64,000 nt of DNA, from positions 808,501 to 872,500 of the forward strand of contig NZ_JAFEJA010000002.1 of NCBI RefSeq assembly GCF_016919245.1, written 5' to 3'. This document shows, one piece after another, positions 1-64,000 of this stretch (positions are counted from its first letter, which is position 1; every line of letters begins with the position of its first letter). The notes below the pieces were generated by a model. It made no database searches, had not been told where the DNA came from, and was given only the letters and a program-made list of their open reading frames with translations. The stretch comes from Streptomyces zhihengii (lineage in GTDB: Bacteria; Actinomycetota; Actinomycetes; Streptomycetales; Streptomycetaceae). A program made the position numbers and the translations under genes.

Positions 1-2
1 AC

Positions 3-809
3 GAACCACCCGGTGACACCGAGGGGTCCGTGCGCGGGGCCACCTGCCTCTACGCCGTCTACGACCCCGTCACCGCCCGCTGCCTGCTGGCCAGCGCCGG
101 CCACGCGCCGCCGCTGCTCGCCGCCGCCGGCGGCACCACCGCGGCGGTGGACATGCCCACCGGACCGGCGCTCGGACTGGACGGCGCGCCCTTCGAGCCC
201 GTCGAACTGGAGCTGGGCCGGGGCGACATGCTGGCGCTCACCGCCGGATCGCTCGCCGGGGACGGGACGGCCGGCACGGCACCGGTGGCGGAACACCTCC
301 GCCGGGCCGCGGCCGAGCCGGCGCGCCCCGTGCCGGAGATCGGCCGCACCCTCCTCGTCCCCTTCCTCGCCGACCCGCCGGACGACGACGCCGCCCTGCT
401 GCTCGCCCGGCTCGCCGTGACCCCGGAGGACTCCGTCGCCACCTGGGAGTTCCCGGCGGACGGGAAGGTGGTGGCCGAAGCACGCGCCGAGGTCACCGCC
501 CGGCTCGCCGCATGGGGCCTGGACGAGCTCGTGTTCACCACCGAACTGATCGTCAGCGAACTCGTCACCAACGCCATCCGCTACGCCGGCGGCCCCGTCG
601 GCGTGCGCCTCATCCGCGACCGGCGCCTGGTCCTGGAGGTCTCCGACCCCAGCCAGACCCAGCCCCATCTGCGCCGGGCGCGGCTGACGGACGAGGGCGG
701 CCGCGGCCTGTTCCTGATCGCCCAGCTCACCCACCGCTGGGGCAGCAGGTACACGGCCCACGGCAAGACGATCTGGACCGAGCAGCAACTGCCGCCGGCC
801 GGCGCCTGA
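3..809 (+). CDS. SpoIIE-type PP2C phosphatase with C-terminal HATPase domain (3' part)
   Basis: The frame is open from the left edge, so the N-terminus lies outside the window. The visible 268 residues begin inside a SpoIIE/PP2C domain (GHAPPLLAA, then a DMLALT stretch where the usual metal-binding FTDG motif would be). From about residue 140 there is an RsbW-type HATPase_c domain, with the N-box helix ELVTNAIRYAGG, the LEVSDPS box and the DEGGRGLFLI glycine box. In this family the phosphatase acts on anti-anti-sigma factors and the ATPase domain can phosphorylate the same partners or bind sigma factors. Streptomycetes carry dozens of such proteins, so the partner cannot be named. Several PP2C metal positions look poorly conserved in the visible part (LTAGSLAGDG where FTDGL is expected), so phosphatase activity is uncertain. 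Confidence 0.88.
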   Translation, partial: EPPGDTEGSVRGATCLYAVYDPVTARCLLASAGHAPPLLAAAGGTTAAVDMPTGPALGLDGAPFEPVELELGRGDMLALTAGSLAGDGTAGTAPVAEHLRRAAAEPARPVPEIGRTLLVPFLADPPDDDAALLLARLAVTPEDSVATWEFPADGKVVAEARAEVTARLAAWGLDELVFTTELIVSELVTNAIRYAGGPVGVRLIRDRRLVLEVSDPSQTQPHLRRARLTDEGGRGLFLIAQLTHRWGSRYTAHGKTIWTEQQLPPAGA

Positions 810-893
810 TCCGGGCCGGATACCGGAGTGGCGCGCGGCCGCCGGCTCCGGGGCGGACGGCGGGGTGGACGCCGGGGCGGCGTCCGTGGGCGC

Positions 894-978
894 GATCCGG
901 TGGAGACGGTGGCTCCGGGTGGGCCGTGATCCGGTGGAGACGGTGGCTCCCGGGAGGCCGCAATCCGGTGGAGACGGG
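894..978. repeat. 34-bp tandem repeat, 2.5 copies
   Basis: The core ATCCGGTGGAGACGG recurs at 895, 929 and 963, an exact 34-bp period. The first two full units (894-927, 928-961) differ at only a few positions and the third is truncated at 978. The array lies between the phosphatase stop and the promoter of the LD-carboxypeptidase gene. No stem-loop dominates it. Confidence 0.85.
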
Positions 979-992
979 CCGCGGTCGCCTGC

Positions 993-998
993 CAGAAT
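993..998 (+). promoter_or_regulatory. Probable -10 element of a leaderless transcript
   Basis: CAGAAT ends 7 nt before the ATG at 1006 and no Shine-Dalgarno sequence precedes that ATG. This geometry puts the transcription start at or next to the start codon, a common arrangement in Streptomyces. No clear -35 element is visible. Confidence 0.4.
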
Positions 999-1005
999 CC
1001 GCCGC

Positions 1006-2034
1006 ATGCCCCTGCGCTTCCCCCAGCCCCTGCGTCCCGGTGACCGCGTCGGCGTCACCTCGCCGTCGAGCGGAGTCCCCGAGGAACTGCGCGCGCGCCT
1101 CGCCGTGGCGGTCTCCGAGGTCGGGGCACGCGGATACGAGGTCGTGACCGGTGACTGCATGGACGGCTCCGGCCACGTCAGCGCCCCCGCCGCCGACCGG
1201 GCCCGTGAGCTGACGGCGATGCTGACGGATCCCGGCATCAGGGCCGTGGTCCCGCCGTGGGGCGGGGAGACGGCGATCGACCTCCTGCCGCTGCTCGACT
1301 GGGACGCGCTGCGGGAGGCCGAGCCGACCTGGCTCGTCGGGTACTCGGACATGTCGACGCTCATGACGCCGCTGACCCTGCTCACCGGCACGGCGACGCT
1401 GCACGGCAACAACCTGATGGACACCCCCTACCGGCCGCCCGCGGGGCTGCTGTCCTGGCTGGACGTCGTGGCGGCTCCGCGCGGGCACCGCTTCACCCAG
1501 ATCCCGCCGGGCCGTCACCGTGCCGCGGGCCATGACGACTGGGCCAGCGACCCGGGCGTACGCGACCTCACCCTCGACACCCCCGGCCGGTGGACCAGGC
1601 TGGACGGCGACGGGGACGTGGCAGCGGAGGGGCGTCTGATCGGCGGCTGCATCGAGACACTGAGCAACCTCACGGGCTCGCCGTATCTCGACGTCTCCGC
1701 CTTCGCGCGCGCCGAGGCGCCGGAGGGGCTCCTCGTCTACGTGGAGGCGGGTGGCGACGACGCCCTGGAGATCTGCCGCAATCTCCACGGGATGCGGCTC
1801 GCCGGCTTCTTCGACCATGCGAACGCCGTGCTCGTGGCCCGGTCGCCCGGCGCCGACGCCCCCTCGCTGACCCAGCACGAGGCGGTCCTGGACGCGCTCG
1901 GTTCCCTCGGGGTGCCGATCGTCGCGGACGTCGAGTGCGGGCACGTCCCGCCGTACCTGCCCCTGGTCAACGGAGCCCGCGGGCGGGTGGTGCTCACGGC
2001 GGAGCGCGCCGAGCTGACGCAGACGCTGGACTGA
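1006..2034 (+). CDS. S66 family LD-carboxypeptidase (muramoyltetrapeptide carboxypeptidase-like / MccF-like)
   Basis: This 342-aa protein has the S66 layout: an N-terminal PGDRVGVTSPSS motif, the nucleophile in VGYSDMSTLM (Ser114), and candidate catalytic Glu247 (YVEAGGDD) and His313 (ECGHVPPYLPL). Members hydrolyse the L,D bond at the C-terminus of murein tetrapeptides in the cytoplasm during peptidoglycan recycling. MccF relatives instead inactivate the peptide-nucleotide antibiotic microcin C. No signal peptide is present, which fits a cytosolic enzyme. ATG 1006 is chosen because the family alignment begins here and a -10-like hexamer sits 7 nt upstream; longer in-frame starts would add a repeat-derived tail. 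Whether it is a recycling or an immunity enzyme cannot be told from sequence alone. Confidence 0.9.
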   Translation: MPLRFPQPLRPGDRVGVTSPSSGVPEELRARLAVAVSEVGARGYEVVTGDCMDGSGHVSAPAADRARELTAMLTDPGIRAVVPPWGGETAIDLLPLLDWDALREAEPTWLVGYSDMSTLMTPLTLLTGTATLHGNNLMDTPYRPPAGLLSWLDVVAAPRGHRFTQIPPGRHRAAGHDDWASDPGVRDLTLDTPGRWTRLDGDGDVAAEGRLIGGCIETLSNLTGSPYLDVSAFARAEAPEGLLVYVEAGGDDALEICRNLHGMRLAGFFDHANAVLVARSPGADAPSLTQHEAVLDALGSLGVPIVADVECGHVPPYLPLVNGARGRVVLTAERAELTQTLD

Positions 2035-2086
2035 CGGCCGTCCGGCGCGCGGCGGGGCCGCGCGGGGAGGGGCGGCCGCGGCCATG

Positions 2087-2092
2087 TACGGT
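2087..2092 (+). promoter_or_regulatory. Probable -10 element of a leaderless transcript
   Basis: TACGGT fits TANNNT and ends 7 nt before the ATG at 2100, with no Shine-Dalgarno sequence between. This supports leaderless transcription of the MarR gene. Confidence 0.4.
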
Positions 2093-2099
2093 GCCGGGC

Positions 2100-2576
2100 A
2101 TGAGCGATGAGACCGCGGGAGCGACGCCGGGCTTCCTGGTGTGGCGGCTCTCGATGAAGTGGCGGGTGGCCGTCGACCGGGCGCTGGCGCCGCTCGGGCT
2201 CACCCACGCGCAGTACTCGGTCGTGGCGACCCTGCGGGGGCTCGACCGGTCCGGGATCCGGCCGAGCCAGCGCGAACTGGCCGACCACACCGGGCTGGAG
2301 GCGCTCTACGTCTCCAAGCTGGCCCGTTCCCTGGAGGCGGCCGGGATGGTGGAGCGGACCCGGGACGCCGTCGACAGCCGCGCGGTGCGGCTGGCGCTCA
2401 CCGCGCGGGGGCAGGAGGTCACCGGCCGGGCCGTCGGCATCGTCCACGGGCTGATCGACACCCAGCTCGCCCCGCTCGGCGGCACGGACAGCGAGCGCAC
2501 CGCGGGGTTCGTGCGCGATCTGACGGCCCTGCTGGCCGTCCCCGCGGAGGTCCCGGCGGAACCGCCGACCGGCTGA
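2100..2576 (+). CDS. MarR family transcriptional regulator
   Basis: A 158-aa winged-helix protein. The recognition region is SQRELADHTGLEALYVSKLARSLEAAGMVER (two motif blocks, about residues 59-89), followed by the wing RTRDAVDSRAVRLALTARG with the D-x-R signature of MarR proteins. Flanking N- and C-terminal helices would form the dimer interface. MarR proteins usually repress adjacent transporter or detoxification genes and are released by small aromatic ligands. Here the neighbours are an LD-carboxypeptidase on the same strand and a convergent UPF0261 gene, so no target is obvious. The start is supported by a -10-like hexamer immediately upstream. Confidence 0.92.
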   Translation: MSDETAGATPGFLVWRLSMKWRVAVDRALAPLGLTHAQYSVVATLRGLDRSGIRPSQRELADHTGLEALYVSKLARSLEAAGMVERTRDAVDSRAVRLALTARGQEVTGRAVGIVHGLIDTQLAPLGGTDSERTAGFVRDLTALLAVPAEVPAEPPTG

Positions 2577-2593
2577 CCGGCCGGGCCGGTCAG
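2573..2593 (+). terminator. Hairpin overlapping the MarR stop codon
   Basis: CTGACCGG (2573-2580) pairs with CCGGTCAG (2586-2593) across a 5-nt loop. The stem includes the stop codon. No U-tract follows, as is usual in Streptomyces. Confidence 0.45.
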
Positions 2594-2713
2594 CGCCCCC
2601 GTCAGGCAGGTCGCCCCGCTCTCCGCGGGAGCGTCACCCACGGCCGCCCCCGCCCGGCGGGGGACCGTCACGCACCGGCCGCCCCGGCTCTCCGCGGGGC
2701 CGTCCCGCCCGCG

Positions 2714-4030
2714 TCACGCACCCGCCCCCGGCGCGCCCGGGGGCCCGCCGCGCTCCGCCGTCGGCTCGACCGGTGCCGCCCCCGGGCGGCGCGCCGCGGG
2801 GATCAGCCGGTGCAGCCGGTCCGCGGTGGACCGGCCGAACTCCTCGGTGTTGATGTGGGTGTCGTGGTCCACGACGCGCACCGCGCTGCCCTCCAGCCCG
2901 GCCCGCAGCGCGGTGAACAGGGCCCCGTCCACGGCCGGGTCGTGGTACGGCCCGCCGGGCGCGCCCAGGGTCGACAGCCCGCGCAGCGGTACACACACCT
3001 CCACCGGGCCCCGGGCCGTGCGCAGTTTGGCCGCGATCCGGCGGCCCAGTTCCTCGCACTCCCCGGGCGTCGTGCGGATCACCGAGATCGAGGGGTTGTG
3101 CACCAGCGGGTCGCGGTGGCGCAGGGCGGCGGGGACCGTCTCGGGCGGGCCGAACTTCACCATGTCCAGGGCCCCGAGGCTCACCACCTGCGGTACCCCG
3201 GCGCGCCCGGCGGCGGTCAGCCGGTCCGGGCCGGCCGTCAGGATGCCGCCGACCAGGTCGTCGGCGAGTTCGCTGAGCGTGAGGTCCAGCACCCCGGCGA
3301 AGACGCCCTGGCCCGCGAGGGACTCCAGGGTCCGCCCGCCGGTGCCGCTGACATGGAACACCAGCACCTCGTAGCCGAGTTCGGCGAGGCGGGCGCGGGC
3401 CGCGTCCACGCCGGGGGTGGTCACCCCCGCCATGCTCGCCGCCACCAGGGGCCGGCCGCCCGACGCCAGGGCGGCCGGGTGCAGGGCACGGGGCGAGGCC
3501 GCGAAGCCCTTCGCCATGCCGGCGGCCGCGTCCGCCGCGTTGGCGAGCACCGGGGCCAGCACCGGATTGATGCCGGCGATGTCGACGACGCTGTACATCA
3601 TGGTGATGTCCGACGATCCGACGTAGCGCGCCACGTCGCCCGAGGCCATGGAGGACACCATCAGCTTGGGCACGCCCAGCGGGAGTCCGCGCATCGCGCG
3701 GGTGGCTATGGAGGTGCCCCCGCTGCCGCCGATCGCGAGCACGCAGTGGAGCCGGCCCCGGGCGTAGAGCCGGGAGACGATCTCCGCCGCGCCGTCCGCC
3801 ATGGCGGTCACGGCCGCGCCGCGGTCCCCGGCGGCGCGCAGCGCCTCCGGGTCCGCCCCCGCCGCACGGGCCACGTCCTCGCCGGGCACGTCGGCGGCGA
3901 TCCGGGGTGTGCCGAGCGCGCCGGTGTCGACGACGAGCACCTCGACCCCCTGGCCGAGCAGCCGCTCCCGCAGCCAGCCGTACTCCACACCCTTGGTGTC
4001 CAGCGTCCCCACCAGCACGACTGTCGCCAT
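2714..4030 (-). CDS. UPF0261 / Tm-1-like ATP-binding domain protein
   Basis: A 438-aa protein opening with ATVVLVGTLDTKGVEY, the hallmark start of the UPF0261/Tm-1-like family. Glycine-rich nucleotide-binding segments follow (IGGSGGTSIATRAM, then VFHVSGTGGRTLE). In plants, the tomato Tm-1 protein of this fold binds a viral replicase; bacterial members are of unknown or poorly defined biochemistry and may bind nucleotides. The start at ATG 4030 is where family similarity begins; an upstream in-frame extension would cross the neighbouring terminator region. It is monocistronic here, converging on the MarR gene and separated from the xylose transporter by a strong hairpin. No catalytic function is claimed. 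Confidence 0.85.
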   Translation of the reverse strand: MATVVLVGTLDTKGVEYGWLRERLLGQGVEVLVVDTGALGTPRIAADVPGEDVARAAGADPEALRAAGDRGAAVTAMADGAAEIVSRLYARGRLHCVLAIGGSGGTSIATRAMRGLPLGVPKLMVSSMASGDVARYVGSSDITMMYSVVDIAGINPVLAPVLANAADAAAGMAKGFAASPRALHPAALASGGRPLVAASMAGVTTPGVDAARARLAELGYEVLVFHVSGTGGRTLESLAGQGVFAGVLDLTLSELADDLVGGILTAGPDRLTAAGRAGVPQVVSLGALDMVKFGPPETVPAALRHRDPLVHNPSISVIRTTPGECEELGRRIAAKLRTARGPVEVCVPLRGLSTLGAPGGPYHDPAVDGALFTALRAGLEGSAVRVVDHDTHINTEEFGRSTADRLHRLIPAARRPGAAPVEPTAERGGPPGAPGAGA

Positions 4031-4143
4031 GGCCCGTACTGTTCGCGACATCCGGCCCGTCGGCAAGAGTGCCCGCACACCCCGTGCCCCGCCCACCACC
4101 GTGACCCCGGCGTCGCCCCGGGCACGCCCCGTCGCCCCGGGCA

Positions 4144-4186
4144 CGCCGACGGGGTCCCACCCCCCGTGGGTGGGACCCCGTCGGCG
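4144..4186. terminator. Strong hairpin after the xylFGH operon
   Basis: An 18-bp perfect stem (4144-4161 with 4169-4186; arm CGCCGACGGGGTCCCACC) with a 7-nt C-rich loop. It follows the xylH stop in the minus-strand direction and precedes the UPF0261 gene, so it probably ends the transporter transcript. Confidence 0.8.
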
Positions 4187-4219
4187 TACGGGAGGCCGCC
4201 CGTGTCCGGGCGGCGGACC

Positions 4220-5512
4220 TCAGGCGCGGCCTGCGGTCTTCTGGGTCTTGCGGGTGATGGAGTCGATGACGACGGTGGCGAGGAGGACGCCGCCGGTGAT
4301 CATGTACTGGATCGGGGTGGCGATGCCTTCGAGGGCGAGGCCGTACTGGATCGAGACGATGACCATGACGCCGAGGAGGGCGTTCCAGGTGCGTCCGCGG
4401 CCGCCGAAGAGGCTGGTGCCGCCGATGACGGCGGCGGCGATGACGTTCATGAGGAGGTCGCCGGCGCCGGCGCTCTGGTTGGCGGCGGCGATCTTGGAGG
4501 CCCAGAACAGTCCGCCGACGGCGGCGAAGAGTCCGGCGAGGGCGAAGACGGACACCCGGACGGCGGTGACGTTGATACCGGCGCGGCGGGAGGCCTCGAC
4601 GCTGCCGCCGAGGGCGAAGATCTTGCGTCCGTAGGCGGTGCGGCGGAGCACGAAGTCGGTGATCACGAGCACGGCGAGGAACAGGACCAGGGCCAGCGGC
4701 AGGCCCTTGTACTGGTTGAACATCACCGCGGCGGCGAACGCGATCACCGCGAGGACGACGGTGCGCAGCACGATGTCGGACAGGGGGCGGGAGGGGACGC
4801 CGGCGGTGGCGCGGCGCTTGTTGTCGAGGAAGGAGGAGAGGAAGAAGCCGGCGACGGCGAGGGCGGCGAGGCCGTAGGCGGCGGCGACGTCGGTGAAGTA
4901 GTAGGTGGTGAGCTGTCCGACGACGCCTTCGCCGTCGAGGTTGATGGTGCCGTTCTCGCCCAGGAGCTGGAGCATGAAGCCGAGCCAGAACAGCAGGCCG
5001 GCGAGGGTGACGGCGAACGCGGGGGCGCCGATCTTGGCGAAGAAGAAGCCGTGCAGGGCGCCGATCGCGGCGCCGCTCACGAGGGCGACCAGGACGGCGA
5101 GCCATTCGTTCATGCCGTGGGTGACCGACAGGACGGCGACGATGGCGCCGGAGACGCCGGACACGGAGCCGACGGACAGGTCGATCTCGCCGAGGAGGAG
5201 GACGAAGATGATGCCGACGGCCATCATGCCGGTGGCGACCATGGTCACGGCGATGTTGGACAGGTTCTCCGCGGAGAGGAACTGCCCGTTCATGCTCTGG
5301 AAGATCACCGCGATGACGATCAGGCCGATGACGACCGGGATCGAGCCGAGGTCGCCGGCGTGGAGCTTGCGCCGGAACTCCGACAGGTAGCCCTTCAGGC
5401 CCTGCTCGCGCACCAGCAGGCGGGGGTCGACCGCGGTGACCGCGTCGTGCGCGGCCTCCGGGTTGCCGACCGGCACGTCCGCGGTGGTGGTGGTCTTGTC
5501 GATGCCGGTCAC
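4220..5512 (-). CDS. xylH: Sugar ABC transporter permease, xylose (XylH) type
   Basis: A 430-aa integral membrane protein of the CUT2 family (BPD_transp_2). It has about ten hydrophobic segments, the conserved LLLGEIDLSVGSVSGVSGA stretch near residue 112, and the late EASRRAGINVTAVR and GGTSLFGGRGRTWNALLG cytoplasmic motifs that contact the ATPase. The length, longer than ribose-type permeases, and the N-terminal EQGLKGYLSEFRRKLHAGDLG match XylH proteins. It forms the inner-membrane channel with XylG and receives sugar from XylF. The GTG start overlaps the xylG stop by 4 nt (GTGA), indicating translational coupling. A role in xylose uptake is inferred from family likeness and from the adjacent xylobiose-type locus. 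Confidence 0.9.
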   Translation of the reverse strand: MTGIDKTTTTADVPVGNPEAAHDAVTAVDPRLLVREQGLKGYLSEFRRKLHAGDLGSIPVVIGLIVIAVIFQSMNGQFLSAENLSNIAVTMVATGMMAVGIIFVLLLGEIDLSVGSVSGVSGAIVAVLSVTHGMNEWLAVLVALVSGAAIGALHGFFFAKIGAPAFAVTLAGLLFWLGFMLQLLGENGTINLDGEGVVGQLTTYYFTDVAAAYGLAALAVAGFFLSSFLDNKRRATAGVPSRPLSDIVLRTVVLAVIAFAAAVMFNQYKGLPLALVLFLAVLVITDFVLRRTAYGRKIFALGGSVEASRRAGINVTAVRVSVFALAGLFAAVGGLFWASKIAAANQSAGAGDLLMNVIAAAVIGGTSLFGGRGRTWNALLGVMVIVSIQYGLALEGIATPIQYMITGGVLLATVVIDSITRKTQKTAGRA

Positions 5513-6288
5513 TTCTGGACCTCCGCGTTGCGCGCCGCACGGCGGGTCACGGCGTTGTCCGTGGCACCGGTGATGGCGGAGATGATCTCTTCCTGCGAGG
5601 TCGACTTCACGTCGAACACACCGTTGTTGCGGCCCAGCCGCAGCACCGCGACCTTGTCCGCGACGGCCTTCACATCCGCCATGTTGTGGCTGATGAGGAT
5701 CACCGCGTGACCCCGCTCGCGCAGCCGTTCCACCAGGTCCAGGACCTGCGCGGTCTGCTCCACGCCCAGCGCCGCGGTCGGCTCGTCCAGGATCACCAGC
5801 TTCGGCGCGCCCAGCATCGAACGGGCGATCGCCACCGTCTGACGCTGACCGCCCGACAGCGACGCGATCGGGATCCGCACACTCGGGATCCGGATCGACA
5901 GCGTCTTCAGCAGCTCCAGCGCACGCCGCTCCATCTCCACCTCGTCCAGGACACCGCGCTTGCGCAGCTCCCGGCCGAGGTAGAGGTTGCCGACGACGTC
6001 GATGTTGTCGCACAGCGCGAGGTCCTGGTAGACCGTCGCGATGCCCAGGTCCTGGGCGTCGTGGGGGCGGGTGATGGAGACCTTGCGGCCCTCCCACTCG
6101 ATCGCGCCCTCGTCGATCGGGTGCACACCGGCGATCGTCTTGACCAGCGTGGACTTTCCGGCACCGTTGTCACCCACCAGGGCGACCACCTCACCGGCGT
6201 GGACCTCAAGCTCTACGTCGGTGAGCGCCTGGACGGCACCGAACCGCTTGGAGACCCCGCGCAACGCCAACACGGGCGTAGCGGACAC
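5509..6288 (-). CDS. xylG: Sugar ABC transporter ATP-binding protein, XylG type
   Basis: A 259-aa single-domain ATPase. Walker A is GDNGAGKST, the signature is SLSGGQRQTVAIARSM, Walker B is LVILDEPTAALG and the switch histidine is in LISHNM. CUT2 ATPases are normally tandem duplications of about 500 aa. This one has only one nucleotide-binding domain, as is typical for actinobacterial xylose and related systems, so it should dimerise. Start choice: AAGGAG abuts an in-frame ATG at 6297, leaving no spacing, but lies 9 nt before the GTG at 6288, so GTG is preferred. The ATG would add three residues. It lies between xylF and xylH in one operon. Confidence 0.9.
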   Translation of the reverse strand: MSATPVLALRGVSKRFGAVQALTDVELEVHAGEVVALVGDNGAGKSTLVKTIAGVHPIDEGAIEWEGRKVSITRPHDAQDLGIATVYQDLALCDNIDVVGNLYLGRELRKRGVLDEVEMERRALELLKTLSIRIPSVRIPIASLSGGQRQTVAIARSMLGAPKLVILDEPTAALGVEQTAQVLDLVERLRERGHAVILISHNMADVKAVADKVAVLRLGRNNGVFDVKSTSQEEIISAITGATDNAVTRRAARNAEVQK

Positions 6289-6524
6289 GTGAACCATCTC
6301 CTTCGCCGCCTGACCGGCGGGGATCCCGCACCCCCCGCTGTCTGGGGGCGGCACGGTGGCTGAGCAGTACGAACCGCGTGCGGACGACACCACACGCGAG
6401 TGTCCCCCCGGCATCCCGTCCCCGCAGCGGGGGCTGAAGGACGGAGACGGGACACCGAAAGGCTTCCACGGGACGACAACCGCCCCGGAAGGAACCGGAG
6501 CCTCGGCCCGGTTCCCGCTGTTGG

Positions 6525-7637
6525 TTACTTCAGACCGAGCTCGTCGCACGCCGCCTTGAACTTCGGGGTGCAGATCTCCTGGATCGTGTAGACGCCGTCC
6601 TTGACGACGGTGTCCTTGATGTTCTCCTTGGTCAGCGAGACGACGGGCACCAGGTAGGTGGGGATGCCCTTGGTCGTCGCGCTGTCGACCTTGGAGTCGG
6701 CGAGCGCGGCCAGCGAACGTCCCTGTGCCAGCGCCACGGCCATCTTGGCCGCCGCCTCGGCCTCCGGCTCGTAGGGCTTGTAGACGCTCATGAACTGCTC
6801 ACCCGCGACGATGCGCTGCACACCGGCGAGCTCGGCGTCCTGGCCGGTGACGGGCGGGAGCGGGGTGACGCCGGCGGCCTTGAGAGCGGTGATGATGCCG
6901 CCGGCCATGCCGTCGTTGGCGGAGTACACGCCGACGATCTTGTCCTTGCCGAGGGCCGAGATCGCCGCCTCCATGTTGGCGTTGGCGTTCTCCGGCTTCC
7001 ACTCCTTGGTGTCGTACTCCTTGCCGACGGTGACCTTGCCGTCGAGCTCGGCGTGCGCGCCCTTCTTGAACAGCGCGGCGTTCGGGTCGGTGATCGCGCC
7101 GTTCATCATCACGATCCGGCCGCCCTCGGCCTTGTCGCCCAGGGCCTCCAGCAGCGCCTTGCCCTGGACGTGGCCGACCTCTTCGTTGTCGAAGGAGGTG
7201 TAGGCGTCGATCGGGCCCTCGGCCAGGCGGTCGTAGGCGACGACCGGGATGCCGGCGTCCTTGGCCTTCTTCACACCGCCGGCGATGGCCTTCGAGTCGA
7301 CCGCGTCCACGATCAGCACGTCGACCTTGTTGGTGATCATGGTGTCGACCTGCTGCGTCTGCAGGCTGGCGTCCTGCTTGGCGTTGGCGTAGACGACCTT
7401 CGCCCTGCCCTGGGTGAGGCTGTTGATCTCGGCCTCGATCAGCGGCTTGTCGAACTTCTCGTAGCGGGCCGTCTGGTTCTCCGGGAGGAGCAGGCCGACG
7501 GTGATGTCGTTGCCCTTCTTCTCCGCGGGCTCCTTGGCGCTGTCGCCGGACTCCTTGGCACTGCCGCACGCGGCGAGCGAGACGGCCATGGCCGTGGCGG
7601 CGGCCGCGACGGCGGCACGACGCAGATGTGCGTTCAC
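6525..7637 (-). CDS. xylF: Sugar ABC transporter substrate-binding lipoprotein, XylF type
   Basis: A 370-aa protein with a lipoprotein signal: basic N-terminus, hydrophobic core and lipobox SLAAC with the lipidated Cys24. The mature part is a type I periplasmic-binding fold (ITVGLLLPENQTARYEK, VDVLIVDAVDSKAIAGG, DAGIPVVAYDRLAEG, VYSANDGMAGGIITALKAAG), matching the D-xylose-binding XylF group. It would capture monosaccharide outside the membrane and deliver it to XylGH. The GTG start has a GGGAGG ribosome site about 11 nt upstream. A gap of about 240 bp separates it from xylG; no ORF is seen there, so differential expression of the binding protein is plausible. Confidence 0.9.
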   Translation of the reverse strand: MNAHLRRAAVAAAATAMAVSLAACGSAKESGDSAKEPAEKKGNDITVGLLLPENQTARYEKFDKPLIEAEINSLTQGRAKVVYANAKQDASLQTQQVDTMITNKVDVLIVDAVDSKAIAGGVKKAKDAGIPVVAYDRLAEGPIDAYTSFDNEEVGHVQGKALLEALGDKAEGGRIVMMNGAITDPNAALFKKGAHAELDGKVTVGKEYDTKEWKPENANANMEAAISALGKDKIVGVYSANDGMAGGIITALKAAGVTPLPPVTGQDAELAGVQRIVAGEQFMSVYKPYEPEAEAAAKMAVALAQGRSLAALADSKVDSATTKGIPTYLVPVVSLTKENIKDTVVKDGVYTIQEICTPKFKAACDELGLK

Positions 7638-7680
7638 GATTGGGGGACCCTCCCTGACATGGCCGACTGGGCGGCCGAGG

Positions 7681-7740
7681 TAGGGGAAGTCAACTCGGCG
7701 TGAAGTCCGACGTCAAGAAGTGAATTGTTAACGAGATGGA
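7681..7740 (-). promoter_or_regulatory. Upstream region of xylFGH
   Basis: This is the most AT-rich stretch upstream of xylF. On the minus strand it reads GTTAACAATTCACTTCTTGACG; the TTGACG at 7716-7711 could be a -35 element, but no convincing -10 follows. The GTTAAC/AATTC segment could hold a repressor site. Both ideas are weak. Confidence 0.3.
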
Positions 7741-7875
7741 AAAGGCTGCGTTCCTTCAGTAGTGGCACGCGAGGCGGCCCCGGGGGCCTCTGGTATCGGC
7801 CAGGGGGGTGCACGAGTGGGAAAATGCTTCAACTCTTGAAGTCAGGGCGGATCTTGGGGCGTCTGCTCGCCGATA

Positions 7876-7923
7876 CGCCGGAGGGGCGGCCGGGACCGAG
7901 TGGTCCCGGCCGCCCCTCCGGCG
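7876..7923. terminator. Very strong hairpin after the LacI gene
   Basis: A perfect 22-bp stem (7876-7897 with 7902-7923) closes a 4-nt loop, immediately past the LacI-type gene's stop on the minus strand. It also lies just upstream of the xylF promoter region, so it insulates the two units. Confidence 0.85.
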
Positions 7924-7930
7924 GCTCCGG

Positions 7931-8992
7931 TCAGTTCCGGCGCGGAGCCGTGCTGTGGCGCACCACCAGCGTGGTGGCCAGGTCGACCCGGGTGGCCGCA
8001 GGACGCCGCCCGCGCCCCAGGTCGAGCACCAGCCGGGCGGCCGCCTCCGCCATCTCCGTCAGCGGCTGGCGCACCGTGGTCAGCGGCGGTCCGACCCAGC
8101 GCGCGAGCGGCAGGTCGTCGAAACCGACCACGCTCAGGTCCTCGGGAATGCGCAGGCCCAGCTCCCGGGCGGCCTCGTAGAGCCCGAGGGCCTGGAGGTC
8201 GTTGCCGGTGAAGACCGCCGTCGGCCGGTCGGGCAGGCGCAGCAGCTCCATGCCCGCCGCGTGTCCGGCCTCGTGGTGGAAGTCGCCCTCGCGCAGCAGC
8301 TCCGGGTCGACGGGCACCCCCGCCGCCTCCAGCGCGGAACGGTAGCCGTCTATCCGCGCGCGGCTGCACATCATCCGGGACGGCCCGCCGATCACGCCGA
8401 TGCGGGTGTGGCCGAGCTCCAGCAGATGCCGGGTGGCGGCCAGGCCCCCCTGCCAGTTGGTGGTGCCCACCGACGGGAGGTCGTCGCCCGGGTCGCCGGC
8501 CGGGTCGACCACGACGAACGGGATGTTGCGGCTGGTGAGCTGCGCGCGCTGGGCCGCGTCGAGGTCGGAGAGCACCAGGATCACCCCGGCCGGCCGGCGC
8601 GCGAGCACCCCGTCCACCCAGGTCTGCCCCGGCATCAGCCGGCCCGCGCTCTCGGAGAGCACCAGGCTCAGGCCCTCCTCGCGGGCGACGTTCTCCACGC
8701 CCCTGATGACCTCCATCGCCCAGGAGCTCTCCAGCTCGTGGAAGACGAGGTCGATCATCCGCGACTGCTGCGCCGGGCTGCGCCGCCGCCGGTAGCCGTG
8801 CTGCCGCAGCAGCGCCTCCACCCGGGTGCGGGTGGCCGGGGCGACGTCCGCGCGGCCGTTCAGGACTTTCGAAACTGTCGGGGCGGACACCCCGGCCGCT
8901 CGGGCGATGGCGGCGAGTGTGGCACCGCCCGCGGCAGGCCCCTCGGGCGACGGCTCCTGCTCCGGCCGGGGGTGGGCGTTGGCGGGTCTCAT
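7931..8992 (-). CDS. LacI family regulator, probable repressor of the divergent sugar operon (BxlR-like)
   Basis: A 353-aa LacI/GalR protein. The N-terminal helix-turn-helix is ATLAAIARAAGVSAPTVSKV with hinge helix RVEALLRQHGY (residues about 29-72). The rest is a periplasmic-binding-like sensor domain ending in [23 protein letters not shown]. It is transcribed divergently from a CUT1 importer plus GH3 gene, the arrangement of bxlR with bxlEFGA in other streptomycetes, where xylobiose or a related sugar relieves repression. A CGAA-AGT-TTCG palindrome lies in front of the importer genes and may be its operator. The ATG at 8992 gives the normal family length. Confidence 0.9.
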   Translation of the reverse strand: MRPANAHPRPEQEPSPEGPAAGGATLAAIARAAGVSAPTVSKVLNGRADVAPATRTRVEALLRQHGYRRRRSPAQQSRMIDLVFHELESSWAMEVIRGVENVAREEGLSLVLSESAGRLMPGQTWVDGVLARRPAGVILVLSDLDAAQRAQLTSRNIPFVVVDPAGDPGDDLPSVGTTNWQGGLAATRHLLELGHTRIGVIGGPSRMMCSRARIDGYRSALEAAGVPVDPELLREGDFHHEAGHAAGMELLRLPDRPTAVFTGNDLQALGLYEAARELGLRIPEDLSVVGFDDLPLARWVGPPLTTVRQPLTEMAEAAARLVLDLGRGRRPAATRVDLATTLVVRHSTAPRRN

Positions 8993-9063
8993 GCCGCGAT
9001 CGTAGCCTGCCGCCCCTTGCGCGCAAGGTCCGACTTTCGATCGTGGAACCTCCGTTCCGCCTC

Positions 9064-9127
9064 TTGACGGGCCGGAAACCCGCTCGTACGGTTCCGGCAA
9101 CATTCGGCAAGCAACTCGAAAGTTTCG
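9064..9127 (+). promoter_or_regulatory. Promoter and candidate operators of the bxl-like operon
   Basis: TTGACG (9064-9069) and TACGGT (9087-9092) with a 17-bp spacer form a good vegetative-type promoter. CCGGAA/TTCCGG arms (9072-9077, 9092-9097) flank the -10 region. A separate palindrome, CGAAAGTTTCG (9117-9127), lies between promoter and start codon. From memory, BxlR sites are described as CGAA/TTCG inverted repeats, which this matches. Confidence 0.6.
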
Positions 9128-9139
9128 GTGAGGTGCGGT

Positions 9140-10453
9140 ATGGGGTCGGACAGAGCGCGCGGCAGGTCGACAGCGGTGCGATGGACCGCGGCGATCGCCG
9201 CCACGGCCATGGCGGCCGTCCTCGCGGGCTGCGGTTCGGGCGGCGGGGACGCGGCGGGAGGGGGCGGCACCCTCACCGCGTACGTCTACGGCGATGACGC
9301 CGTGAAGGTGCAGCAGGCCGCCGTCGAGACGTTCAACAAGACGTCCGACGTCAAGGTCAAGCTCGTCTCCGTGCCCGGCGCCGAGTACGTCAACAAGCTG
9401 CGCACCGCCATGGGCTCGCCCAACGCCCCCGACATCTTCTTCAACTGGGGCGGCGGCTCCATCAAGCCCTACGTCGACGCCGGCCAGCTCGTCGACCTCA
9501 CCTCCGCCTTCGCGAGCGACCCCGTCCTGAAGGACGGCTTCCTCTCCCCGGTCGTCACCGCCGGCAGCCTGGACGGCAAGGTCTACGGCGTCCCGATGCG
9601 CGGGATGCAGCCGGTGATCCTCTTCTACAACAAGTCCCTCTTCGCCGAGAACGGACTCCAGCCGCCGAAGACCTGGGACGACCTGACCGAGGCCGTCACC
9701 GTCTTCAAGGCGAAGAAGATCACCCCCTTCGCCCTCGGCGGCACCGACGCCTGGACGCAGCTCATGTGGCTGGAGTACCTGCTCGACCGCATCGGCGGCG
9801 CCGACGTCTTCCGCAAGATCCAGAACGGCGACTCCTCCGCCTGGGGCGACCCGGCCGTCCTGCGGGCCGCCACGATGGCGAAGCAGCTCGTCGACGACGG
9901 TGCGTTCGGCAAGAACTTCACCTCCGTCTCCTACTCCAACGGCGGCGCCCCCGCGCTGTTCGCCCAGGGCAAGGCCGCCATGCACCTGATGGGCTCCTGG
10001 GAGTACTCGACCCAGCTCGGCAAGGCCCCCGACTTCGCCGCGAAGGACCTCGGCTGGACCGCCTTCCCCACCGTCACCGGCGGCACGGGCGACGCCGGCA
10101 ACGTGGTCGGCAACCCGACCAACTACTGGTCCGTCAACGCGCGGACCAAGCACAAGGACGCCGCCCTCGCGTTCCTCAAGCACATGGCCTCGCAGGACTA
10201 CACCAAGGCCCTCGTCGCCAACGGCGACATCCCCACGACCGCGGACGCCGGCGAGACGCTGGCCTCCTCGCCCAACCCCGGCTTCGCCGCCTTCCAGTAC
10301 GAGATGGTCCAGCGCGCCCCCGACTTCACTCTCTCCTGGGACCAGGCCCTGGAGGCCGACCAGGCCACCCCGATGCTGACGGAGATCAACAAGCTCTTCG
10401 CCGGCAGGTCCACACCCGAGCAGTTCGTCGCGGCGCTCAAGGCCCTCACGTAG
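9140..10453 (+). CDS. CUT1 sugar ABC transporter substrate-binding lipoprotein (BxlE-like)
   Basis: A 437-aa extracytoplasmic solute-binding protein of family 1. A lipobox (VLAGC, lipidated Cys31) ends the signal sequence. The mature part has the usual motifs of this fold ([52 protein letters not shown]). It would capture an oligosaccharide and pass it to the two permeases encoded next. No ATPase gene is present, as is usual for streptomycete CUT1 systems that share the MsiK ATPase. The start is ATG 9140, with GAGGTG 5 nt upstream; an in-frame GTG at 9128 is the alternative. Xylobiose is the best guess for substrate, from the gene order and the GH3 partner. Confidence 0.9.
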
Positions 10454-10455
10454 CC

Positions 10456-11418
10456 ATGACGACACTCACCACACCGCTCGAGAAGCAGCGGACCGGCGCG
10501 GCGGCGGGCCCTCGGCCCCGCCGCCGTGCGGCGGACGGGCGCCGGGCGTCCGGCCGCCCCTCCGTGGCCTGGGCCGTGCCCGGCCTCCTGTTCTTCGGCC
10601 TGTTCGCCGTCGTGCCGATGGGACTCGCCGTCTACCTGTCCTTCACGTCCTGGGACGGGCTCACCTCGCCCACCCCGGTCGGCCTCGACAACTGGACCCG
10701 CCTGTTCGGCGACCCCGAGTTCCTCCAGGCCGCCCGGCTGAGCGCGCTGCTCACCGTCGTCAGCTGGCTCTTCCAGACGCCCGTCGCCCTGCTGCTCGGT
10801 GTCTGGGCGGCCGGCCGGCAGCGCAACCGGGCCGTGCTGTCCGCGGTGTTCTTCCTGCCGCTGCTGCTCTCCACCACGGCGATCTCCGTGCTCTTTCACG
10901 CCCTGCTCGACCCCAACTTCGGCGTCGTCAAGGAGATCGGGCCCTGGTTCGGCATCGACCCGAACATCCTCGGCACCTCCACCGGGGCGCTGCTCACCGT
11001 CGCCTTCGTCGGCGGCTGGCAGTTCATGCCGTTCCACACCCTGATCTACCAGGGCGGGATGCGGCAGATCCCGCAAGTCCTCTACCAGGCCGCCGCGATC
11101 GACGGCGCGGGCCCGCTGCGGCAGTTCTTCTCGATCACCCTGCCGCAGCTCAAGAACACCGTCACCACCTCGTCGGTGCTCATGATCGTCGGCTCGCTGA
11201 CCTACTTCGACACCGTGCTGATCATGACCAAGGGCGGGCCGGGCACCGACACCACCATCGTGCCGTACCTGATGTACCGCGTCGGTTTCCAGAGCTACGA
11301 CCTCGGCTACGCCAGCGCCGTCGCCACCGCGCTCGTCGTCGTCGCGACCGGACTGTCGCTGCTGATGGTCAGGTTCAGCGGCTTCGGCGCGATGCGCTCC
11401 ACCAGGGAAGGGATGTGA
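10456..11418 (+). CDS. CUT1 sugar ABC transporter permease 1 (BxlF-like)
   Basis: A 320-aa membrane protein. After a 35-residue basic, cytosolic N-terminus there are about six membrane helices (first at SVAWAVPGLLFFGLFAVVPMG). The EAA-loop equivalent reads YQAAAIDGAGPLRQFFSITLPQL and would contact the ATPase. It belongs to the MalF/UgpA group. The gene begins 2 nt after the binding-protein stop and its stop overlaps a possible GTG start of the next permease, so the three genes are one operon. It forms the heterodimeric channel with the following permease. Confidence 0.9.
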   Translation: MTTLTTPLEKQRTGAAAGPRPRRRAADGRRASGRPSVAWAVPGLLFFGLFAVVPMGLAVYLSFTSWDGLTSPTPVGLDNWTRLFGDPEFLQAARLSALLTVVSWLFQTPVALLLGVWAAGRQRNRAVLSAVFFLPLLLSTTAISVLFHALLDPNFGVVKEIGPWFGIDPNILGTSTGALLTVAFVGGWQFMPFHTLIYQGGMRQIPQVLYQAAAIDGAGPLRQFFSITLPQLKNTVTTSSVLMIVGSLTYFDTVLIMTKGGPGTDTTIVPYLMYRVGFQSYDLGYASAVATALVVVATGLSLLMVRFSGFGAMRSTREGM

Positions 11419-11423
11419 CCGCG

Positions 11424-12281
11424 ATGTCCGCGCACTCCACCGCCGCCCGCCCCGGCCGCCGTCCGCGCCGCCTCGGGAACCCGGTCGCCGGCGCGGGCGC
11501 GCTCGTCTGGCTCGTCGTCGTGCTGCTGCCGCTGTACACCCTGCTGTCGTCCTCGCTGACCCGGCAGGACCAGGCGCTGTCCGGCAACCCGCTGGCCCCG
11601 CCCGCCGATCCCACCCTCGACAACTACGGCTTCGTCCTGGACAGCGGCTTCCTCACCCTGATGGGGAACACGGCCGTGGTCGCCGTGGCGACCGTCGCCC
11701 TGGTCCTGGTGTTCTCCGTGCCGGTCGCCTACGTCGCCGTGCGCACCCGCAGCGGCGCCTCCATGGCGGTCTTCCGGACCTTCCTGCTCGGGGTGGCGAT
11801 CCCGGCGCAGGCGGTGGTCGTACCGCTGTACATGCTCATCGCCGAGATGGGCATGTACGACACCCTGCTCGCGATCATCCTGCCCACCGCCGCCTTCGCG
11901 ATGCCCGTCGCCGTGCTGGTCCTGACCTCCACCATGCGCGACATCTCCGAGGAGCTGTACGAGGCGATGGCGCTGGACGGCGCCCGGCCGCTGCGGATGC
12001 TGTGGACGCTGACCGTCCCGATGAGCCGGGCGGGCATCAGCACCGTGGTGATCTTCTCCGCGCTCCAGGCGTGGAACGGCTTCCTCTTTCCCCTCATCCT
12101 CACCCAGTCGGAGGAGCAGCGTGTGCTGACCCTCGGACTCTTCAACTTCATGGGCCAGTTCGGGCTGAACGTGCCCGCGCTGCTCGCCGCCGTCGTGCTC
12201 TCCGTGATCCCGATCTTCACGGTCTACCTCTTCGCCCGGCGCGCCCTGATCAACGGCCTGATGGGAGTCGGCGGCAAGTGA
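11424..12281 (+). CDS. CUT1 sugar ABC transporter permease 2 (BxlG-like)
   Basis: A 285-aa MalG/UgpE-type permease with six predicted helices and the EAA-type loop YEAMALDGARPLRMLWTLTVP. Two starts are possible. A GTG at 11415 overlaps the previous stop, but the purine-rich GGAAGGG (11406-11412) lies only 2 nt from it, whereas it is 11 nt from the ATG at 11424, which I prefer. The protein ends NGLMGVGGK, the usual C-terminus of this family. It pairs with the preceding permease. Confidence 0.88.
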   Translation: MSAHSTAARPGRRPRRLGNPVAGAGALVWLVVVLLPLYTLLSSSLTRQDQALSGNPLAPPADPTLDNYGFVLDSGFLTLMGNTAVVAVATVALVLVFSVPVAYVAVRTRSGASMAVFRTFLLGVAIPAQAVVVPLYMLIAEMGMYDTLLAIILPTAAFAMPVAVLVLTSTMRDISEELYEAMALDGARPLRMLWTLTVPMSRAGISTVVIFSALQAWNGFLFPLILTQSEEQRVLTLGLFNFMGQFGLNVPALLAAVVLSVIPIFTVYLFARRALINGLMGVGGK

Positions 12282-12343
12282 GGAAGCCCTCCTCCGGCCG
12301 CCCGCCCGTCCCGGCCCGCAACGACGAGAGGAACACCTGCCCG

Positions 12344-14779
12344 ATGGCCATCCCCCCTGCACCGGACGCACCGCCCGCGTCCGGCGCGTCCGTCACCGGC
12401 GCCGCGCCCGCCCCGCACCACCCCTCCGGTCCCTGGCGCGACGCCTCGCTCGCCCCCGGGGAGCGGGTGAGCGACCTCATCGGACGGATGACGCTGGAGG
12501 AGAAGACCGCCCAGCTCTACGGCGTGTGGGTGGGCGCGGACACCGACGGCGACGGCGTGGCGCCGCACCAGAACGACATGGTGGACCCCGTCGACTGGGA
12601 CACCCTGATCACCCGCGGACTCGGCCAGCTCACCCGGCCCTTCGGCACCGCGCCCGTGGACCCGGCGACCGGCGCCCTGGCACTGGCCAGGGCCCAGCGG
12701 CGGATCGTCGAGGCGAACCGTTTCGGCATCCCCGCGCTCACCCACGAGGAGTGCCTCGCCGGCTTCACCGCCTGGGGCGCCACCGCCTACCCCGTGCCGC
12801 TGGCCTGGGGCGCCGCCTTCGACCCGGAGCTCGTCACCCGGATGGCCCGCCGGATCGGCGACGACCTGCGCTCCGTCGGCGTCCACCAGGGACTCGCCCC
12901 CGTGCTCGACGTCGTCCGCGACCTGCGCTGGGGCCGGGTCGAGGAGACCGTCGGCGAGGACCCGTACCTGGTCGCCACCATCGGCACCGCCTACGTCCGG
13001 GGACTGGAGTCGGCCGGAGTCGTCGCCACCCTCAAGCACTTCGCCGGCTACTCCGCCTCGGCCGGCGCCCGCAACCTCGCCCCGGTGCGCGCCGGCGCCC
13101 GTGAACTGGCCGACGTCATCCTCCCCCCGTTCGAGATGGCCCTGCGCGACGGCGGCGCCCGCTCGGTGATGCACTCCTACGCCGAGATCGACGGCGTCCC
13201 CGCGGCGGCCGACCCCCGGCTGCTGACCGGACTGCTCCGCGACGACTGGGGCTTCACCGGCACCGTCGTGGCCGACTACTTCGGCATCGGCTTCCTGGAG
13301 ACCCTGCACAAGGTCGCCGCCGACCGCGCGGACGCCGCCCGGGTCGCGCTCGCCGCGGGCGTCGACGTCGAGCTGCCGACCGTCCGCTCCTACGGCGAGG
13401 CGCTCGTGGCCGCCGTGCGCGACGGCGCGGTGCCCGAGGCGCTCGTCGACCGGGCGCTGCGGCGGGTGCTGCTCCAGAAGTGCGCGCTCGGCCTGCTGGA
13501 CGCCGACTGGTCCCCGCTGCCCCCCGTCCTCGCCGGCTCCGACGAGGCGCCCGCACCCGAGACGGTGCGCGGCACCGTGGACCTCGACACGCCCGCCAAC
13601 CGCGAGACGGCCCGGCTGCTCGCCGAGCGGTCCGTCGTCCTGCTCGCCGACAACGGGGGAGTGCTCCCGCTGGACGCGCCCGCCCGCGTCGCCGTGGTCG
13701 GCCCCCGCGCGGACGACCCCCTCGCCATGCTGGGCTGCTACTCCTTCCCCGGCCATGTGGGCGTCTCCCACCCCGGCGTCCCCGTCGGGGTGGACATCCC
13801 CACCGTCCTCGCCGCCCTCACCGGGGAGTTCCCCCGGGCCGCGGTGCGGTTCGCCGAGGGCTGCGACGTGACCGGCCCCGACACCTCGCGCATCGCCGAC
13901 GCCGTGGCGCTCGCCCGCGACGCCGACGTCTGCGTCGCCGTCGTCGGCGACCGGGCCGGCCTGTTCGGACGCGGTACCTCGGGGGAGGGGTGCGACGCCG
14001 CCGACCTGTCCCTGCCCGGCGTCCAGGGCGAGCTGCTGGACGCCCTCCTCGCCACGGGCACACCCGTCGTCGCCGTCCTGGTGACCGGCCGCCCCTACGC
14101 GCTGGGCCGCTGGGCCGACCGGCTGGCCGCCGTGGTGCAGGCATTCTTCCCCGGCGAGGAGGGCGGGCCCGCGCTGGCCGGTGTGCTGTCCGGGCGGGTC
14201 AACCCCTCGGGCCGGCTGCCCGTCTCCGTGCCCTACGGGCCCGGCGGCCAGCCCTGGACGTACCTCCAGCCGCCGCTCGGTCTCGCGGGCGGTGTCAGCA
14301 ACCTCGACCCCACCCCTCTCTACCCGTTCGGCCACGGCCTGTCGTACACGTCGTTCGCCTGGGAGGCCGGGGCACCGGTGCCGGGGGAGATCGCCACCGA
14401 CGGCCAGGCCCACGTCGAGGTGGTGGTCCGCAACACCGGTGCGCGGGACGGCGCCGAGGTCGTGCAGCTCTACCTCCACGACCCGGTCGCCCAGACCACC
14501 CGCCCGCACGCGCGGCTCGTGGGCTACGCCCGGGTGCCGCTGGCCGCCGGGGAGGCGGCGCGGGTGGGCTTCCGCTTCCACGCGGACCTGGCGTCGTTCA
14601 CCGGCCTGGGCGGCGAGCGGATCGTCGAGCCGGGCGAGCTGGAGCTGCGGCTGGCGTCGTCGAGCTCGGCCGACGACGTCCGCCACACCGTCCGGCTGCG
14701 GCTGGCCGGCCCGCAGCGCCCGGCCGGCCGCGACCGCCGGATGCACTGCCCGGTGCGGATCACCCCCGTCACCGGCTGA
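12344..14779 (+). CDS. Glycoside hydrolase family 3, beta-xylosidase/beta-glucosidase (BxlA-like)
   Basis: An 811-aa GH3 enzyme. The (beta/alpha)8 domain carries GVHQGLAPVLDVVRDLRWGR and TLKHFAGYSAS; the nucleophile is probably Asp311 in GTVVADYFGIG. The alpha/beta sandwich domain (VAVVGPRADD, VVAVLVTGRPYALGRW) and a C-terminal FnIII-like domain (PFGHGLSYTSF onward, then VVVRNTGARDGAEVVQLYL) complete the family architecture. There is no signal peptide, so it probably cleaves imported disaccharides inside the cell. A GAGAGG site lies 12 nt before ATG 12344, and the gene follows the permease by 62 nt in the same operon. The gene order R / E-F-G-A is that of the bxl loci; a cellobiose- or xylo-oligosaccharide-specific role cannot be separated by sequence alone. 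Confidence 0.9.
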   Translation: MAIPPAPDAPPASGASVTGAAPAPHHPSGPWRDASLAPGERVSDLIGRMTLEEKTAQLYGVWVGADTDGDGVAPHQNDMVDPVDWDTLITRGLGQLTRPFGTAPVDPATGALALARAQRRIVEANRFGIPALTHEECLAGFTAWGATAYPVPLAWGAAFDPELVTRMARRIGDDLRSVGVHQGLAPVLDVVRDLRWGRVEETVGEDPYLVATIGTAYVRGLESAGVVATLKHFAGYSASAGARNLAPVRAGARELADVILPPFEMALRDGGARSVMHSYAEIDGVPAAADPRLLTGLLRDDWGFTGTVVADYFGIGFLETLHKVAADRADAARVALAAGVDVELPTVRSYGEALVAAVRDGAVPEALVDRALRRVLLQKCALGLLDADWSPLPPVLAGSDEAPAPETVRGTVDLDTPANRETARLLAERSVVLLADNGGVLPLDAPARVAVVGPRADDPLAMLGCYSFPGHVGVSHPGVPVGVDIPTVLAALTGEFPRAAVRFAEGCDVTGPDTSRIADAVALARDADVCVAVVGDRAGLFGRGTSGEGCDAADLSLPGVQGELLDALLATGTPVVAVLVTGRPYALGRWADRLAAVVQAFFPGEEGGPALAGVLSGRVNPSGRLPVSVPYGPGGQPWTYLQPPLGLAGGVSNLDPTPLYPFGHGLSYTSFAWEAGAPVPGEIATDGQAHVEVVVRNTGARDGAEVVQLYLHDPVAQTTRPHARLVGYARVPLAAGEAARVGFRFHADLASFTGLGGERIVEPGELELRLASSSSADDVRHTVRLRLAGPQRPAGRDRRMHCPVRITPVTG

Positions 14780-14860
14780 CACCGGGCCCGGGAGGCGGGC
14801 CGCGCGGCGCCCCGGGAGCGTTCACCGTGCCGGGCCGCCGCGCGGCGCCCCCGCGACGGC

Positions 14861-14893
14861 CGGCCCCCGGGAGCGCCCCGCTCCCGGGGGCCG
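14861..14893. terminator. Hairpin between the GH3 gene and zwf
   Basis: CGGCCCCCGGGAG (14861-14873) pairs with CTCCCGGGGGCCG (14881-14893). It probably separates the sugar-uptake operon from zwf-opcA. Confidence 0.6.
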
Positions 14894-15063
14894 CCGCGTA
14901 CCCGGGAACGTCACCGCCTCCCGGGGCCGCTCGGGACGCGACCGCCCCGGCGGGTGCCGCGCGACGCGGCCGCAGCGGGCCGAAACGGGCCCCGGACGGG
15001 CGCAGGTGCGATCCTCGGAGCGGACGCACTCGAAACGCCGTTCGCACAAGGAGGACTGACCCC

Positions 15064-16599
15064 ATGTCGGAGAACAGCGGCTGGGAGAATCCGCTGCGGG
15101 ACCCGCTCGACCGGAGACTGCCGCGGATCGCCGGCCCCTCCGGGCTGGTGATCTTCGGAGTCACCGGAGACCTGTCCCGCAAGAAGCTGATGCCCGCCGT
15201 CTACGACCTCGCCAACCGCGGCCTGCTGCCCCCGGGCTTCTCGCTCGTCGGATTCGCCCGCCGCGACTGGGCCGACCAGGACTTCGCCCAGGAGGTCCAC
15301 GACGCCGTCCGCGAGCACGCCCGCACCCCCTTCCGCGAGGAGGTGTGGCAGCAGCTCGCCGAGGGGATGCGCTTCGTCCAGGGCGACTTCGACGACGACA
15401 GCGCCTTCGAACAGCTCAGGGCGACCGTCGAGCACCTCGACAAGGCCCAGGGCACCGGCGGCAACTTCGCCTTCTACCTCTCGGTGCCGCCCAAGTTCTT
15501 CCCCAAGGTCGTGCAGCAGCTCAAGGACCACGGCCTGTCCGACGCGCCCGCCGGCTCCTGGCGCCGCGCGGTCATCGAGAAGCCGTTCGGCCACGACCTG
15601 GCCAGCGCCGAGGACCTCAACGCGATCGTCCACGACGTCTTCGCGCCCGACGAGGTCTTCAGGATCGACCACTACCTGGGCAAGGAGACCGTCCAGAACA
15701 TCCTGGCGCTGCGGTTCGCCAACACCCTGTTCGAGCCGGTCTGGAACCGGTCGTACGTCGACCATGTGCAGATCACCATGGCCGAGGACATCGGCATCGG
15801 CGGCCGGGCCGGGTACTACGACGGCATCGGCGCCGCCCGCGACGTCATCCAGAACCACCTGCTCCAGCTGCTCGCGCTGACCGCGATGGAGGAGCCCGCC
15901 GCCTTCGACGCCTCCTCCCTCGTCACCGAGAAGCTGAAGGTGCTGCGGGCCGTGAGGCTCCCCGACGACCTGGGACTGCACACCGTGCGCGGCCAGTACG
16001 CGGCGGGCTGGCAGGGCGGCGAACAGGCCGTCGGCTACCTCCAGGAGGACGGCATCGCGCCCCGCTCGACGACCGACACCTACGCGGCCGTCAAACTCGG
16101 CATCGACAACCGCCGCTGGGCAGGGGTGCCGTTCTACCTGCGCACCGGCAAGCGGCTGGGGCGCCGGGTCACCGAGATCGCGGTGGTCTTCCAGCGCGCC
16201 CCGCACTCCCCGTTCGACTCCACCGCCACCGAGGAGCTGGGGCAGAACGCCCTGGTCATCCGGGTGCAGCCGGACGAGGGCGTGACCATGCGCTTCGGCT
16301 CCAAGGTCCCCGGCACCTCCATGGAACTGCGCGACGTGACCATGGACTTCGCCTACGGCGAGTCCTTCACCGAGTCCAGCCCCGAGGCGTACGAACGGCT
16401 CATCCTCGACGTCCTGCTCGGCGACGCCAACCTGTTCCCGCGCACCGAGGAGGTCGAGGAGTCCTGGCGCATCCTCGACCCCATCGAGGAGCACTGGGCG
16501 CGGCACGGCACGCCCGCGCAGTACCCGGCGGGCACCTGGGGCCCGGCGGAAGCCGACGAGATGCTCGCACGAGACGGACGGAGCTGGCGCAGGCCATGA
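15064..16599 (+). CDS. zwf: Glucose-6-phosphate 1-dehydrogenase
   Basis: A 511-aa enzyme for the first, NADP-reducing step of the oxidative pentose-phosphate pathway. The dinucleotide-binding fingerprint is GVTGDLSRKKLMPA near the N-terminus, and the diagnostic active-site motif RIDHYLGKE spans residues 200-208 with catalytic His203. The length is standard. AAGGAGG lies just upstream of ATG 15064. Its stop overlaps the opcA start (ATGA), so the two are translated together. Zwf in Streptomyces usually neighbours tkt, tal or pgi; here it sits instead behind a pentose/oligosaccharide uptake block. Confidence 0.97.
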   Translation: MSENSGWENPLRDPLDRRLPRIAGPSGLVIFGVTGDLSRKKLMPAVYDLANRGLLPPGFSLVGFARRDWADQDFAQEVHDAVREHARTPFREEVWQQLAEGMRFVQGDFDDDSAFEQLRATVEHLDKAQGTGGNFAFYLSVPPKFFPKVVQQLKDHGLSDAPAGSWRRAVIEKPFGHDLASAEDLNAIVHDVFAPDEVFRIDHYLGKETVQNILALRFANTLFEPVWNRSYVDHVQITMAEDIGIGGRAGYYDGIGAARDVIQNHLLQLLALTAMEEPAAFDASSLVTEKLKVLRAVRLPDDLGLHTVRGQYAAGWQGGEQAVGYLQEDGIAPRSTTDTYAAVKLGIDNRRWAGVPFYLRTGKRLGRRVTEIAVVFQRAPHSPFDSTATEELGQNALVIRVQPDEGVTMRFGSKVPGTSMELRDVTMDFAYGESFTESSPEAYERLILDVLLGDANLFPRTEEVEESWRILDPIEEHWARHGTPAQYPAGTWGPAEADEMLARDGRSWRRP

Positions 16600-17543
16600 A
16601 GATCGACCTCACGGACACCACGGCCAGCAAGATCAACAAGGCGCTGGTGCAGGGCCGCCGCGCGATCGGCACCCCCGCCGTCGGCATGGTCCTCACCCTG
16701 GTCATCGTCACCGACGAGGAGAACGCCTACGACGCCATCAGGGCCGCGGGCGACGCCTCGCGCGAGCACCCCTCGCGCACCCTCGTCGTCATCAAGCGGC
16801 ACGCCCGCTCCCCGCGGGACCGCCACGACACCCGCCTCGACGCCGAGGTGCGCCTCGGCAGCGACGCCGGCGCGGGGGAGACCGTGCTGCTGCGGCTGCA
16901 CGGCGAACTCGCCGACCGCGCCGACTCGGTGGTGCTCCCGCTGCTGCTCCCCGACGCCCCCGTGGTCGTCTGGTGGCCCGTCGACGCGCCCCCGGTCCCG
17001 GCCCGGGACCCGCTCGGCTCCCTCGCCCAGCGCAGGATCACCGACACCTACGCCGTCGAGGAGCCGCTGCGCGAACTCGCCGCCCGCGCCGACGGATACG
17101 AGCCCGGCGACACCGACCTCGCCTGGACGCGCCTCACCCCCTGGCGCTCCATGCTCGCCGCCGCCCTCGACCAGGCGCGGACCGAGGTGCTGTCGGCGGT
17201 GGTGGAGAGCGAGGCGGAGAACCCGAGCGCCGAACTGCTCGCCCGCTGGTTCTGCGCCCGCCTCGGCGTGCCGGTGGAGCAGGTCGTCACGGCCGGCCCC
17301 GTCGTCACCGCCGTACGGCTGCGCACGGCCGACGGGGAGATCCACATCGACCGGCCGGAGGGGCCCGTCGCCCGGCTGGCCATCCCCGGCCAGCCGAACC
17401 GGGTGCTCGCCCTGAAGGTGCGCAGCACCGCCGAACTCATCGCGGAGGAACTGCGCCGGCTCGACCCGGACGAGGCGTACGCGGCGGCGCTGCACACGGA
17501 AATCATCGCCCCGCCGCCGCAGCCGGAGGCGGACGGCGGCTGA
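16596..17543 (+). CDS. opcA: Glucose-6-phosphate dehydrogenase assembly protein OpcA
   Basis: A 315-aa protein beginning MKIDLTDTTASKINKALV, the recognisable OpcA N-terminus, with the conserved segments VVVWWPVDAPPVPARDPLG and TDLAWTRLTPWRSMLAAALD. In actinobacteria and cyanobacteria OpcA is needed for assembly or redox/allosteric activation of G6PDH. The 4-nt overlap with zwf supports coupled production. A perfect hairpin lies about 50 nt downstream. Confidence 0.96.
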   Translation: MKIDLTDTTASKINKALVQGRRAIGTPAVGMVLTLVIVTDEENAYDAIRAAGDASREHPSRTLVVIKRHARSPRDRHDTRLDAEVRLGSDAGAGETVLLRLHGELADRADSVVLPLLLPDAPVVVWWPVDAPPVPARDPLGSLAQRRITDTYAVEEPLRELAARADGYEPGDTDLAWTRLTPWRSMLAAALDQARTEVLSAVVESEAENPSAELLARWFCARLGVPVEQVVTAGPVVTAVRLRTADGEIHIDRPEGPVARLAIPGQPNRVLALKVRSTAELIAEELRRLDPDEAYAAALHTEIIAPPPQPEADGG

Positions 17544-17593
17544 ATGCGGTGAGCGGGCCCGCCGGATGCGGCGGGCGCGCGGGGTGAGCGAAT

Positions 17594-17624
17594 TCAGGGG
17601 CGCGGCGAAATGCCGCGCCCCTGA
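17594..17624 (+). terminator. Terminator of zwf-opcA
   Basis: TCAGGGGCGCGGC (17594-17606) and GCCGCGCCCCTGA (17612-17624) form a perfect 13-bp stem with loop GAAAT. It ends the zwf-opcA unit. Confidence 0.85.
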
Positions 17625-18077
17625 CATGTGAAGGCCGTGTGACGTGGCGCCCGCATTCCGGTCCCTCCGTCGGATCTGCACAGCGAATGCTCAGGCGGCA
17701 CATTGTCTCCGCACCGTAGGCAAGTCGCTGACCTGGGGAAACAGCTCTCTGTGCGGGCATGTCCCGTTTGTCTTCACGGCTGTTCGGCGGGCCGGCGCCC
17801 CCTCCCGGGCGATCCCGTGAAGAAGGTGGCCCCGATTCATGTAGAGGCGTGCACGTTCCCGCGATAAGGCGCCGCGAAAAGGCCCCGAACGGCCTGTCGC
17901 GGCCCGTTCGGGATTGGGCCGTCAACACGCATACGTGCTTTGATCCTTCGCACCGCGGGAAAGCGATTCCTGGTCCTGACCCGGGAATCTCCCCCCACCC
18001 CCGCAGGCGGCCGGCGAACCGATCGGACAGCCGGACGCCGTCAGATTCGCACCATCCATCCGAAGGGAAGCTTCTCC
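17625..18077. other. Long leader/intergenic region before the peptide-export cassette
   Basis: No coding frame is convincing here. An inverted repeat CCCGAACGG / CCGTTCGGG (17884-17892, 17904-17912) precedes a less GC-rich stretch with CACG-CATA-CGTG (about 17926-17937) and TTTGAT, where I would look for the promoter of the precursor gene. If transcription starts there the leader is roughly 130 nt. AAGGGAAG at 18063-18070 is the ribosome site of the precursor. Confidence 0.4.
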
Positions 18078-18296
18078 ATGAACTTCGTCCCCACCCAGGA
18101 GATCTCCGACAGCGAGCTGGACAACGTGGCCGGCGGCCTCCACAGCGCCGTGGTCGGCAACGCCACCGCCGCTCTGGACAGCATCGCCCCGGTCTCCGGC
18201 ACCGTCGCCACCGTGACCGGTGTCGTCGAGGGCGCCACCGGCATCAACACCGCCGCCCTCACCGGCCCGGTCACCGGCCTCGTCGCCGGTCTGTAA
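18078..18296 (+). CDS. Double-glycine leader peptide precursor of the NHLM export cassette (Cys-free bacteriocin-like)
   Basis: A 72-aa peptide. Residues 1-20 form a classic double-glycine leader: acidic, with ISDSELDNVAGG and cleavage expected after Gly20. The 52-residue core (LHSAVVGN... to ...GLVAGL) is rich in Ala, Gly, Val and Thr, nearly uncharged (one Asp, one Glu, one His), and contains no Cys, Lys, Arg, Trp, Phe or Tyr. With no cysteine it cannot form thioether rings or disulfides. AAGGGAAG sits 7 nt before the ATG. The C39-peptidase transporter encoded downstream should cut and export it. Possible roles are an unmodified hydrophobic bacteriocin, a signalling peptide or a secreted surface peptide. 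The leader assignment is strong; the function is unknown. Confidence 0.85.
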   Translation: MNFVPTQEISDSELDNVAGGLHSAVVGNATAALDSIAPVSGTVATVTGVVEGATGINTAALTGPVTGLVAGL

Positions 18297-18354
18297 GGTC
18301 TCCCGGTCCACAGGACCGCCGCGGCCCGCCGGCCCGCTCTGCCGGCACCGCCGT

Positions 18355-18395
18355 GCCGTGTGCCCCGGAACCAGCCAGGTTCCGGGGCACACGGC
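18355..18395 (+). terminator. Perfect 18-bp hairpin between precursor and export genes
   Basis: GCCGTGTGCCCCGGAACC (18355-18372) pairs perfectly with 18378-18395 around the loop AGCCA. It lies 58 nt after the precursor stop and 110 nt before the adaptor gene. It could end or attenuate transcription, or stabilise the precursor mRNA, so that peptide is made in excess over transporter. Confidence 0.75.
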
Positions 18396-18505
18396 CGTCA
18401 GCCCCCGCCGTGCCGCGCACGGCCCGTAGGACGGGACGCTCCGTCGAGCCCTCCCGGTACGGGAGGCGGCACGGAACATCCCCCGGCAGCCCAGGGAAGC
18501 GTGTC

Positions 18506-19312
18506 GTGCAGTTCCGCCAACAGGCCCTCTCCAGACTGCGGTCGCCCGAGGACATCGACATCCCGGTGCGCTACGCGCGCCCCCAGGGGCTGCTCGTCCT
18601 CGCGGTCACCCTCGCCGCCATGGCCGCCGCGGCGGTGTGGGCGGTCACCGGCACCGTGACCTCCACCGTCACCGCGCCCGGCGTGCTCACCCACGCCCAG
18701 GGCAGCTACGTGCTCCAGAGCCCGGTCTCCGGCCAGGTCACCGAGGTGCTCGCCGAGGAGGGCGAACGCGTCGCCGCCGACGCCCCCTTGCTGAAGGTCC
18801 GCACCGCGGGCGGCGACACCGTCGTGCGCACCATCGCCGCCGGCCGGGTCACCGCCCTCGTCGCCGCGATCGGCTCCGTCGTCACCACCGGCGGCGACGT
18901 GGCCGCCGTCGAACGCGCCCGCTCCGCCGGCGACCCCCTGCTGGCCGTCCTCTACGTGCCCGCGGGCAGCGGCCCCGACGTCCCCGTCGGGGCGCGGGTC
19001 GACCTCAACGTGCAGTCCGTCGCCGCCCAGCGGTACGGAGTGCTGCGCGGCACGGTGAAGTCCGTCGGCCGGACCGCCGAGACCAGCCGGCGCATCACCG
19101 CCTTCCTCGGCAGCGGTCAGCTCGGCGAGCAGTTCTCCGCCGAGGGCCTGCCCGTCGCCGTGCTCGTGGAGCTCGACCCCGATCCGCGCACCGCGTCCGG
19201 CTACGCCTGGTCCACCTCCGGCGGCCCGCCCCACGCCCTCGAATCCATGACCCTCGCGAGCGGCTCGGTCCACACCGACGCCCAGCACCCGATCGATTGG
19301 CTGCTGCCGTGA
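18506..19312 (+). CDS. NHLM-type secretion adaptor, HlyD/biotinyl-lipoyl-like membrane fusion protein
   Basis: A 268-aa protein: a cytosolic N-terminus (QFRQQALSRLRSPEDIDIPVRYARP), one membrane helix (about residues 31-50), then an HlyD-like lipoyl half-motif (VLQSPVSGQVTEVLAEEGERV) and a beta-barrel region. The SPEDID(I/V)P opening is characteristic of the NHLM bacteriocin-system secretion protein. It would bridge the ABC exporter to the cell surface. The GTG start at 18506 has GGGAAG 6 nt upstream. Its stop overlaps the next start by 4 nt (GTGA). It is shorter than Gram-negative HlyD proteins and lacks a long coiled coil, as expected without an outer membrane. Confidence 0.88.
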   Translation: MQFRQQALSRLRSPEDIDIPVRYARPQGLLVLAVTLAAMAAAAVWAVTGTVTSTVTAPGVLTHAQGSYVLQSPVSGQVTEVLAEEGERVAADAPLLKVRTAGGDTVVRTIAAGRVTALVAAIGSVVTTGGDVAAVERARSAGDPLLAVLYVPAGSGPDVPVGARVDLNVQSVAAQRYGVLRGTVKSVGRTAETSRRITAFLGSGQLGEQFSAEGLPVAVLVELDPDPRTASGYAWSTSGGPPHALESMTLASGSVHTDAQHPIDWLLP

Positions 19313-21597
19313 CCCCCGCAGGCGACACCGCCGCCCCCGCCCAGCGGCGCCTGGAGCCCGGCGGCCGCCGCAGACACCGCCCGGAGCCGGCGCGCTCCGG
19401 CCGCCGGGGCGGCCGACGGGCGGGCCCGAAGCGCGGGCAGCCCAGGCCGAAGGCGGTCCGCACCCCGACCGTGCTCCAGATGGAGGCCGTCGAGTGCGGC
19501 GCCGCCGCGCTCGCCATGGTCCTCGCCCACCACGGACGCCATGTGCCGCTGGAGGAACTCCGCATCGCCTGCGGCGTCTCCCGCGACGGCTCCCGGGCGA
19601 GCAACATCCTGAAGGCGGCCCGCGGCTACGGACTCACCGCCAAGGGCATGCAGATGGAGGCCACCGCCCTCGCCGGCGTCCGGGCGCCCGCCATCCTCTT
19701 CTGGGAGTTCAACCACTACGTCGTCTACGACGGCCCGGCCCGCCGCCCCGGCCGCCGCGGCGTGCACATCAACGACCCCGACCGGGGACGCCGGTTCGTG
19801 TCCGACCAGGACTTCGACACCAGCTTCACCGGGGTCGCCCTCGTCCTCGAACCCGGCCCGGACTTCACCCGGGGCGGCCGCAGGCCCGGCGTCCTCGGCG
19901 CCGTCCCCGCCCGGCTGCGCGGCACCACCGGCACCCTCCTCGCGGCACTCCTCGCCAGCCTGCTGCTGGTCGCCGTCGGCGCCGCCGTCCCCGCGCTCAG
20001 CCGCACTTACATCGACCTGTTCCTGATCGGCGGACAGACCTCGCTGCTCGGCACGCTGTTCGCGTCGCTGGCCGCCCTGGTGGTGCTCACCGCCGTGCTC
20101 ACCGGCCTCCAGCAGGCGAACCTGCTGCGCGGCCGCGTCATCTCCTCCACTCTCGGCAGCGCCCGGTTCCTGAGACATCTGCTGCGGCTGCCCGTGACGT
20201 TCTTCGCCCAGCGCAGCCCGGCCGACCTGGTGCAGCGGCTCCAGTCCAACGACGCGGTGGCGGAGACCCTCGCGCGCGACCTGGCGGCGGCCGCCGTCGA
20301 CGGGGTGGTGGTCGTCCTCTACGCCGCCCTGCTGTGGAGCTACGACCCCCAGCTCACCGTCTTCGGCGTGGGCATCGCCCTGCTCAACGTGGTGGCCATC
20401 CGGATCGTGCTGCGGCTGCGCGCCACCGACACCCAGAAGCTGCGCGCCGACAGCGCCCGGCTCACCAACACCTCCTACACCGGGCTCCAGCTCATCGAGA
20501 CGATGAAGGCCACCGGCGGCGAGGACGGCTGGTTCCGCCGCTGGGCCGGGCAGCACGCCACGACCCTGGAGGTCCAGCAGCGCCTCGGGGTGCCCAGCGC
20601 CTTCCTCGCGGTCGTCGCGCCGGCCCTGGCCACCCTCAACAGCGCCCTCATCCTGTGGATCGGCGGACTGCGGGCCGTCGAGGGGCACCTCTCGATCGGT
20701 CTGCTGGTCGCCTTCCAGGCGCTGGTCGCCCGCTTCACCGCCCCGATCACCCGCCTCAACTCCGTGGCCGGGCGCATCCAGGACTTCGCCGCGGACGTCG
20801 CCCGGCTCAAGGACGTGGAGAACTTCCCCGTGGACGGCCTCTGCTCCCGCGAGGCGCCCGCCCCCAGCACCCGCAGGCTCAAGGGCCATGTCGTGCTCCA
20901 GGACATCACCTTCGGCTACAGCCCCCTCGACGCGCCCCTGCTGCGGGGCTTCTCGCTGGCCGTCGGACCGGGGCGGCAGGTCGCGCTCGTCGGCGGCTCG
21001 GGCAGCGGCAAGTCCACCGTCTCCCGGCTGATCTCGGGCCTGTACCGGCCCTGGGAGGGCACCGTCCGCATCGACGGCGAGCGCCTGGAGGACATCCCGC
21101 GCAGCGCGCTCGCCGCCTCGGTCTCCTTCGTCGACCAGGACGTCTTCCTCTTCGAGGGCACCGTGCGGGACAACGTCGCGCTGTGGGACCCGTCGATCAC
21201 CGACGAGGCCGTCGCCGCCGCCCTGCGCGACGCCGCCGTCCTCGACGTCGTGTCCGCCCGGGCCGACGGCATCCACGGGCGCGTCGAACAGGACGGCCGC
21301 AACTTCTCCGGCGGCCAGCGCCAGCGCCTGGAGATCGCCCGGGCGCTCGTCCGACGCCCCAGCGTCCTCGTGCTCGACGAGGTCACCAGCGCGCTCGACG
21401 CGGAGACCGAGCGGGTCGTCATCGACAACATCCGCAGACGCGGCTGCGCCTGTGTGGTCATCGCCCACCGCCTCAGCACGGTGCGCGACAGCGACGAGAT
21501 CGTGGTCCTCGACCACGGCTCGGTCGTGGAGCGCGGCCGGCACGAGGACCTGGTCGCCGCCGGCGGGGCCTACGCCGAACTCGTCAAGGAGCGCTGA
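19309..21597 (+). CDS. NHLM-type bacteriocin exporter: C39 peptidase / permease / ATPase
   Basis: A 762-aa three-domain protein. A C39 peptidase domain (about residues 50-190) has the Gln-Cys pair in VLQMEAVECGAAALAM (Cys63), the histidine in FWEFNHYVVYDG (His136) and Asp156 in HINDPDRGRR. The transmembrane domain spans about 210-490. The nucleotide-binding domain has Walker A VGGSGSGKST (about residue 560), signature NFSGGQRQRLEIARAL and Walker B VLVLDEVTSALD, where Val replaces the usual Ala/Pro after the catalytic Glu. It removes double-glycine leaders in the cytosol and exports the core. About 45 Arg-rich residues precede the peptidase; the next good start would cut into the domain, so GTG 19309, overlapping the previous stop, is kept. 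Confidence 0.93.
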   Translation: MTPAGDTAAPAQRRLEPGGRRRHRPEPARSGRRGGRRAGPKRGQPRPKAVRTPTVLQMEAVECGAAALAMVLAHHGRHVPLEELRIACGVSRDGSRASNILKAARGYGLTAKGMQMEATALAGVRAPAILFWEFNHYVVYDGPARRPGRRGVHINDPDRGRRFVSDQDFDTSFTGVALVLEPGPDFTRGGRRPGVLGAVPARLRGTTGTLLAALLASLLLVAVGAAVPALSRTYIDLFLIGGQTSLLGTLFASLAALVVLTAVLTGLQQANLLRGRVISSTLGSARFLRHLLRLPVTFFAQRSPADLVQRLQSNDAVAETLARDLAAAAVDGVVVVLYAALLWSYDPQLTVFGVGIALLNVVAIRIVLRLRATDTQKLRADSARLTNTSYTGLQLIETMKATGGEDGWFRRWAGQHATTLEVQQRLGVPSAFLAVVAPALATLNSALILWIGGLRAVEGHLSIGLLVAFQALVARFTAPITRLNSVAGRIQDFAADVARLKDVENFPVDGLCSREAPAPSTRRLKGHVVLQDITFGYSPLDAPLLRGFSLAVGPGRQVALVGGSGSGKSTVSRLISGLYRPWEGTVRIDGERLEDIPRSALAASVSFVDQDVFLFEGTVRDNVALWDPSITDEAVAAALRDAAVLDVVSARADGIHGRVEQDGRNFSGGQRQRLEIARALVRRPSVLVLDEVTSALDAETERVVIDNIRRRGCACVVIAHRLSTVRDSDEIVVLDHGSVVERGRHEDLVAAGGAYAELVKER

Positions 21598-21598
21598 G

Positions 21599-24586
21599 GT
21601 GTCCGTCCCCCCTGCCCCGTACGACGGCGGCATGTCCGTCCCCCGCCCCCGTGCGGCGGGCCACGCCCCCGCCGCCGCGCACACCGACCCCGTCGTCGCG
21701 GCGTTCGGCGCCCTGGGCGGCCCCGTCGACACCACCGGGCTCCGCAGCCTCAACCTGGAGGGCCCGCAGGTGCTCTGGCTGGTGGCCGGAGGCTTCCTGG
21801 ACCTGTTCGCGGTCGACGCCGCCGAGGAGGGCCACTGGCACTTCCTCGGCCGGCTGGAGGCGGGCACCCTGCTGATCGGCCCCGTCGACGGCCCCCGTCA
21901 CACCCTGGTCGGACGCCCCTCCTCGGAGTGCCTGCTGCGCCGCGTCCCCCTGCGCGAGCTGTACCCGGAGCCGTACGCCACCGACCCGTACGCCAACGAC
22001 TACGCCACCGCCCCGTACACCAACGACCCGTACGGCGTCGCCCCGTACGCCGCCGACCCGTGGGCCACCGGCGCCGGACCGCACGGCCCCGGGGACCACC
22101 ACCCCGCCCCGCGTACCGACCCCTGGGCCGGTACGGAGTACGCCTTCGCGCTCGGGGTCGGGCGCGGCCTCGGCGTGCTCTTCCAGGCCCCGCTCGACAG
22201 CCGCCCCGCCGGCGAGGGCGGCACGGCCGACGACGACGTGCTGTGGATGCCCGTCGACCCGGGCGGCGTCCGCCACGGGGCCGCGCACGGCGCGGACTTC
22301 GCGGGCGACCTGCTCGTCGACGGCGCCCTGTGGCAGCGCATGGTGAACCAGCAGTACCGCCTGCTCGCGGCGGTCGACCAGTGGATCGAGGAGCAGGAAC
22401 GCGCCCACGAGGACCGCGCCGCCGCCGGGATCAGGGCGGGCGAGGACGTGCGCGCCCGGGCCGACCGGGCGCTGGCCGACTCCATCGGCAGGCGCTCCGG
22501 CGGCCGGGCACCGCTCGGCGCCGGTGGCGACGACGCGGTCCTCGCCGTGTGCGCGGCCGTCGCCCGGGCCTCGGGCATCGACCTGCCGGACGTCCCGCGC
22601 GGCGGCGCCGACGACGAGCGTCTGCCGCCGGTCGAGCGGGTGGCCGCCGCCGCCCGGATCCGCACCCGCCCCGTCCGGCTCACCGGCGACTGGTGGCGGA
22701 CCGACGCCGGCCCGCTGGTCGGCCACCGCGCGGCCTCCGGCGCCCCGGTCGCGCTGCTGTGGCGGCGCGGCCGCTACGAGGCGCTGAACCCGGTCACCGG
22801 CTCGCGCACCCGCGTGGGCAGGGACGAGGCGGACGGCTTCGAGCCCCGGGCGACCATGTTCTGCCGCCCGCTGCCGGACACCCCCGCGAGCCTGCGCGGG
22901 CTGGCCCGCTTCGCCCTGCGCGGATCCGCCCCCGACCTGCGCAGGCTGCTGCTCGGCGGCCTGGTCACCGTCCTGGTCGGCGCGCTGGTCCCGCTCGCCA
23001 CCGGACGGGTGCTCGGCGAGTACGTCCCGAACGCGGAGACCGGGCCGATCGTGACGACCGCCGTCGCCGTCATGATCGCGGCCGTGGTGTCCGCCGCGTA
23101 CATGCTGATGCAGAACCTCACCATCCTGCGGATGGAGGGCCGTATCGAGAGCACCCTCCAGCCCGCCGTCTGGGACCGGCTGCTGCGGCTGCCGGCGCGC
23201 TTCTTCACCGAGCGCTCCACCGGCGAACTGGCGAGCGCCGCCATGGGCATCAGCTCGATGCGCCGGGTGCTCTCCGGCATCGCCCCGGTCGCCGTCCAGT
23301 CCGGCACCGTGGGGCTCGTCAACGTGGCCCTGCTGCTCTGGTTCAGCGTCCCGCTCGCCCTCGCGGCCATCGGCATGCTGCTCGTCATCGCCACCGTCTT
23401 CCTGGTGATGGGGCTGTGGCAGGTGCGCGGGCAGCGCCGGCTCGTCGAACTGGGCAACAAGCTCAACAACCAGGCGTTCCAGACCCTGCGCGGGCTGCCG
23501 AAGCTGCGGGTCGCGGCCGCGGAGGGCTTCGCGTACGCCGCCTGGGCGGGGGAGTTCGCCCGCACCCGCGAACTCCAGCAGCGGGTGGGCCGGATCAGGA
23601 ACTGGACGGGCGTGCTCGACGCGGTCTACCTGCCGCTGTGCACGCTGGTGATGTTCATGCTGCTCGCCGGCCCGGCGCGGGACAGCATGTCGGCCGGCGA
23701 GTTCCTCACCTTCAACGCGGCGGCCACCATGCTGCTGGCCGCCGTCACCCAGCTCACCGGCGTGCTGGTGTCCGCCGTCGCGGTGCTGCCGATGTTCGAG
23801 CAGGTGCGGCCGATCCTGGACGAACTGCCCGAGGTCCGCGGCGCCGGCGGCCGGCCCGGCACGCTGACCGGCGCCGTCGAGGCCCGGGGCGTGTCGTTCC
23901 GCTACACCGGCGACGGCCCCGCGATCCTCGACGACGTCTCGCTGAGCATCGCCCCCGGCGAGTTCGTCGCCGTCGTCGGCCCGAGCGGCTGCGGCAAGTC
24001 CACGCTGCTGCGGCTGCTCATCGGCTTCGAGCGGCCGGACACCGGGGCGGTCCTCTACGACGGGCAGGACCTCTCCGCCCTCGACCGGGCCGCGGTGCGC
24101 CGCCAGTGCGGTGTGGTGCTCCAGAACGCCCAGCCGCTGACGGGATCCGTCCGCGAGTGCATCAGCGGCGCGGGGAGCTTCGACGAGGACGAGGTGTGGG
24201 CCGCGGCCGAGATGGCCGGCCTCGCCGACGACATCCGGCGCATGCCCATGGGCCTGCACACCATGATCGCGCAGGGCGGCGCGATCTCCGGCGGGCAGCG
24301 CCAGCGGCTGATGATCGCCCAGGCCCTGGTGCGCCGGCCGCGGATCCTCTTCCTCGACGAGGCGACGAGCGCCCTCGACAACGAGAACCAGCGCACCGTC
24401 ATCGCGTCGACCCGCGCGCTGAACGCCACCCGGGTCGTCATCGCCCACCGGCTCAGCACCGTGCTCGACGCCGACCGGGTCCTGGTGATGGACGCGGGGC
24501 GGATCGTGGAGGAGGGCCGCCCGGCCGACCTGCTGGCCGATCCCGGCGGGCGGCTGCACGCGCTGGTGCGCCGGCAGCTCGCCTGA
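21599..24586 (+). CDS. NHLM-type bacteriocin system ABC transporter, second permease/ATPase subunit
   Basis: A 995-aa protein matching the second, peptidase-less ABC subunit of NHLM systems. An N-terminal part of about 450 residues contains a cyclic-nucleotide-binding-like beta segment (LWLVAGGFLDLFAVDAAEEG...). It is interrupted at residues 125-155 by proline/tyrosine repeats of the kind PYATDPYANDY. The membrane domain begins near residue 455 and the ATPase carries Walker A VGPSGCGKST (about 793), signature ISGGQRQRLMIAQAL and Walker B ILFLDEATSALD. It presumably pairs with the peptidase-ABC as a heterodimeric exporter. The GTG start is favoured by AAGGAG 6 nt upstream; an ATG at 21632 is the alternative. 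It ends the operon. Confidence 0.92.
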   Translation: MSVPPAPYDGGMSVPRPRAAGHAPAAAHTDPVVAAFGALGGPVDTTGLRSLNLEGPQVLWLVAGGFLDLFAVDAAEEGHWHFLGRLEAGTLLIGPVDGPRHTLVGRPSSECLLRRVPLRELYPEPYATDPYANDYATAPYTNDPYGVAPYAADPWATGAGPHGPGDHHPAPRTDPWAGTEYAFALGVGRGLGVLFQAPLDSRPAGEGGTADDDVLWMPVDPGGVRHGAAHGADFAGDLLVDGALWQRMVNQQYRLLAAVDQWIEEQERAHEDRAAAGIRAGEDVRARADRALADSIGRRSGGRAPLGAGGDDAVLAVCAAVARASGIDLPDVPRGGADDERLPPVERVAAAARIRTRPVRLTGDWWRTDAGPLVGHRAASGAPVALLWRRGRYEALNPVTGSRTRVGRDEADGFEPRATMFCRPLPDTPASLRGLARFALRGSAPDLRRLLLGGLVTVLVGALVPLATGRVLGEYVPNAETGPIVTTAVAVMIAAVVSAAYMLMQNLTILRMEGRIESTLQPAVWDRLLRLPARFFTERSTGELASAAMGISSMRRVLSGIAPVAVQSGTVGLVNVALLLWFSVPLALAAIGMLLVIATVFLVMGLWQVRGQRRLVELGNKLNNQAFQTLRGLPKLRVAAAEGFAYAAWAGEFARTRELQQRVGRIRNWTGVLDAVYLPLCTLVMFMLLAGPARDSMSAGEFLTFNAAATMLLAAVTQLTGVLVSAVAVLPMFEQVRPILDELPEVRGAGGRPGTLTGAVEARGVSFRYTGDGPAILDDVSLSIAPGEFVAVVGPSGCGKSTLLRLLIGFERPDTGAVLYDGQDLSALDRAAVRRQCGVVLQNAQPLTGSVRECISGAGSFDEDEVWAAAEMAGLADDIRRMPMGLHTMIAQGGAISGGQRQRLMIAQALVRRPRILFLDEATSALDNENQRTVIASTRALNATRVVIAHRLSTVLDADRVLVMDAGRIVEEGRPADLLADPGGRLHALVRRQLA

Positions 24587-24622
24587 GGGCCCCCGGCGCG
24601 AGGCCGGGGGAGCGGGGCTTGT

Positions 24623-24656
24623 GGCGGTCCCGGCCCAGGGGTTGACCGGGACCGCC
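24623..24656 (+). terminator. Hairpin after the export operon
   Basis: GGCGGTCCCGG (24623-24633) pairs with CCGGGACCGCC (24646-24656) across a 12-nt loop, 36 nt past the ABC gene stop. Confidence 0.65.
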
Positions 24657-24922
24657 AACGGACATTCCGCGGTACGGCGGAGTGCCCGGGCTGAACACCG
24701 GAGCCCGGCGCGAGGAGGAAGCGCCGTCACCGGATGTTCGGGGATGCGGCGGCCGGGCTCCGTGGACACGGGAAGCGGCCGCCAGGAGAAGTAAATATAT
24801 ATACCGTCGAGTACGCAAGGGTATGAAAAATTACATGCACGACGGTCGCCGGACGTCCACACCGAACACGCAGGTCACACCGGATGTCCACACCGCACGG
24901 CGGAACCGGGGGAGGGCGCCGG
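24657..24922. other. Intergenic segment with an AT-rich island and direct repeats
   Basis: Between two convergent genes. A second hairpin (CCGGGCT 24686-24692 / AGCCCGG 24702-24708) is followed at about 24789-24836 by unusually AT-rich DNA (AAGTAAATATATATACC, then ATGAAAAATTACATG). A 14-bp near-identical direct repeat GGA(C/T)GTCCACACCG occurs at 24851 and 24882. A 37-codon frame (24823-24936) opens in the AT-rich part but has no recognisable content. The segment has the look of a promoter or a relic of foreign DNA. Confidence 0.4.
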
Positions 24923-25846
24923 TCAATCCTCGATGAAGAAGTCCTGCTGGTCGGCCACCTGCTCATAGCCCTCCAGCCGGGCCTGCGTCCGCTCCGGATC
25001 CGCGTCGGCCATCGCCTGGAGCACCGCCGCCGACAGCACGGCCGGCGCCGCGTACGAGTCGAAGACCAGCCGCGACCCCGTCCCCGCCGTCAGCGTCACA
25101 TCCGCCTCGTCGACCAGCGGCCCCAGCGTCAGGTCCGTGATCAGCGCGACCCGCAGCCCCGTACCGCGGGCCACCCGCAGCGCGGCCAGCGTCTCGTTCG
25201 CGTGCCGCGGCATCGCGTACGCCAGCACCCAGCTCCCGCCCGCCTCACGCGACTGGAGCAGCGCGTCGAACGCCACCGTCCCGCCACGTGTCACCAGCCG
25301 CACATCGGGATGGATCCGGCGCGCCGCGTACGCGAAGTACTCCGCCAGCGACACCGAGATCCGCAGCCCCAGCACCGTCAGCGGCACCGAACGGGCCAGC
25401 TCCCGGCCCACGTCGAGCACCTGGTCGGTGTCGGCGAACACCCGGCGCAGGCTCTCCAGGTTCTCGATCTCGGCGTCGACCGCGGCCTGGAGCTCGTTGC
25501 GGCGGATCTGCTCCCGCGTCTCCTGGACACCCGCCACCGCGCTCAGCGCGATCGGCTGCAACGCCTCCCGCAGCGCGGGGAAACCGCTGTACCCGAGGCT
25601 CGTGGCGAACCGGGTCACCGACGGCTGGCTGACCCCGACCCGCTCGGCGAGGTCCGTGATCGACAGGAACGCGGCCTCGGTCAGATGGTCGATCATGTAC
25701 TGGGCGATCCGGCGCTGCCCCGGGGACAGCCGGTGACTGCCGAACAGGGCCCGGACCCGGTCCGCGGGCGCGGCCTCCGTCACCGGCGCCTGGCGCCCCG
25801 GAGTGATCGCCGCCGCCTGCGCACGCGCCTGCTGCCCTGATGGCAC
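24923..25846 (-). CDS. MurR/RpiR family transcriptional regulator
   Basis: A 307-aa regulator. An N-terminal HTH_6 domain (RRIAQYMIDHLTEAAFLSITDLAERVGVSQPSVTRFATSLGYSGFP) is followed by a SIS sugar-phosphate-binding domain (about 125-265; LGLRISVSLAEYFAYAARRI, AYAMPRHANETLAALRVARG). RpiR proteins control sugar-phosphate or amino-sugar genes and sense phosphosugars. GAGGAGG lies 6-7 nt upstream of GTG 25846, which decides the start; a TTG further upstream is open but has no ribosome site. It is divergent from a SpoIIE-phosphatase gene, and its target is not evident from the neighbours. Confidence 0.9.
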   Translation of the reverse strand: MPSGQQARAQAAAITPGRQAPVTEAAPADRVRALFGSHRLSPGQRRIAQYMIDHLTEAAFLSITDLAERVGVSQPSVTRFATSLGYSGFPALREALQPIALSAVAGVQETREQIRRNELQAAVDAEIENLESLRRVFADTDQVLDVGRELARSVPLTVLGLRISVSLAEYFAYAARRIHPDVRLVTRGGTVAFDALLQSREAGGSWVLAYAMPRHANETLAALRVARGTGLRVALITDLTLGPLVDEADVTLTAGTGSRLVFDSYAAPAVLSAAVLQAMADADPERTQARLEGYEQVADQQDFFIED

Positions 25847-25877
25847 CGTGTGCCTCCTCGTCGTCCGGCCCGTGTTC

Positions 25878-25883
25878 AATCTA
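25878..25883 (-). promoter_or_regulatory. Candidate -10 of the RpiR-family gene
   Basis: On the minus strand the hexamer reads TAGATT, a good -10, about 30 nt before the GTG start. The -35 region is GC-rich and unconvincing. Confidence 0.4.
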
Positions 25884-25979
25884 GCTCAAGCGCCCCGGCC
25901 CCCCGGCCCGCCCGCGGACCACCGGCCGCCGCCCCGCACGGAGATGCGGACCACGCCCGCCCGGGAGCATGCTGAGGGG

Positions 25980-28598
25980 ATGACCCGGTACGGCGCGGGC
26001 CGGCGGCCCTCCCCCGACGCCGAGCGCCCCGGACCCGCGGCCTCCGGCGAGCGCGGTCCGGCGACGCCCGAGCCTGCCCCGCAGCCGCCCCCCGGCGCCC
26101 GTGGCGGGGGAGCGGCGCCGGACGACCTGGCGATGGTCCTCGCCCAGGCGGAGGCGGCCGCGATCGAGGCCGTCGGCGGTTTCGCCGGGGGCCTCTACAT
26201 GCGGACCACCTCCCCGGAGCTGCTGCTCCTCGCGGTGATCGCCGGGCTGCCGTCCGACCTCTTCCGGCACTGGTGGCGGATGCACGTCAACCGGCCCTTC
26301 CCCCACTCGGAGGCGTACCGCTCCGGCCGGCCCGTCTACCTCGGCGACGCCGAGGAGGCCATGCGCCGCTACCCCCAGCTGATGGCCGGACTGCCCTTCC
26401 CCTTCGGATCGCTGTACGTGCCGATCATCCACCGGCGCGAGACCTTCGGGATCATCGCCGTGCTGCGCCCTGGCACCCCGGGTCGCACCGTCGAGGAGGC
26501 CGACCGGCGGCGCGTCACTGACATCGCCGCACGGCTCGGCGAGACGCTCGCCGCCATGCCCGCCGAGGGCCGGATCCAGTGGGAGGGCGACCCGCTGGCC
26601 GTCACCCTGCCGAGCGTGAGCTCGCCGCCGGTGCGCTTCGGCACCTTCGACTGGGACCTGGAGGAGGGCACCGTCGACGGCGACGACGGCTGGTGCGCCA
26701 TCATGGGCACCCCGCCGGGCCTGCCCCTGACCGTCGACGAGGTGGCCTCCCGCGTCGAGCCCGCCGACGCGTACGGCCTGCGGGCCGTCGCCCTGCACGC
26801 CGCCGAGTCCGACCGCCCCGTCACCCGAAGGATCCGCCTCCAGGGCTCCGACGGGCGGCCCCACCTGGTGGAGATGTCCGGTCGCCGCAGGCGCCGGCGC
26901 GACGGATCCGACGCCACCCGGCTGACCGGCTTCCTCGTGGACCTCGGCGCCGGGCCGGTGGTCGCCGAGTCGGCGGACCGGCTGCCGCAGGGGGTCTGCT
27001 CCCTCGACCGCCTCGGCCGCGTCACCTACGTCAACCGCCACGCCGAGACCCTGGTCGGCCTGCCGCGCTCCGCCCTGCTCGGTACCGTCCTGTGGGAGGC
27101 CGTGCCCTGGCTCGGGCAGCCCGCCTACGAGGACTACTACCGCTCCGCCCTGCTCTCCGGGGACCCGGCGAACTTCCTCGTCCAGCGCGACCAGGGCTGG
27201 CTGTCCGTCTCGGTCTTCGCCGGGTACGACGGCCTCACCGTCACCATGGGCCCGGCCGACCAGCCCGCCTACGCCCCCGGTTCGGTCGTCGCCCCCGGCA
27301 CCGGCATGGGCTCGCCGGCCGACCGCGCCGTCGCCCTCTACCGGCCGGTCGCCCTCGCCATCGCCCTCACCGAGGCGGTGACCGCCCGCCAGGTGTCCGC
27401 CGTGGTCACCGAGGAGCTGCTGCCCGCCTTCGGCGGACGCCAGCTCGCCATCTACCTCCTCAACGACCGCCATCTGTACCTCTCCTGGGAGACCGGCTTC
27501 CCCCGCGGCTTCCTCCACCGCTTCGACGGCGTCGGCCTCGACGAGAAGATCCCGGGCGTGGACACCCTCACCAGCGGGCGCCCGCTCTTCTTCGAGTCGA
27601 TGCACCACCTCGCCGAGGCGTATCCCGGCATCCCGCTCGACGCCCATGTCGGCGCCCGCGCCTTCCTGCCGCTGATCGCCTCCGGGCGGCCCGTCGGCTC
27701 CTGCATCCTCGGCTTCGACCAGCCGCGCGGCTTCAGCCCCGAGGAACGCACCGTGCTCACCGCGCTCGCCGGCCTCATCGCCCAGGCCCTCCAGCGCGCC
27801 CAGCGCTACGACTCGGAGGCCGCGCTCGCCCGCGGCCTCCAGGACGGGCTGCTGCCCCGCCGGCTGCCCGTCGTCGACCAGCTCGACACCGTGGCCTGCC
27901 ACCTCCCGGGCACCCAGGGGATGGACGTCGGCGGCGACTGGTACGACGTCGTCGAGACGGCCGGCGGCGTGGCCATCGTCATCGGCGACGTCCAGGGCCA
28001 CGGCGTGTCCGCCGCCGCCACCATGGGCCAGCTGCGCAGCGCCGTCCGGGCCCTCGCGGTCAGCGGCCACGGGCCCGCGGAGGTCATGGGAGGCACCAAC
28101 CGGCTGCTCATCGACCTCGACCCGGGCCAGTTCGCGAGCTGCTGCTACATCCTGCTCGACCCCGCCGCCGGCCGCGCCGAGGCCGTGCGGGCGGGCCATC
28201 TCCAGCCCCTGCTGCGCCGGCCCGACGGCCGCACCGAGGTGCTCGACCTGCCCGGCGGCGTGGTGCTCGGCGTCGACGCCGACGCCGAGTACCCCGTGAC
28301 GGAGTTCTACCTCGAACGCGGCGCGGTGCTGGCCATGTTCACCGACGGGCTCGTCGAAGTGCCCGGCGTCGACATCGACTTCGGCATCGAGCGGCTGCGC
28401 CTCATGCTCTGCGACGTCGGCGCCTCCCCGCTCGGCGACACCGCCGACCGGCTGATCAACGAGGCACGCCGGACCACCGACCGCCCCGACGACATCGCCC
28501 TGCTCCTCGCCGCCCGCTGGAGCGAGGCCCCCGGCACCACCCCGCCGCACGACGAGGCGCCCGGCGAGGCGTCCGGCGCCGCGCACGAGGACGCCTGA
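25980..28598 (+). CDS. GAF/PAS sensor coupled to SpoIIE-type PP2C phosphatase
   Basis: An 872-aa multidomain signalling protein. After about 45 disordered residues there is a GAF-like domain (about 48-185), a PAS-like domain (about 215-325), a second PAS (about 330-430; GVCSLDRLGRVTYVNRHAETLVGLPRSALLG), a second GAF (about 455-620) and a SpoIIE/PP2C domain (about 635-850). The metal and phosphatase motifs are intact: GMDVGGDWYDVVE, VIGDVQGHGVSAAATMGQLR, MFTDGLVE and RPDDIALLLAA. There are no membrane helices. It should dephosphorylate an anti-anti-sigma protein in response to an intracellular ligand or redox cue. The gene overlaps the uracil-DNA glycosylase start by 1 nt. Partner and signal are unknown. 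Confidence 0.92.
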   Translation: MTRYGAGRRPSPDAERPGPAASGERGPATPEPAPQPPPGARGGGAAPDDLAMVLAQAEAAAIEAVGGFAGGLYMRTTSPELLLLAVIAGLPSDLFRHWWRMHVNRPFPHSEAYRSGRPVYLGDAEEAMRRYPQLMAGLPFPFGSLYVPIIHRRETFGIIAVLRPGTPGRTVEEADRRRVTDIAARLGETLAAMPAEGRIQWEGDPLAVTLPSVSSPPVRFGTFDWDLEEGTVDGDDGWCAIMGTPPGLPLTVDEVASRVEPADAYGLRAVALHAAESDRPVTRRIRLQGSDGRPHLVEMSGRRRRRRDGSDATRLTGFLVDLGAGPVVAESADRLPQGVCSLDRLGRVTYVNRHAETLVGLPRSALLGTVLWEAVPWLGQPAYEDYYRSALLSGDPANFLVQRDQGWLSVSVFAGYDGLTVTMGPADQPAYAPGSVVAPGTGMGSPADRAVALYRPVALAIALTEAVTARQVSAVVTEELLPAFGGRQLAIYLLNDRHLYLSWETGFPRGFLHRFDGVGLDEKIPGVDTLTSGRPLFFESMHHLAEAYPGIPLDAHVGARAFLPLIASGRPVGSCILGFDQPRGFSPEERTVLTALAGLIAQALQRAQRYDSEAALARGLQDGLLPRRLPVVDQLDTVACHLPGTQGMDVGGDWYDVVETAGGVAIVIGDVQGHGVSAAATMGQLRSAVRALAVSGHGPAEVMGGTNRLLIDLDPGQFASCCYILLDPAAGRAEAVRAGHLQPLLRRPDGRTEVLDLPGGVVLGVDADAEYPVTEFYLERGAVLAMFTDGLVEVPGVDIDFGIERLRLMLCDVGASPLGDTADRLINEARRTTDRPDDIALLLAARWSEAPGTTPPHDEAPGEASGAAHEDA

Positions 28599-29413
28599 TG
28601 GGCCCCGGCCGCTCCGGCGGCACGGGCGGACGGCCCGCGCCCGGCGACCCGTCGTTCCCCGCCCGCACCGCGCCCCGCTGCGCCTCGGCCGGCGCGCTCG
28701 ACCGGCAGGTCGCCCGCTGCGGGGCCTGCCCCCGCCTGGTGGAATGGCGCGAGAGCGTGGCCGCCGCCCCGCGCGCCGCCTTCCGCGACGAGGAGTACTG
28801 GGCCCGCCCCGTCCCCGGCTTCGGCCCCGAGGACGCGGCACTCGCCGTCGTCGGACTCGCCCCGGCGGCCCACGGCGGCAACCGCACCGGGCGCATGTTC
28901 ACCGGCGACGACGCGGGGGACGTGCTCTTCGCCGCCCTGCACCGGGCGGGCCTCGCCTCCCGGCCGGAGTCGGCGCACCGCGGCGACGGCCTCGTGCTGC
29001 TCGGCACCCGCGTCACCGCGCCCGTCCACTGCGCGCCGCCGCAGAACCGGCCCACGCCCGCGGAGCGCGACACCTGCCGGCCCTGGCTCGCCGCCGAACT
29101 CGCCCTGCTGCCGCGGCTGCGGGCGGTCGTCGTGCTCGGCGCCTTCGGCTGGCAGGCCGTGCTGCCCGTCCTGGCCGACGCGGGCTACGACGTCCCGCGC
29201 CCCCGCCCGGCGTTCGGCCACGGGGCCCACCACGTCCTGGGCCGCGCCGACGGCGGCGGGGAGCTCCATCTGCTCGGCAGCTACCACCCCAGCCGGCGCA
29301 ACGTCTCCACCGGCCGCCTCACCCCGGCGATGCTGCTGGACGTGCTCACCCGCGCCGCCCGTGTCAGCGGCGCGGGTCTCGGTGCAGACGGGCCAGCACC
29401 TTGTCCGGAGTGA
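28598..29413 (+). CDS. Family 5 uracil-DNA glycosylase (UDGb type)
   Basis: A 271-aa DNA-repair enzyme. Iron-sulfur cysteines Cys41, Cys44, Cys145 and Cys160 match the 4Fe-4S pattern of thermophilic/actinobacterial UDGs. Motif 1 is GLAPAAHGGNRTGRMFTGD, with Ala where families 1 and 4 have Asp or Glu, which is diagnostic of family 5; the second motif is SYHPSRRNVSTGRLT. These enzymes remove uracil, and often hypoxanthine or xanthine, from duplex DNA. The ATG overlaps the stop of the phosphatase gene (TGATG), so the two are coupled. The last 50 bp overlap the convergent molybdoenzyme gene. Confidence 0.93.
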   Translation: MGPGRSGGTGGRPAPGDPSFPARTAPRCASAGALDRQVARCGACPRLVEWRESVAAAPRAAFRDEEYWARPVPGFGPEDAALAVVGLAPAAHGGNRTGRMFTGDDAGDVLFAALHRAGLASRPESAHRGDGLVLLGTRVTAPVHCAPPQNRPTPAERDTCRPWLAAELALLPRLRAVVVLGAFGWQAVLPVLADAGYDVPRPRPAFGHGAHHVLGRADGGGELHLLGSYHPSRRNVSTGRLTPAMLLDVLTRAARVSGAGLGADGPAPCPE

Positions 29414-31478
29414 ACGGGGGCTCCCGCAGCCGTGCCCCCAGCGCATGACGGAGCGCGTTGCCGATCGCCGCCGCGGTGCCCACGATCCCGATCTCGCCGA
29501 TGCCCTTGCTGCCCATCGGATTGAGATGCGGGTCGTCCTCCTCCAGCCAGTACGCCTCGACGGACGGCACGTCCGCGCAGACCGGCACGTGGTACGAGGC
29601 CAGGTCGCACTCCGCGATGTCGCCGAAGCGGGCGTCGAGCGTGCTGCCCTCCGTCAGCGCCATCCCCAGCCCCATCGTCATCCCGCCCGTCAACTGCGAC
29701 CAGGCGGTACGGGGGTTGAGGATCCGCCCGGCGGCGAACACGCCCAGCAGCCGACGCGCGCGGACCTCGCCCGTCACCGTGTCGGCGGAGACCTCCGCGA
29801 ACACCGCGCCGAAGGCGTGCCGGGCGTACGGCACCTCGGCGCCGGCCTCCTCCCGGGTGTCGGCCGTCGCCGTCAGCCCCTCGGGCGGCACCGTCCCGCC
29901 GTGCTCCGCCAGCAGCGCCGCCAGCGCCTCGCACGCCCGGTGCACCGCCCAGCCCCAGGACGCCGTGCCCGACGAGCCGCCCGCCAGCGGCGCGGCCGGC
30001 AGCTCCGTGCTCCCGACCTCCACCCGCACCGCGTCCAGCGGCACGTCCAGCGCCTGCGCCGCGATCTGCCCGAGCACGGTGCGCGCGCCGGTGCCGATGT
30101 CGGTGGCGTTCACCCGGATCACATGACGCCCGCCGGGCTCCGCGGTCGCACTCGCCCGCGAGGGGCCGATCAGCACCGGATAGGTACTGGCCGCGACACC
30201 CGAGCCGATCAGCAGGTCGCCCTCCCGCCGGGCACCGGGGCGGGGATCGCGCTCCTGCCAGCCGAAGCGCCGCGCGCCCTCGCGCAGACACCCGGGCAGA
30301 CCGCGGCTGCTGAAGGGCCGCCCGCTGTCCGGCTCGGTGTCCGGCTCGTTGCGCAGCCGCAGCTCCACCGGGTCGATGCCGGCGGCCTCCGCCAGCTCGT
30401 CCATCGCCGACTCCAGCGCGTACATCCCGGACGCCTCACCGGGCGCCCGCATCCACGACGGCGTCGGCACGTCCAGGTCCACGACCCGGTGCACCGTACG
30501 GCTGTTGGGGGAGGTGTACATCACCCGCCCCGGCACCGCGGCCTGCTCCACGAACTCCCGCACCCGCGACGTACGGGTCACCACCTCGTGGTCGAGCGCG
30601 GTGATCACCCCGTCGGCGCCCGCGCCGAGCCGCACCCGGTGCAGGGTCGGCGCGCGGTGGCCCACCACCGCGGCGAGCTGACGCCTCGGCAGCGCCAGGG
30701 TGACCGGCCGCCCCGTGTGGCGGGACGCCATCACCGCGAGCACCACGTGCGGCCGCGGCGTCCCCTTGGACCCGAAGCCGCCGCCGACGTGCTCGGACAC
30801 CACGGTCACCTGCCGGCGCTCCAGCCCGAACATCCGGGCCAGCACCTCGCGGACGGTGTTCGCGCCCTGGCTGGAGTCCTGCACGGTCAGGGTGCCGTCG
30901 TCCTTCCAGTGGGCGGTCGCCGCGTGCGGCTCCATCGGATGGTTGTGCAGCGCGGTGAGCGCGTACTCGGCCTCCACCCGCACCGCCGCCGACGCGAACG
31001 CCCCGTCCGGGTCGCCGCGTTCGCGCAGACCCGGATGACCGCCGTTGGCCTCCTCGGGGGTGCGCAGACCGGGCCGGTCGCGGGAGAGCAGCACATCGTG
31101 CTCCTCGGTCTGGTACGACACCCGCACCGCCGCCGCCCCGGCGCGCGCGTTCTCCAGCGTGTCCGCCACCACCAGCGCCACGTACCAGCCGCGGTGCGGG
31201 ACGCGGTCGTCCTGGAGCACCGCGAGGGTCGCGTCGTCGGGGGCGGCGACCCGGGGCGCGTTCTCGTGGGTCAGCACCGCCCGCACCCCCCGCACGGCCA
31301 GGGCGGGGCCCGGATCGATCTCCGTGACCCGGCCGCGGGCGACGGTTGCGGGCACCGGCCAGGCGTGCAGCCGGTCCGGCGGCCGGTACTCCGCCGCGTA
31401 CCGGGCCCGCCCGGTGACCTTGTCGCGCGCCTCGCTGCGCTCGGCGCCGGCGCCGAGGACGCGTCCCGTCTCCGTCAT
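29364..31478 (-). CDS. Molybdopterin-binding subunit of a YagR/PaoC-type aldehyde oxidoreductase (xanthine dehydrogenase family)
   Basis: A 704-aa large subunit. The N-terminal Ald_Xan_dh_C domain has KVTGRARYAAEYRPPDRLHAW; the molybdopterin domain has VVSEHVGGGFGSKG, SPNSRTVHRVVDLDVPTPSWMRAPGE and the catalytic Glu in NPMGSKGIGEIGIVG near the C-terminus. Length and motifs match YagR/PaoC, which oxidise aromatic aldehydes, rather than the longer bifunctional xanthine dehydrogenases. Its start overlaps the FAD-subunit stop (ATGA). It converges on and overlaps the uracil-DNA glycosylase gene by 50 bp. The substrate is unproven. Confidence 0.92.
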   Translation of the reverse strand: MTETGRVLGAGAERSEARDKVTGRARYAAEYRPPDRLHAWPVPATVARGRVTEIDPGPALAVRGVRAVLTHENAPRVAAPDDATLAVLQDDRVPHRGWYVALVVADTLENARAGAAAVRVSYQTEEHDVLLSRDRPGLRTPEEANGGHPGLRERGDPDGAFASAAVRVEAEYALTALHNHPMEPHAATAHWKDDGTLTVQDSSQGANTVREVLARMFGLERRQVTVVSEHVGGGFGSKGTPRPHVVLAVMASRHTGRPVTLALPRRQLAAVVGHRAPTLHRVRLGAGADGVITALDHEVVTRTSRVREFVEQAAVPGRVMYTSPNSRTVHRVVDLDVPTPSWMRAPGEASGMYALESAMDELAEAAGIDPVELRLRNEPDTEPDSGRPFSSRGLPGCLREGARRFGWQERDPRPGARREGDLLIGSGVAASTYPVLIGPSRASATAEPGGRHVIRVNATDIGTGARTVLGQIAAQALDVPLDAVRVEVGSTELPAAPLAGGSSGTASWGWAVHRACEALAALLAEHGGTVPPEGLTATADTREEAGAEVPYARHAFGAVFAEVSADTVTGEVRARRLLGVFAAGRILNPRTAWSQLTGGMTMGLGMALTEGSTLDARFGDIAECDLASYHVPVCADVPSVEAYWLEEDDPHLNPMGSKGIGEIGIVGTAAAIGNALRHALGARLREPPFTPDKVLARLHRDPRR

Positions 31479-32461
31479 GCCGCCTCCCCGGCCAGTTCCG
31501 TCAGGACCCGCACGGCCAGATCGCCCGCGAGCCGCACCTTGAAGGCGTTGTCCCGCAGCGGCTCGGCCGCGTCCAGCTCCGCCTCCGCGGCCTGCTCGAA
31601 CACCGCCGCCGTCGGCGCGGCCCCGAGCAGCCGCTCCTCGGCCGTCCACGCCCGCCACGGGCGGTGCGCCAGCCCGCCGAAGGCGAGCGAGGCATGCCGG
31701 ATCCGGCCGTCCTCGACGGCCAGGCAGGCCGCCACCGACACCAGCGCGAACGCGTACGAGGCACGGTCGCGCACCTTCCGGTAGACCGAGCGGACGCCGG
31801 GGGCGGGCGGCAGGTCGACCGCGGTGATCAGCTCGCCGGGCCGCAGCTCCGTGTCCACGTCCGGACGGTCGCCCGGCAGCCGGTGGAACGAGGTGACCGG
31901 CAGCGACCGGGGGCCGTCCGTGCCCTCGGTCCGCACGGTGGCGTCGAAGGCGGCGAGGGCCACGGCCATGTCGGAGGGGTGGGTGGCCACACAGTGCGGC
32001 GAGTGGCCCAGCACCGCCAGATCCCGGTGGATCCCCTCCACGGCGGGGCAGCCCGTGCCCGGCTCGCGCTTGTTGCACGGCTTGCCGACGTCCTGGAAGT
32101 ACGTGCACCGGGTGCGCTGGAGCAGATTGCCGCCGGTGGTCGCGGAGTTGCGGAGCTGGGGCGACGCCCCGGCCAGCAGCGCCTGCGACAGCGCGCGGTA
32201 GCGGGTGCGTACGGCGGGGTGGGCGGCGAGGTCGCTGTTGCGGACCGTCGCTCCGATGCGCAGGCCGCCGTCCGGCGTCGCGTCGACCGAGTCCAGCGGC
32301 AGCCGGCGCACGTCGATCAGCATCCGGGGCGCGGCCACGCCGAGCTTCATCAGGTCGACCAGATTGGTGCCCCCGGCGAGGTACTGCGCCCCGGGGCGGG
32401 CGGCCCAGGCGGTGAGCGCCTCGCCGGTGGTCGACGCGCGCAGGTATCCGTACGGCTTCAC
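31475..32461 (-). CDS. FAD-binding subunit with extra 4Fe-4S motif (YagS/PaoB type)
   Basis: A 328-aa CoxM/YagS-like subunit. FAD-binding motifs are LAGGTNLVDLMKLG and NSATTGGNLLQRTRCTYF. It carries the additional cysteine set Cys119, Cys129, Cys138 (QRTRCTYF..CNKREPGTGC) and Cys157, which in PaoB-type and 4-hydroxybenzoyl-CoA reductase-type subunits binds a 4Fe-4S cluster absent from ordinary xanthine dehydrogenases. It passes electrons between the 2Fe-2S subunit and FAD. The GTG start overlaps the stop of the 2Fe-2S gene and its own stop overlaps the next ATG, so all three subunits are tightly coupled. Confidence 0.92.
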   Translation of the reverse strand: MKPYGYLRASTTGEALTAWAARPGAQYLAGGTNLVDLMKLGVAAPRMLIDVRRLPLDSVDATPDGGLRIGATVRNSDLAAHPAVRTRYRALSQALLAGASPQLRNSATTGGNLLQRTRCTYFQDVGKPCNKREPGTGCPAVEGIHRDLAVLGHSPHCVATHPSDMAVALAAFDATVRTEGTDGPRSLPVTSFHRLPGDRPDVDTELRPGELITAVDLPPAPGVRSVYRKVRDRASYAFALVSVAACLAVEDGRIRHASLAFGGLAHRPWRAWTAEERLLGAAPTAAVFEQAAEAELDAAEPLRDNAFKVRLAGDLAVRVLTELAGEAA

Positions 32462-32994
32462 GAGGCCACGTCCTCGATGGCGGCCACGATGCCGGGATAG
32501 GCGCCGCAGCGGCAGATGTTGCCGCTCATCCGCTCCCGGATCTCCTCCGCCGTCAGCTCCACCGGCCCCTCGGTACCCCGCGTCACCAGCGACGGGTGCC
32601 CCTCCCGGGCCTCCGCGAGCAGGCCCGCGGCCGAGCAGAGCTGCCCCGGCGTGCAGTAGCCGCACTGCAGCGCGTCCCGGGCCACGAACGCCTCCTGGAG
32701 GGGATGCGCTCCCCGGTCGCCGGCGAGGCCCTCCACCGTCACGATGCGCGCCCCGTCGTACGCCACCGCGGGGAGCAGGCAGCTCAGCACCCGCCGCCCG
32801 TCGACCAGGACCGTGCACGCACCGCACTGCCCCTGGTCGCAGCCCTTCTTCGGGCCCGTGATCCCGAGCCCCTCGCGCAGGGCGTCCAGGACGGTGGTGC
32901 GGTGGTCGAGCGCCACGGTGCGGGCGACGCCGTTGACGTGCAGGGTGACCACCGACGCTTGGGCCGGGTCGTCGGGTCGTGCGCTGGACTCCAC
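32458..32994 (-). CDS. 2Fe-2S subunit of the molybdenum hydroxylase (YagT/PaoA type)
   Basis: A 178-aa subunit with a plant-type ferredoxin domain (GCDQGQCGACTVLVDGRRVLSC) and the second [2Fe-2S]-binding domain (LQCGYCTPGQLCSAAG ... GNICRCGAYPGI). E. coli PaoA carries a twin-arginine signal; none is visible here, suggesting a cytoplasmic enzyme. GTG 32994 is chosen because GGAGG lies about 7 nt upstream and residues match the family from VVTLHVNGVARTV on. It is the first gene of the three-gene operon. Confidence 0.93.
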   Translation of the reverse strand: MESSARPDDPAQASVVTLHVNGVARTVALDHRTTVLDALREGLGITGPKKGCDQGQCGACTVLVDGRRVLSCLLPAVAYDGARIVTVEGLAGDRGAHPLQEAFVARDALQCGYCTPGQLCSAAGLLAEAREGHPSLVTRGTEGPVELTAEEIRERMSGNICRCGAYPGIVAAIEDVAS

Positions 32995-33305
32995 GTGCCG
33001 TCCTCCGTTCCGTGCGGGGCGCTCCCCGCTGGGGCGTGCCTCCCAGCCTGTGCCGGATCGGGCCGGAGCGCGCGCCGGACAGGGGCGCCCGTGCTCCCGC
33101 CCGCGGGAGGCGGAGAACGGCCGCCGGAGATGACTGTTCGTACGGTTAAGCGAATATTGTGCGCCGATCGGGGTACACCGATCGGATGTGCGTGCCGTGA
33201 CCGGCCGGCGACCGGCGGCCCTGTGCCGCCGTCCCGGCCGTGGCGCACGCCCGACCGGCGCTGAAGACGCAGGCCGGTACGCAGACACCGAAGGAGATGG
33301 AGGCC
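32995..33305. promoter_or_regulatory. Divergent intergenic region with a repeated CCGATCGG palindrome
   Basis: About 310 bp without a gene. At 33131-33185 the DNA is less GC-rich (GGTTAAGCGAATATTGTGCG) and two copies of the 8-bp palindrome CCGATCGG lie 14 bp apart (33164-33171, 33178-33185), an arrangement suited to a dimeric regulator. The site could control the molybdoenzyme operon, the small gene on the plus strand, or both. Confidence 0.45.
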
Positions 33306-33464
33306 GTGGACACCCGGGCCTACCCCCGACCGACCACCAGCCGCGTACCCGAGGACGAACGGGTGCGCATCTGCCGCCCCGCCGTGATCCGGCGGGATGC
33401 CGGAACGGAGCGCGAGCCCCGCGAGGCGGGACCCGAGGCGCACATCGTCCGCGGCGACGACTGA
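33306..33464 (+). CDS. Small hypothetical protein, 52 aa
   Basis: A short basic/acidic peptide (VDTRAYPRPTTSRVPEDERV... to ...AHIVRGDD) that I do not recognise. AAGGAG at 33291-33296 abuts an ATG at 33297, leaving no spacing, but is 9 nt from GTG 33306, the better start. Third-position G/C bias is moderate. A perfect terminator hairpin follows 16 nt after the stop, supporting it as a real transcription unit. There is no signal peptide or membrane helix. Confidence 0.45.
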   Translation: MDTRAYPRPTTSRVPEDERVRICRPAVIRRDAGTEREPREAGPEAHIVRGDD

Positions 33465-33480
33465 CGCGACGCGGTGAGAT

Positions 33481-33517
33481 CCGGTGCCCGCACCCCCGCC
33501 GGGGGTGCGGGCACCGG
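33481..33517. terminator. Perfect 17-bp hairpin
   Basis: CCGGTGCCCGCACCCCC (33481-33497) and its complement (33501-33517) with a 3-nt loop. It lies between the small plus-strand gene and the convergent membrane-protein gene, so it may serve both. Confidence 0.8.
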
Positions 33518-33629
33518 CCGTGCGGCCCGGAGGCTGCCGACGGTGCCCGTCCGGGCCCGGCCCGCCCCGGACGTGCGCGAGCCGCGCCGGGCGGTGGATC
33601 GCCCGGCGCGGTGGCCGTCCGGCGGGGGA

Positions 33630-34043
33630 TCAGACGCCCGGGCCTGCGCCCGGCCGGCCGCCTTCGTGACCTGGGCCGGTGTCCCCTTCGGCGCCGGGCT
33701 CGGGCCGCGGCGGCTCCTCGGCGGAGGGGCGCGCGCCCATGTTCCCGTAGCCGTGCATCTCGTGCGGGGTCAGGCGTCCCGGTGTCTGGCGGCCCTGGGA
33801 GGGGTCCACCTCGTCGGGTTCGAGACGGCTCTCGACATGGGTGCGGTGGTCGGGCGGGGTGGGCAGCTCGTCCCGGGTCGGCGCCGCGTCGCGCCGCCTG
33901 CGCGCTCCCACCTGCCAGACGATCCACACCAGCAGGACCAGCAGACCGACCACGATGAGAAGGAAGACGATCACTGCTGGTGCGCCCTCGCCCGCGGCGA
34001 GATCGGTGAGGGCGCCCTGTGCCGGAGGACTGTGAGTGGTCAT
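33630..34043 (-). CDS. Single-pass membrane protein, DUF6479-like
   Basis: A 137-aa protein with one membrane helix near residues 22-45 ([20 protein letters not shown]), an Arg-rich stop-transfer (GARRRRD) and a hydrophilic, Pro-rich cytoplasmic tail containing [13 protein letters not shown]. Similar short streptomycete proteins are annotated DUF6479; this name is from memory. Function is unknown. No Shine-Dalgarno sequence precedes ATG 34043. Instead GGGTAG lies about 10 nt upstream on the minus strand (34058-34053), reminiscent of the -10 of stress-sigma (SigB-like) promoters, with a weak GTCAT 14 bp further up. It could be a leaderless stress gene, which is speculative. Confidence 0.75.
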
Positions 34044-34176
34044 GGATAGCGACTACCCAGTTTGCCCCGGATATGACAGCTTTCGACCCGGACGTCCTAA
34101 GGCGTGGGCGCTTCCGGGGCCCGCCCGGCCGCCCGTCGGCGGCCCCGCCCGGGCCGGGTGCCCGGTCCGCCGCGTC

Positions 34177-35193
34177 CTACGCCGATCCCCGCACGACCAG
34201 CTCGGTCGGCAGCACGACGTGCTGCCGGGGCGTCGCAGGGTCGGCGATCTCCGCCAGGAGCAGCCGGGTGATGGTGACGCCGAGTTCCTCCACCGGCTGG
34301 CGCACGGTCGTCAGCGGGGGATCGGTGTGCCGGGCCAGGAACGAGTCGTCGAAGCCGACCACCGCCACGTCCTCGGGCACCCGCCGGCCCCGGGTGCGCA
34401 GCTCGCGCAGCGCGCCCGCCGCCATCACGTCGGAGGCCACGAAGACGGCGTCCAGCGACGGCACCCGGTCCAGCAGCTCGCCCATCGCCCGCCGGCCGCC
34501 TTCCTCGGTGAAGTCGGCGACGGCCACCAGGTCCTCGCCGGACGGCCGGCCGGCCGCGTCCAGCGCCTGCCGCCAGCCGCGCAGCCTGCTCAGACCCACG
34601 TCCATGTCCATCGGCCCCGCGACGGTGGTGACGGTGCGGCGGCCGCCCGCCAGCAGATGCCGCACGGCCGAGGCCGCGCCGCCCAGGTTGTCCGCGTACA
34701 CATGGCTGAGCGACTCGCCGGGGGAGCGGCGGCCGGCCAGCACGGTCGGCAGGCCCATCTCCTCCAGCAGGCCGGGCAGCGGGTCGTCGGCGTGCACCGA
34801 GACCAGCAGCACGCCGTCGACCCGGCGTTCCGTGACGGAGCGCGTGAGCTGGTCCCGCTCGCCCGCGTCGCGCACCAGGACGAGCTGGAGCTGGGTGCGG
34901 GTGTCGGCGAGGCCGGTGCTGACCCCGCGGATGACGGCGGAGAAGTACGGCTCCGAGCCCAGCCGGCTCTCCGACTCCGGGACGACGAGCGCGACGGAGT
35001 CGGTCCTGCTGGTCACCAGGCCGCGGGCGACCGAATTGGGCACGTAGCCGAGCTCCGCGATCGCGGTCATCACCGCGCTGCGCGCCTCGTCGCTGACCAG
35101 GGACGAGCCGTTGATCACCCGCGAGACCGTCGTGCGGCCCACGCCGGCGCGGGCGGCGACGGTCTTGATGGTCGGTCGCTGACCGCCCCCCAT
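34177..35193 (-). CDS. LacI family regulator, probable repressor of the divergent beta-glucosidase gene
   Basis: A 338-aa LacI/GalR regulator with helix-turn-helix [22 protein letters not shown] (two blocks) at the extreme N-terminus and a sensor domain ending [28 protein letters not shown]. The R-T-T-V-S-R-V-I-N recognition helix is like that of CebR/CelR-type regulators, and the three operator-like TGGG-N6-CCCA sites in front of the divergent GH1 gene resemble the CebR consensus. The start is fixed by GAGGAGGG 5 nt before ATG 35193. It probably represses the beta-glucosidase gene and perhaps itself; the inducer is likely a beta-glucoside. Confidence 0.92.
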
Positions 35194-35280
35194 GGACCCT
35201 CCTCGTGCTTCGGCCGGGCCGTTCACCTGGCGCATTGTGCCAGAACGCCCGGTGCTCCCGACCGTGCGCCCACCGGCTCC

Positions 35281-35381
35281 TTGACACCGGCGGCGCCCGG
35301 GCGTCAGTCTTCCGGACATCGGGTGGGTACGTTCCCACCTCGGATTGGGCACGTTCCCACCCTCGAATGGGAACGTACCCA
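35281..35381 (+). promoter_or_regulatory. Promoter and three phased operators of the GH1 gene
   Basis: TTGACA (35281-35286) and CAGTCT (35305-35310) form a plausible promoter with an 18-bp spacer. Downstream lie three 14-bp operators: TGGGTACGTTCCCA (35324), TGGGCACGTTCCCA (35346) and TGGGAACGTACCCA (35368), each exactly 22 bp apart. They match TGGG-N6-CCCA, close to the CebR site TGGGAGCGCTCCCA. Confidence 0.85.
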
Positions 35382-35406
35382 CCGTCAACTCCGGGAAAGG
35401 AACCCC

Positions 35407-36858
35407 GTGGCCACCGCCATCCGCCGCCCCGTGCCCGACGACCAGCTCTCCGCCGCCCGCACCTTCCCGCCGGACTTCCTGTGGGGTACGGCCACCGCCG
35501 CCTACCAGATCGAGGGCGCCGCGGCCCTGGACGGCCGCACCCCCTCCATCTGGGACACCTACGCCCGCACCCCGGGCCGCGTCCGCAACGGCGACACCGG
35601 AGACGTGGCCACGGACCACTACCACCGCTGGCGCGAGGACGTCGCGATCATGGCCGACCTCGGGGTGGGCGCCTACCGCTTCTCGATCTCCTGGCCGCGG
35701 GTCCAGCCCACCGGCCGCGGCCCCGCCGTCCAGCGCGGCCTCGACTTCTACCGCAGGCTCGCCGACGAACTCCTCGACAAGGGCATCAAGCCCGTCGCCA
35801 CCCTCTACCACTGGGACCTGCCCCAGGAACTGGAGGACGCCGGCGGCTGGCCGGAGCGCGTCACGGCCGAACGCTTCGCCGCCTACGCGGAGCTGGCCGC
35901 CGAGGCGCTCGGCGACCGGGTCACCACCTGGACCACCCTCAACGAGCCCTGGTGCAGCGCCTTCCTCGGCTACGGCTCGGGCGTCCACGCCCCCGGGCGC
36001 ACCGACCCCGTCGCCGCCCTGCGCGCCGCGCACCACCTGAACCTGGCCCACGGCCGGGCGGTCCAGGCGCTGCGGGCCGCGCTGCCGTCCAAGTCCCAGG
36101 TCTCGGTGACGCTCAACGTCCACCATGTGCGGCCGCTGACGGCGAGCGACGCCGACGCGGACGCCGTCCGCCGCATCGACGCCCTGGCCAACCGGATCTT
36201 CACCGGGCCGATGTTCCACGGCGCCTACCCGGACGACCTGCTGGAGGACACCGCGGGGCTCACGGACTGGTCGTTCGTGCGCGACGGCGACACCGCCACC
36301 GCCCGCCGCCCGCTGGACTTCCTGGGCGTCAACTACTACACGCCCACCGTGGTGTCGGCCGCCTCCCCGGACGGCGCCACCCACACCTCCGACGGGCACG
36401 GCCGCAGCGCCCACAGTCCCTGGCCCGGGGCCTCGGGCGTGGCCTTCCACCTGCCGCCGGGGGACACCACGGCCATGGGCTGGGCCGTCGACCCGAGCGG
36501 CATGTACGACCTGCTGCGCCGGCTCTCGGCCGATCTGCCGGGGACCCCGATGATGATCACCGAGAACGGCGCGGCCTTCGACGACTACGTGAACCCCGGC
36601 GGCGAGGTCCGCGACCCCGACCGGGTCGCCTACCTCCACGGCCATCTGGAGGCGGTGCACCGGGCCATCGAGTCGGGCGTCGACGTGCGGGGCTACTTCC
36701 TCTGGTCGCTGCTGGACAACTTCGAGTGGGGCTACGGCTACAGCAAGCGCTTCGGCGCCGTGTACGTGGACTACCCGACCGGCACCCGCATCCCCAAGTC
36801 CAGCGCCCGCTGGTACGCGGGCCTCGCGCGCACCGGCAGGCTGGACCCGCTGGCCTGA
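35407..36858 (+). CDS. Glycoside hydrolase family 1 beta-glucosidase
   Basis: A 483-aa GH1 enzyme with [19 protein letters not shown], acid/base Glu180 in [14 protein letters not shown] and nucleophile Glu386 in [13 protein letters not shown], plus the late [20 protein letters not shown] motif that shapes the sugar-binding site. There is no signal peptide, so it likely hydrolyses imported cellobiose or other beta-glucosides in the cytoplasm, as BglC does in cellulolytic streptomycetes. AAAGGA lies about 6 nt before GTG 35407. No cebEFG transporter is present in this window, so its sugar must enter through genes elsewhere. Confidence 0.96.
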
Positions 36859-36863
36859 ACGGG

Positions 36864-36987
36864 GTGCGCCCGCCGGTCCGTCCAACCGTGCGCGCCCGCC
36901 GGCCCATCCGTCGCGCACCCGCCGGTTCGTCCAACCGTGCGCGCCCGCCGGTCCGTTGACCCGTGCGCGCCCGCCGGTTCGTTCCGC
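36864..36987. repeat. Five degenerate 24-26 bp tandem repeats leading into a terminator
   Basis: Units of the type GTGCGCGCCCGCCGGTYCGT start at about 36864, 36888, 36913, 36937 and 36962. They differ by a few substitutions and 1-2 bp indels. The last unit is itself the 5' arm of the hairpin at 36968-37017. Confidence 0.85.
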
Positions 36988-37017
36988 CGGGGGAGCGGCG
37001 GAACGAACCGGCGGGCG
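36968..37017. terminator. Perfect 21-bp hairpin between convergent genes
   Basis: Positions 36968-36988 pair with 36997-37017 around an 8-nt loop. The stop codon of the convergent esterase gene lies 7 nt beyond. It should act as a bidirectional terminator. Confidence 0.85.
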
Positions 37018-37023
37018 GGGCCG

Positions 37024-38466
37024 TCAGCCGCGGCCGAGGGCGCAGTCGGTCAGCAGCCCGCTCCGGTCGGCCGGCAGGGCGACCGTGCGGCTCGGCGCGG
37101 GCTTCGGCCCGCCGCCGATCCACGACTCCAGCGCGGTGAACGCGGAGCGGTGGCACGGCGTCAGCGGACGCAGCCGGTCGGGGAACACGTCGTAGAGCGA
37201 GTCGGTGTGGGTGCCGCCCTCGATCCGGTAGTAGCGGAACAGCTTCTCCCGCCCGGCGTCGCGCACCATCCGGGCGTACACGTCCGAGTCCTCGCCGATC
37301 GGGAGCAGCACGTCCAGCGTGCCGTGCAGGGTGATCAGCGGCTTGCCGATCCTTCCCGTCAGCGCGATGCGGTCCACCGCCCGGTGCACCTCGCGCGGAC
37401 GTGAGGCGTAGTCGTAGTCCGTGTCGCACGCCGGGGTGCCGGGTGCGCAGAACGGCGTCCCCGCCTCGGCCGCCCCGTCGAAGCCCGGGTCCAGCTCCTC
37501 GCGGTAGATGCGCTGCGTCAGGTCCCAGTAGTACTGGTGGTGGTACGGCCACAGGAACTCCGACCCCGCCGGGAACCCGGCGGCCAGCATCTCCCGGTGG
37601 GCGTCCGCGGCGCCGGGGCCGCCCGCGGCGTAGCGCGGGTAGGCGGTCAGCGCCGGCGGCAGGAAGGTGAACAGGTTGGGGCCGTCGGCCCGCCACAGCG
37701 TGCCCTCCCAGTCCACGCCGCCGTCGTACAGCCCGGGGTGGTTCTCCAGCTGCCAGCGCACCAGATAGCCGCCGTTGGACATGCCGGTCATCAGCGTGTG
37801 CCGGGGCCGCTCGCGGTAGCGCTGCGCGACGACTGTGCGGGCCGCCCTGGTGAGCTGGGTGACGCGCTCGTTCCACTCGGCGATCGCCTCGCCCGGCCGG
37901 TCGCCGTCCCGGTGGAAGCCGAGTCCGGTGTTGCCCTTGTCCGTGGCGGCGAAGGCGTAGCCGCGGGAGAGCACCCAGTCGGAGATCGCCCGGTCGTTGG
38001 CGTACTGCTCCCGGTTGCCGGGCGAGCCCGCGACGACGAGGCCGCCGTTCCACCGGTCGGGCAGCCGGATCACGAACTGGGAGTCGTGCTGCCAGCCGTG
38101 GTTGGTGTTGGTGGTCGAGTCGTCCGGGAAGTAGCCGTCGATCTGGATGCCGGGCACACCGGAGGGCACGGCGAGCCCCGCCGGCGTCAGGCCCGCCCAG
38201 TCGGCCTGGTCGGTGTGCCCGGAGGCGACGGTGCCCGCGGTGGTCAGTTCACCGAGGCAGGACACCTCCTGGTGGGCGGCGCCGGGGACGCGCAGCGACG
38301 CCTGGCGCGCGCAGTGGCCGCCTTCACGGGCCTGCGCCGTGGGGACGGCGACCAGGCCGAGCAGCAGCGCGGCGCCGGCGACGAGCCGGACGGCCCGCCG
38401 GGACCCGCGCCGGGCGGGCCGGCCGGGAGCCGCGGGCAGGACGCCGGGGGACGAGGGGGACGGCAC
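37024..38466 (-). CDS. Secreted alpha/beta-hydrolase esterase (3-hydroxybutyrate-oligomer hydrolase / tannase-like)
   Basis: A 480-aa protein with a Sec-type signal peptide (Arg-rich n-region, hydrophobic core at 27-42, likely cleavage after TAQA at 46). The catalytic serine is probably Ser230 in MTGMSNGGYLVRWQLE, where G-x-S-N-G-G is the motif of 3-hydroxybutyrate-oligomer hydrolases and tannase-fold esterases. A possible acid lies in LHGTLDVLLPIGEDSD and the histidine in RIEGGTHTDSLYD. Several cysteines (C52, C70, and C-P-A-C-D near 355) suggest disulfides. GGAGG lies 7 nt before GTG 38466. The neighbouring minus-strand gene encodes a PHB-depolymerase-like esterase, hinting at joint polyester degradation; the substrate is inferred. 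Confidence 0.82.
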   Translation of the reverse strand: MPSPSSPGVLPAAPGRPARRGSRRAVRLVAGAALLLGLVAVPTAQAREGGHCARQASLRVPGAAHQEVSCLGELTTAGTVASGHTDQADWAGLTPAGLAVPSGVPGIQIDGYFPDDSTTNTNHGWQHDSQFVIRLPDRWNGGLVVAGSPGNREQYANDRAISDWVLSRGYAFAATDKGNTGLGFHRDGDRPGEAIAEWNERVTQLTRAARTVVAQRYRERPRHTLMTGMSNGGYLVRWQLENHPGLYDGGVDWEGTLWRADGPNLFTFLPPALTAYPRYAAGGPGAADAHREMLAAGFPAGSEFLWPYHHQYYWDLTQRIYREELDPGFDGAAEAGTPFCAPGTPACDTDYDYASRPREVHRAVDRIALTGRIGKPLITLHGTLDVLLPIGEDSDVYARMVRDAGREKLFRYYRIEGGTHTDSLYDVFPDRLRPLTPCHRSAFTALESWIGGGPKPAPSRTVALPADRSGLLTDCALGRG

Positions 38467-38511
38467 GGAACAGCCTCCTGATGACGTGAAATTCGGTGAG
38501 GTGAGGTGACG

Positions 38512-38544
38512 GCACCGTCACCGGCGGGCCGCCGGTGACGGTGC
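38512..38544. terminator. Hairpin between the two esterase genes
   Basis: GCACCGTCACCGGCG (38512-38526) pairs perfectly with 38530-38544. It follows the PHB-depolymerase-like gene, so the two esterases are probably separate transcripts. Confidence 0.75.
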
Positions 38545-38592
38545 TCGGGTGATCGGTTGGTCCGGTGACCGGATGGCGGACGGGGGCGCGGC

Positions 38593-40077
38593 TCAGGGGC
38601 AGGCGCCGTCGGCCACGGTGTAGTGACCCACCGGGGATTCCTTGAGGGTGTGGGTGACGAACGTGTTGTAGAGCCCCATGGCCTGGCCGGACCCCTTCGC
38701 GTACACCAGCCCGCCCGTGGTCGTCGCCCGGCCGGCCTGCACATGGGCGTAGTTGTGGGCGGTCCAGCACACCGCGCCGGAGCCGGTGGTCGTCGCGGTG
38801 ACCGGCGCGGAGCGCGCGCCCTCGGTCCCCGCCGCGTCCCGCGCGGCGACGGTGTAGGTGTGGGTGGAACCGGGCGCCGGCGAGGTGTCGGTCCAGGTGG
38901 TGCCGGAGACCACGGCGACCCGGCTGCCGCCCCGGTGGACGGCGTATCCGGCGGCGCCCCCGACCGCGTTCCAGCGCAGGACGATCGAGGTGTCGGAGGC
39001 GGCCTGCGCGCTCAGCCCGCCGGGCGCGGGCAGGGTGCCGGGCCCCGGCCCGGTGCCGCCCCCGGTGAGCCCGAAGAACTCGCTGATCCACCGGCTGGAG
39101 CAGATCGAGTCGATGAAGTGGGCCGTGCCGGTGCTCCCGCACTGGTCGGGCCCGGTGCCCGGGTCGACGGGGGTGCCGTGGCCGATGGACGGCACCCGGT
39201 CGACCTCCACCACCACCCGGCCCCCGGCGTCCGTGTACTGCTCACGCCGGGTGCCGTTGGTCCCGATGGTGTCCGACCGGTCCGGCGTCTGGTCCGTCCC
39301 GTGCACGGCCGTCCACTGGTCCCTGAGCTCCGCGGCGTTCAGCGGGGCGACGGTGGTGTCGTTGTCGCCGTGCCAGACGGCGACCCTCGGCCACGGCCCG
39401 CCGTAGGACGGATACGCGTCGCGCACCCGCTGCGCCCACACCGCGGGCGTGCGGTCCGTGCCCGGGTTCATGCACAGGTACGGACCGCTGTCCGCGGTGC
39501 AGTCGTGCGGGATCCCGGCGACGACCGCGCCGGCCTCGAAGACGTCCGGGTAGGCGGCGAGCATCACCGAGGTCATCGCGCCCCCGGCCGACAGGCCGGT
39601 CACAAAGGTGCGCGAGGGGTCGGCGCCCCAGGCGCTCTCCGCGTGGGCGACCATCTGGCGGACGGACGCCGCCTCGCCCTGGCCGCGCCGGTTGTCCGTC
39701 GTCTGGAACCAGTTGAAGCAGCTGTTGAGGTTGTTCGACGAGGTGGTCCCGGCGAACACCACCAGGAAACCGTGGCGGTCGGCGAACGCGGTGAGCCCGG
39801 AGTTGTCCGCGTAGACCTGGGCGCTCTGCGTACAGCCGTGCAGGGCCACGACGACGGCGGGGGAGGGCGCGAGCGACGCCGGCCGGTAGACGTACATCTG
39901 GAGCGCGCCCGGGTTGGCGCCGAAGGCGGTCACCCGCTCCAGCGTCACGGCCGCCTGCGCGGGCGCCACGGGCGTGAACCACAGGCCGCCCAGCAGGACG
40001 GCGAGGACGGCGAGCAGCCGGCTCACCGTCCGCCGCGCCGGGCGGGCGCTTTCCCTCCGGTACTCGTGCACAGACAT
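38593..40077 (-). CDS. Extracellular PHB-depolymerase-family esterase with FnIII linker and C-terminal binding domain
   Basis: A 494-aa secreted protein. The signal peptide ends near APAQA (42). The catalytic domain (about 45-335) has the oxyanion motif VALHGCTQSA and Ser163 in FVTGLSAGGAMTSVMLAAYP. A fibronectin type III domain (about 345-430) and a C-terminal domain of about 60 residues with CWTAHNYAHVQAGRA and LYNTFVTHTLKESP follow. This matches type-1 PHB depolymerases, where the last domain adsorbs to the polymer, although related domain sets occur in feruloyl and acetylxylan esterases. It acts outside the cell on an insoluble polyester or polysaccharide ester. The start at ATG 40077 gives a proper n-region; no strong ribosome site is visible. 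Confidence 0.88.
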   Translation of the reverse strand: MSVHEYRRESARPARRTVSRLLAVLAVLLGGLWFTPVAPAQAAVTLERVTAFGANPGALQMYVYRPASLAPSPAVVVALHGCTQSAQVYADNSGLTAFADRHGFLVVFAGTTSSNNLNSCFNWFQTTDNRRGQGEAASVRQMVAHAESAWGADPSRTFVTGLSAGGAMTSVMLAAYPDVFEAGAVVAGIPHDCTADSGPYLCMNPGTDRTPAVWAQRVRDAYPSYGGPWPRVAVWHGDNDTTVAPLNAAELRDQWTAVHGTDQTPDRSDTIGTNGTRREQYTDAGGRVVVEVDRVPSIGHGTPVDPGTGPDQCGSTGTAHFIDSICSSRWISEFFGLTGGGTGPGPGTLPAPGGLSAQAASDTSIVLRWNAVGGAAGYAVHRGGSRVAVVSGTTWTDTSPAPGSTHTYTVAARDAAGTEGARSAPVTATTTGSGAVCWTAHNYAHVQAGRATTTGGLVYAKGSGQAMGLYNTFVTHTLKESPVGHYTVADGACP

Positions 40078-40261
40078 CCGAACCTCCGCGGGTCACTGAG
40101 ATGCCGGTCACAGTAGGAAGGGACCGCCGGGCCCAGAAATGGGACGGCGGCCCATAGCGTGGGCCGCCGACGGCGTGTCACACACCCTTGCGCGATGCGG
40201 AGTCGGACTGCTACGGCATGTCGCGAAAACAGCTCCGGGCCGGACGCGGCACCGGTGACGG

Positions 40262-41587
40262 TCAGCCCGGCGAGGCGGGGGCCTCGGAGCCGGGCGCCGG
40301 CGCGTCGGAGCCCGCGGCCGGGCCCGACTGCTCGCCCGGCGGCGCCTCGGACGCCGGGGGCGGCTCCTCCGGCGCGGGGCTCTGCGGGGACTCCCCGGGC
40401 GGGGGCTCCGTCGCCGGGTCGGACGCCGGCCCGGACTCGTCGCCGGGACAGGCGGGACCGCCGCCGGGCGGACAGGAGGTGCCGGGCTCGGTGGTGCCGT
40501 CCGACGGCGTACGCGTGGACGGCGAGGGGGAGGTGCGCTCGGGAGGCTCGGTCTTCTTGTCGTGCTTGCCGGTGTCACCGGCCGGACGGGCGATCCACTC
40601 GCCGGTCTTCGGGTCGTACAGCACGAACGTCTCCACGTCGCGCGGGGCGGGCGTCACCACCACGACCTGCGAGGCGCGGTACCCGGGCCACGGTGTGCCG
40701 GTCTGCTTCGGCGTGGTCTCCTGGGCGACCGGCGGACGCAGCGGATTGCCGCAGGCGCAGCGCACCCGCGGGATGCCCCGGTCGTCGACGAGCACCGCGG
40801 TGCCCGACTGGAGGACGGCCTGGTACGGCGTCGCCTTCCCGTCCCGGAATCCGTGGTTGGTGACCCGGGTGTCCATCCGGAGCTGAACCGGCGTCAGGGA
40901 GCGCAGATACGCGGGCACCTGGCCCGGGGAGATGTCCTGGGCGCCGGCGAACGCCTCGTTCTTCGACGCGTCCGCCCCGAGCGACCGGATCTGCTGCTCG
41001 ACGTCACAGCTCGCGACGTCGCGGGTGCCGCCGTACAGGCCGGGCGTGGCACCGCCCACGGCGCGCGTGACGTTGGTGCCGGACGCGCTCGGAGCCGGCT
41101 TCGACGTGCTGGGCGCGGGCGCCGGCGACGTGTCCCGCGCGGTCGACCCGGTGAACGGATCGGGGCCGTCGGCGCTGGCGGCCTGGAGGAAGACCTCGCC
41201 CTCGGCGCTGCCGGAACCGCTGCCGCCGGGCCGGGTCAGCACCACCGTCACCACCACCGCCGCGACGACCAGCAGCGAGACGGCCGCGATCCTCGGCGCC
41301 GACCGCCACCACGGCCGCTGCGGACCGCCCGGGCCCCCGGCGTCCCCCGGCGGCCCCTCGTGCGCGCCACCGCTGCCGCCGGTCCCGCCGGGACCGCTCG
41401 GCGGTCCCGGCGGGGGACCGCCGGGGCCGGGGCCCTCCCCGGAACCGGACGGGGGCCCGCCGGAACCCGGCGCGGATCCTCCGGACGGGCCGGACGGCGG
41501 ACCTCCGGCGCCCGGCCGGGACGGCCCGGAGAGCGGACCCGACGGCGGGCCCGCGGGACGTCCGGATGACGGCGGTTCGATGCTCAT
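40262..41587 (-). CDS. Membrane-anchored DUF6777-type protein with Pro/Gly-rich ends
   Basis: A 441-aa protein: about 90 residues of Pro/Gly/Ser-rich cytosolic N-terminus, one membrane helix (about 98-116, IAAVSLLVVAAVVVTVVL), and an extracellular domain with FLQAASADGPDPFTGST, GGATPGLYGGTRDVASCDVEQQI and VPRVRCACGNPLRPPV, followed by an acidic Pro-rich tail of about 95 residues. The core matches the streptomycete family I know as DUF6777, of unknown function. Conserved cysteines in the outer domain may form disulfides. GGGAGG precedes the ATG by about 8 nt. It is divergent from the streptophobe gene and close to a Ser/Thr kinase cluster; similar proteins are often encoded near kinases. Confidence 0.85.
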   Translation of the reverse strand: MSIEPPSSGRPAGPPSGPLSGPSRPGAGGPPSGPSGGSAPGSGGPPSGSGEGPGPGGPPPGPPSGPGGTGGSGGAHEGPPGDAGGPGGPQRPWWRSAPRIAAVSLLVVAAVVVTVVLTRPGGSGSGSAEGEVFLQAASADGPDPFTGSTARDTSPAPAPSTSKPAPSASGTNVTRAVGGATPGLYGGTRDVASCDVEQQIRSLGADASKNEAFAGAQDISPGQVPAYLRSLTPVQLRMDTRVTNHGFRDGKATPYQAVLQSGTAVLVDDRGIPRVRCACGNPLRPPVAQETTPKQTGTPWPGYRASQVVVVTPAPRDVETFVLYDPKTGEWIARPAGDTGKHDKKTEPPERTSPSPSTRTPSDGTTEPGTSCPPGGGPACPGDESGPASDPATEPPPGESPQSPAPEEPPPASEAPPGEQSGPAAGSDAPAPGSEAPASPG

Positions 41588-41734
41588 GGGCACTACCTCC
41601 CAGGGGCGGCGGAGCGGGGGAGACGGAACTCCCCGCCGGGCCGCGCACCGTGTTTCATTGTGTGCCCGCCCTCCGTGGGGCCCGCAAGCGGACGCGGTCG
41701 GCCCACCCGGGGAGCGGGCCCCGTCCGCCCTGCT

Positions 41735-41740
41735 TAGCGT
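41735..41740 (+). promoter_or_regulatory. Probable -10 element of a leaderless transcript
   Basis: TAGCGT ends 6 nt before GTG 41747. No Shine-Dalgarno sequence is present in the interval, so the mRNA is likely leaderless. Confidence 0.45.
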
Positions 41741-41746
41741 GTCCGT

Positions 41747-43030
41747 GTGAGTCAGCACGCAACGGCCGAGCCGGCCCGTACCCCTGCGGCCCACGGCTGG
41801 CCGCAGGCCCTCGCCGCCGTCCTCGCCGGCTATCTGGCCATGATCGTCACCGCGGTGCTCGGGCTGTGGGCGTCCGGCGCCACCGGACTGCCCGACGGCG
41901 CCTTCCCCCAGGTCGTGGCCGCCGTCGTCGTCCTCGCCGTCGGCGGCTCCGTCGAGGTCGCGGGCGACGCGGGCGAGATCGCCCGGTCCGACGCCGCGCT
42001 CGACGCCCTGCCGCTCTCCGTGACCGTGGTCGGCGCCCTCGTGGCCGCCGCGCTGTTCCTGCGCCCGCTGCGCCGCCGCGCGGTGGCCGGCGCCCCCGAA
42101 CTCGCGGGCTGGGCCCTGCGCATCGCCGTGCTGTGGCTGGTCTGCCTGGGCGTGCTCGCCGCCGTCGCGCGGCACACCTTCACCATCGAGTTCGACGACC
42201 CCACCGGCGGCCTGATCGGCGACGTGTTCGGCGCGACACCGCGCGTCGGCTTCCGCACCGAGGTGCCCCAGACGCTCGTCATCGGCCTGCTGTGGCTGGC
42301 GGGCGTCCTCGCGCTCGCCCTGCTGGTCTCCCGGGGCGCACCCCTGCCACCGCGGCTGCTGCGCTTCCAGGAGGCCGTCCGCCCCGCCGCGTACGCGATG
42401 GTCGCGCTGCTGCTGGCGACCCTGGCCATCGGCGTCGTCATCGGCATCGTCGTCGCCGCCACCCGAGGGCACGCCGCCGAGACCCTCGCGGTGATCCTGC
42501 TCGGGCTGCCCAACCTGATGTGGCTCGCGCTGACCGTGGGCCTCGGCACCGGCTGGGAGGGCACCGTGAAGGGGCCCTTCGGCCTCCCGATGCCGCAGCT
42601 CCTGGACGAGGTGCTGCGCACCGGTGACCTCGCCACCCTCGACCTCGGCGCGCTGACCGAGCGCGACGCCCGCGCCTGGTGGCTGCTGGTGGTGGCCGCC
42701 CTCCTGGTGTTCGGCGCCGCCTTCCTCATGGCCGTGCGCTCGTCCGCCCGGGTGCGGCCCTGGCAGCACGCGCTGCGCATGGCCGTCGCCCTCGCGCTCA
42801 CCCTGACGGCGGTGTCCCTGCTCGCCCGGGTCTCCGCGCACTTCGGGCTCTCCCTCCTCGGCATCGGCGACCTCGGCGGCGACCTCGGGGGAGAGGTGTC
42901 GCTGCGGCCCATGCTCTGGCAGGCGTTCCTGCTGGGCGCCGGATGGGGGCTGGTGTCCGGCTTCCTCTGCGGTCTGCTGGCGACCCGCTTCCGCCACCAC
43001 GGCGAGGCGCCCCCGGCCCCGCGGCCCTGA
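41747..43030 (+). CDS. Streptophobe-family integral membrane protein
   Basis: A 427-aa protein with about nine hydrophobic helices. The segment VVVLAVGGSVEVAGDAGEI...ALDALPLSVTVVGALVAAALFLRPLRRR matches the signature region of the streptophobe family found in streptomycetes (name recalled from annotation practice). Function is unknown; a few members lie near kinase or DUF6777-like genes, as here. A -10-like hexamer 6 nt upstream supports GTG 41747. The gene converges on the kinase gene with only 17 bp between stops. Confidence 0.82.
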   Translation: MSQHATAEPARTPAAHGWPQALAAVLAGYLAMIVTAVLGLWASGATGLPDGAFPQVVAAVVVLAVGGSVEVAGDAGEIARSDAALDALPLSVTVVGALVAAALFLRPLRRRAVAGAPELAGWALRIAVLWLVCLGVLAAVARHTFTIEFDDPTGGLIGDVFGATPRVGFRTEVPQTLVIGLLWLAGVLALALLVSRGAPLPPRLLRFQEAVRPAAYAMVALLLATLAIGVVIGIVVAATRGHAAETLAVILLGLPNLMWLALTVGLGTGWEGTVKGPFGLPMPQLLDEVLRTGDLATLDLGALTERDARAWWLLVVAALLVFGAAFLMAVRSSARVRPWQHALRMAVALALTLTAVSLLARVSAHFGLSLLGIGDLGGDLGGEVSLRPMLWQAFLLGAGWGLVSGFLCGLLATRFRHHGEAPPAPRP

Positions 43031-43047
43031 CCACCGGCCCGCCGGGG

Positions 43048-44037
43048 CTACGGGCCCCGGAAGACCGGCCGCGCCCAGGCGGGCGGATCCGGCGGGGGCC
43101 CGGGCGCCCCCTCGGGCGCGGGCCCGCCGTCCACCCGGGTCGCCGTCCGCACCACCGGGCGGCCGCTCCCCGCCGCGCGCAGGGCGGCGACGAAGCGTCC
43201 GCACGAGTCGAAGCGGGACTCCGGGCTCTTCGCCAGCGCCCGCTCCATCACCGTGTCGACCGCCGCCGGCAGGTCGGAGCGCTGCGAGGTCAGCGCCGGC
43301 GCCGGATCGTACTGGTGGGCCCAGAGCAGGGCCATGTCGTCGTCGCGGCGGAACGGCGGGCCGCCGGTCAGGGTCTCGAAGACCACGCACCCCATGCTGT
43401 AGACGTCGCACCGCCCGTCGACGGGGCGGCCCGAGATCTGCTCGGGCGCCACGTAGTCCAGCGTCCCGACGAACTGGCCGACCGTGGTGAACCCGGTGAG
43501 CGAGAGGGACTTCTTGGTGAGGCCGAAGTCCGTCAGGTACACGTGCTCGGGATGGTCGCTGTCGGTGCCCTCCGCGACGAGGATGTTGCCGGGCTTCACA
43601 TCGCGGTGCACCAGGTCGTGCGCGTGGGCGGCGTCCAGCGCGGAGGCCACCTGGGCGGCGATGCGGCAGGCGGTGGCGAAGGGCAGCGGACCGCGGCGGT
43701 CCAGCAGCACGCGCAGGTCCTGGCCGGCGACGTACCGCATGGCGATGTAGAGCAGCCCCTCCGTCTCGCCGGCCTCGAAGACCGGCACGATGTGCGGATG
43801 GTCGATGGAGGCCGCCACTCGTGACTCGTGGGTGAAGCGCTTGCGGAAGGTGTCGTTGCGCGCCAGCTCCGGGGCGAGCAGCTTGAGTGCGACAGTGCGG
43901 TCGAGGCGCAGGTCGCGCGCCCGGTAGACGACGGCCATGCCGCCGCGCCCGATCTCCCGCTCGACGAGGTAGTCGGCGACCTGCTTCCCGACCAGCTCCG
44001 AGGGGCGGCCCCCCGGGAGCGAGCTGTCCGGCGGCAT
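43048..44037 (-). CDS. Ser/Thr protein kinase, soluble PknB/PknF-like
   Basis: A 329-aa Hanks-type kinase with all catalytic elements: glycine loop IGRGGMAVVYRA, ATP-binding Lys52 (VALKLL), catalytic HRDVKPGN (Asp146), DFG (Asp170), an activation segment with several Ser/Thr (KKSLSLTGFTTVGQFVGTLDYVAPEQ) and the RCDVYSMGCVVFE helix. After the kinase domain only about 45 Pro-rich residues remain; there are no membrane helix and no PASTA repeats, so it is cytosolic or peripherally attached. Its ATG overlaps the stop of the PT-x-VV repeat protein by 1 nt, and an FHA-domain ABC transporter gene precedes that, so kinase, repeat protein and phosphothreonine reader form one operon. Confidence 0.95.
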   Translation of the reverse strand: MPPDSSLPGGRPSELVGKQVADYLVEREIGRGGMAVVYRARDLRLDRTVALKLLAPELARNDTFRKRFTHESRVAASIDHPHIVPVFEAGETEGLLYIAMRYVAGQDLRVLLDRRGPLPFATACRIAAQVASALDAAHAHDLVHRDVKPGNILVAEGTDSDHPEHVYLTDFGLTKKSLSLTGFTTVGQFVGTLDYVAPEQISGRPVDGRCDVYSMGCVVFETLTGGPPFRRDDDMALLWAHQYDPAPALTSQRSDLPAAVDTVMERALAKSPESRFDSCGRFVAALRAAGSGRPVVRTATRVDGGPAPEGAPGPPPDPPAWARPVFRGP

Positions 44038-44942
44038 CAGTCCTCACCCTGCCGCACCGGCCCGCCCCGCCCGTCCACGACCTGGGTGGGCGGCGGCACG
44101 TCCGTGTCGGGGGTCGGGGTTTCCCGGTCGGGGACGACGCGGGTGGGTGGGGGTGGGTCGGTGTCGGGGGTCGGGGTTTCCCGGTCGGGGACGACGCGGG
44201 TGGGTGGGGGTGGGTCGGTGTCGGGGGTCGGGGTTTCCCGGTCGGGGACGACGCGGGTGGGTGGGGGTGCGTCGGTGTCCGGGGGTGGGGCCTCCCGGTC
44301 GGGGACGACGCGGGTGGGCGGCGGGGGGTCCTCGACGGCGGCGGGCCGGGGGCCGTCCGGCGGGCGGGGCGGGTCGGCGCCGGTGACCCGGGTCAGGTCC
44401 GCCGGGCCCGCCGCGCCGGGTGCCGCCGGTGCGGCGGGGGCACGGCCGGGCTGCACGGCGGGCTCCGCCGACGCGGCGAGCGTCGACAGCCGCCGCCCGT
44501 CGCAGTGCACCCACCGCTCGTGCTCGGCGTCGTACAGCCACACCGACTCGCCGTCGACGACCATCCCCACCTTCAGGCCGCGCGTCCGCAGCCGGAACGT
44601 CTCGCCGTCGAGGCTCCCGTCCGCGAGCTCCCCGGCGGCGCGCCGGTAGCGGCCGAGCGCCTCCTCGGCCCGCGCCAGCAGCGGCCGGGGGTCGGCGGTG
44701 CGGGCCGCCGGCTGTCCGGCGGCCGGCGGGTCCGCCGGGACCGAGACCAGCAGCCGGCCGTCCACCCAGGCCGACCAGCCGTTGACGCACAGCACCTGCG
44801 CCCAGTCGCCCCGGCGCTCCAGCAGCTGCACGGGCAGCAGCGGGTCCAGCGGGACCGTGGGCCGGGACGTGTCCGGGCCCTCCCAGGCCGGGAGTCCGGC
44901 CCGGGGGACGACATGCGTGGGGGCGAAGTCCCAGCTCGTCAC
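44037..44942 (-). CDS. SH3-like protein with five PT(R/Q)VV tandem repeats, probable kinase substrate/FHA ligand
   Basis: A 301-aa protein. Residues about 25-70 look like a bacterial SH3-type fold (LERRGDWAQVLCVNGWSAWVDGRLL); residues 85-160 hold a helix and a second beta segment (GESVWLYDAEHERWVHCDG). The C-terminal 90 residues contain five copies of a 19-residue repeat with the core PPPTRVVPDRE, placing threonines at 210, 229, 248, 267 and 286; the last copy reads PPPTQVV. A sixth match, PTHVV, occurs at Thr9. A Val three residues after the Thr is a known FHA-domain preference. Lying between the kinase and FHA-transporter genes, it is a good candidate for a phosphorylated scaffold. The GTG start, 7 nt after the transporter stop, lacks a strong ribosome site. 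Confidence 0.85.
   Translation of the reverse strand: MTSWDFAPTHVVPRAGLPAWEGPDTSRPTVPLDPLLPVQLLERRGDWAQVLCVNGWSAWVDGRLLVSVPADPPAAGQPAARTADPRPLLARAEEALGRYRRAAGELADGSLDGETFRLRTRGLKVGMVVDGESVWLYDAEHERWVHCDGRRLSTLAASAEPAVQPGRAPAAPAAPGAAGPADLTRVTGADPPRPPDGPRPAAVEDPPPPTRVVPDREAPPPDTDAPPPTRVVPDRETPTPDTDPPPPTRVVPDRETPTPDTDPPPPTRVVPDRETPTPDTDVPPPTQVVDGRGGPVRQGED
44079..44330. repeat. 57-bp coding tandem repeat, about 4.5 units
   Basis: The DNA encoding the PPPTRVV repeats has an exact 57-bp period. Three central units are almost identical over their whole length (each includes TTTCCCGGTCGGGGACGACG on the plus strand); the outer units have diverged. Confidence 0.9.
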
Positions 44943-44948
44943 AGGCGC

Positions 44949-47300
44949 CTACTTTCGCATGATCGCCGGTTCGTGCCGCCGCAGCAGCCGGGACACCAGG
45001 AAGCCGAAAAGGACCGAGAGCACCACCAGCATCCCCATGTCCAGCAGCCACACGGCCGCGGAGTGCTCGAAGAGGGCGTCGTCCGTCAGGTCGCCCGGCA
45101 CGATCCGGCCCAGCCCGATCGTGCCCGCCATCGCCCCCAGCGCCCACCGGGACGGCACGAACCACGCGAGCTGCTCGATCACCGCGACGCCGTCCAGCTT
45201 CAGCAGCGCGCCGCAGAAGACGACCTGGACGATCGCGAGGAGCACCAGCAGCGGCATGGTGACCTCCTCCTTGCGCACCAGGGCCGACACCAGCAGGCCG
45301 AGCATCATCGCGGTGAACGCCAGCAGCGCCACCGCGAGGGTGATCTCCACCAGCGGGGGCAGCAGGACGCCCTCGCCGCCCGGGGCGCCCAGATCGACAC
45401 CGGCGAGTGCCACCAGGGTCAGCACGACCGCCTGGAGCACCGTGATCGTGCCCAGCACCACGACCTTCGACATCAGATAGGCGGATCTGGACAGGCCGAC
45501 GGCTCTCTCCCGCTGGTAGATGACGCGTTCCTTGACCAGCTCCCGCACCGCGTTCGCCGCGCCCGTGAGGACACCGCCGACACACAGGATGAGCAGCGCG
45601 TTCATCGCCGTCTCCCGGTCGAGGGTGCTGCCGGCGAGGGCGCGGGCCATCGCCCCCATCACGAAGGGCAGCGCGATCATGATGGCGAGGAACGTCCGGT
45701 CGGCGCTCAGCGCGGCGGTGTACCGGCGCACCAGGGTGCGCAGTTGCGCTCCCCAGCTCTGCGCCTTCGGCGGCGGCGCGACGGGCCCGGCCCGGCCGGC
45801 GTCCTCGTGCGGCGGCTGCCGGGTCGCCCCGGCGATGTACCGCTCGTGGAACGGCGACGCGCGGTACGTCCCGGCCCAGTCGCGGTCCTTGTCGTTCTCG
45901 AACGCCTCGAACGCCTCGGGCCACTGCTCGAAGCCGAAGAAGGCCAGCGCGTCGTCCGGGGGACCGTAGTAGGCGATCCGCCCGCCCGGCGCCAGCATCA
46001 GCAGCCGGTCGCAGACGTCGAGGCTCAGCACGCTGTGGGTGACGACGACCACCGTGCGCCCGTCGTCGGCGAGACCGCGCAGCATGTGCATCACGGAGCG
46101 GTCCATGCCCGGGTCCAGGCCCGAGGTCGGCTCGTCCAGGAACAGCAGCGACGGTTTGGTCAGCAGTTCCAGCGCCACGCTGACGCGTTTGCGCTGACCG
46201 CCGGAGAGGCTGTGGATCGGCTGGTCGGCCCGCTGTTCCAGGCCGAGTTCGCGGATCACCTCCGCCACCCTCTCCCGGCGCTCCTCGCGCGCGGTGTCCT
46301 GCGGGAAGCGCAGTTCGGCCGCGTAGCCGAGGGCCCGGCGCACGGTGAGCTGGGCGTGCAGGATGTCGTCCTGGGGGACCAGGCCGATGCGCTGGCGCAG
46401 CTCCGCGTAGTCCCGGTAGAGGTCGCGGCCGTCGTACAGCACCGTGCCCTCGTCGGCGGGCCGCAGCCCCGTCAGGGAGTTGAGCAGCGTGGACTTGCCC
46501 GCGCCGCTCGGACCGACGACGGCGAGCAGGCACTTCTCGCCGACGGGGAACGACACGTGGTCCAGCAGGGTGCGCCGGCCCTTGTCCACGGAGACGGCCA
46601 GGCCCTGCACGTCGAGGGAGACCTCGCCGGTGTCGACGAACTCCTGGAGCTCGTCGCCGACCAGGCAGAACGCCGAGTGCCCGATGCCCACGATGTCGCC
46701 CTGCCCGAGCGGGGCGACATCCACGGGGCGGCCGTTGAGGTAGGTGCCGTTGTGGCTGCCGAGGTCGGCGATCTCGTAGCCGCCGGCGTCGAGGGAGCGC
46801 AGTTCGGCATGGTGGCGCGAGACGATCAGGTCGTCGACGACGAGGTCGTTGTCGGGCGAGCGGCCGATCCGCACCGTGCGCGCGGGCAGCGGCCGGACGC
46901 TGGTGGGCTGCCGGAAGGTGCCGGTGGCGGCGGGCATCGAGACCGCCGACGGCCGGGCCGGGGCGGCGGGCCGCGGGGGAGCGCGGCCGACGAGGGTGGC
47001 ACGTGGTCCGTCCGCGGGGTTCCCGAAGCGGATGACGCTGCCGGGGCCGATGTCCCAGGTGCGCACGCGGTGCCCTTCGGCGTAGGTGCCGTTGGTGCTG
47101 TCCTCGTCGTGCACCGTCCAGTGGCCGTCCTCGGCGTGCAGCACCGCGTGGTGCCAGGAGACCCGCGCGTCGTCGATCACGATGTCGCTGAGGGGATCGC
47201 GGCCGACGTGGTAGTCCCGGCTCGGACTCACGAGCGTGGAGCCTTGATCGGTCTCCACGAGGAGTTCGGGCGCCGTCGGCATGGGAGGCCGCTCTGCCAT
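44949..47300 (-). CDS. ABC transporter with two N-terminal FHA domains (Rv1747-like half-transporter)
   Basis: A 783-aa protein. FHA domain 1 spans about 28-95 (HVGRDPLSDIVIDDARVSWHHA ... DSTNGTYAEG) and FHA 2 about 142-215 (IGRSPDNDLVVDD, VSRHHAEL, SHNGTYLNG); both keep the Arg, Ser-x-x-His and Asn-Gly residues that bind phosphothreonine. The linker carries possible acceptor threonines. The ATPase follows: Walker A VGPSGAGKS at 262-270, signature HSLSGGQRKRVSVALELL, Walker B LLFLDEPTSGLD. An ABC2-type membrane domain with six helices occupies about 520-778. The layout is that of M. tuberculosis Rv1747, whose FHA domains are targets of the neighbouring kinase PknF. It is probably an exporter whose activity is set by Thr phosphorylation; the cargo is unknown. 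Confidence 0.94.
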   Translation of the reverse strand: MAERPPMPTAPELLVETDQGSTLVSPSRDYHVGRDPLSDIVIDDARVSWHHAVLHAEDGHWTVHDEDSTNGTYAEGHRVRTWDIGPGSVIRFGNPADGPRATLVGRAPPRPAAPARPSAVSMPAATGTFRQPTSVRPLPARTVRIGRSPDNDLVVDDLIVSRHHAELRSLDAGGYEIADLGSHNGTYLNGRPVDVAPLGQGDIVGIGHSAFCLVGDELQEFVDTGEVSLDVQGLAVSVDKGRRTLLDHVSFPVGEKCLLAVVGPSGAGKSTLLNSLTGLRPADEGTVLYDGRDLYRDYAELRQRIGLVPQDDILHAQLTVRRALGYAAELRFPQDTAREERRERVAEVIRELGLEQRADQPIHSLSGGQRKRVSVALELLTKPSLLFLDEPTSGLDPGMDRSVMHMLRGLADDGRTVVVVTHSVLSLDVCDRLLMLAPGGRIAYYGPPDDALAFFGFEQWPEAFEAFENDKDRDWAGTYRASPFHERYIAGATRQPPHEDAGRAGPVAPPPKAQSWGAQLRTLVRRYTAALSADRTFLAIMIALPFVMGAMARALAGSTLDRETAMNALLILCVGGVLTGAANAVRELVKERVIYQRERAVGLSRSAYLMSKVVVLGTITVLQAVVLTLVALAGVDLGAPGGEGVLLPPLVEITLAVALLAFTAMMLGLLVSALVRKEEVTMPLLVLLAIVQVVFCGALLKLDGVAVIEQLAWFVPSRWALGAMAGTIGLGRIVPGDLTDDALFEHSAAVWLLDMGMLVVLSVLFGFLVSRLLRRHEPAIMRK

Positions 47301-47535
47301 GTCCGAATTCTAACGATCCGGGAGGTCCGTCGCCCGACGGCCGATCCCCGGTGGCGGGGGTCGCGCAGGTCAGGCGGCACGGCGGGCGATTGGGCCGACC
47401 GGGCGCGGGCCGTGCGGGTTGCGGGGCGGGCGGAGCCGGGTCATCCTCGTGGTGACCCAGAAGCGACAAGTGCTCACTCTTCGTACTCGGGGACCATCCA
47501 CGAATGAAGGGCCGTCGCGGTGAGGAGCCACGGTC

Positions 47536-48609
47536 ATGAACGTCCCGGTTTCCGCGTGTCACTACACCATCGAAGTACCCGCCACACCTGAACGCGTGCC
47601 GCAGATCCGGCGCATCGTCGCCGCGCATCTGCGCCACTGGAACCTCGCGTCGCAGGTCGCCCCCGTCTGCGGGGCCCTGGACGAGCTCGTCGGCAACGTC
47701 GTCCGGCATGTCGAGGGCGACAAGACGTGCGTCGTCGAACTGCGCTGGACGGGCAGCCGGCTCAGCGCCTCCGTCGCGGACCGCGACCGGCGTCTGCCGC
47801 CGCTGCGCACCTCGGTGCCCAGCCGGGGCGGTCTCGCCAAGGTCGCGAAGCTGAGCGACAGTTGGGGCACCTGCGGCACCGACGACGGCAAGGTGATCTG
47901 GTTCACCAGGCGGGTGAAGCAGTCCGAGCGGATCGGGCGCGGACAGCGCGCGCCGAGGGTGCCCGCCGTCGAGTTCCGCCCGCTGCCCGCGGCGCTGGCC
48001 GCCGGCCCGCCGGCCGATCCGGCCCGCGCGGGGGCCCGGCCACTTAACCCGGCGGGGCCCGCCCACCGCCGGGGCCCCGCGTCCGCACCCCCGGCGCCGC
48101 CCCCGTCCCCCCCGGGACGGGGGCGGCGCCGGAGGTGTCCCGTGATGCCGTGCGGGGCGGCCGGGCCCGGCGCGCGCGGGGGCGGGGGCCGGCCGCCGTG
48201 GGGTGTCACGCGGCGCTCCTGTCGGGCCGCTCGGCGGGATGCAGCCCGGCCACCAGGCGGAAGAAGTCCGCCTCGTTGCCCGCGAGTCCGACGGCGCCGA
48301 GGGCGGCGTCGGCCTCCGCCATCGGCGCCGCCAGCATCGGCAGTGCCTGCGGGGCGGCCCGCGGATCGGCGAGTGCGGCTCTGGCGGTCTGGAGCAGACG
48401 CAGATACGCCTGCGCGGCGGCGCGTTCCGGTTCGTTCATCTCGCTCTTCCCCTCGTGAAGGTGTCGGACCGTCAAGCATCTCGCGCGCCTCTGACAACGC
48501 GCGGGAGCCGGGAGGGAAAGCGGCCGGCGGCCCGCCCCCGAGGGCGGGCCGCCGGCTGGTGCGACGAGCGGGGGAGCGCCCGAAGGCGCGCCCGGCTAGA
48601 AGACGCTGA
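47536..48609 (+). CDS. RsbW-like ATP-binding anti-sigma factor with an implausible C-terminal extension
   Basis: The first about 135 residues form a compact HATPase domain of the anti-sigma type (N-box [42 protein letters not shown]), followed by a typical tail ([16 protein letters not shown]). Beyond about residue 160 the frame stays open to 48609 and encodes only Arg/Pro/Gly-rich low-complexity sequence. That part contains a perfect 19-bp terminator hairpin (48091-48132), runs antisense across a small gene with a normal start and ribosome site, and just overlaps the protease gene. A TAA at 48045-48047 lies in another frame. A one-base loss before it, in evolution or in assembly, would explain the missing stop. 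The real protein is probably about 165-170 aa. Confidence 0.7.
48091..48132 (+). terminator. Perfect 19-bp hairpin inside the extended anti-sigma frame
   Basis: CCGGCGCCGCCCCCGTCCC (48091-48109) pairs with 48114-48132 around CCCC. Its position between the ATPase domain and the opposite-strand small gene suggests it is the natural terminator of both. Confidence 0.75.
48206..48439 (-). CDS. Small hypothetical protein, 77 aa, helical
   Basis: [20 protein letters not shown] and the following residues predict mostly amphipathic helices; [18 protein letters not shown] ends the protein. I do not recognise a family. ATG 48439 has GAGGGGAAG about 7 nt upstream, much better supported than a TTG at 48475. 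It is antisense to the doubtful extension of the anti-sigma gene and lies downstream of the protease gene on the same strand, separated from it by a terminator. Confidence 0.6.
   Translation of the reverse strand: MNEPERAAAQAYLRLLQTARAALADPRAAPQALPMLAAPMAEADAALGAVGLAGNEADFFRLVAGLHPAERPDRSAA
48524..48555 (-). terminator. Terminator of the protease gene
   Basis: CCGGCGGCCCGCCC (48524-48537) pairs with 48542-48555 around a 4-nt loop, 41 nt beyond the protease stop codon on the minus strand. Confidence 0.75.
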
Positions 48610-49510
48610 CGCCGTAGGCGCTGAGCGCCTCGGTGACAGGCTGGAAGAACGTGGTGCCGCCGGAGGAGCAGTTGCCGCTGCCGCCCGAGGTCAGGCCGAG
48701 CGCGGTGGTGCCGGAGAACAGCGGGCCGCCGCTGTCGCCGGGCTCGGCGCAGACGTTGGTCTGGATCATGCCGTAGACGACGTCGCCGCCGCCGTAGTTG
48801 ACGGTCGCGTTGAGGCCGGTGACGGTGCCGCCGTGCAGGCCCGTGGTCGAACCGCTGCGCTGGACCGACTGCCCGACACGGGCGTTGCCCGCGGTGGTGA
48901 TGTCCCGGTAGCTGCCGTTGTAGAGGTAGACCCGGCCGTCGGCGGCCGAGGCGTTGGCGTGGCGGATCAGGCCGTAGTCGTTCGTGGGGAAGCTCGATCC
49001 GGTCCGGGTGCCGAGGAGGGTGGTGGACGAGGAGTTGGTGTACCAGGTGCTGCCGATCGCGGTGCAGTGACCGGCGGTGAGGGCGTAGTAGGTGCTGCCG
49101 CTGCGGACGTTGAAGCCGAGCGAACAGCGGCCGCCGCCCGCGTAGATGGCCTGGCCGCCGGCGATGAGCTTGTTGAAGGTGCCCTCGGTCCGCTTGATCG
49201 TGAGGTCGCCCGCGCGGTCGCCGGCCTCCTTCTTGATCGTCGCGATCTCCGCGGCGGAGACGGTCGAGTCCACCGTCACGACGACCTTGCCGGTCGCCTG
49301 GTCGGTGTACCACGCGGTGCCCGCCACGTCGGCGTCGAGGACCGCCTCACCCGCCTGGGCGAGCTGCGCGACGGTGGCCTTCTGGGGGGCTGCCTCGGCC
49401 ATGGCCGAGGGGGCTGCAAGCGCGGAGGCGGCCACGAGTGCGGACGCGACGGCGATCAGCCGGGCGCCTCTGGTCATACCGCCGAGGGGGGACATGCGCT
49501 TGATCTTCAC
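48596..49510 (-). CDS. Secreted streptogrisin-like serine protease (S1, alpha-lytic protease type) with propeptide
   Basis: A 304-aa preproprotein: signal peptide to about residue 38 (ALAAPSAMA), an alpha-lytic-type propeptide (about 40-115; [27 protein letters not shown]), and a mature chymotrypsin-fold domain of about 187 residues. The triad is His in [12 protein letters not shown], Asp in NDYGLIRHA and Ser in [12 protein letters not shown]. Mature cysteine pairs (RCSLGF/GHC and VCAEPG/NCSSGG) match streptogrisins A/B. The propeptide acts as an intramolecular chaperone and inhibitor, and the enzyme digests extracellular protein. GGAGG sits about 5 nt before GTG 49510, and a TTGACA promoter lies upstream. 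Confidence 0.95.
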
Positions 49511-49584
49511 TGCATCCTCCGTGGGGGATCGGGGCCCGTTGGGTGGGCGGGCCCGTGGAAGAGCGAGAGACGGACGGCCGGCGA

Positions 49585-49613
49585 AGGGTTGGTGCCGGTC
49601 ATGAGCCTGTCAA
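49585..49613 (-). promoter_or_regulatory. Promoter of the protease gene
   Basis: On the minus strand a perfect TTGACA (49613-49608) is followed after 17 bp by AACCCT (49590-49585), giving a leader of about 70 nt before GTG 49510. The -35 is strong, the -10 weak. Confidence 0.5.
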
Positions 49614-50182
49614 TCGCGACACCGTGAATCCTGGGGTGCGACAGGAGTCGCGACAAGATCGCCTTTCGGCCGCGCTACGCGCGTCCGCCCCTCGCGGCCG
49701 TGGACGCGTGTCACCGCGGGGGGTGCGGCGGCGGGGTGCGCCCGGCCGGAGGGAGGGGTGGCGCGCCGGGCAAAGAAAGAGCAAAAGCAACGGACCGTTT
49801 GCTGAGCGTCCGTCAGCTCGATGGTTGGGGAATGGACCACTCCGGTCTCGCGCGGGTGCCGTGGGGCACCGTGCGGCGGGGTGCCGTTCGGCGGGCTGAT
49901 CAGGAACGCCTCGTTCCGCAACGGGTCCGCGGGCCCGTCCGGAGCACCCCCGTGCGCGGGGCTCCCGGCCGGCCGCGCCGCCGCGGCCCACCCGGCCCGC
50001 CCGGCGGTGGCGTCCGCACACACCGGCCCCGCCCCGTGGGCCCGCTCCCACCGGCCGTGCCCCCGGGGCGGCGCCCGGGGCGCCGCCCCGGACATCCGCG
50101 GCCCCGGCCCCCGTCCGGCACCCAAATGCCGCGATCGCTCCCGTTCGCCCGGTGCCCGGCGGTGTCCTGATCCCGACCGTCG
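49614..50182. other. Long intergenic region without a convincing gene
   Basis: Several frames are open only because of base composition; none has a ribosome site together with recognisable content. The one distinct element is an A-rich stretch at 49770-49803 ending in an imperfect palindrome, GCAACGGACCGTTTGC (49787-49802), which could be an operator or promoter segment. GC-rich inverted repeats (GTGCCGTGGGGCAC around 49857) also occur. Confidence 0.35.
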
Positions 50183-50188
50183 TACCGT
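50183..50188 (+). promoter_or_regulatory. Probable -10 element of a leaderless transcript
   Basis: TACCGT ends 6 nt before ATG 50195, with no ribosome site between, the same geometry as at 41735 and 2087. Confidence 0.4.
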
Positions 50189-50194
50189 GAGCGC

Positions 50195-50887
50195 ATGTGC
50201 TGGAGTGCTACGGCCGACCTCGCGGCCGGCACCGTGATCACCGCCGCCGGTCTCGCCTCCACCGCCGTCACCCTGCGCCGGGGCCGCCCCCGGGAGCTGC
50301 CGCTCGCCGCCCTCCCCCTGCTGCTCGGCGCCCACCAGATCGTCGAGGCCGCACTCTGGCACCGGGGCGGCGGCAGCGGCCCCTGGACCACCGCCTGGGC
50401 CGTGATCGCCCTGCCCCTGCTCGCCGTCTGGATCCCCTTCGGCACCCTGCTCGCCTCACCCGCCCGCGTCCGCCCCCGGCTGGCCGTGCCCGCGGCCGCG
50501 GGAGCCGTGACGGCCGCCGTCCTCACCCATGTGCTCGCCACCACCGAGGTGAGCGCCGACATCCGCGAGCACACCGTCGGATACGGCATCGGCGTCCCCT
50601 GGCCGGCCCTGGTGCTGGGCGGCTACCTGCTCGCCACCGTCGGCTCGCTGCTGCTCGCCGACGACACCCGGCTGCGGCTGCTCGGCGCGCTCGCGGGCGC
50701 CGGGGCGCTCGTCAGCGCCCTGCTGTGGCGCACCGCGTTCGTGTCCACCTGGTGCGCGGTCGCGGCCGTCGCCTCCCTCGTCCTCCTCTCCTGGAGCCTG
50801 CGGCCGGCCGACCGGGGCCGCCCCGACCGGGCGGCCGGCCTCCGCGGCGCGGGTTCCCGGGACCCCGGCCCCCGCGACCGTGCGTGA
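50195..50887 (+). CDS. DUF6629-like integral membrane protein
   Basis: A 230-aa protein opening MCWSATADLAAG, the characteristic start of a streptomycete membrane family annotated DUF6629 (from memory). About seven hydrophobic segments are visible, with conserved-looking LLGAHQIVEAALWHRGGG in helix 2 and GYGIGVPWPALVLGGYLLATVGSLLLADD later. Function is unknown. The C-terminus (GSRDPGPRDRA) and the stop codon are contributed by a 25-bp tandem repeat array that continues for 160 bp downstream, so repeat expansion or loss could change the end of the protein. Confidence 0.85.
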   Translation: MCWSATADLAAGTVITAAGLASTAVTLRRGRPRELPLAALPLLLGAHQIVEAALWHRGGGSGPWTTAWAVIALPLLAVWIPFGTLLASPARVRPRLAVPAAAGAVTAAVLTHVLATTEVSADIREHTVGYGIGVPWPALVLGGYLLATVGSLLLADDTRLRLLGALAGAGALVSALLWRTAFVSTWCAVAAVASLVLLSWSLRPADRGRPDRAAGLRGAGSRDPGPRDRA

Positions 50888-51050
50888 CCCCGGGTTCAGT
50901 GACCGTGCACGACCCCGGCCCCCGCGACCGTGCGTGACCCCGGGTTCAGTGACCGTGCACGACCCCGGGCCCCGGGACCGTGCATGACCCCGGCCTCAGT
51001 GACCGTGCACGACCCCGGACCCCGAGACCGTGCATGAGCCCGGTCTCCGG
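50861..51050. repeat. 25-bp tandem repeat array, seven full units plus a partial one
   Basis: Units begin GACCGTGC at 50876, 50901, 50926, 50951, 50976, 51001 and 51026, exactly 25 bp apart; a partial unit precedes from 50861. The core is GACCGTGC(A/G)(T/C)GACCCCGG (one unit has GAGCCCGG). The last 7 bp alternate between a TTCAGT-type and a CCCCGC-type ending, giving a 50-bp higher-order period in the first part. The first units lie inside the coding end of the preceding gene. Confidence 0.95.
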
Positions 51051-51175
51051 TGGTACCCGCAGGACGCCGGCCGCCCGCCCGGTCGCACCGGCCCGCCCGC
51101 AGGGTGAGGCTGGGAGGGCAAGGGCCCGCCCGGCGCGGGCGGCGGCGACGACGCACGAACGGAAGGCGAACCACG

Positions 51176-51562
51176 GTGAACACAGCACAGGAGCACGAGG
51201 AGTCGGTGGTCGTGACCCTCACCGGCTGCTCCCCGGACGACGCGGACACCGTCTTCCGCGCACTCGGCCGCTCGTACACCTCGGACCGGGCCGCGCACGA
51301 GACGCCCAAGGACACCGCGGAAGGCCACGACACCGTCTGGGCCACCACCTTCGACGTGTCCCACCCGCTGGCCGGCCCGGAGCCGGTCACGCTCGCGGCA
51401 CCCGTGACGGTCGAGCTCCAGGGCGGCTACTGGGCGGTCGACCGGATGACCGAGACCCTGAACGCCAGCTTCGCCGTCCGCGAGGAGGGCATGGCGGCCG
51501 GCGACCAGGAGAAGGACGTGCAGCTCCGGCTGACCAGCGGCATCCCCACCGAACGCTTCTGA
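51176..51562 (+). CDS. Hypothetical protein, 128 aa
   Basis: I do not recognise this family. The protein is acidic and soluble, with no signal peptide or membrane segment. It alternates beta-prone stretches (EESVVVTLTGCSPDDADTVF, PVTVELQGGYWAVDRMTETL) and a C-terminal strand (DVQLRLTSGIPTERF), suggesting a small alpha/beta fold. GGAAGG lies about 11 nt before GTG 51176. It ends 46 nt before the succinate-semialdehyde dehydrogenase gene on the same strand and may share its transcript. Codon use matches its neighbours, so it is probably a genuine gene. Confidence 0.7.
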   Translation: MNTAQEHEESVVVTLTGCSPDDADTVFRALGRSYTSDRAAHETPKDTAEGHDTVWATTFDVSHPLAGPEPVTLAAPVTVELQGGYWAVDRMTETLNASFAVREEGMAAGDQEKDVQLRLTSGIPTERF

Positions 51563-51608
51563 ACATCCGGGGCGTCCGCCGCCGGCCCGAGCCACCACAG
51601 GAGACCCC

Positions 51609-53003
51609 ATGCCCATCGCCACCGTCGATCCCGCCACGGGGGAGACGCTCAAGACCTTCCACGCCCTCGACGACGGCGACGTCGAGCGGCGGATCGCCGC
51701 GGCGTCCGCCGCGTACACCCACCACCGCACCACCTCCTTCGAGGAGCGGGCCGCGCTGCTGCACCGCGCGGCCGACCTGCTCGACGAGGACCGCGACGGC
51801 ATCGCGCGCACCATGACCACCGAGATGGGCAAGCCCGTCACCGCCGCCCGGGCCGAGGCCGCCAAGTGCGCCAAGGCCATGCGCTGGTACGCCGGGCACG
51901 CCGCCGGGCTGCTCGCCGACGAGCACCCCGACGAGAAGGACGTACGCGACTCCGGTGCCACCCGCGCCGTCGTGCGCTACCGGCCGATCGGCGTCGTCCT
52001 CGCCGTCATGCCGTGGAACTTCCCGCTCTGGCAGGTCGTCCGCTTCGCCGCGCCCGCGCTGATGGCCGGCAACACCGGTCTCCTCAAGCACGCGTCCAAC
52101 GTGCCGCAGACCGCCCTCTACCTGGAGGACCTGTTCCGCCGTGCCGGCTACCCCGAGGGCTGCTTCCAGACCCTGCTCATCGGCTCCGGCGCCGTGGAGG
52201 CGGTCCTGCGCGACCCCCGGGTCGCCGCGGCCACCCTGACCGGCAGCGAACCGGCGGGCCGCGCGGTGGCCTCGGCCGCCGGCGACGCGATCAAGAAGAC
52301 CGTCCTGGAACTCGGCGGCAGCGACCCCTTCATCGTGATGCCCTCCGCCGACCTCGACCGCGCGGTCGCCACCGCGGTCACCGCCCGTGTCCAGAACAAC
52401 GGCCAGTCCTGCATCGCCGCCAAGCGCTTCATCGTCCACGAGGACGTCCACGACGCGTTCCGCGACCGGTTCACCGCCGCCATGCGGGAGCTGACCGTCG
52501 GCGACCCCATGGACGAGTCCACCGACGTCGGCCCCCTCGCCACCGAGCAGGGCCGCGCCGACCTGGAGGAACTCGTCGAGGACGCCGTCGCCCACGGCGC
52601 CGAGGCCACCTGCGGCGGCCGGCGGCCCCCCGGGTTCGACCGCGGCTGGTACTACGAGCCCACCGTGCTCACCGGTGTGACGGAGGAGATGCGCATCCAC
52701 CGCGAGGAGGCCTTCGGCCCCGTCGCCACCCTCTACCGGGTCACCGGCCCCGAGGAGGCCGTCGCCCTCGCCAACGACACCCCGTTCGGGCTCAGTTCCA
52801 ACGCCTGGACCCGCGACCGGGCGGAACAGGAGCTGTTCTCCCGGGACATCGAGGCCGGCGGGGTGTTCTTCAACGGCATGACCGCCTCCCACCCCGCCCT
52901 GCCCTTCGGCGGCGTCAAGCGGTCCGGTTACGGGCGCGAGCTCTCCGGTCACGGCATCCGCGAGTTCTGCAACATCACCACCCTGTGGCACGGCGAGGAA
53001 TAG
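51609..53003 (+). CDS. NAD(P)-dependent succinate-semialdehyde dehydrogenase
   Basis: A 464-aa aldehyde dehydrogenase of the GabD/SSADH branch. It has the N-terminal IATVDPATGETLKTF, the cofactor stretch VVLAVMPWNFPLWQV, catalytic Glu in VLELGGSDPFIVM and nucleophile Cys in NNGQSCIAAKRFI; the C-A-A-K-R context is typical of NADP-dependent SSADH. It oxidises succinate semialdehyde to succinate in GABA or related catabolism. AGGAGA lies just upstream of ATG 51609. There is no gabT or gabP neighbour, so it may serve a different aldehyde supply. Confidence 0.93.
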   Translation: MPIATVDPATGETLKTFHALDDGDVERRIAAASAAYTHHRTTSFEERAALLHRAADLLDEDRDGIARTMTTEMGKPVTAARAEAAKCAKAMRWYAGHAAGLLADEHPDEKDVRDSGATRAVVRYRPIGVVLAVMPWNFPLWQVVRFAAPALMAGNTGLLKHASNVPQTALYLEDLFRRAGYPEGCFQTLLIGSGAVEAVLRDPRVAAATLTGSEPAGRAVASAAGDAIKKTVLELGGSDPFIVMPSADLDRAVATAVTARVQNNGQSCIAAKRFIVHEDVHDAFRDRFTAAMRELTVGDPMDESTDVGPLATEQGRADLEELVEDAVAHGAEATCGGRRPPGFDRGWYYEPTVLTGVTEEMRIHREEAFGPVATLYRVTGPEEAVALANDTPFGLSSNAWTRDRAEQELFSRDIEAGGVFFNGMTASHPALPFGGVKRSGYGRELSGHGIREFCNITTLWHGEE

Positions 53004-53159
53004 GCGGCGCCGGGGTGCTGACACAGCGTCACGTCACAGTTCGGTACCGTGCACAACAGGCCCGCACAACCCTCGTGAGCGGCCTTCCCGTCGGGTAAGT
53101 TCCCTCTGTGCGCGGCGAGTTGATCAGCCCGTCGCGCCCGGGGGAGACGGGGGAGCCCG

Positions 53160-55145
53160 ATGGGCGGGAGACTGCACGGCCAGCAGACGCTGCACGAGGA
53201 CTTCGTGCCCCGGCTCGTCGGACTCCACCACACCGGCAACTACCAGGTCCCCCTGGCCTTCCCCGCGGGCGCCCCGGTCGTCGAGATCGTCGGCGGCCGC
53301 GGCAGCGGCCGGACCGCGCTGATCGACGCCGTCCACGACGCCTACAGCGGCCGCGTCCCGCTGGCCCGGGTCGACCTCGACGCGCCCGGCTTCGGCGAAC
53401 CGGGCGTCGCCGACCTGGCCGACGAGGACGCCCCCAACGCCTCCCGCCTCACCCACCTCCTGTACGTGCTGGCGTACCGGCTCGGCCTGGACGTACGCCA
53501 CTTCGGCAAGGCGCTCGCCTTCCCCCGGCTCTCCCTCGGGCTGCTGGTGGTGACCGCGTGGCGCCCGGCGAACACCGGTGAGCGCGACGTACGGCCGCCG
53601 GACCTGCGCCGTGCCGAGGCCGACCTGCGCACCCTCGTCACCGCCGAGGACCCGGACCTGCGCCGCCGCCGCGAGAGCCTCGGCCGCTGGTTCGACCTCG
53701 TGACCGCCAACCTCCCGCAGGTGCTCTCCGCCGTACCGGGCCTCGACGCCCTCGCCGGCATCGTCCTCGACGCCGCCCGCCAGCAGCTCCTGCGCGGCGA
53801 GCCCGACAAGGGCGCCCTCGCCTGGTGGGGCGCGCGGCTGCACGGATCCCAGGGCTACCAGGGCGACTCGCTCCAGCGGCTGTTCCAGTTCGTCCGCGTC
53901 TTCCGGCGCCTCGACGACCGGCGGCGGACCGCCGAGGAGCACCTGGTCGCCGCCCTCCTCGACGACATCGACGCGTGCTACGGCCGGCTGCGGCGGCTCA
54001 ACCGCAAACCGCGCCCGCTGCTCCTGGTGGACAACGCCCACACCCCGACCGGTCGCGCCTTCCTCGGTCTGCTGGAGAGGAGCTGGGCCCCCGGGACCGG
54101 CCCGGTCACCCGGCCCGTCGTCCTCGCCACCCGGCTCGGCCGGGGCGCGGCGCACCCGCCGCTCACGGACGCCGCGGGCGCCCTGCCGGACGCCGGGCCC
54201 CTCGTGCTGAGCATCCCCGCCGTGGAGAGCGGCCACATCGCCGAGATGCTCAGCGCCGTGGACTACCCCGACCACCTGCCCCGGCTGGTGGCCCGCTGGA
54301 GCGGCGGCCGTGCCGCCAGCGCGCGGACCCTCGCCGACACCGCCGTCCGCGGCGTCCGGGAGACCGGGAGCCTCGCCACGGCGGACCTCCTCGACGCCGC
54401 CGCCCCCGACCTGCTCGCCAGGCTGCTGCCCGACCCGGTCATGCGGGAGCGGCTGGTGCTGCTCTCCGCCGCCGCCGACGCCGCGACCCGGCGCGGCCTG
54501 TGGACCTTCGCGCACCCCGAGGACCACTCCGGGGACCTCGTGGCCGCCCGCGTCCGCGAGACCGACGACTACCGGCACACCTCCTGCCTCGACGGCGACC
54601 GCGCCCTCGACCTGGTGCTGCGCCACCGGTTCGCCGCCACCACGACCCACGAGCGCTGGCGCGACACCCAGTTGCGGCTGCGCTCCCTGTGCGATCCGCG
54701 CGGCGACACCTACCTCCACCACACCCTCGCCGTCGGCCGCACCGAGGAGGTCGTCTGCGCGCTGCACCACCGCTTCACCACCACCGCCCCCGCCCACTGG
54801 CTGACCACCCTCAACACCGTCTGCTCCGCGCCCCGCCCCCGGCCGGGCTACGAGCCGCCGGCCCCCGGCGCGCCCCTGTCCTGCACCGCCTGCGGCAGCG
54901 ACGAGCCCAGCCCGCAGCACGAGGCCGTCGCCAGTCTCGTCCCCCTGCTGTGGCGGCTGTCCGACCCGCTGACCCTCGCACCCCGCGAGGACGAACTGAC
55001 CACCGTCCGCATCGCGCTGGAGACGCTGTACGGCAACAGGGCCGCGCACGCCGCCTACCGCGAGGCGTCCGCCGCCTGGCCGGCCCGTCTGCGGGCCGGG
55101 GACCAGGCCCCCGACCTGCCCGTCCCGGAAGGGGTTCCGTCATGA
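53160..55145 (+). CDS. P-loop NTPase of unknown function, coupled to a binding-protein-like partner
   Basis: A 661-aa soluble protein. A Walker-A-like loop VGGRGSGRTALIDAV lies at about 44-58 (GRT replaces the usual GKT/S) and a Walker-B-like LLLVDNAHTP near 283. It resembles STAND-type NTPases in plan: N-terminal NTPase, helical middle and a C-terminal part containing two clustered cysteines (SCTACGSDEPSP). I do not recognise the family further. Its stop overlaps the start of the next gene (ATGA), whose product is a membrane-anchored type I periplasmic-binding-like protein. The pair might sense an external ligand and respond inside, or work with membrane trafficking; this is inference. Confidence 0.8.
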   Translation: MGGRLHGQQTLHEDFVPRLVGLHHTGNYQVPLAFPAGAPVVEIVGGRGSGRTALIDAVHDAYSGRVPLARVDLDAPGFGEPGVADLADEDAPNASRLTHLLYVLAYRLGLDVRHFGKALAFPRLSLGLLVVTAWRPANTGERDVRPPDLRRAEADLRTLVTAEDPDLRRRRESLGRWFDLVTANLPQVLSAVPGLDALAGIVLDAARQQLLRGEPDKGALAWWGARLHGSQGYQGDSLQRLFQFVRVFRRLDDRRRTAEEHLVAALLDDIDACYGRLRRLNRKPRPLLLVDNAHTPTGRAFLGLLERSWAPGTGPVTRPVVLATRLGRGAAHPPLTDAAGALPDAGPLVLSIPAVESGHIAEMLSAVDYPDHLPRLVARWSGGRAASARTLADTAVRGVRETGSLATADLLDAAAPDLLARLLPDPVMRERLVLLSAAADAATRRGLWTFAHPEDHSGDLVAARVRETDDYRHTSCLDGDRALDLVLRHRFAATTTHERWRDTQLRLRSLCDPRGDTYLHHTLAVGRTEEVVCALHHRFTTTAPAHWLTTLNTVCSAPRPRPGYEPPAPGAPLSCTACGSDEPSPQHEAVASLVPLLWRLSDPLTLAPREDELTTVRIALETLYGNRAAHAAYREASAAWPARLRAGDQAPDLPVPEGVPS

Positions 55146-56683
55146 CGTCGTTCCTCCGCAGACTCCCCGGCGGTCCGCTCACCAAGGCGGTCGCCCTCCT
55201 CGGCGCCCTCGTCGTGCTGGGCGGCGCGGCCTGGATCGCGTACGCCGTCCTCGGCCCCGACCCCGCCTGCGGGCAGGGCATCGAGGAACGCGGCCCGGAC
55301 GGCCGCAAGGAGTGCACCGGGGTCACCGACGGAAGCTTCGTGTTCGCCGACAACCTCGCCGCCGTCAGCGCCCGCATCAAGGCCGAGAACGAACGCGTCC
55401 GCGACGAGCCCCATGTCTCCGTCGCCGTGATGCTCCCCATGACGGCCGCCCAGCCCTTCGAGCAGCGCAAGACCCTGCACGAGGTCCAGGGCGCCTACCT
55501 CGCCCAGTACCGGGCCAACCACGACTCCAACAGCAAGAAGCCCGCGATCCGGCTGCTGCTCGCCAACCCGGGCCGCAACCACGACCACTGGCGCGCCGTC
55601 GCCGAGCAGCTCGGCGACATGTCCGAGTCCGGCAAGGACAACCTGCGGGCCGTCATCGGCTTCGACGTCTCCACCGCGACCACCCAGGCGGCCATCGCCT
55701 ACCTCACCCGGGAACGCGGCATCCCCGTCGTCGGCGGGCCCATCACCGCCGACGACCTCGGCAACAGCGCCGCCCGGCCGGACGCCTACCCCGGCCTCGC
55801 CCGGGTGGTGCCCACCACCACCGACCAGGCCCGCGCCCTGTCCCACTTCAACAAGGACATCGACCCGAAGCACACCCTCGTCGTCGAGGACATCCGCACC
55901 GGGGACAACTACGTCGACGCCCTCAAGCGGGCCTTCGCCGAACGGACCGCGGGATCGCCGAGGGCCCCCGAGCAGTACCGCGCGCCCGACGAGTTCCACG
56001 AGGAGGGCACCACCGCGAACGCCTTCGACCAGATGGTCGACACCATCTGCACCTCGCCCGCCCGGGTCATCTACTTCGCCGGACGCCCCGTCCAGCTGCG
56101 GCAGTTCGTCAACGAACTCGGCAACCGGGGCTGCACCGAGAAGAAGTACACCGTCATCACCGGCTCCGGCGCCTCCACCCTCTCCTCCGACGACCTCCTC
56201 GACTGGGACGCCTTCCGCAAGGGCGTCACCCTCCAGTACGCGGCCGTCGCCCACCCCGACGCCTGGACGAGCCGCGGGGCCCCCGCCACCGGCGGCTCGG
56301 CCGCCGCGTACCGCACCCTCGCCGACCTGGCCGCGGGCGAGGAGGCCGGCGACATCGGCGAGGTGGAGCTCACCGACTCCCGGACCATCACCTTCTACGA
56401 CGCGGGCCTCACCGCGATCACGGCCATCCGGATGCGCGACGACAGCGACCCCGTCATCCCCGCCCTCGGCCGGATCGGCGACGCCTGGCTGCGGCTGCAC
56501 GGCATGGGCAAGGTCGAGGGCGCCAGCGGCTGGATCTGCCTCGACAACTACGGGAACCCCTACAACAAGGCCGTCTCGGTCGTGGAGCTGTCCCCCGACG
56601 CCCCCGGCCGCATCCGCTTCGTCGGCCTCGCCTGGCCGACGGGCAGACCCACACCGGCGGACTGCACGGCGAGCCGGACCTGA
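55142..56683 (+). CDS. Membrane-anchored periplasmic-binding-fold protein (LivK-like)
   Basis: A 513-aa protein with a single N-terminal membrane helix (about 13-37, ALLGALVVLGGAAWIAYAVL) and no lipobox. A cysteine-containing juxtamembrane segment precedes a type I periplasmic-binding-like domain (VSVAVMLPMT, LRAVIGFDVSTATTQAAIAYLTRERGIPVVGGPIT, RVVPTTTDQARAL, VIYFAGRPVQLRQFVNELG). This is the fold of branched-chain amino-acid receptors, but no permease or ABC ATPase gene is adjacent. It is translationally coupled to a cytosolic P-loop NTPase instead. It may be a ligand sensor facing outward. No catalytic function is proposed. Confidence 0.8.
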   Translation: MTSFLRRLPGGPLTKAVALLGALVVLGGAAWIAYAVLGPDPACGQGIEERGPDGRKECTGVTDGSFVFADNLAAVSARIKAENERVRDEPHVSVAVMLPMTAAQPFEQRKTLHEVQGAYLAQYRANHDSNSKKPAIRLLLANPGRNHDHWRAVAEQLGDMSESGKDNLRAVIGFDVSTATTQAAIAYLTRERGIPVVGGPITADDLGNSAARPDAYPGLARVVPTTTDQARALSHFNKDIDPKHTLVVEDIRTGDNYVDALKRAFAERTAGSPRAPEQYRAPDEFHEEGTTANAFDQMVDTICTSPARVIYFAGRPVQLRQFVNELGNRGCTEKKYTVITGSGASTLSSDDLLDWDAFRKGVTLQYAAVAHPDAWTSRGAPATGGSAAAYRTLADLAAGEEAGDIGEVELTDSRTITFYDAGLTAITAIRMRDDSDPVIPALGRIGDAWLRLHGMGKVEGASGWICLDNYGNPYNKAVSVVELSPDAPGRIRFVGLAWPTGRPTPADCTASRT

Positions 56684-56729
56684 GGGGCCGGCAGGTGAGC
56701 GCCGCCGGCCGCGGCGGTGGTCCGGGTGG

Positions 56730-56774
56730 CCCGGGCGTCTTCGGTGGCCCCGGCGTCCCGGGCGTCTTCGGTGG
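56730..56774. repeat. 18-bp direct repeat in a glycine-rich stretch
   Basis: CCCGGGCGTCTTCGGTGG occurs at 56730-56747 and 56757-56774, 27 bp apart, just after the binding-protein-like gene. One frame reads as a collagen-like Gly/Pro/Val/Phe sequence, but no start or ribosome site supports a gene. Confidence 0.7.
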
Positions 56775-56831
56775 TGGCGGTGGTGGCGGGGTGGTCGGTG
56801 TCCTCGGCCCGCGACGGCTCGTTGGTCCGGC

Positions 56832-57047
56832 ATGAGCGTCATGGAGCGGATGATCGAGGACACCGCGTACGCGTACGGACTGTCCCTGCCCACCGTCAGG
56901 AAGCTGCTCGGGCTGTGCGAGGGGCTGCGCGCCGAGCACGGGGACGCGTGGACCCACCGCGACCTGGCCGTCCTCGTGGAACGGGCCGTGCTGGACCTGG
57001 AGCCGTGGGCACTGGAGTGGCTGGAGGCATCCCACGGGGACCGCTGA
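56832..57047 (+). CDS. Small hypothetical protein, 71 aa
   Basis: MSVMERMIEDTAYAYGLSLP begins a mostly helical, acidic protein (THRDLAVLVERAVLDLEPWALEWLE) without signal peptide or known motif. Codon bias is streptomycete. The ribosome site is weak. It lies downstream of the NTPase/binding-protein pair on the same strand, and a bidirectional hairpin follows its stop, which supports it as the last gene of that unit. No function can be assigned. Confidence 0.6.
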   Translation: MSVMERMIEDTAYAYGLSLPTVRKLLGLCEGLRAEHGDAWTHRDLAVLVERAVLDLEPWALEWLEASHGDR

Positions 57048-57079
57048 GCCGGCGCCCGCGCACAGGGGGCCCGGCACAC

Positions 57080-57122
57080 CCCGGTCCGGGCCGTGCCCGC
57101 GAGGGGCGCGGCCCGGACCGGG
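57080..57122. terminator. Bidirectional hairpin between convergent genes
   Basis: CCCGGTCCGGGCCG (57080-57093) pairs with CGGCCCGGACCGGG (57109-57122); inner bases extend the stem with one mismatch. It separates the small plus-strand gene from the amidase gene. Confidence 0.75.
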
Positions 57123-57129
57123 TGGCGGC

Positions 57130-58005
57130 TCAGACGTTGGGCACCTTCAGCTTGTCCCAGCTCGTCTTGCCGGGGATGCCGTCCGCGTCGCTGCCCGAGT
57201 AGCCCAGCTTGCGCTGCCAGGCCGCGTAGGACTTGCGGTCGGCCTCCGACCAGGACGGCCCCGGCCCGACCTCGTAGCGGCCGCAGCCCTCGGCCACCAG
57301 CCGCTTGCCCATCGCCGTGACGACGGCGCTGCGTCTGCCCGCCTGGAAGAACGCCGCGCCGGGGAAGGGCTCGTAGCGCGGCGGCGCGGGCGGCGCCGGC
57401 GGGCCGTCGGGGTTGCCGCCCAGACGCTGCCGGATCCGGTCGCGCATCGCGTCCATGGTGAAGCCGCGCGGATCGACCTTGCCCGGCTGCCACTCCTTGT
57501 GGCCGATCACCGAGCGCTGCGACCAGCCGTGCGCCCGGCAGATCGCCGCGGACGCCTTCTCGATGGCCTCCAGCTGAGCGGCCGGCCAAGGATCCTTGCC
57601 GTCACCGAGGTTGACGCACTCGAAGCCGTAGAAGTGCCGGTTCCCGTCGGTGTTGGCCTCGTTGTCCACGGGCAGCGCCGTCTCGTTGACGACCGCGCGC
57701 AGCACGTCGTCGTCGCCGAGACCGGCGTGGTTGGCCCGGCCGTTGCCGACCAGGTACACCGTGCCGTCCTTGGCGATCACGCCCTGGCACAGCGGGCCGG
57801 GCAGGCTGGAGTGCCCGTTGTAGCAGAGTTCGACGGAGCTCTGGGTGCCGGAGGTCACGGTGTGATGGATCATCACGCCGTTGACCGGGCCCCAGGGCCC
57901 CTTGTGGTTGCGGTTGTGGGTCCGCCAGCTCCGGTGCTCGACGACGCGCAGACCTTCGTCGCGCAGGGCTTTGAGTAATCTGTCGGCGGACAGAGGCGTA
58001 GCCAT
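57130..58005 (-). CDS. Endolysin-like N-acetylmuramoyl-L-alanine amidase (Amidase_2 plus C-terminal wall-binding domain)
   Basis: A 291-aa protein without a signal peptide. The amidase_2 domain (about 15-175) keeps the zinc ligands in GVMIHHTVTSG, NHAGLGDD and IGHKEWQPGKVDP, and FYGFECVNLG near the active site. After a Pro-rich linker (PPAPPAPP), the C-terminal domain (FFQAGRRSAVVTAMGKRLVAEGCG ... SWSEADRKSYAAWQRKLGYSG) is the wall-binding module common in actinophage endolysins. It cleaves the lactyl-L-alanine bond of peptidoglycan. It lies downstream of baseplate and tail-like genes on the same strand, AAAGGAG being 8 nt from the ATG. The lack of a signal peptide fits release by lysis, a holin or an injection device. 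Confidence 0.92.
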   Translation of the reverse strand: MATPLSADRLLKALRDEGLRVVEHRSWRTHNRNHKGPWGPVNGVMIHHTVTSGTQSSVELCYNGHSSLPGPLCQGVIAKDGTVYLVGNGRANHAGLGDDDVLRAVVNETALPVDNEANTDGNRHFYGFECVNLGDGKDPWPAAQLEAIEKASAAICRAHGWSQRSVIGHKEWQPGKVDPRGFTMDAMRDRIRQRLGGNPDGPPAPPAPPRYEPFPGAAFFQAGRRSAVVTAMGKRLVAEGCGRYEVGPGPSWSEADRKSYAAWQRKLGYSGSDADGIPGKTSWDKLKVPNV

Positions 58006-58032
58006 GGTGGTGCTCCTTTCCCGGGCCGACCG

Positions 58033-59583
58033 TCAGCTCTCGGACCGTCCCTGATCGTTTTGCCCGCTTTCCGGGCCCGGTGAACCGGCGTTCGCGTCCC
58101 GTTCGGCCGAGAGCGCCTCCGCCTCGGCGTCCGCCTCCGCGTCCAGTGCCTCGGCGTCCGCCGCCGGCAGCGGGGCCGCCGACGGCCCGAACGCCAGGCG
58201 CAGATCGGCGACACTGCCCTCGCCCAGCACCCAGGCCAGCGGCGCGTGACGCACCCGGACACCGTGGGGCGCCATCAGCAGCGGACGCCGTGCCGCGTCG
58301 GCGGGCCACTCCACGTCACCCGTCGCCGTACGCGCCGCGACCGTCCAGTGGTCGCCGGTGCGGTACGTCCCGCCGCGCCCGAAGTGGACGAACACCCCGT
58401 CCTCCAGCGCGATCCAGGCGCCCTCCTCGATCCGCAGGGCGCCCCCGCGGGTCCGGTCGGCGCCCCGGCCGCGCGCCGCCGGCGGCCGGTGGTCCCAGCG
58501 CCGCAGGTACGGGTGCAGCTCCGGGCGCCGGCCCACCGACGGGTGGGGCTCCTCGGACAACCGCACCCGGCGGCCCGGCAGATCGAGCTCCTCGACCCGC
58601 AGCAGCGGCAGCGGCTCACGGCGCTCCGTGTACGCGGTGTCGGTGAACTCGACCCAGTCGCCGGTGTTCAGATCGAGCTTGGCGTCGCCGCCGAGCGCTG
58701 CCACCTCCACCCAGGTGCCGTCGAGCCCGTCGACCGGGAAGGTCACCGACCCGTTCTCCCGCGACCACTTGAACGTCGCGTCGCCCGCAGCGCCGCCCTC
58801 GTGGACCTCCACCCGGTAGAGCTGGTTCTCCGGGCCCCGGTAGCGGGCCTCCGGCGGCAGCGGGCACGGGTCCTCGTCCGCGCGGTCGGGGCGCTCGGCG
58901 CGGGCCGCCATCCGGGCCGAAGGCCCCTGTGCCGCGGCCCAGGTGTCGAAGGCGGCGCGCACCTGGTCCTTCGTCGCCCCGTCGGGGAGGTCCAGCGCGT
59001 CCCCCGGCACGGGCACCACCTGCCACACCGTCTTCAGGCGCGCGGCGGTGTCCGGCAGCGCCGCGCCGAGCGCCGGCTCCCGCAGGAACGGGTCCTCGGC
59101 GGCGGTCACCGCCCGCTCCCACACCCGCAGCGCGGCCAGGTACGGGAACCGGGCGGGCAGCCGGTCGCCGGGGCGCTCCGGATCGCGGTGCGCGTGGGGC
59201 TGGTCCCAGTACGTCCAGGTCGCCTCCGGCTCCGGCGCGCCGTCCGCCGGGGCGCCGCCGTCCGCGCCGTCCTCCGGCACCGGCACCCCGGCGGCGGGGC
59301 GGCCGGCGTCGAGCAGGATGCCGTCCACGTAGTAGCGGCCGCCCCCGATCGACAGGTCGTCGAGTTCCCTGCTCCCCGCGAGGAAGCCGATCGCGAAGCC
59401 GAGCGCGTCCCGCGGGCCGCCGTGCCGCCCGATCAGGTCTCGGGCGGTGGTCCTGGCCTGGTGCAGCTGGATCGCGGCCTGCTCGTTGGCGTCCGCGTCC
59501 AGCTGGACCCGGCCCTGCTGGGCGATCACCGCCGCGTAGCTGCGTTCCGGCCGGAACGTGACACGGGAGATGTCTGCGTGCAT
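58033..59583 (-). CDS. DUF6519-type protein of a phage-tail-like module
   Basis: A 516-aa protein opening MHADISRVTFRPERSYAAVI, followed by QQGRVQLDADANEQAAIQLHQ; this N-terminus is typical of proteins annotated DUF6519 in actinobacterial tail-like clusters (name recalled). The middle has YRVEVHEGG..TFKWSRENGSV and long beta-rich stretches, compatible with a fibre or baseplate accessory protein; the tail is acidic and Ala/Glu-rich. There is no signal peptide. It lies between the amidase and the tail-protein genes, all on the minus strand. Its molecular role is unknown; a structural part of a contractile or tail-like particle is inferred from context. Confidence 0.85.
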   Translation of the reverse strand: MHADISRVTFRPERSYAAVIAQQGRVQLDADANEQAAIQLHQARTTARDLIGRHGGPRDALGFAIGFLAGSRELDDLSIGGGRYYVDGILLDAGRPAAGVPVPEDGADGGAPADGAPEPEATWTYWDQPHAHRDPERPGDRLPARFPYLAALRVWERAVTAAEDPFLREPALGAALPDTAARLKTVWQVVPVPGDALDLPDGATKDQVRAAFDTWAAAQGPSARMAARAERPDRADEDPCPLPPEARYRGPENQLYRVEVHEGGAAGDATFKWSRENGSVTFPVDGLDGTWVEVAALGGDAKLDLNTGDWVEFTDTAYTERREPLPLLRVEELDLPGRRVRLSEEPHPSVGRRPELHPYLRRWDHRPPAARGRGADRTRGGALRIEEGAWIALEDGVFVHFGRGGTYRTGDHWTVAARTATGDVEWPADAARRPLLMAPHGVRVRHAPLAWVLGEGSVADLRLAFGPSAAPLPAADAEALDAEADAEAEALSAERDANAGSPGPESGQNDQGRSES

Positions 59584-59678
59584 GAGTTGGGGTCCCCCTC
59601 GGGAGGTTCGGCGGTTCGACGTCGTGTCAGGTGGCGGGGAGCCCCCGGCGCCCCGGGCACCGGGAGGCTCCCGGCGCC

Positions 59679-61835
59679 TCAGGTGACGGGGAAGATCCCG
59701 GCGTCCGTGCCGGCCGGGGTGTACTCGGCGAGCCGGGCCCGCAGGCTGTCCTCCCGCTGCGGTTCGTAGAGGTCGTGGAAGACGCCCATCTCGGAGCCGT
59801 CGTCCGCCCCGCGCCGGATCGCGGGCGGGCACCCGTCGGCGAGCCGGGCGTACGCGGGCGTGCCGTAGCGCTCGCTCGCGAACACCGGCCGCACGCCCGC
59901 CTCCCCGGGGCCGTCCGGGACACAGCGGTAGCGGCGCGGGGTGCGCGAGCCGGGCGGCACGTACGAGTACCGCAGACCGCCCACCCCGCGCCGGGCCACC
60001 CGCATCCGTCCCGTGAACACGCTGTTCTCGGCGATCTCCACGGCATGGGTGTGCACTTCGCCGATCACCGTCGCACGCCGGGCGTGCAGCACGGCGTGGG
60101 CCGGCGCGCAGTCCGGGGCGGACAGCGCCGCGCGCCCGTGCCCGGTCGCGTCCAGCACGCTGTCGTGGAGATGGATCGGCAGCGGATCGTGCCGGACCTC
60201 GTCCCCGACGACCTCGATCGTGCCGAGCACACTGTGCTCGATCCGCACGCACGCCGTCGTCCGCTCCAGGACCAGGCTCGCCTCGTCCGGCGAGTGCGGG
60301 GAGCACTCGGGCTCCAGCGACCAGCCCGGCACCAGCGTGCAGTGCCGCACCACCACCGCGCCCACCGGGCCGCTCACATGCAGCCCGCGGCCGGTGACCA
60401 GCAGACCGTCCAGCGTGATCCGCGGCGGCTCGGCGCCGGGCGGGCAGTCCTCCTCCCGCGCCCGGATGTTGAGGGCGTCCGGCCGGTTGCTGTACCAGTC
60501 CAGCAGCCGGACCACCGGCCGGCAGCCCTCGGCGGCACGTACCTCCAGCCGGTCCCCGGGCTCCAGCTCGAAGTCCAGCTGCTCCTGGAAGGCGCCGCTG
60601 TGGGTGATCTCGATGACGCCGTCGGGACCGCAGCGGCCCGCCCGCCGGTCCTCGCGCCACGCCTCGTAGGCGTCCATGATCTTCTGATGGGCCCGGCGCG
60701 GCCCCACCCGGTAGACCCGGGCCGCGGGCGGCGTCCCGCGCTCACGCGGGTACTCGCCGCCGCCGGTGTCCGCGGCCGACGCGTAGTGGTACGTCACCCA
60801 CACGCCCTGCCGGGGCGCCGACCGCGAGCCGAACGCGATCCGGCCGAGCACCGGGTCCACGGCCACCTGACCGCGCCGCGGGCGGTAGCGCCACTGCGAG
60901 AGGTCGGCGACCACGATGTCCGCCATCGGCACCGGCTCGCCCTGGCCGTCGCGCCAGACGGTGAAGCTCTTCCCCGGCCCGTAGTAGTCGGCGAGCCGGT
61001 CCGCCAGCAGCCTGCGCCCGATGAACGCCGGCACGTTGTCCACCGTCGCGATGTGCGTCGCCGACGGCTCCGGCACCGGCAGCGTCACCAGCGGGGAGTC
61101 GTTGCCGAGGATCGAGAACGTGTACAGGCTGCGCGCCCGGTCCACGCAGTACGCGGGCGCCCGGGTCACCGCGTACGGCTTCAGCCGCCACACGAACAGG
61201 CCCGTGCCGGCCGGGGTCCACCCGCCCCGGCGGCGGGGCGAGCCCGCCCTGCGCACGTCCACCGACCGGGCGACCGAGCCGAACGGCCCGCCGGCCAGAT
61301 CCAGTTCGAGACCCTGGCGGACGTCGGCCGTGCGGCCGCGCCGCGCCCGCCGCGCATCGGCCGCCGCCGTGCCCGTCCCGTACAGCCGCACCGGCTGGTG
61401 ATGGGCCACCAGGCGGGAGAACTCCACGGCCCGAGCCGGCCAGTCGGCGACCTCCCGGGCGTGCTCCTCCAGCAGGTGCAGCGTGCCCTTGCGCCGCCGG
61501 TCCGCGACCGTGCGCGCCACGTCGTGGCGCGGCGCGACGGCCTCGGCCAGCCGTGCGAGCGGCTCCCCGCCGGGCCCGCCCAGGCCGTCCGTACGCACCC
61601 GCTCGTAGCCGGGCAGCGTCCGGTAGCCCACCAGATCGCCCAGGTAGGGCAGCACCCAGGGCGCCGCCGTCTCCACGAACAGGTCGTCGTACCCCTGCTC
61701 GACGCCCTCGCGGATCAGATCGGCCTGCTCGGCGATCACCGCCAGGAGCGCCCGGAGCTGTTCCCCCGTCCCGGTGTCCCGCAGCCGGTGCCACTGCGGC
61801 AGCAGCTCCGCGAGCCCGTCCGGCTCCCTGCTCAT
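59679..61835 (-). CDS. Phage tail protein-like component with beta-helix region
   Basis: A 718-aa protein. Residues 1-115 (LPQWHRLRDTGTGEQLRALLAVIAEQADLIREGVEQGYDDLFVET, in two blocks) resemble P2 gpI/TIGR02242-type tail proteins that attach baseplates to fibres. The rest is beta-rich, with turns such as LDGLLVTGRGLHVSGPVGAVVVRHCTL and later rungs suggesting a right-handed beta helix, as in fibre or spike proteins. ATG 61835 has GGAAGGGAAGG upstream. A 9-codon mini-frame bridges the preceding stop and this start. It is probably part of the baseplate with the following protein. Confidence 0.82.
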   Translation of the reverse strand: MSREPDGLAELLPQWHRLRDTGTGEQLRALLAVIAEQADLIREGVEQGYDDLFVETAAPWVLPYLGDLVGYRTLPGYERVRTDGLGGPGGEPLARLAEAVAPRHDVARTVADRRRKGTLHLLEEHAREVADWPARAVEFSRLVAHHQPVRLYGTGTAAADARRARRGRTADVRQGLELDLAGGPFGSVARSVDVRRAGSPRRRGGWTPAGTGLFVWRLKPYAVTRAPAYCVDRARSLYTFSILGNDSPLVTLPVPEPSATHIATVDNVPAFIGRRLLADRLADYYGPGKSFTVWRDGQGEPVPMADIVVADLSQWRYRPRRGQVAVDPVLGRIAFGSRSAPRQGVWVTYHYASAADTGGGEYPRERGTPPAARVYRVGPRRAHQKIMDAYEAWREDRRAGRCGPDGVIEITHSGAFQEQLDFELEPGDRLEVRAAEGCRPVVRLLDWYSNRPDALNIRAREEDCPPGAEPPRITLDGLLVTGRGLHVSGPVGAVVVRHCTLVPGWSLEPECSPHSPDEASLVLERTTACVRIEHSVLGTIEVVGDEVRHDPLPIHLHDSVLDATGHGRAALSAPDCAPAHAVLHARRATVIGEVHTHAVEIAENSVFTGRMRVARRGVGGLRYSYVPPGSRTPRRYRCVPDGPGEAGVRPVFASERYGTPAYARLADGCPPAIRRGADDGSEMGVFHDLYEPQREDSLRARLAEYTPAGTDAGIFPVT

Positions 61836-61857
61836 GCGGCCTTCCCTTCCTCGGTGT

Positions 61858-64000
61858 TCATGCGGTGACCTCCGTGAGCCGGAGGGTGTCCGGGACGCCG
61901 GGGGCGAAGAGGGCGAGCCGCGCGGGACGGATCCCGCGGAACACGAGCAGGGCACGCCCCTTCGCCAGCCGCCCGGTGTCGGTGACGTCCGGGTTGAGCC
62001 GGAGCAGCCGGGCGAGCGGGACCCCGGTGGCGCGGACCACGTCGGTGAGCGTCTCGCCCTCCTCGGCGGTGACCCGGTGCACCACCTCCTCGTACGCCGC
62101 CTGCCCGGCCGGCACGGCGGACGCCGGCCCCTGCGCCGCACGCTCCGCCGGCCCGGCGAGACCCGCCGCGCCCGCCGAGGCGGCCACCCCGTCGAACACG
62201 TCGACGTCGAGATGGCCGACCCCCGGCACCCGGTGCGCCGTCGCCAGCACGTCCGACAGCAGTGCGGGCGCCCCCAGTTCACGCTCCCCGGGCCCGAAGC
62301 GGCGCAGCAGCGCCTGCCGCAGCCGGGGCCCGACGGTGTCCCAGCCGTGGTCCGGCTCCGTGCGCACCCGCGCCGCGAGCAGCAGCAGCACCGGCTCCCG
62401 CACGTCCACCCGCACCGGCAGCCGGGAGTCCCCGTAGCGGGCGAGCGCGGACCGCAGCGACCGCAGCACCTCCGAGTCGTCCGCGAGCGGGCCGTCGTCC
62501 ACCCCCGCGACCGTCACGTGCAGCACCCGCCGCCGCCCGTCGAACAGCTCCCGGGCGACCGCGCGGCCGATCCCCGCCCGTGACCGGGCGAAGTCCTCGT
62601 AGTCCCCGACCGACACCAGCCGGTCCAGCGCGGAGACCGCCGACGGCACATTGCGCCGCGTCAGCCCCGGCCCGTCCGCGTCCGCGCCGCCGGACGCGGG
62701 CAGCGGATTGGTGACCCCGGTGACCCCCAGCGGACGGGTCACCGCCTGGGTGACCCGGTGCGCCCGCACATTGGCCGCCCGGCCGGTGCCGAAGCGGTAG
62801 CGGGCCCGCACGTTCTCGCTCCCGGTCGGCAGCCGGGCGCCGTTGACGCCGTCGCCGAAGTTCACCGTGGTGTGCCCGTCCGCCGTGCCCGTCACGTACA
62901 CCCGCTCCCGCGGCCCGCGGCCGGCCAGGCTGTCCACCTCGTGCCACAGCAGGCCGTCGACCCTGATCTCCAGCACCGGCGCCGCGCCGAACGCGAGGTG
63001 CGGGGAGTCCGGGCCCGGGGTCCGGTCGCCCGCGGGCAGCCAGGTCAGCGGGGACCGCCACAGCGCGAACGCCTGGTTCGGCCGGTCCGCGTCCCCGCTG
63101 CCGATCGCCTCGTCCCGGCTCTCGCCGTGCGTCGCCGCGACCACGTTGCCCAGCACCCGCACGGTGTCGCGGCGGTAGCGGTACGCCAGACGCGCGGTCA
63201 GGGACAGCCGGGTGTGCACATGGTCGCCCGGCAGCAGCGGGTCGACGACCTGGTCGACGCCGGCGACCACCACCACCTCGGTCCCGGTGACGCCCGAGCC
63301 CGAGCCCGGTTCCCCGAACACGTCGGTGCGCTCGCCGGTGACGATCAGCCGCCGCCCCGGGCGCAGCCCGTCGTACAGCTCCGCCAGTTCGACGGTGTCC
63401 CCGTGCACGTCCTCGCCCAGCGGCTCGTCGGCGAGCCGCAGCGGCAGCCCGCCCGCGTGCACCGTGGTGTCGCGGATGTTGGACAGCAGCACGTCGTGCT
63501 CGTCGAGCCACGGGTCCGCCAGCGTCAGCTCGGTGCCGCGGCCGGTGACGCCGTAGTCCGTGTACACGGCGGTGCGCACCCCCGTCACCCGGGTCGTGAC
63601 GAACCGCAGCCCGGGGTCGCCCGGGACGCCGCCCGGATCGGCGACTCCCTTGCGGGGGCGCTCGATCGCCACCCAGCTCCCCACCGTGACCGAGTCCTGC
63701 ACCGACTCCAGGGGCAGCACCCGCAGCCTGCCGGCGTCGGCCGTGAGGGTGGCGACGCCCACGACGACGTTGGCGGGCTCACCGCCGACGGTGTACGCGG
63801 CGGTCACCTCCACGTCGCCCTGCCGGACCTGGCGGCTCTCGCCCGGCGCCAGCCACCAGTCGGCCGGCTCCCCGCCGTTCTGCACGGCCACATGGACGCG
63901 GCCGTCCTGACCGGGCCGCGACACGAACAGGGTCCGCTCCGGGAGTCCGTCGTGCAGCCGCGCCGTGACCCCCGGCTCCTGCGAGTCCGCCGGGCGGCGG
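61858..64000 (-). CDS. Putative baseplate assembly protein (TIGR02243-like), N-terminus outside the window
   Basis: The frame is open from the right edge (64000) to the stop at 61858, giving more than 710 residues. Motifs match the 'putative baseplate assembly protein' family, a relative of gpJ/BaseplateJ: RVYVTGTADGHTTVNFGDGVNGARLPTGSENVRARYRFGTG (in blocks), TRPLGVTGVTNPLPASGGAD, LDRLVSVGDYEDFARSRAGIGRA and a LysM-like C-terminus (VTAEEGETLTDVVRATGVPLARLLRLNPDV). A GTG at 63924 could start a protein, but coding signal continues upstream of it, so the gene is annotated as partial. It would form the baseplate wedge of a contractile tail-like particle. More particle genes are expected to the right. 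Confidence 0.9.
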   Translation of the reverse strand, partial: RRPADSQEPGVTARLHDGLPERTLFVSRPGQDGRVHVAVQNGGEPADWWLAPGESRQVRQGDVEVTAAYTVGGEPANVVVGVATLTADAGRLRVLPLESVQDSVTVGSWVAIERPRKGVADPGGVPGDPGLRFVTTRVTGVRTAVYTDYGVTGRGTELTLADPWLDEHDVLLSNIRDTTVHAGGLPLRLADEPLGEDVHGDTVELAELYDGLRPGRRLIVTGERTDVFGEPGSGSGVTGTEVVVVAGVDQVVDPLLPGDHVHTRLSLTARLAYRYRRDTVRVLGNVVAATHGESRDEAIGSGDADRPNQAFALWRSPLTWLPAGDRTPGPDSPHLAFGAAPVLEIRVDGLLWHEVDSLAGRGPRERVYVTGTADGHTTVNFGDGVNGARLPTGSENVRARYRFGTGRAANVRAHRVTQAVTRPLGVTGVTNPLPASGGADADGPGLTRRNVPSAVSALDRLVSVGDYEDFARSRAGIGRAVARELFDGRRRVLHVTVAGVDDGPLADDSEVLRSLRSALARYGDSRLPVRVDVREPVLLLLAARVRTEPDHGWDTVGPRLRQALLRRFGPGERELGAPALLSDVLATAHRVPGVGHLDVDVFDGVAASAGAAGLAGPAERAAQGPASAVPAGQAAYEEVVHRVTAEEGETLTDVVRATGVPLARLLRLNPDVTDTGRLAKGRALLVFRGIRPARLALFAPGVPDTLRLTEVTA

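Follow-up and report, generated by a model that had tools for sequence, protein, structure and literature searches.

A three-gene unit of Streptomyces zhihengii, located in the 64,000-nucleotide stretch of DNA analysed here (the window), encodes a Ser/Thr protein kinase, a middle protein whose proline-rich tail carries repeated PT(R/Q)VV motifs, and an ABC exporter with two FHA domains. On balance, we consider it rather probable that these tail motifs are phosphothreonine (pThr) sites recognised by the exporter's own FHA domains, with the adjacent kinase as the likeliest writer. The unit and its surroundings comprise the following features (window positions).

40262..41560, minus strand, DUF6777 protein
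41747..43030, plus strand, streptophobe-family protein
43048..44037, minus strand, Ser/Thr protein kinase, 329 aa (best NCBIfam match of the PknB type, below the cut-off)
43138-43140, minus strand, codon of kinase Thr300, in TATRVD
44037..44942, minus strand, middle (repeat) protein, 301 aa, with a putative SH3-like/helical/hairpin N-terminal domain and then a Pro-rich tail with five PPPT(R/Q)VV
44077..44318, minus strand, repeat array with a 57-bp unit (19 aa per unit)
44313-44315, 44256-44258, 44199-44201, 44142-44144 and 44085-44087, minus strand, Thr codons of the array
44916..44918, minus strand, codon of Thr9 of the middle protein, in F-A-PTHVV-P
44949..47300, minus strand, ABC exporter, 783 aa, in the order FHA1, short linker, FHA2, ATPase, ABC-2 membrane domain
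46680..46874, minus strand, FHA2, with pocket residues Arg147, Ser161 and Asn184 present
46902..46904, minus strand, codon of Thr133 of the exporter's linker (RQP-T-SVRPLP), which lies in a conserved P-(T/S)-x-V motif immediately ahead of FHA2
47022..47213, minus strand, FHA1, with pocket residues Arg34, Ser48 and Asn70 present

The gene calls agree with the initial annotation in placing kinase, repeat protein and double-FHA ABC exporter in one minus-strand unit and in the order it had claimed. The 1-nt overlap that it gave for the kinase and middle genes is also found, whereas the gap between the exporter and middle genes is of 6 nt (TAG-GCGCCT-GTG) and not of 7 nt. Among the neighbours, the convergent streptophobe-family gene is matched at 109 of 119 loci, and the DUF6777 gene, on the same strand as the unit, at 104 of 119; the DUF6777 protein shows a single hydrophobic stretch, as judged by eye with its start not refined. 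In the open-licence PMC literature no paper on streptophobe was found, and no description of the kinase/repeat-protein/exporter unit was found in the part of it concerning Streptomyces.

Across Streptomyces and its close relatives the three genes tend to travel together. A survey of their co-occurrence, which had been proposed as a check, found all three adjacent at 108 of 119 Streptomyces loci, the kinase gene adjoining the middle gene at 109 of 119 (by a distance rule measured from the middle gene). Among 150 genomes, the middle protein and an exporter ortholog occur together in 78 and neither occurs in 70, leaving one with the middle protein alone and one with the exporter alone; in the latter (G119, locus L263) the exporter match is spread over more than one frame, the matches behind it to the middle gene and kinase are no more than short and weak, and the locus looks like a decayed unit. 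The middle protein is present in 163 of the 295 Streptomyces genomes searched. A class survey had been read as restricting the protein family to Streptomyces, a reading ruled out by a survey of the bacterial family that found it in 6 of 17 genera. Outside the family, 20 control loci were chosen by a match to the membrane part of the exporter (the double FHA was not checked by profile); these had no same-strand match to the unit's kinase, one opposite-strand match, and only two motif-flagged ORFs, both at one locus (L264) and one of them the exporter, with 1 and 2 real sites. The tail motif persists at 6 of 9 loci that have no adjacent kinase (loci cut by a contig edge left out), so the co-encoded kinase is not strictly required.

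The threonines reported at 210, 229, 248, 267 and 286, spaced exactly 19 residues apart and each in PPPT(R/Q)VV, together with Thr9 in PTHVV, were all recovered when re-read from the translation. Since the array consists of 4.2 copies matching at 93%, a recent duplication is possible if judged by the window alone. A P-T-(R/Q/H)-V-V pattern with GC-ending codons has 14 matches in this genome, five in the array and nine as scattered singles, and a reversed-pattern control has 9. The close match between the 57-bp units and a copy number that varies quickly between tails (from 0 to 14 motifs) would suit the view that the repeats are functionless products of DNA slippage in GC-rich sequence. This view is nevertheless very improbable, as the cross-species data already contradict it: the same T(R/Q)(V/I/L)V core is found on different spacers in many lineages, bearing out the anticipated conservation of the core over drifting spacers, synonymous codons vary within it, and exactly one strict motif is kept at 63 of 144 distinct loci.

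These data come from 142 distinct ortholog tails of the middle protein, with per-locus counts made over the 144 distinct loci. The tails hold 276 occurrences of T(R/Q)(V/I/L)V, where shuffled tails give 0.585 on average and 3 at most, on which ground a chance origin of the motif is dismissed. The residue preceding (R/Q)(V/I/L)V is Thr in 276 of 281 cases, the remainder being Ala (2), Ser (1), Pro (1) and Arg (1). Around the motif, P is found at -1 in 238 of 276 and E at -2 in 162 of 276, and within it R/Q occupies +1 in 276 of 289 and Val +3 in 276 of 306. Among the 31 genes with at least three motifs, more than one Thr codon is used in 24 and more than one Val codon likewise in 24; the residues are thus held and the codons drift. 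The initial annotation had made its proposal depend on conservation of the Thr in orthologs; the motif is Thr-specific across different spacers but not universal. It is missing from the tail at all nine loci of one Streptomyces clade and at 36 of 40 loci in the family's remaining genera, although in both groups most loci still have the kinase and exporter genes. For this reason the array is considered a lineage elaboration with no universal role. The state of having at least three motifs switches at least 8 times on the tree, and since 90 of the 144 distinct loci carry no more than a single strict motif, multivalency is not general.

All the constrained positions (P at -1, E at -2, R/Q at +1 and V at +3) go beyond the bare needs of an FHA ligand, and the tails of several other-genus loci finish in PTR or PTQ without VV. 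Both points favour a different explanation, namely that the tail motif works as a short linear motif independently of phosphorylation, for instance by docking the kinase or some other folded domain that the locus encodes. We regard it as unlikely, because a ratio of Thr to Ser of 276 to 1 would be difficult to account for if no pThr reader were involved and because the adjacent genes encode a Ser/Thr kinase and pThr readers.

The exporter carries profile matches to two FHA stretches, ABC_tran and ABC2_membrane, and PDB sequence matches relate its FHA1 to Rv1747 FHA1 (6ccd) and its FHA2 to Rv1747 FHA2 (6cah). The Arg/Ser/Asn residues of the pThr pocket are invariant in FHA2 (118 of 118 aligned exporters) and intact in FHA1 in 106-107 of 118. 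Of twelve exporters that seemed to be without FHA1, nine prove to carry a match to it farther upstream (4 of these 9 had their pocket letters read), two lie at a contig edge and one at a gap. At the linker site, 143 exporters have Thr (112), Ser (29), Ala (1) or Asp (1). FHA domains select pThr over pSer. The tail, with Ser in 1 of 281 cases, is Thr-specific whereas the linker site is often Ser, which argues for reading the tail sites as pThr ligands, as does the TRVV core that they share with pThr237 of Rv2623, a published ligand of Rv1747 FHA I (available passages of PMC5549992).

This genome has ten FHA matches, eight of them outside the unit's exporter and two of those eight on a paralogous exporter, so the tail sites might be pThr ligands of a different cellular FHA protein, to which the exporter would be merely a neighbour. 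We judge this improbable given the near-perfect co-inheritance of the middle protein with the unit's exporter and the presence of the paralogous exporter in most genomes devoid of the middle protein too; co-inheritance and intact FHA pockets both favour the unit's own exporter as the reader.

The middle protein has no Pfam or NCBIfam match over the cut-off and hence no curated SH3 (SH3b) family match. Its predicted structure, based on 81 alignment rows (pLDDT 75.8; an earlier 20-row model was poor, with pLDDT 54.9), has no Foldseek match at E<=1e-3 and weakly suggests an SH3-like fold for the N-terminal domain. The proposal that Thr9 is a sixth ligand is correct as to the presence of PTHVV, but PTHV outlasts the tail motif and borders the SH3-like domain, which makes Thr9 doubtful as a ligand; its role may be structural. 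In the raw locus table, nine loci combine Ser at Thr9, Ser in the linker and no tail motif. On trees they fall mostly in one clade, and independent pairs for coupled Thr loss number 2 of 3 in one test and 2 of 5 for Thr9 plus linker (not significant); the case for Thr9, the linker Thr and the tail motif disappearing together is suggestive only.

In the favoured reading, the kinase encoded next door would phosphorylate the Thr of the tail PT(R/Q)VV sites, and it probably sets the phosphorylation of the tail. A site related to them occurs in about a third of the kinase tails, most often as PT(R/Q)VD; neither this site nor the linker motif figures in the initial annotation. The SH3-like domain may fix the tail to a partner, which could be the kinase, the membrane or an envelope cue, and the phosphorylated tail would engage the FHA domains of a single exporter or of several. 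This engagement could tether and cluster exporters, clustering being plausible, or relieve them from their own linker, whose P-(T/S)-x-V would compete in cis, as in the linker of Rv1747 and in GarA/OdhI; motif copy number would set avidity. A fuller version, which we advance tentatively, is a trans, copy-number-tunable pThr scaffold: the kinase would decorate up to 14 sites, the tail would gather exporters into membrane clusters against the cis competition of the linker, and gain or loss of repeats would set the strength. A variant of the favoured reading, compatible with its pThr-FHA step, is one-to-one gating, in which each exporter would be controlled by a single phosphorylated motif and further copies would do no more than increase the local concentration, with no clusters formed. 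The 63 loci with a single strict motif speak for this variant, yet the repeated expansions to 3-14 copies suggest that avidity matters somewhere, and we find it somewhat unlikely. Taken together, these features suggest an adjustable tether for a membrane pump, under the control of a kinase. If true, repeat number would be an added dial differing between species, the species would form a natural series to test valence control of FHA signalling and transporter clustering in laboratory actinomycetes that are harmless, and both the middle protein (163/295 Streptomyces genomes) and the kinase-exporter unit would gain a candidate function.

Several known systems resemble the unit in part. A paralogous double-FHA ABC exporter of Streptomyces has the same domain order and a conserved SPTTF in its linker before FHA2, but no match to the unit's kinase at the 12 paralog loci read. 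The exporter FHA2 is closest by sequence to the FHA domain of GarA, and RQPTSVRPLP resembles the GarA/OdhI acceptor site, which lies N-terminal to the FHA domain in a peptide ending VETTSVFRADFL (available passages of PMC8546545); the ETTS motif of GarA/OdhI is absent from the exporter's inter-FHA linker. GarA/OdhI has a single FHA domain, unlike the exporter with its two. GarA is a metabolic regulator (in the passages available of PMC12321487), not a transporter. Rv2623 likewise supplies a pT-R-V-V core in trans: its pThr237 is a ligand of Rv1747 FHA I and not of FHA II, T237A weakens FHA I binding without abolishing it, and the fit of pTRVV to the FHA domain is a docking model (same passages of PMC5549992). 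Rv2623 differs in being a folded universal stress protein that has no repeat tail and in which a single site has been mapped, and those passages mention no operon partnership for it. The initial annotation's remark that it knew of no separate repeat scaffold in this system is narrowed by this published trans pTRVV partner.

The Rv1747/PknF pair of Mycobacterium tuberculosis likewise places an ABC exporter with two FHA domains next to a gene for a Ser/Thr kinase. The acceptors in the inter-FHA linker of Rv1747 may have a counterpart in the conserved phosphoacceptor-like site of the Streptomyces linker, which looks short beside that of Rv1747. PknF is membrane-bound, whereas a simple hydrophobicity test (no topology program) found no hydrophobic run after the catalytic domain in any of the 125 kinases tested, and so gave no sign of a membrane-anchored kinase of the Rv1747/PknF type; the tail of the kinase in the window likewise has none. 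Condensation of Rv1747 1-310 is promoted by PknF phosphorylation (available passages of the review PMC9312465). The Streptomyces unit, unlike this pair, puts the Thr array on a third protein; if the favoured reading is true, the roles of reader and phospho-ligand, joined in one Rv1747 chain, would here be split between two genes.

The three genes follow one another on the minus strand of the window:

43048-44037, minus strand: Ser/Thr kinase, 329 aa
44037-44942, minus strand: middle protein, 301 aa, GTG start, with the repeats in its Pro-rich C-terminal tail
44949-47300, minus strand: double-FHA ABC exporter, 783 aa

The kinase and middle genes overlap by 1 base, and 6 nt separate the exporter gene from the middle gene; the initial annotation was right about the three minus-strand genes and the overlap and gave the gap as 7 nt. 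Its threonines 9, 210, 229, 248, 267 and 286, together with their motif contexts, are exact in the sequence. At the DNA level a 57-bp unit recurs in tandem over the array, in 4.2 copies with 93% match. The middle protein has no Pfam or NCBIfam family above cut-off, and no other window ORF of at least 60 aa holds two or more motifs.

The selection of the motif, as opposed to slippage of the repeat, was assessed across the genus. The N-terminal 161 residues of the middle protein matched in 163 of 295 Streptomyces genomes, and loci from 144 matching genomes were read (the L001-L150 set minus the placeholder L039, five duplicated genomes being counted a single time and L001 being the window itself), giving 142 tails for analysis once L055 (frame-shifted) and L123 (cut by a gap) had been set aside. 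A total of 276 T(R/Q)(V/I/L)V motifs are spread over 115 of these tails, while shuffled tails hold a mean of 0.585 motifs and a maximum of 3, with the reservation that shuffling controls composition only and that related sequences are not independent. The residue preceding (R/Q)(V/I/L)V is Thr in 276 of 281 cases (Ala 2, Ser 1, Pro 1, Arg 1), Val follows T(R/Q)(V/I/L) in 276 of 306, and Pro (238/276) and Glu (162/276) prevail at positions -1 and -2. The core is kept and the spacers differ from lineage to lineage, the point that the initial annotation had proposed to survey for PT-x-VV. Moreover, more than one Thr codon is used in 24 of the 31 genes with at least three motifs, as is more than one Val codon (24/31), and the state of having at least three motifs changed at least eight times on the exporter tree (116 rows). 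The unit is real and conserved, and its motif array is selected and Thr-specific.

Among the 144 distinct loci, 27 have no strict copy, 63 have one, 23 have two and 31 have at least three, numbers that draft assemblies may have collapsed. In a named-genome set of 80 loci, overlapping the former, 77 complete tails carry 0 to 14 copies, the maximum being found in Streptomyces rubiginosohelvolus (L230); of the three zero counts, that of L171 comes from a gap in the assembly, that of L176 from a tail that has degenerated and that of L227 from a TRVI variant.

The unit is largely inherited as a whole. Of 119 longer loci, 109 have an adjacent kinase, 117 an adjacent exporter and 108 both, which answers the initial annotation's question of how often the three genes co-occur. 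In 150 genomes, the middle protein and the exporter ortholog (E≤1e-100; sorted matches jump from 4.3e-101 to 2.4e-69) are found together in 78, each alone in one and neither in 70, the weak middle-protein match of genome G139 (2e-4) being scored as present. In the exporter-alone genome, G119 (L263), the unit looks decayed, because the exporter match is split over different frames and all that follows is a few brief, low-scoring matches to the middle gene and to the end of the kinase. In G049 (L046), where the middle protein stands alone, the kinase is retained with no exporter alongside. With a relaxed pattern, the motif is kept in 92 of the 109 loci with an adjacent kinase and in 6 of the 10 lacking one (one cut by a contig edge). 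Near the unit, a streptophobe-family protein (window 41747-43030, plus strand) lies in 109 of 119 loci and a DUF6777 protein (40262-41560, minus) in 104; a search of open-licence PMC returned no paper on the word streptophobe. Upstream, a HATPase (47536-48000, plus) and a trypsin-like protease (48596-49510, minus) were each matched in only 3 of 119 loci, some stretches possibly stopping short of the protease's place.

In the exporter, the Arg/Ser/Asn residues are kept in 118 of 118 aligned sequences for FHA2, which by sequence matches the GarA FHA and Rv1747 FHA2 (6cah), and in 106-107 for FHA1, which by sequence matches Rv1747 FHA1 (6ccd); the 12 FHA1 deviants comprise nine with an FHA1 match upstream of the called start, two contig edges and one gap. 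The inter-FHA linker is variable apart from P-(T/S)-x-V ahead of FHA2, whose acceptor is Thr in 112, Ser in 29, Ala in 1 and Asp in 1 of 143 sequences. Ser is tolerated there but not in the tail, a contrast that would be expected if only the tail needs FHA reading. Furthermore, 42 of 125 kinase tails contain xT(R/Q/K)(V/I/L)x, PT(R/Q)VD making up 26 of 43 matches, and the P-T-x-V core common to all three suggests that a single preference, of a kinase or of a reader, lies behind them. The last 45 residues of 116 of 127 complete kinases also include PP-x-WA-x(x)-(V/M) (window 43048-43140), a possible docking end.

Most Streptomyces genomes searched, including the window's own (G000:C1, near 6395049), also encode a paralogous exporter with two FHA domains, whose membrane part has about 50% identity to that of the unit's exporter; the membrane part matched in 148 of 150 genomes at E≤1e-30. 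The linker of this paralog is often Gln/Pro-rich, with GDRSPTTFH directly before FHA2 in 11 of 11 full-length copies (12 read, L251-L262), and none of the 12 loci has a match to the unit's kinase. In 20 extra-family loci chosen by the exporter membrane part, there was no same-strand kinase match (one on the opposite strand) and no neighbour with comparable T(R/Q)VV repeats.

Within the family, the middle protein is found in 58 of 121 genomes and 6 of 17 genera; a survey of 345 genomes of the class gave 19 own-genus matches (the window's included) and one marginal. Of the 42 matching genomes outside Streptomyces, 40 were read (all but G686 and G699): 37 of these loci have the kinase next to the middle gene and 39 have the exporter, and the tail motif is found in only 4, all T(R/Q)VV tails belonging to genus g132 (L284-L287 of L284-L323), while several others stop at PTR or PTQ, without VV. 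Because these loci mostly keep the genes and mostly lack the motif, the core is taken to be kinase, SH3-like protein and exporter, and the PT(R/Q)VV array a later elaboration. A natural comparison group is offered by nine Streptomyces loci forming one clade, in which Ser replaces Thr9 and the linker Thr and the tail motif is absent:

L036, L041, L042, L078, L115, L118, L129, L146, L149: Ser/Ser/no-motif clade

The coupling of these three changes was seen in two of five independent pairs, which is not significant.

The initial annotation had also counted Thr9 among up to six ligands. In the 81-row structure model of the N-terminal domain (pLDDT 75.8, pTM 0.48; SH3-like strands, helix and hairpins), for which the Foldseek matches listed were mainly to SH3 folds and did not reach E≤1e-3, PTHVV sits at the domain edge, with a two-residue bridge. 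PTHV is retained in 39 of 40 other-genus loci (PSHV in L304), including those where the tail motif is gone. Since Thr9 may be structural, it is not counted as a sixth ligand.

The best-supported reading, and a rather probable one on these comparisons, is that the tail sites are phosphothreonine ligands read by FHA domains; the clustering of exporters by the tail, which the initial annotation had proposed, is predicted as the boldest step. Passages of the review PMC9312465 describe nanoclusters formed by Rv1747 of Mycobacterium tuberculosis and condensation of its residues 1-310, promoted by PknF phosphorylation and reversed by PstP. For Rv2623, which the initial annotation does not cite, passages of PMC5549992 report Thr237 mapped as phosphorylated in protein treated with kinase in vitro, the motif written pTRVV in the docking figure, binding to Rv1747 FHA I weakened but not abolished by T237A, and no binding to FHA II. 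The Streptomyces array, with its TRVV core, thus shares the core reported for a trans ligand of such an FHA domain.
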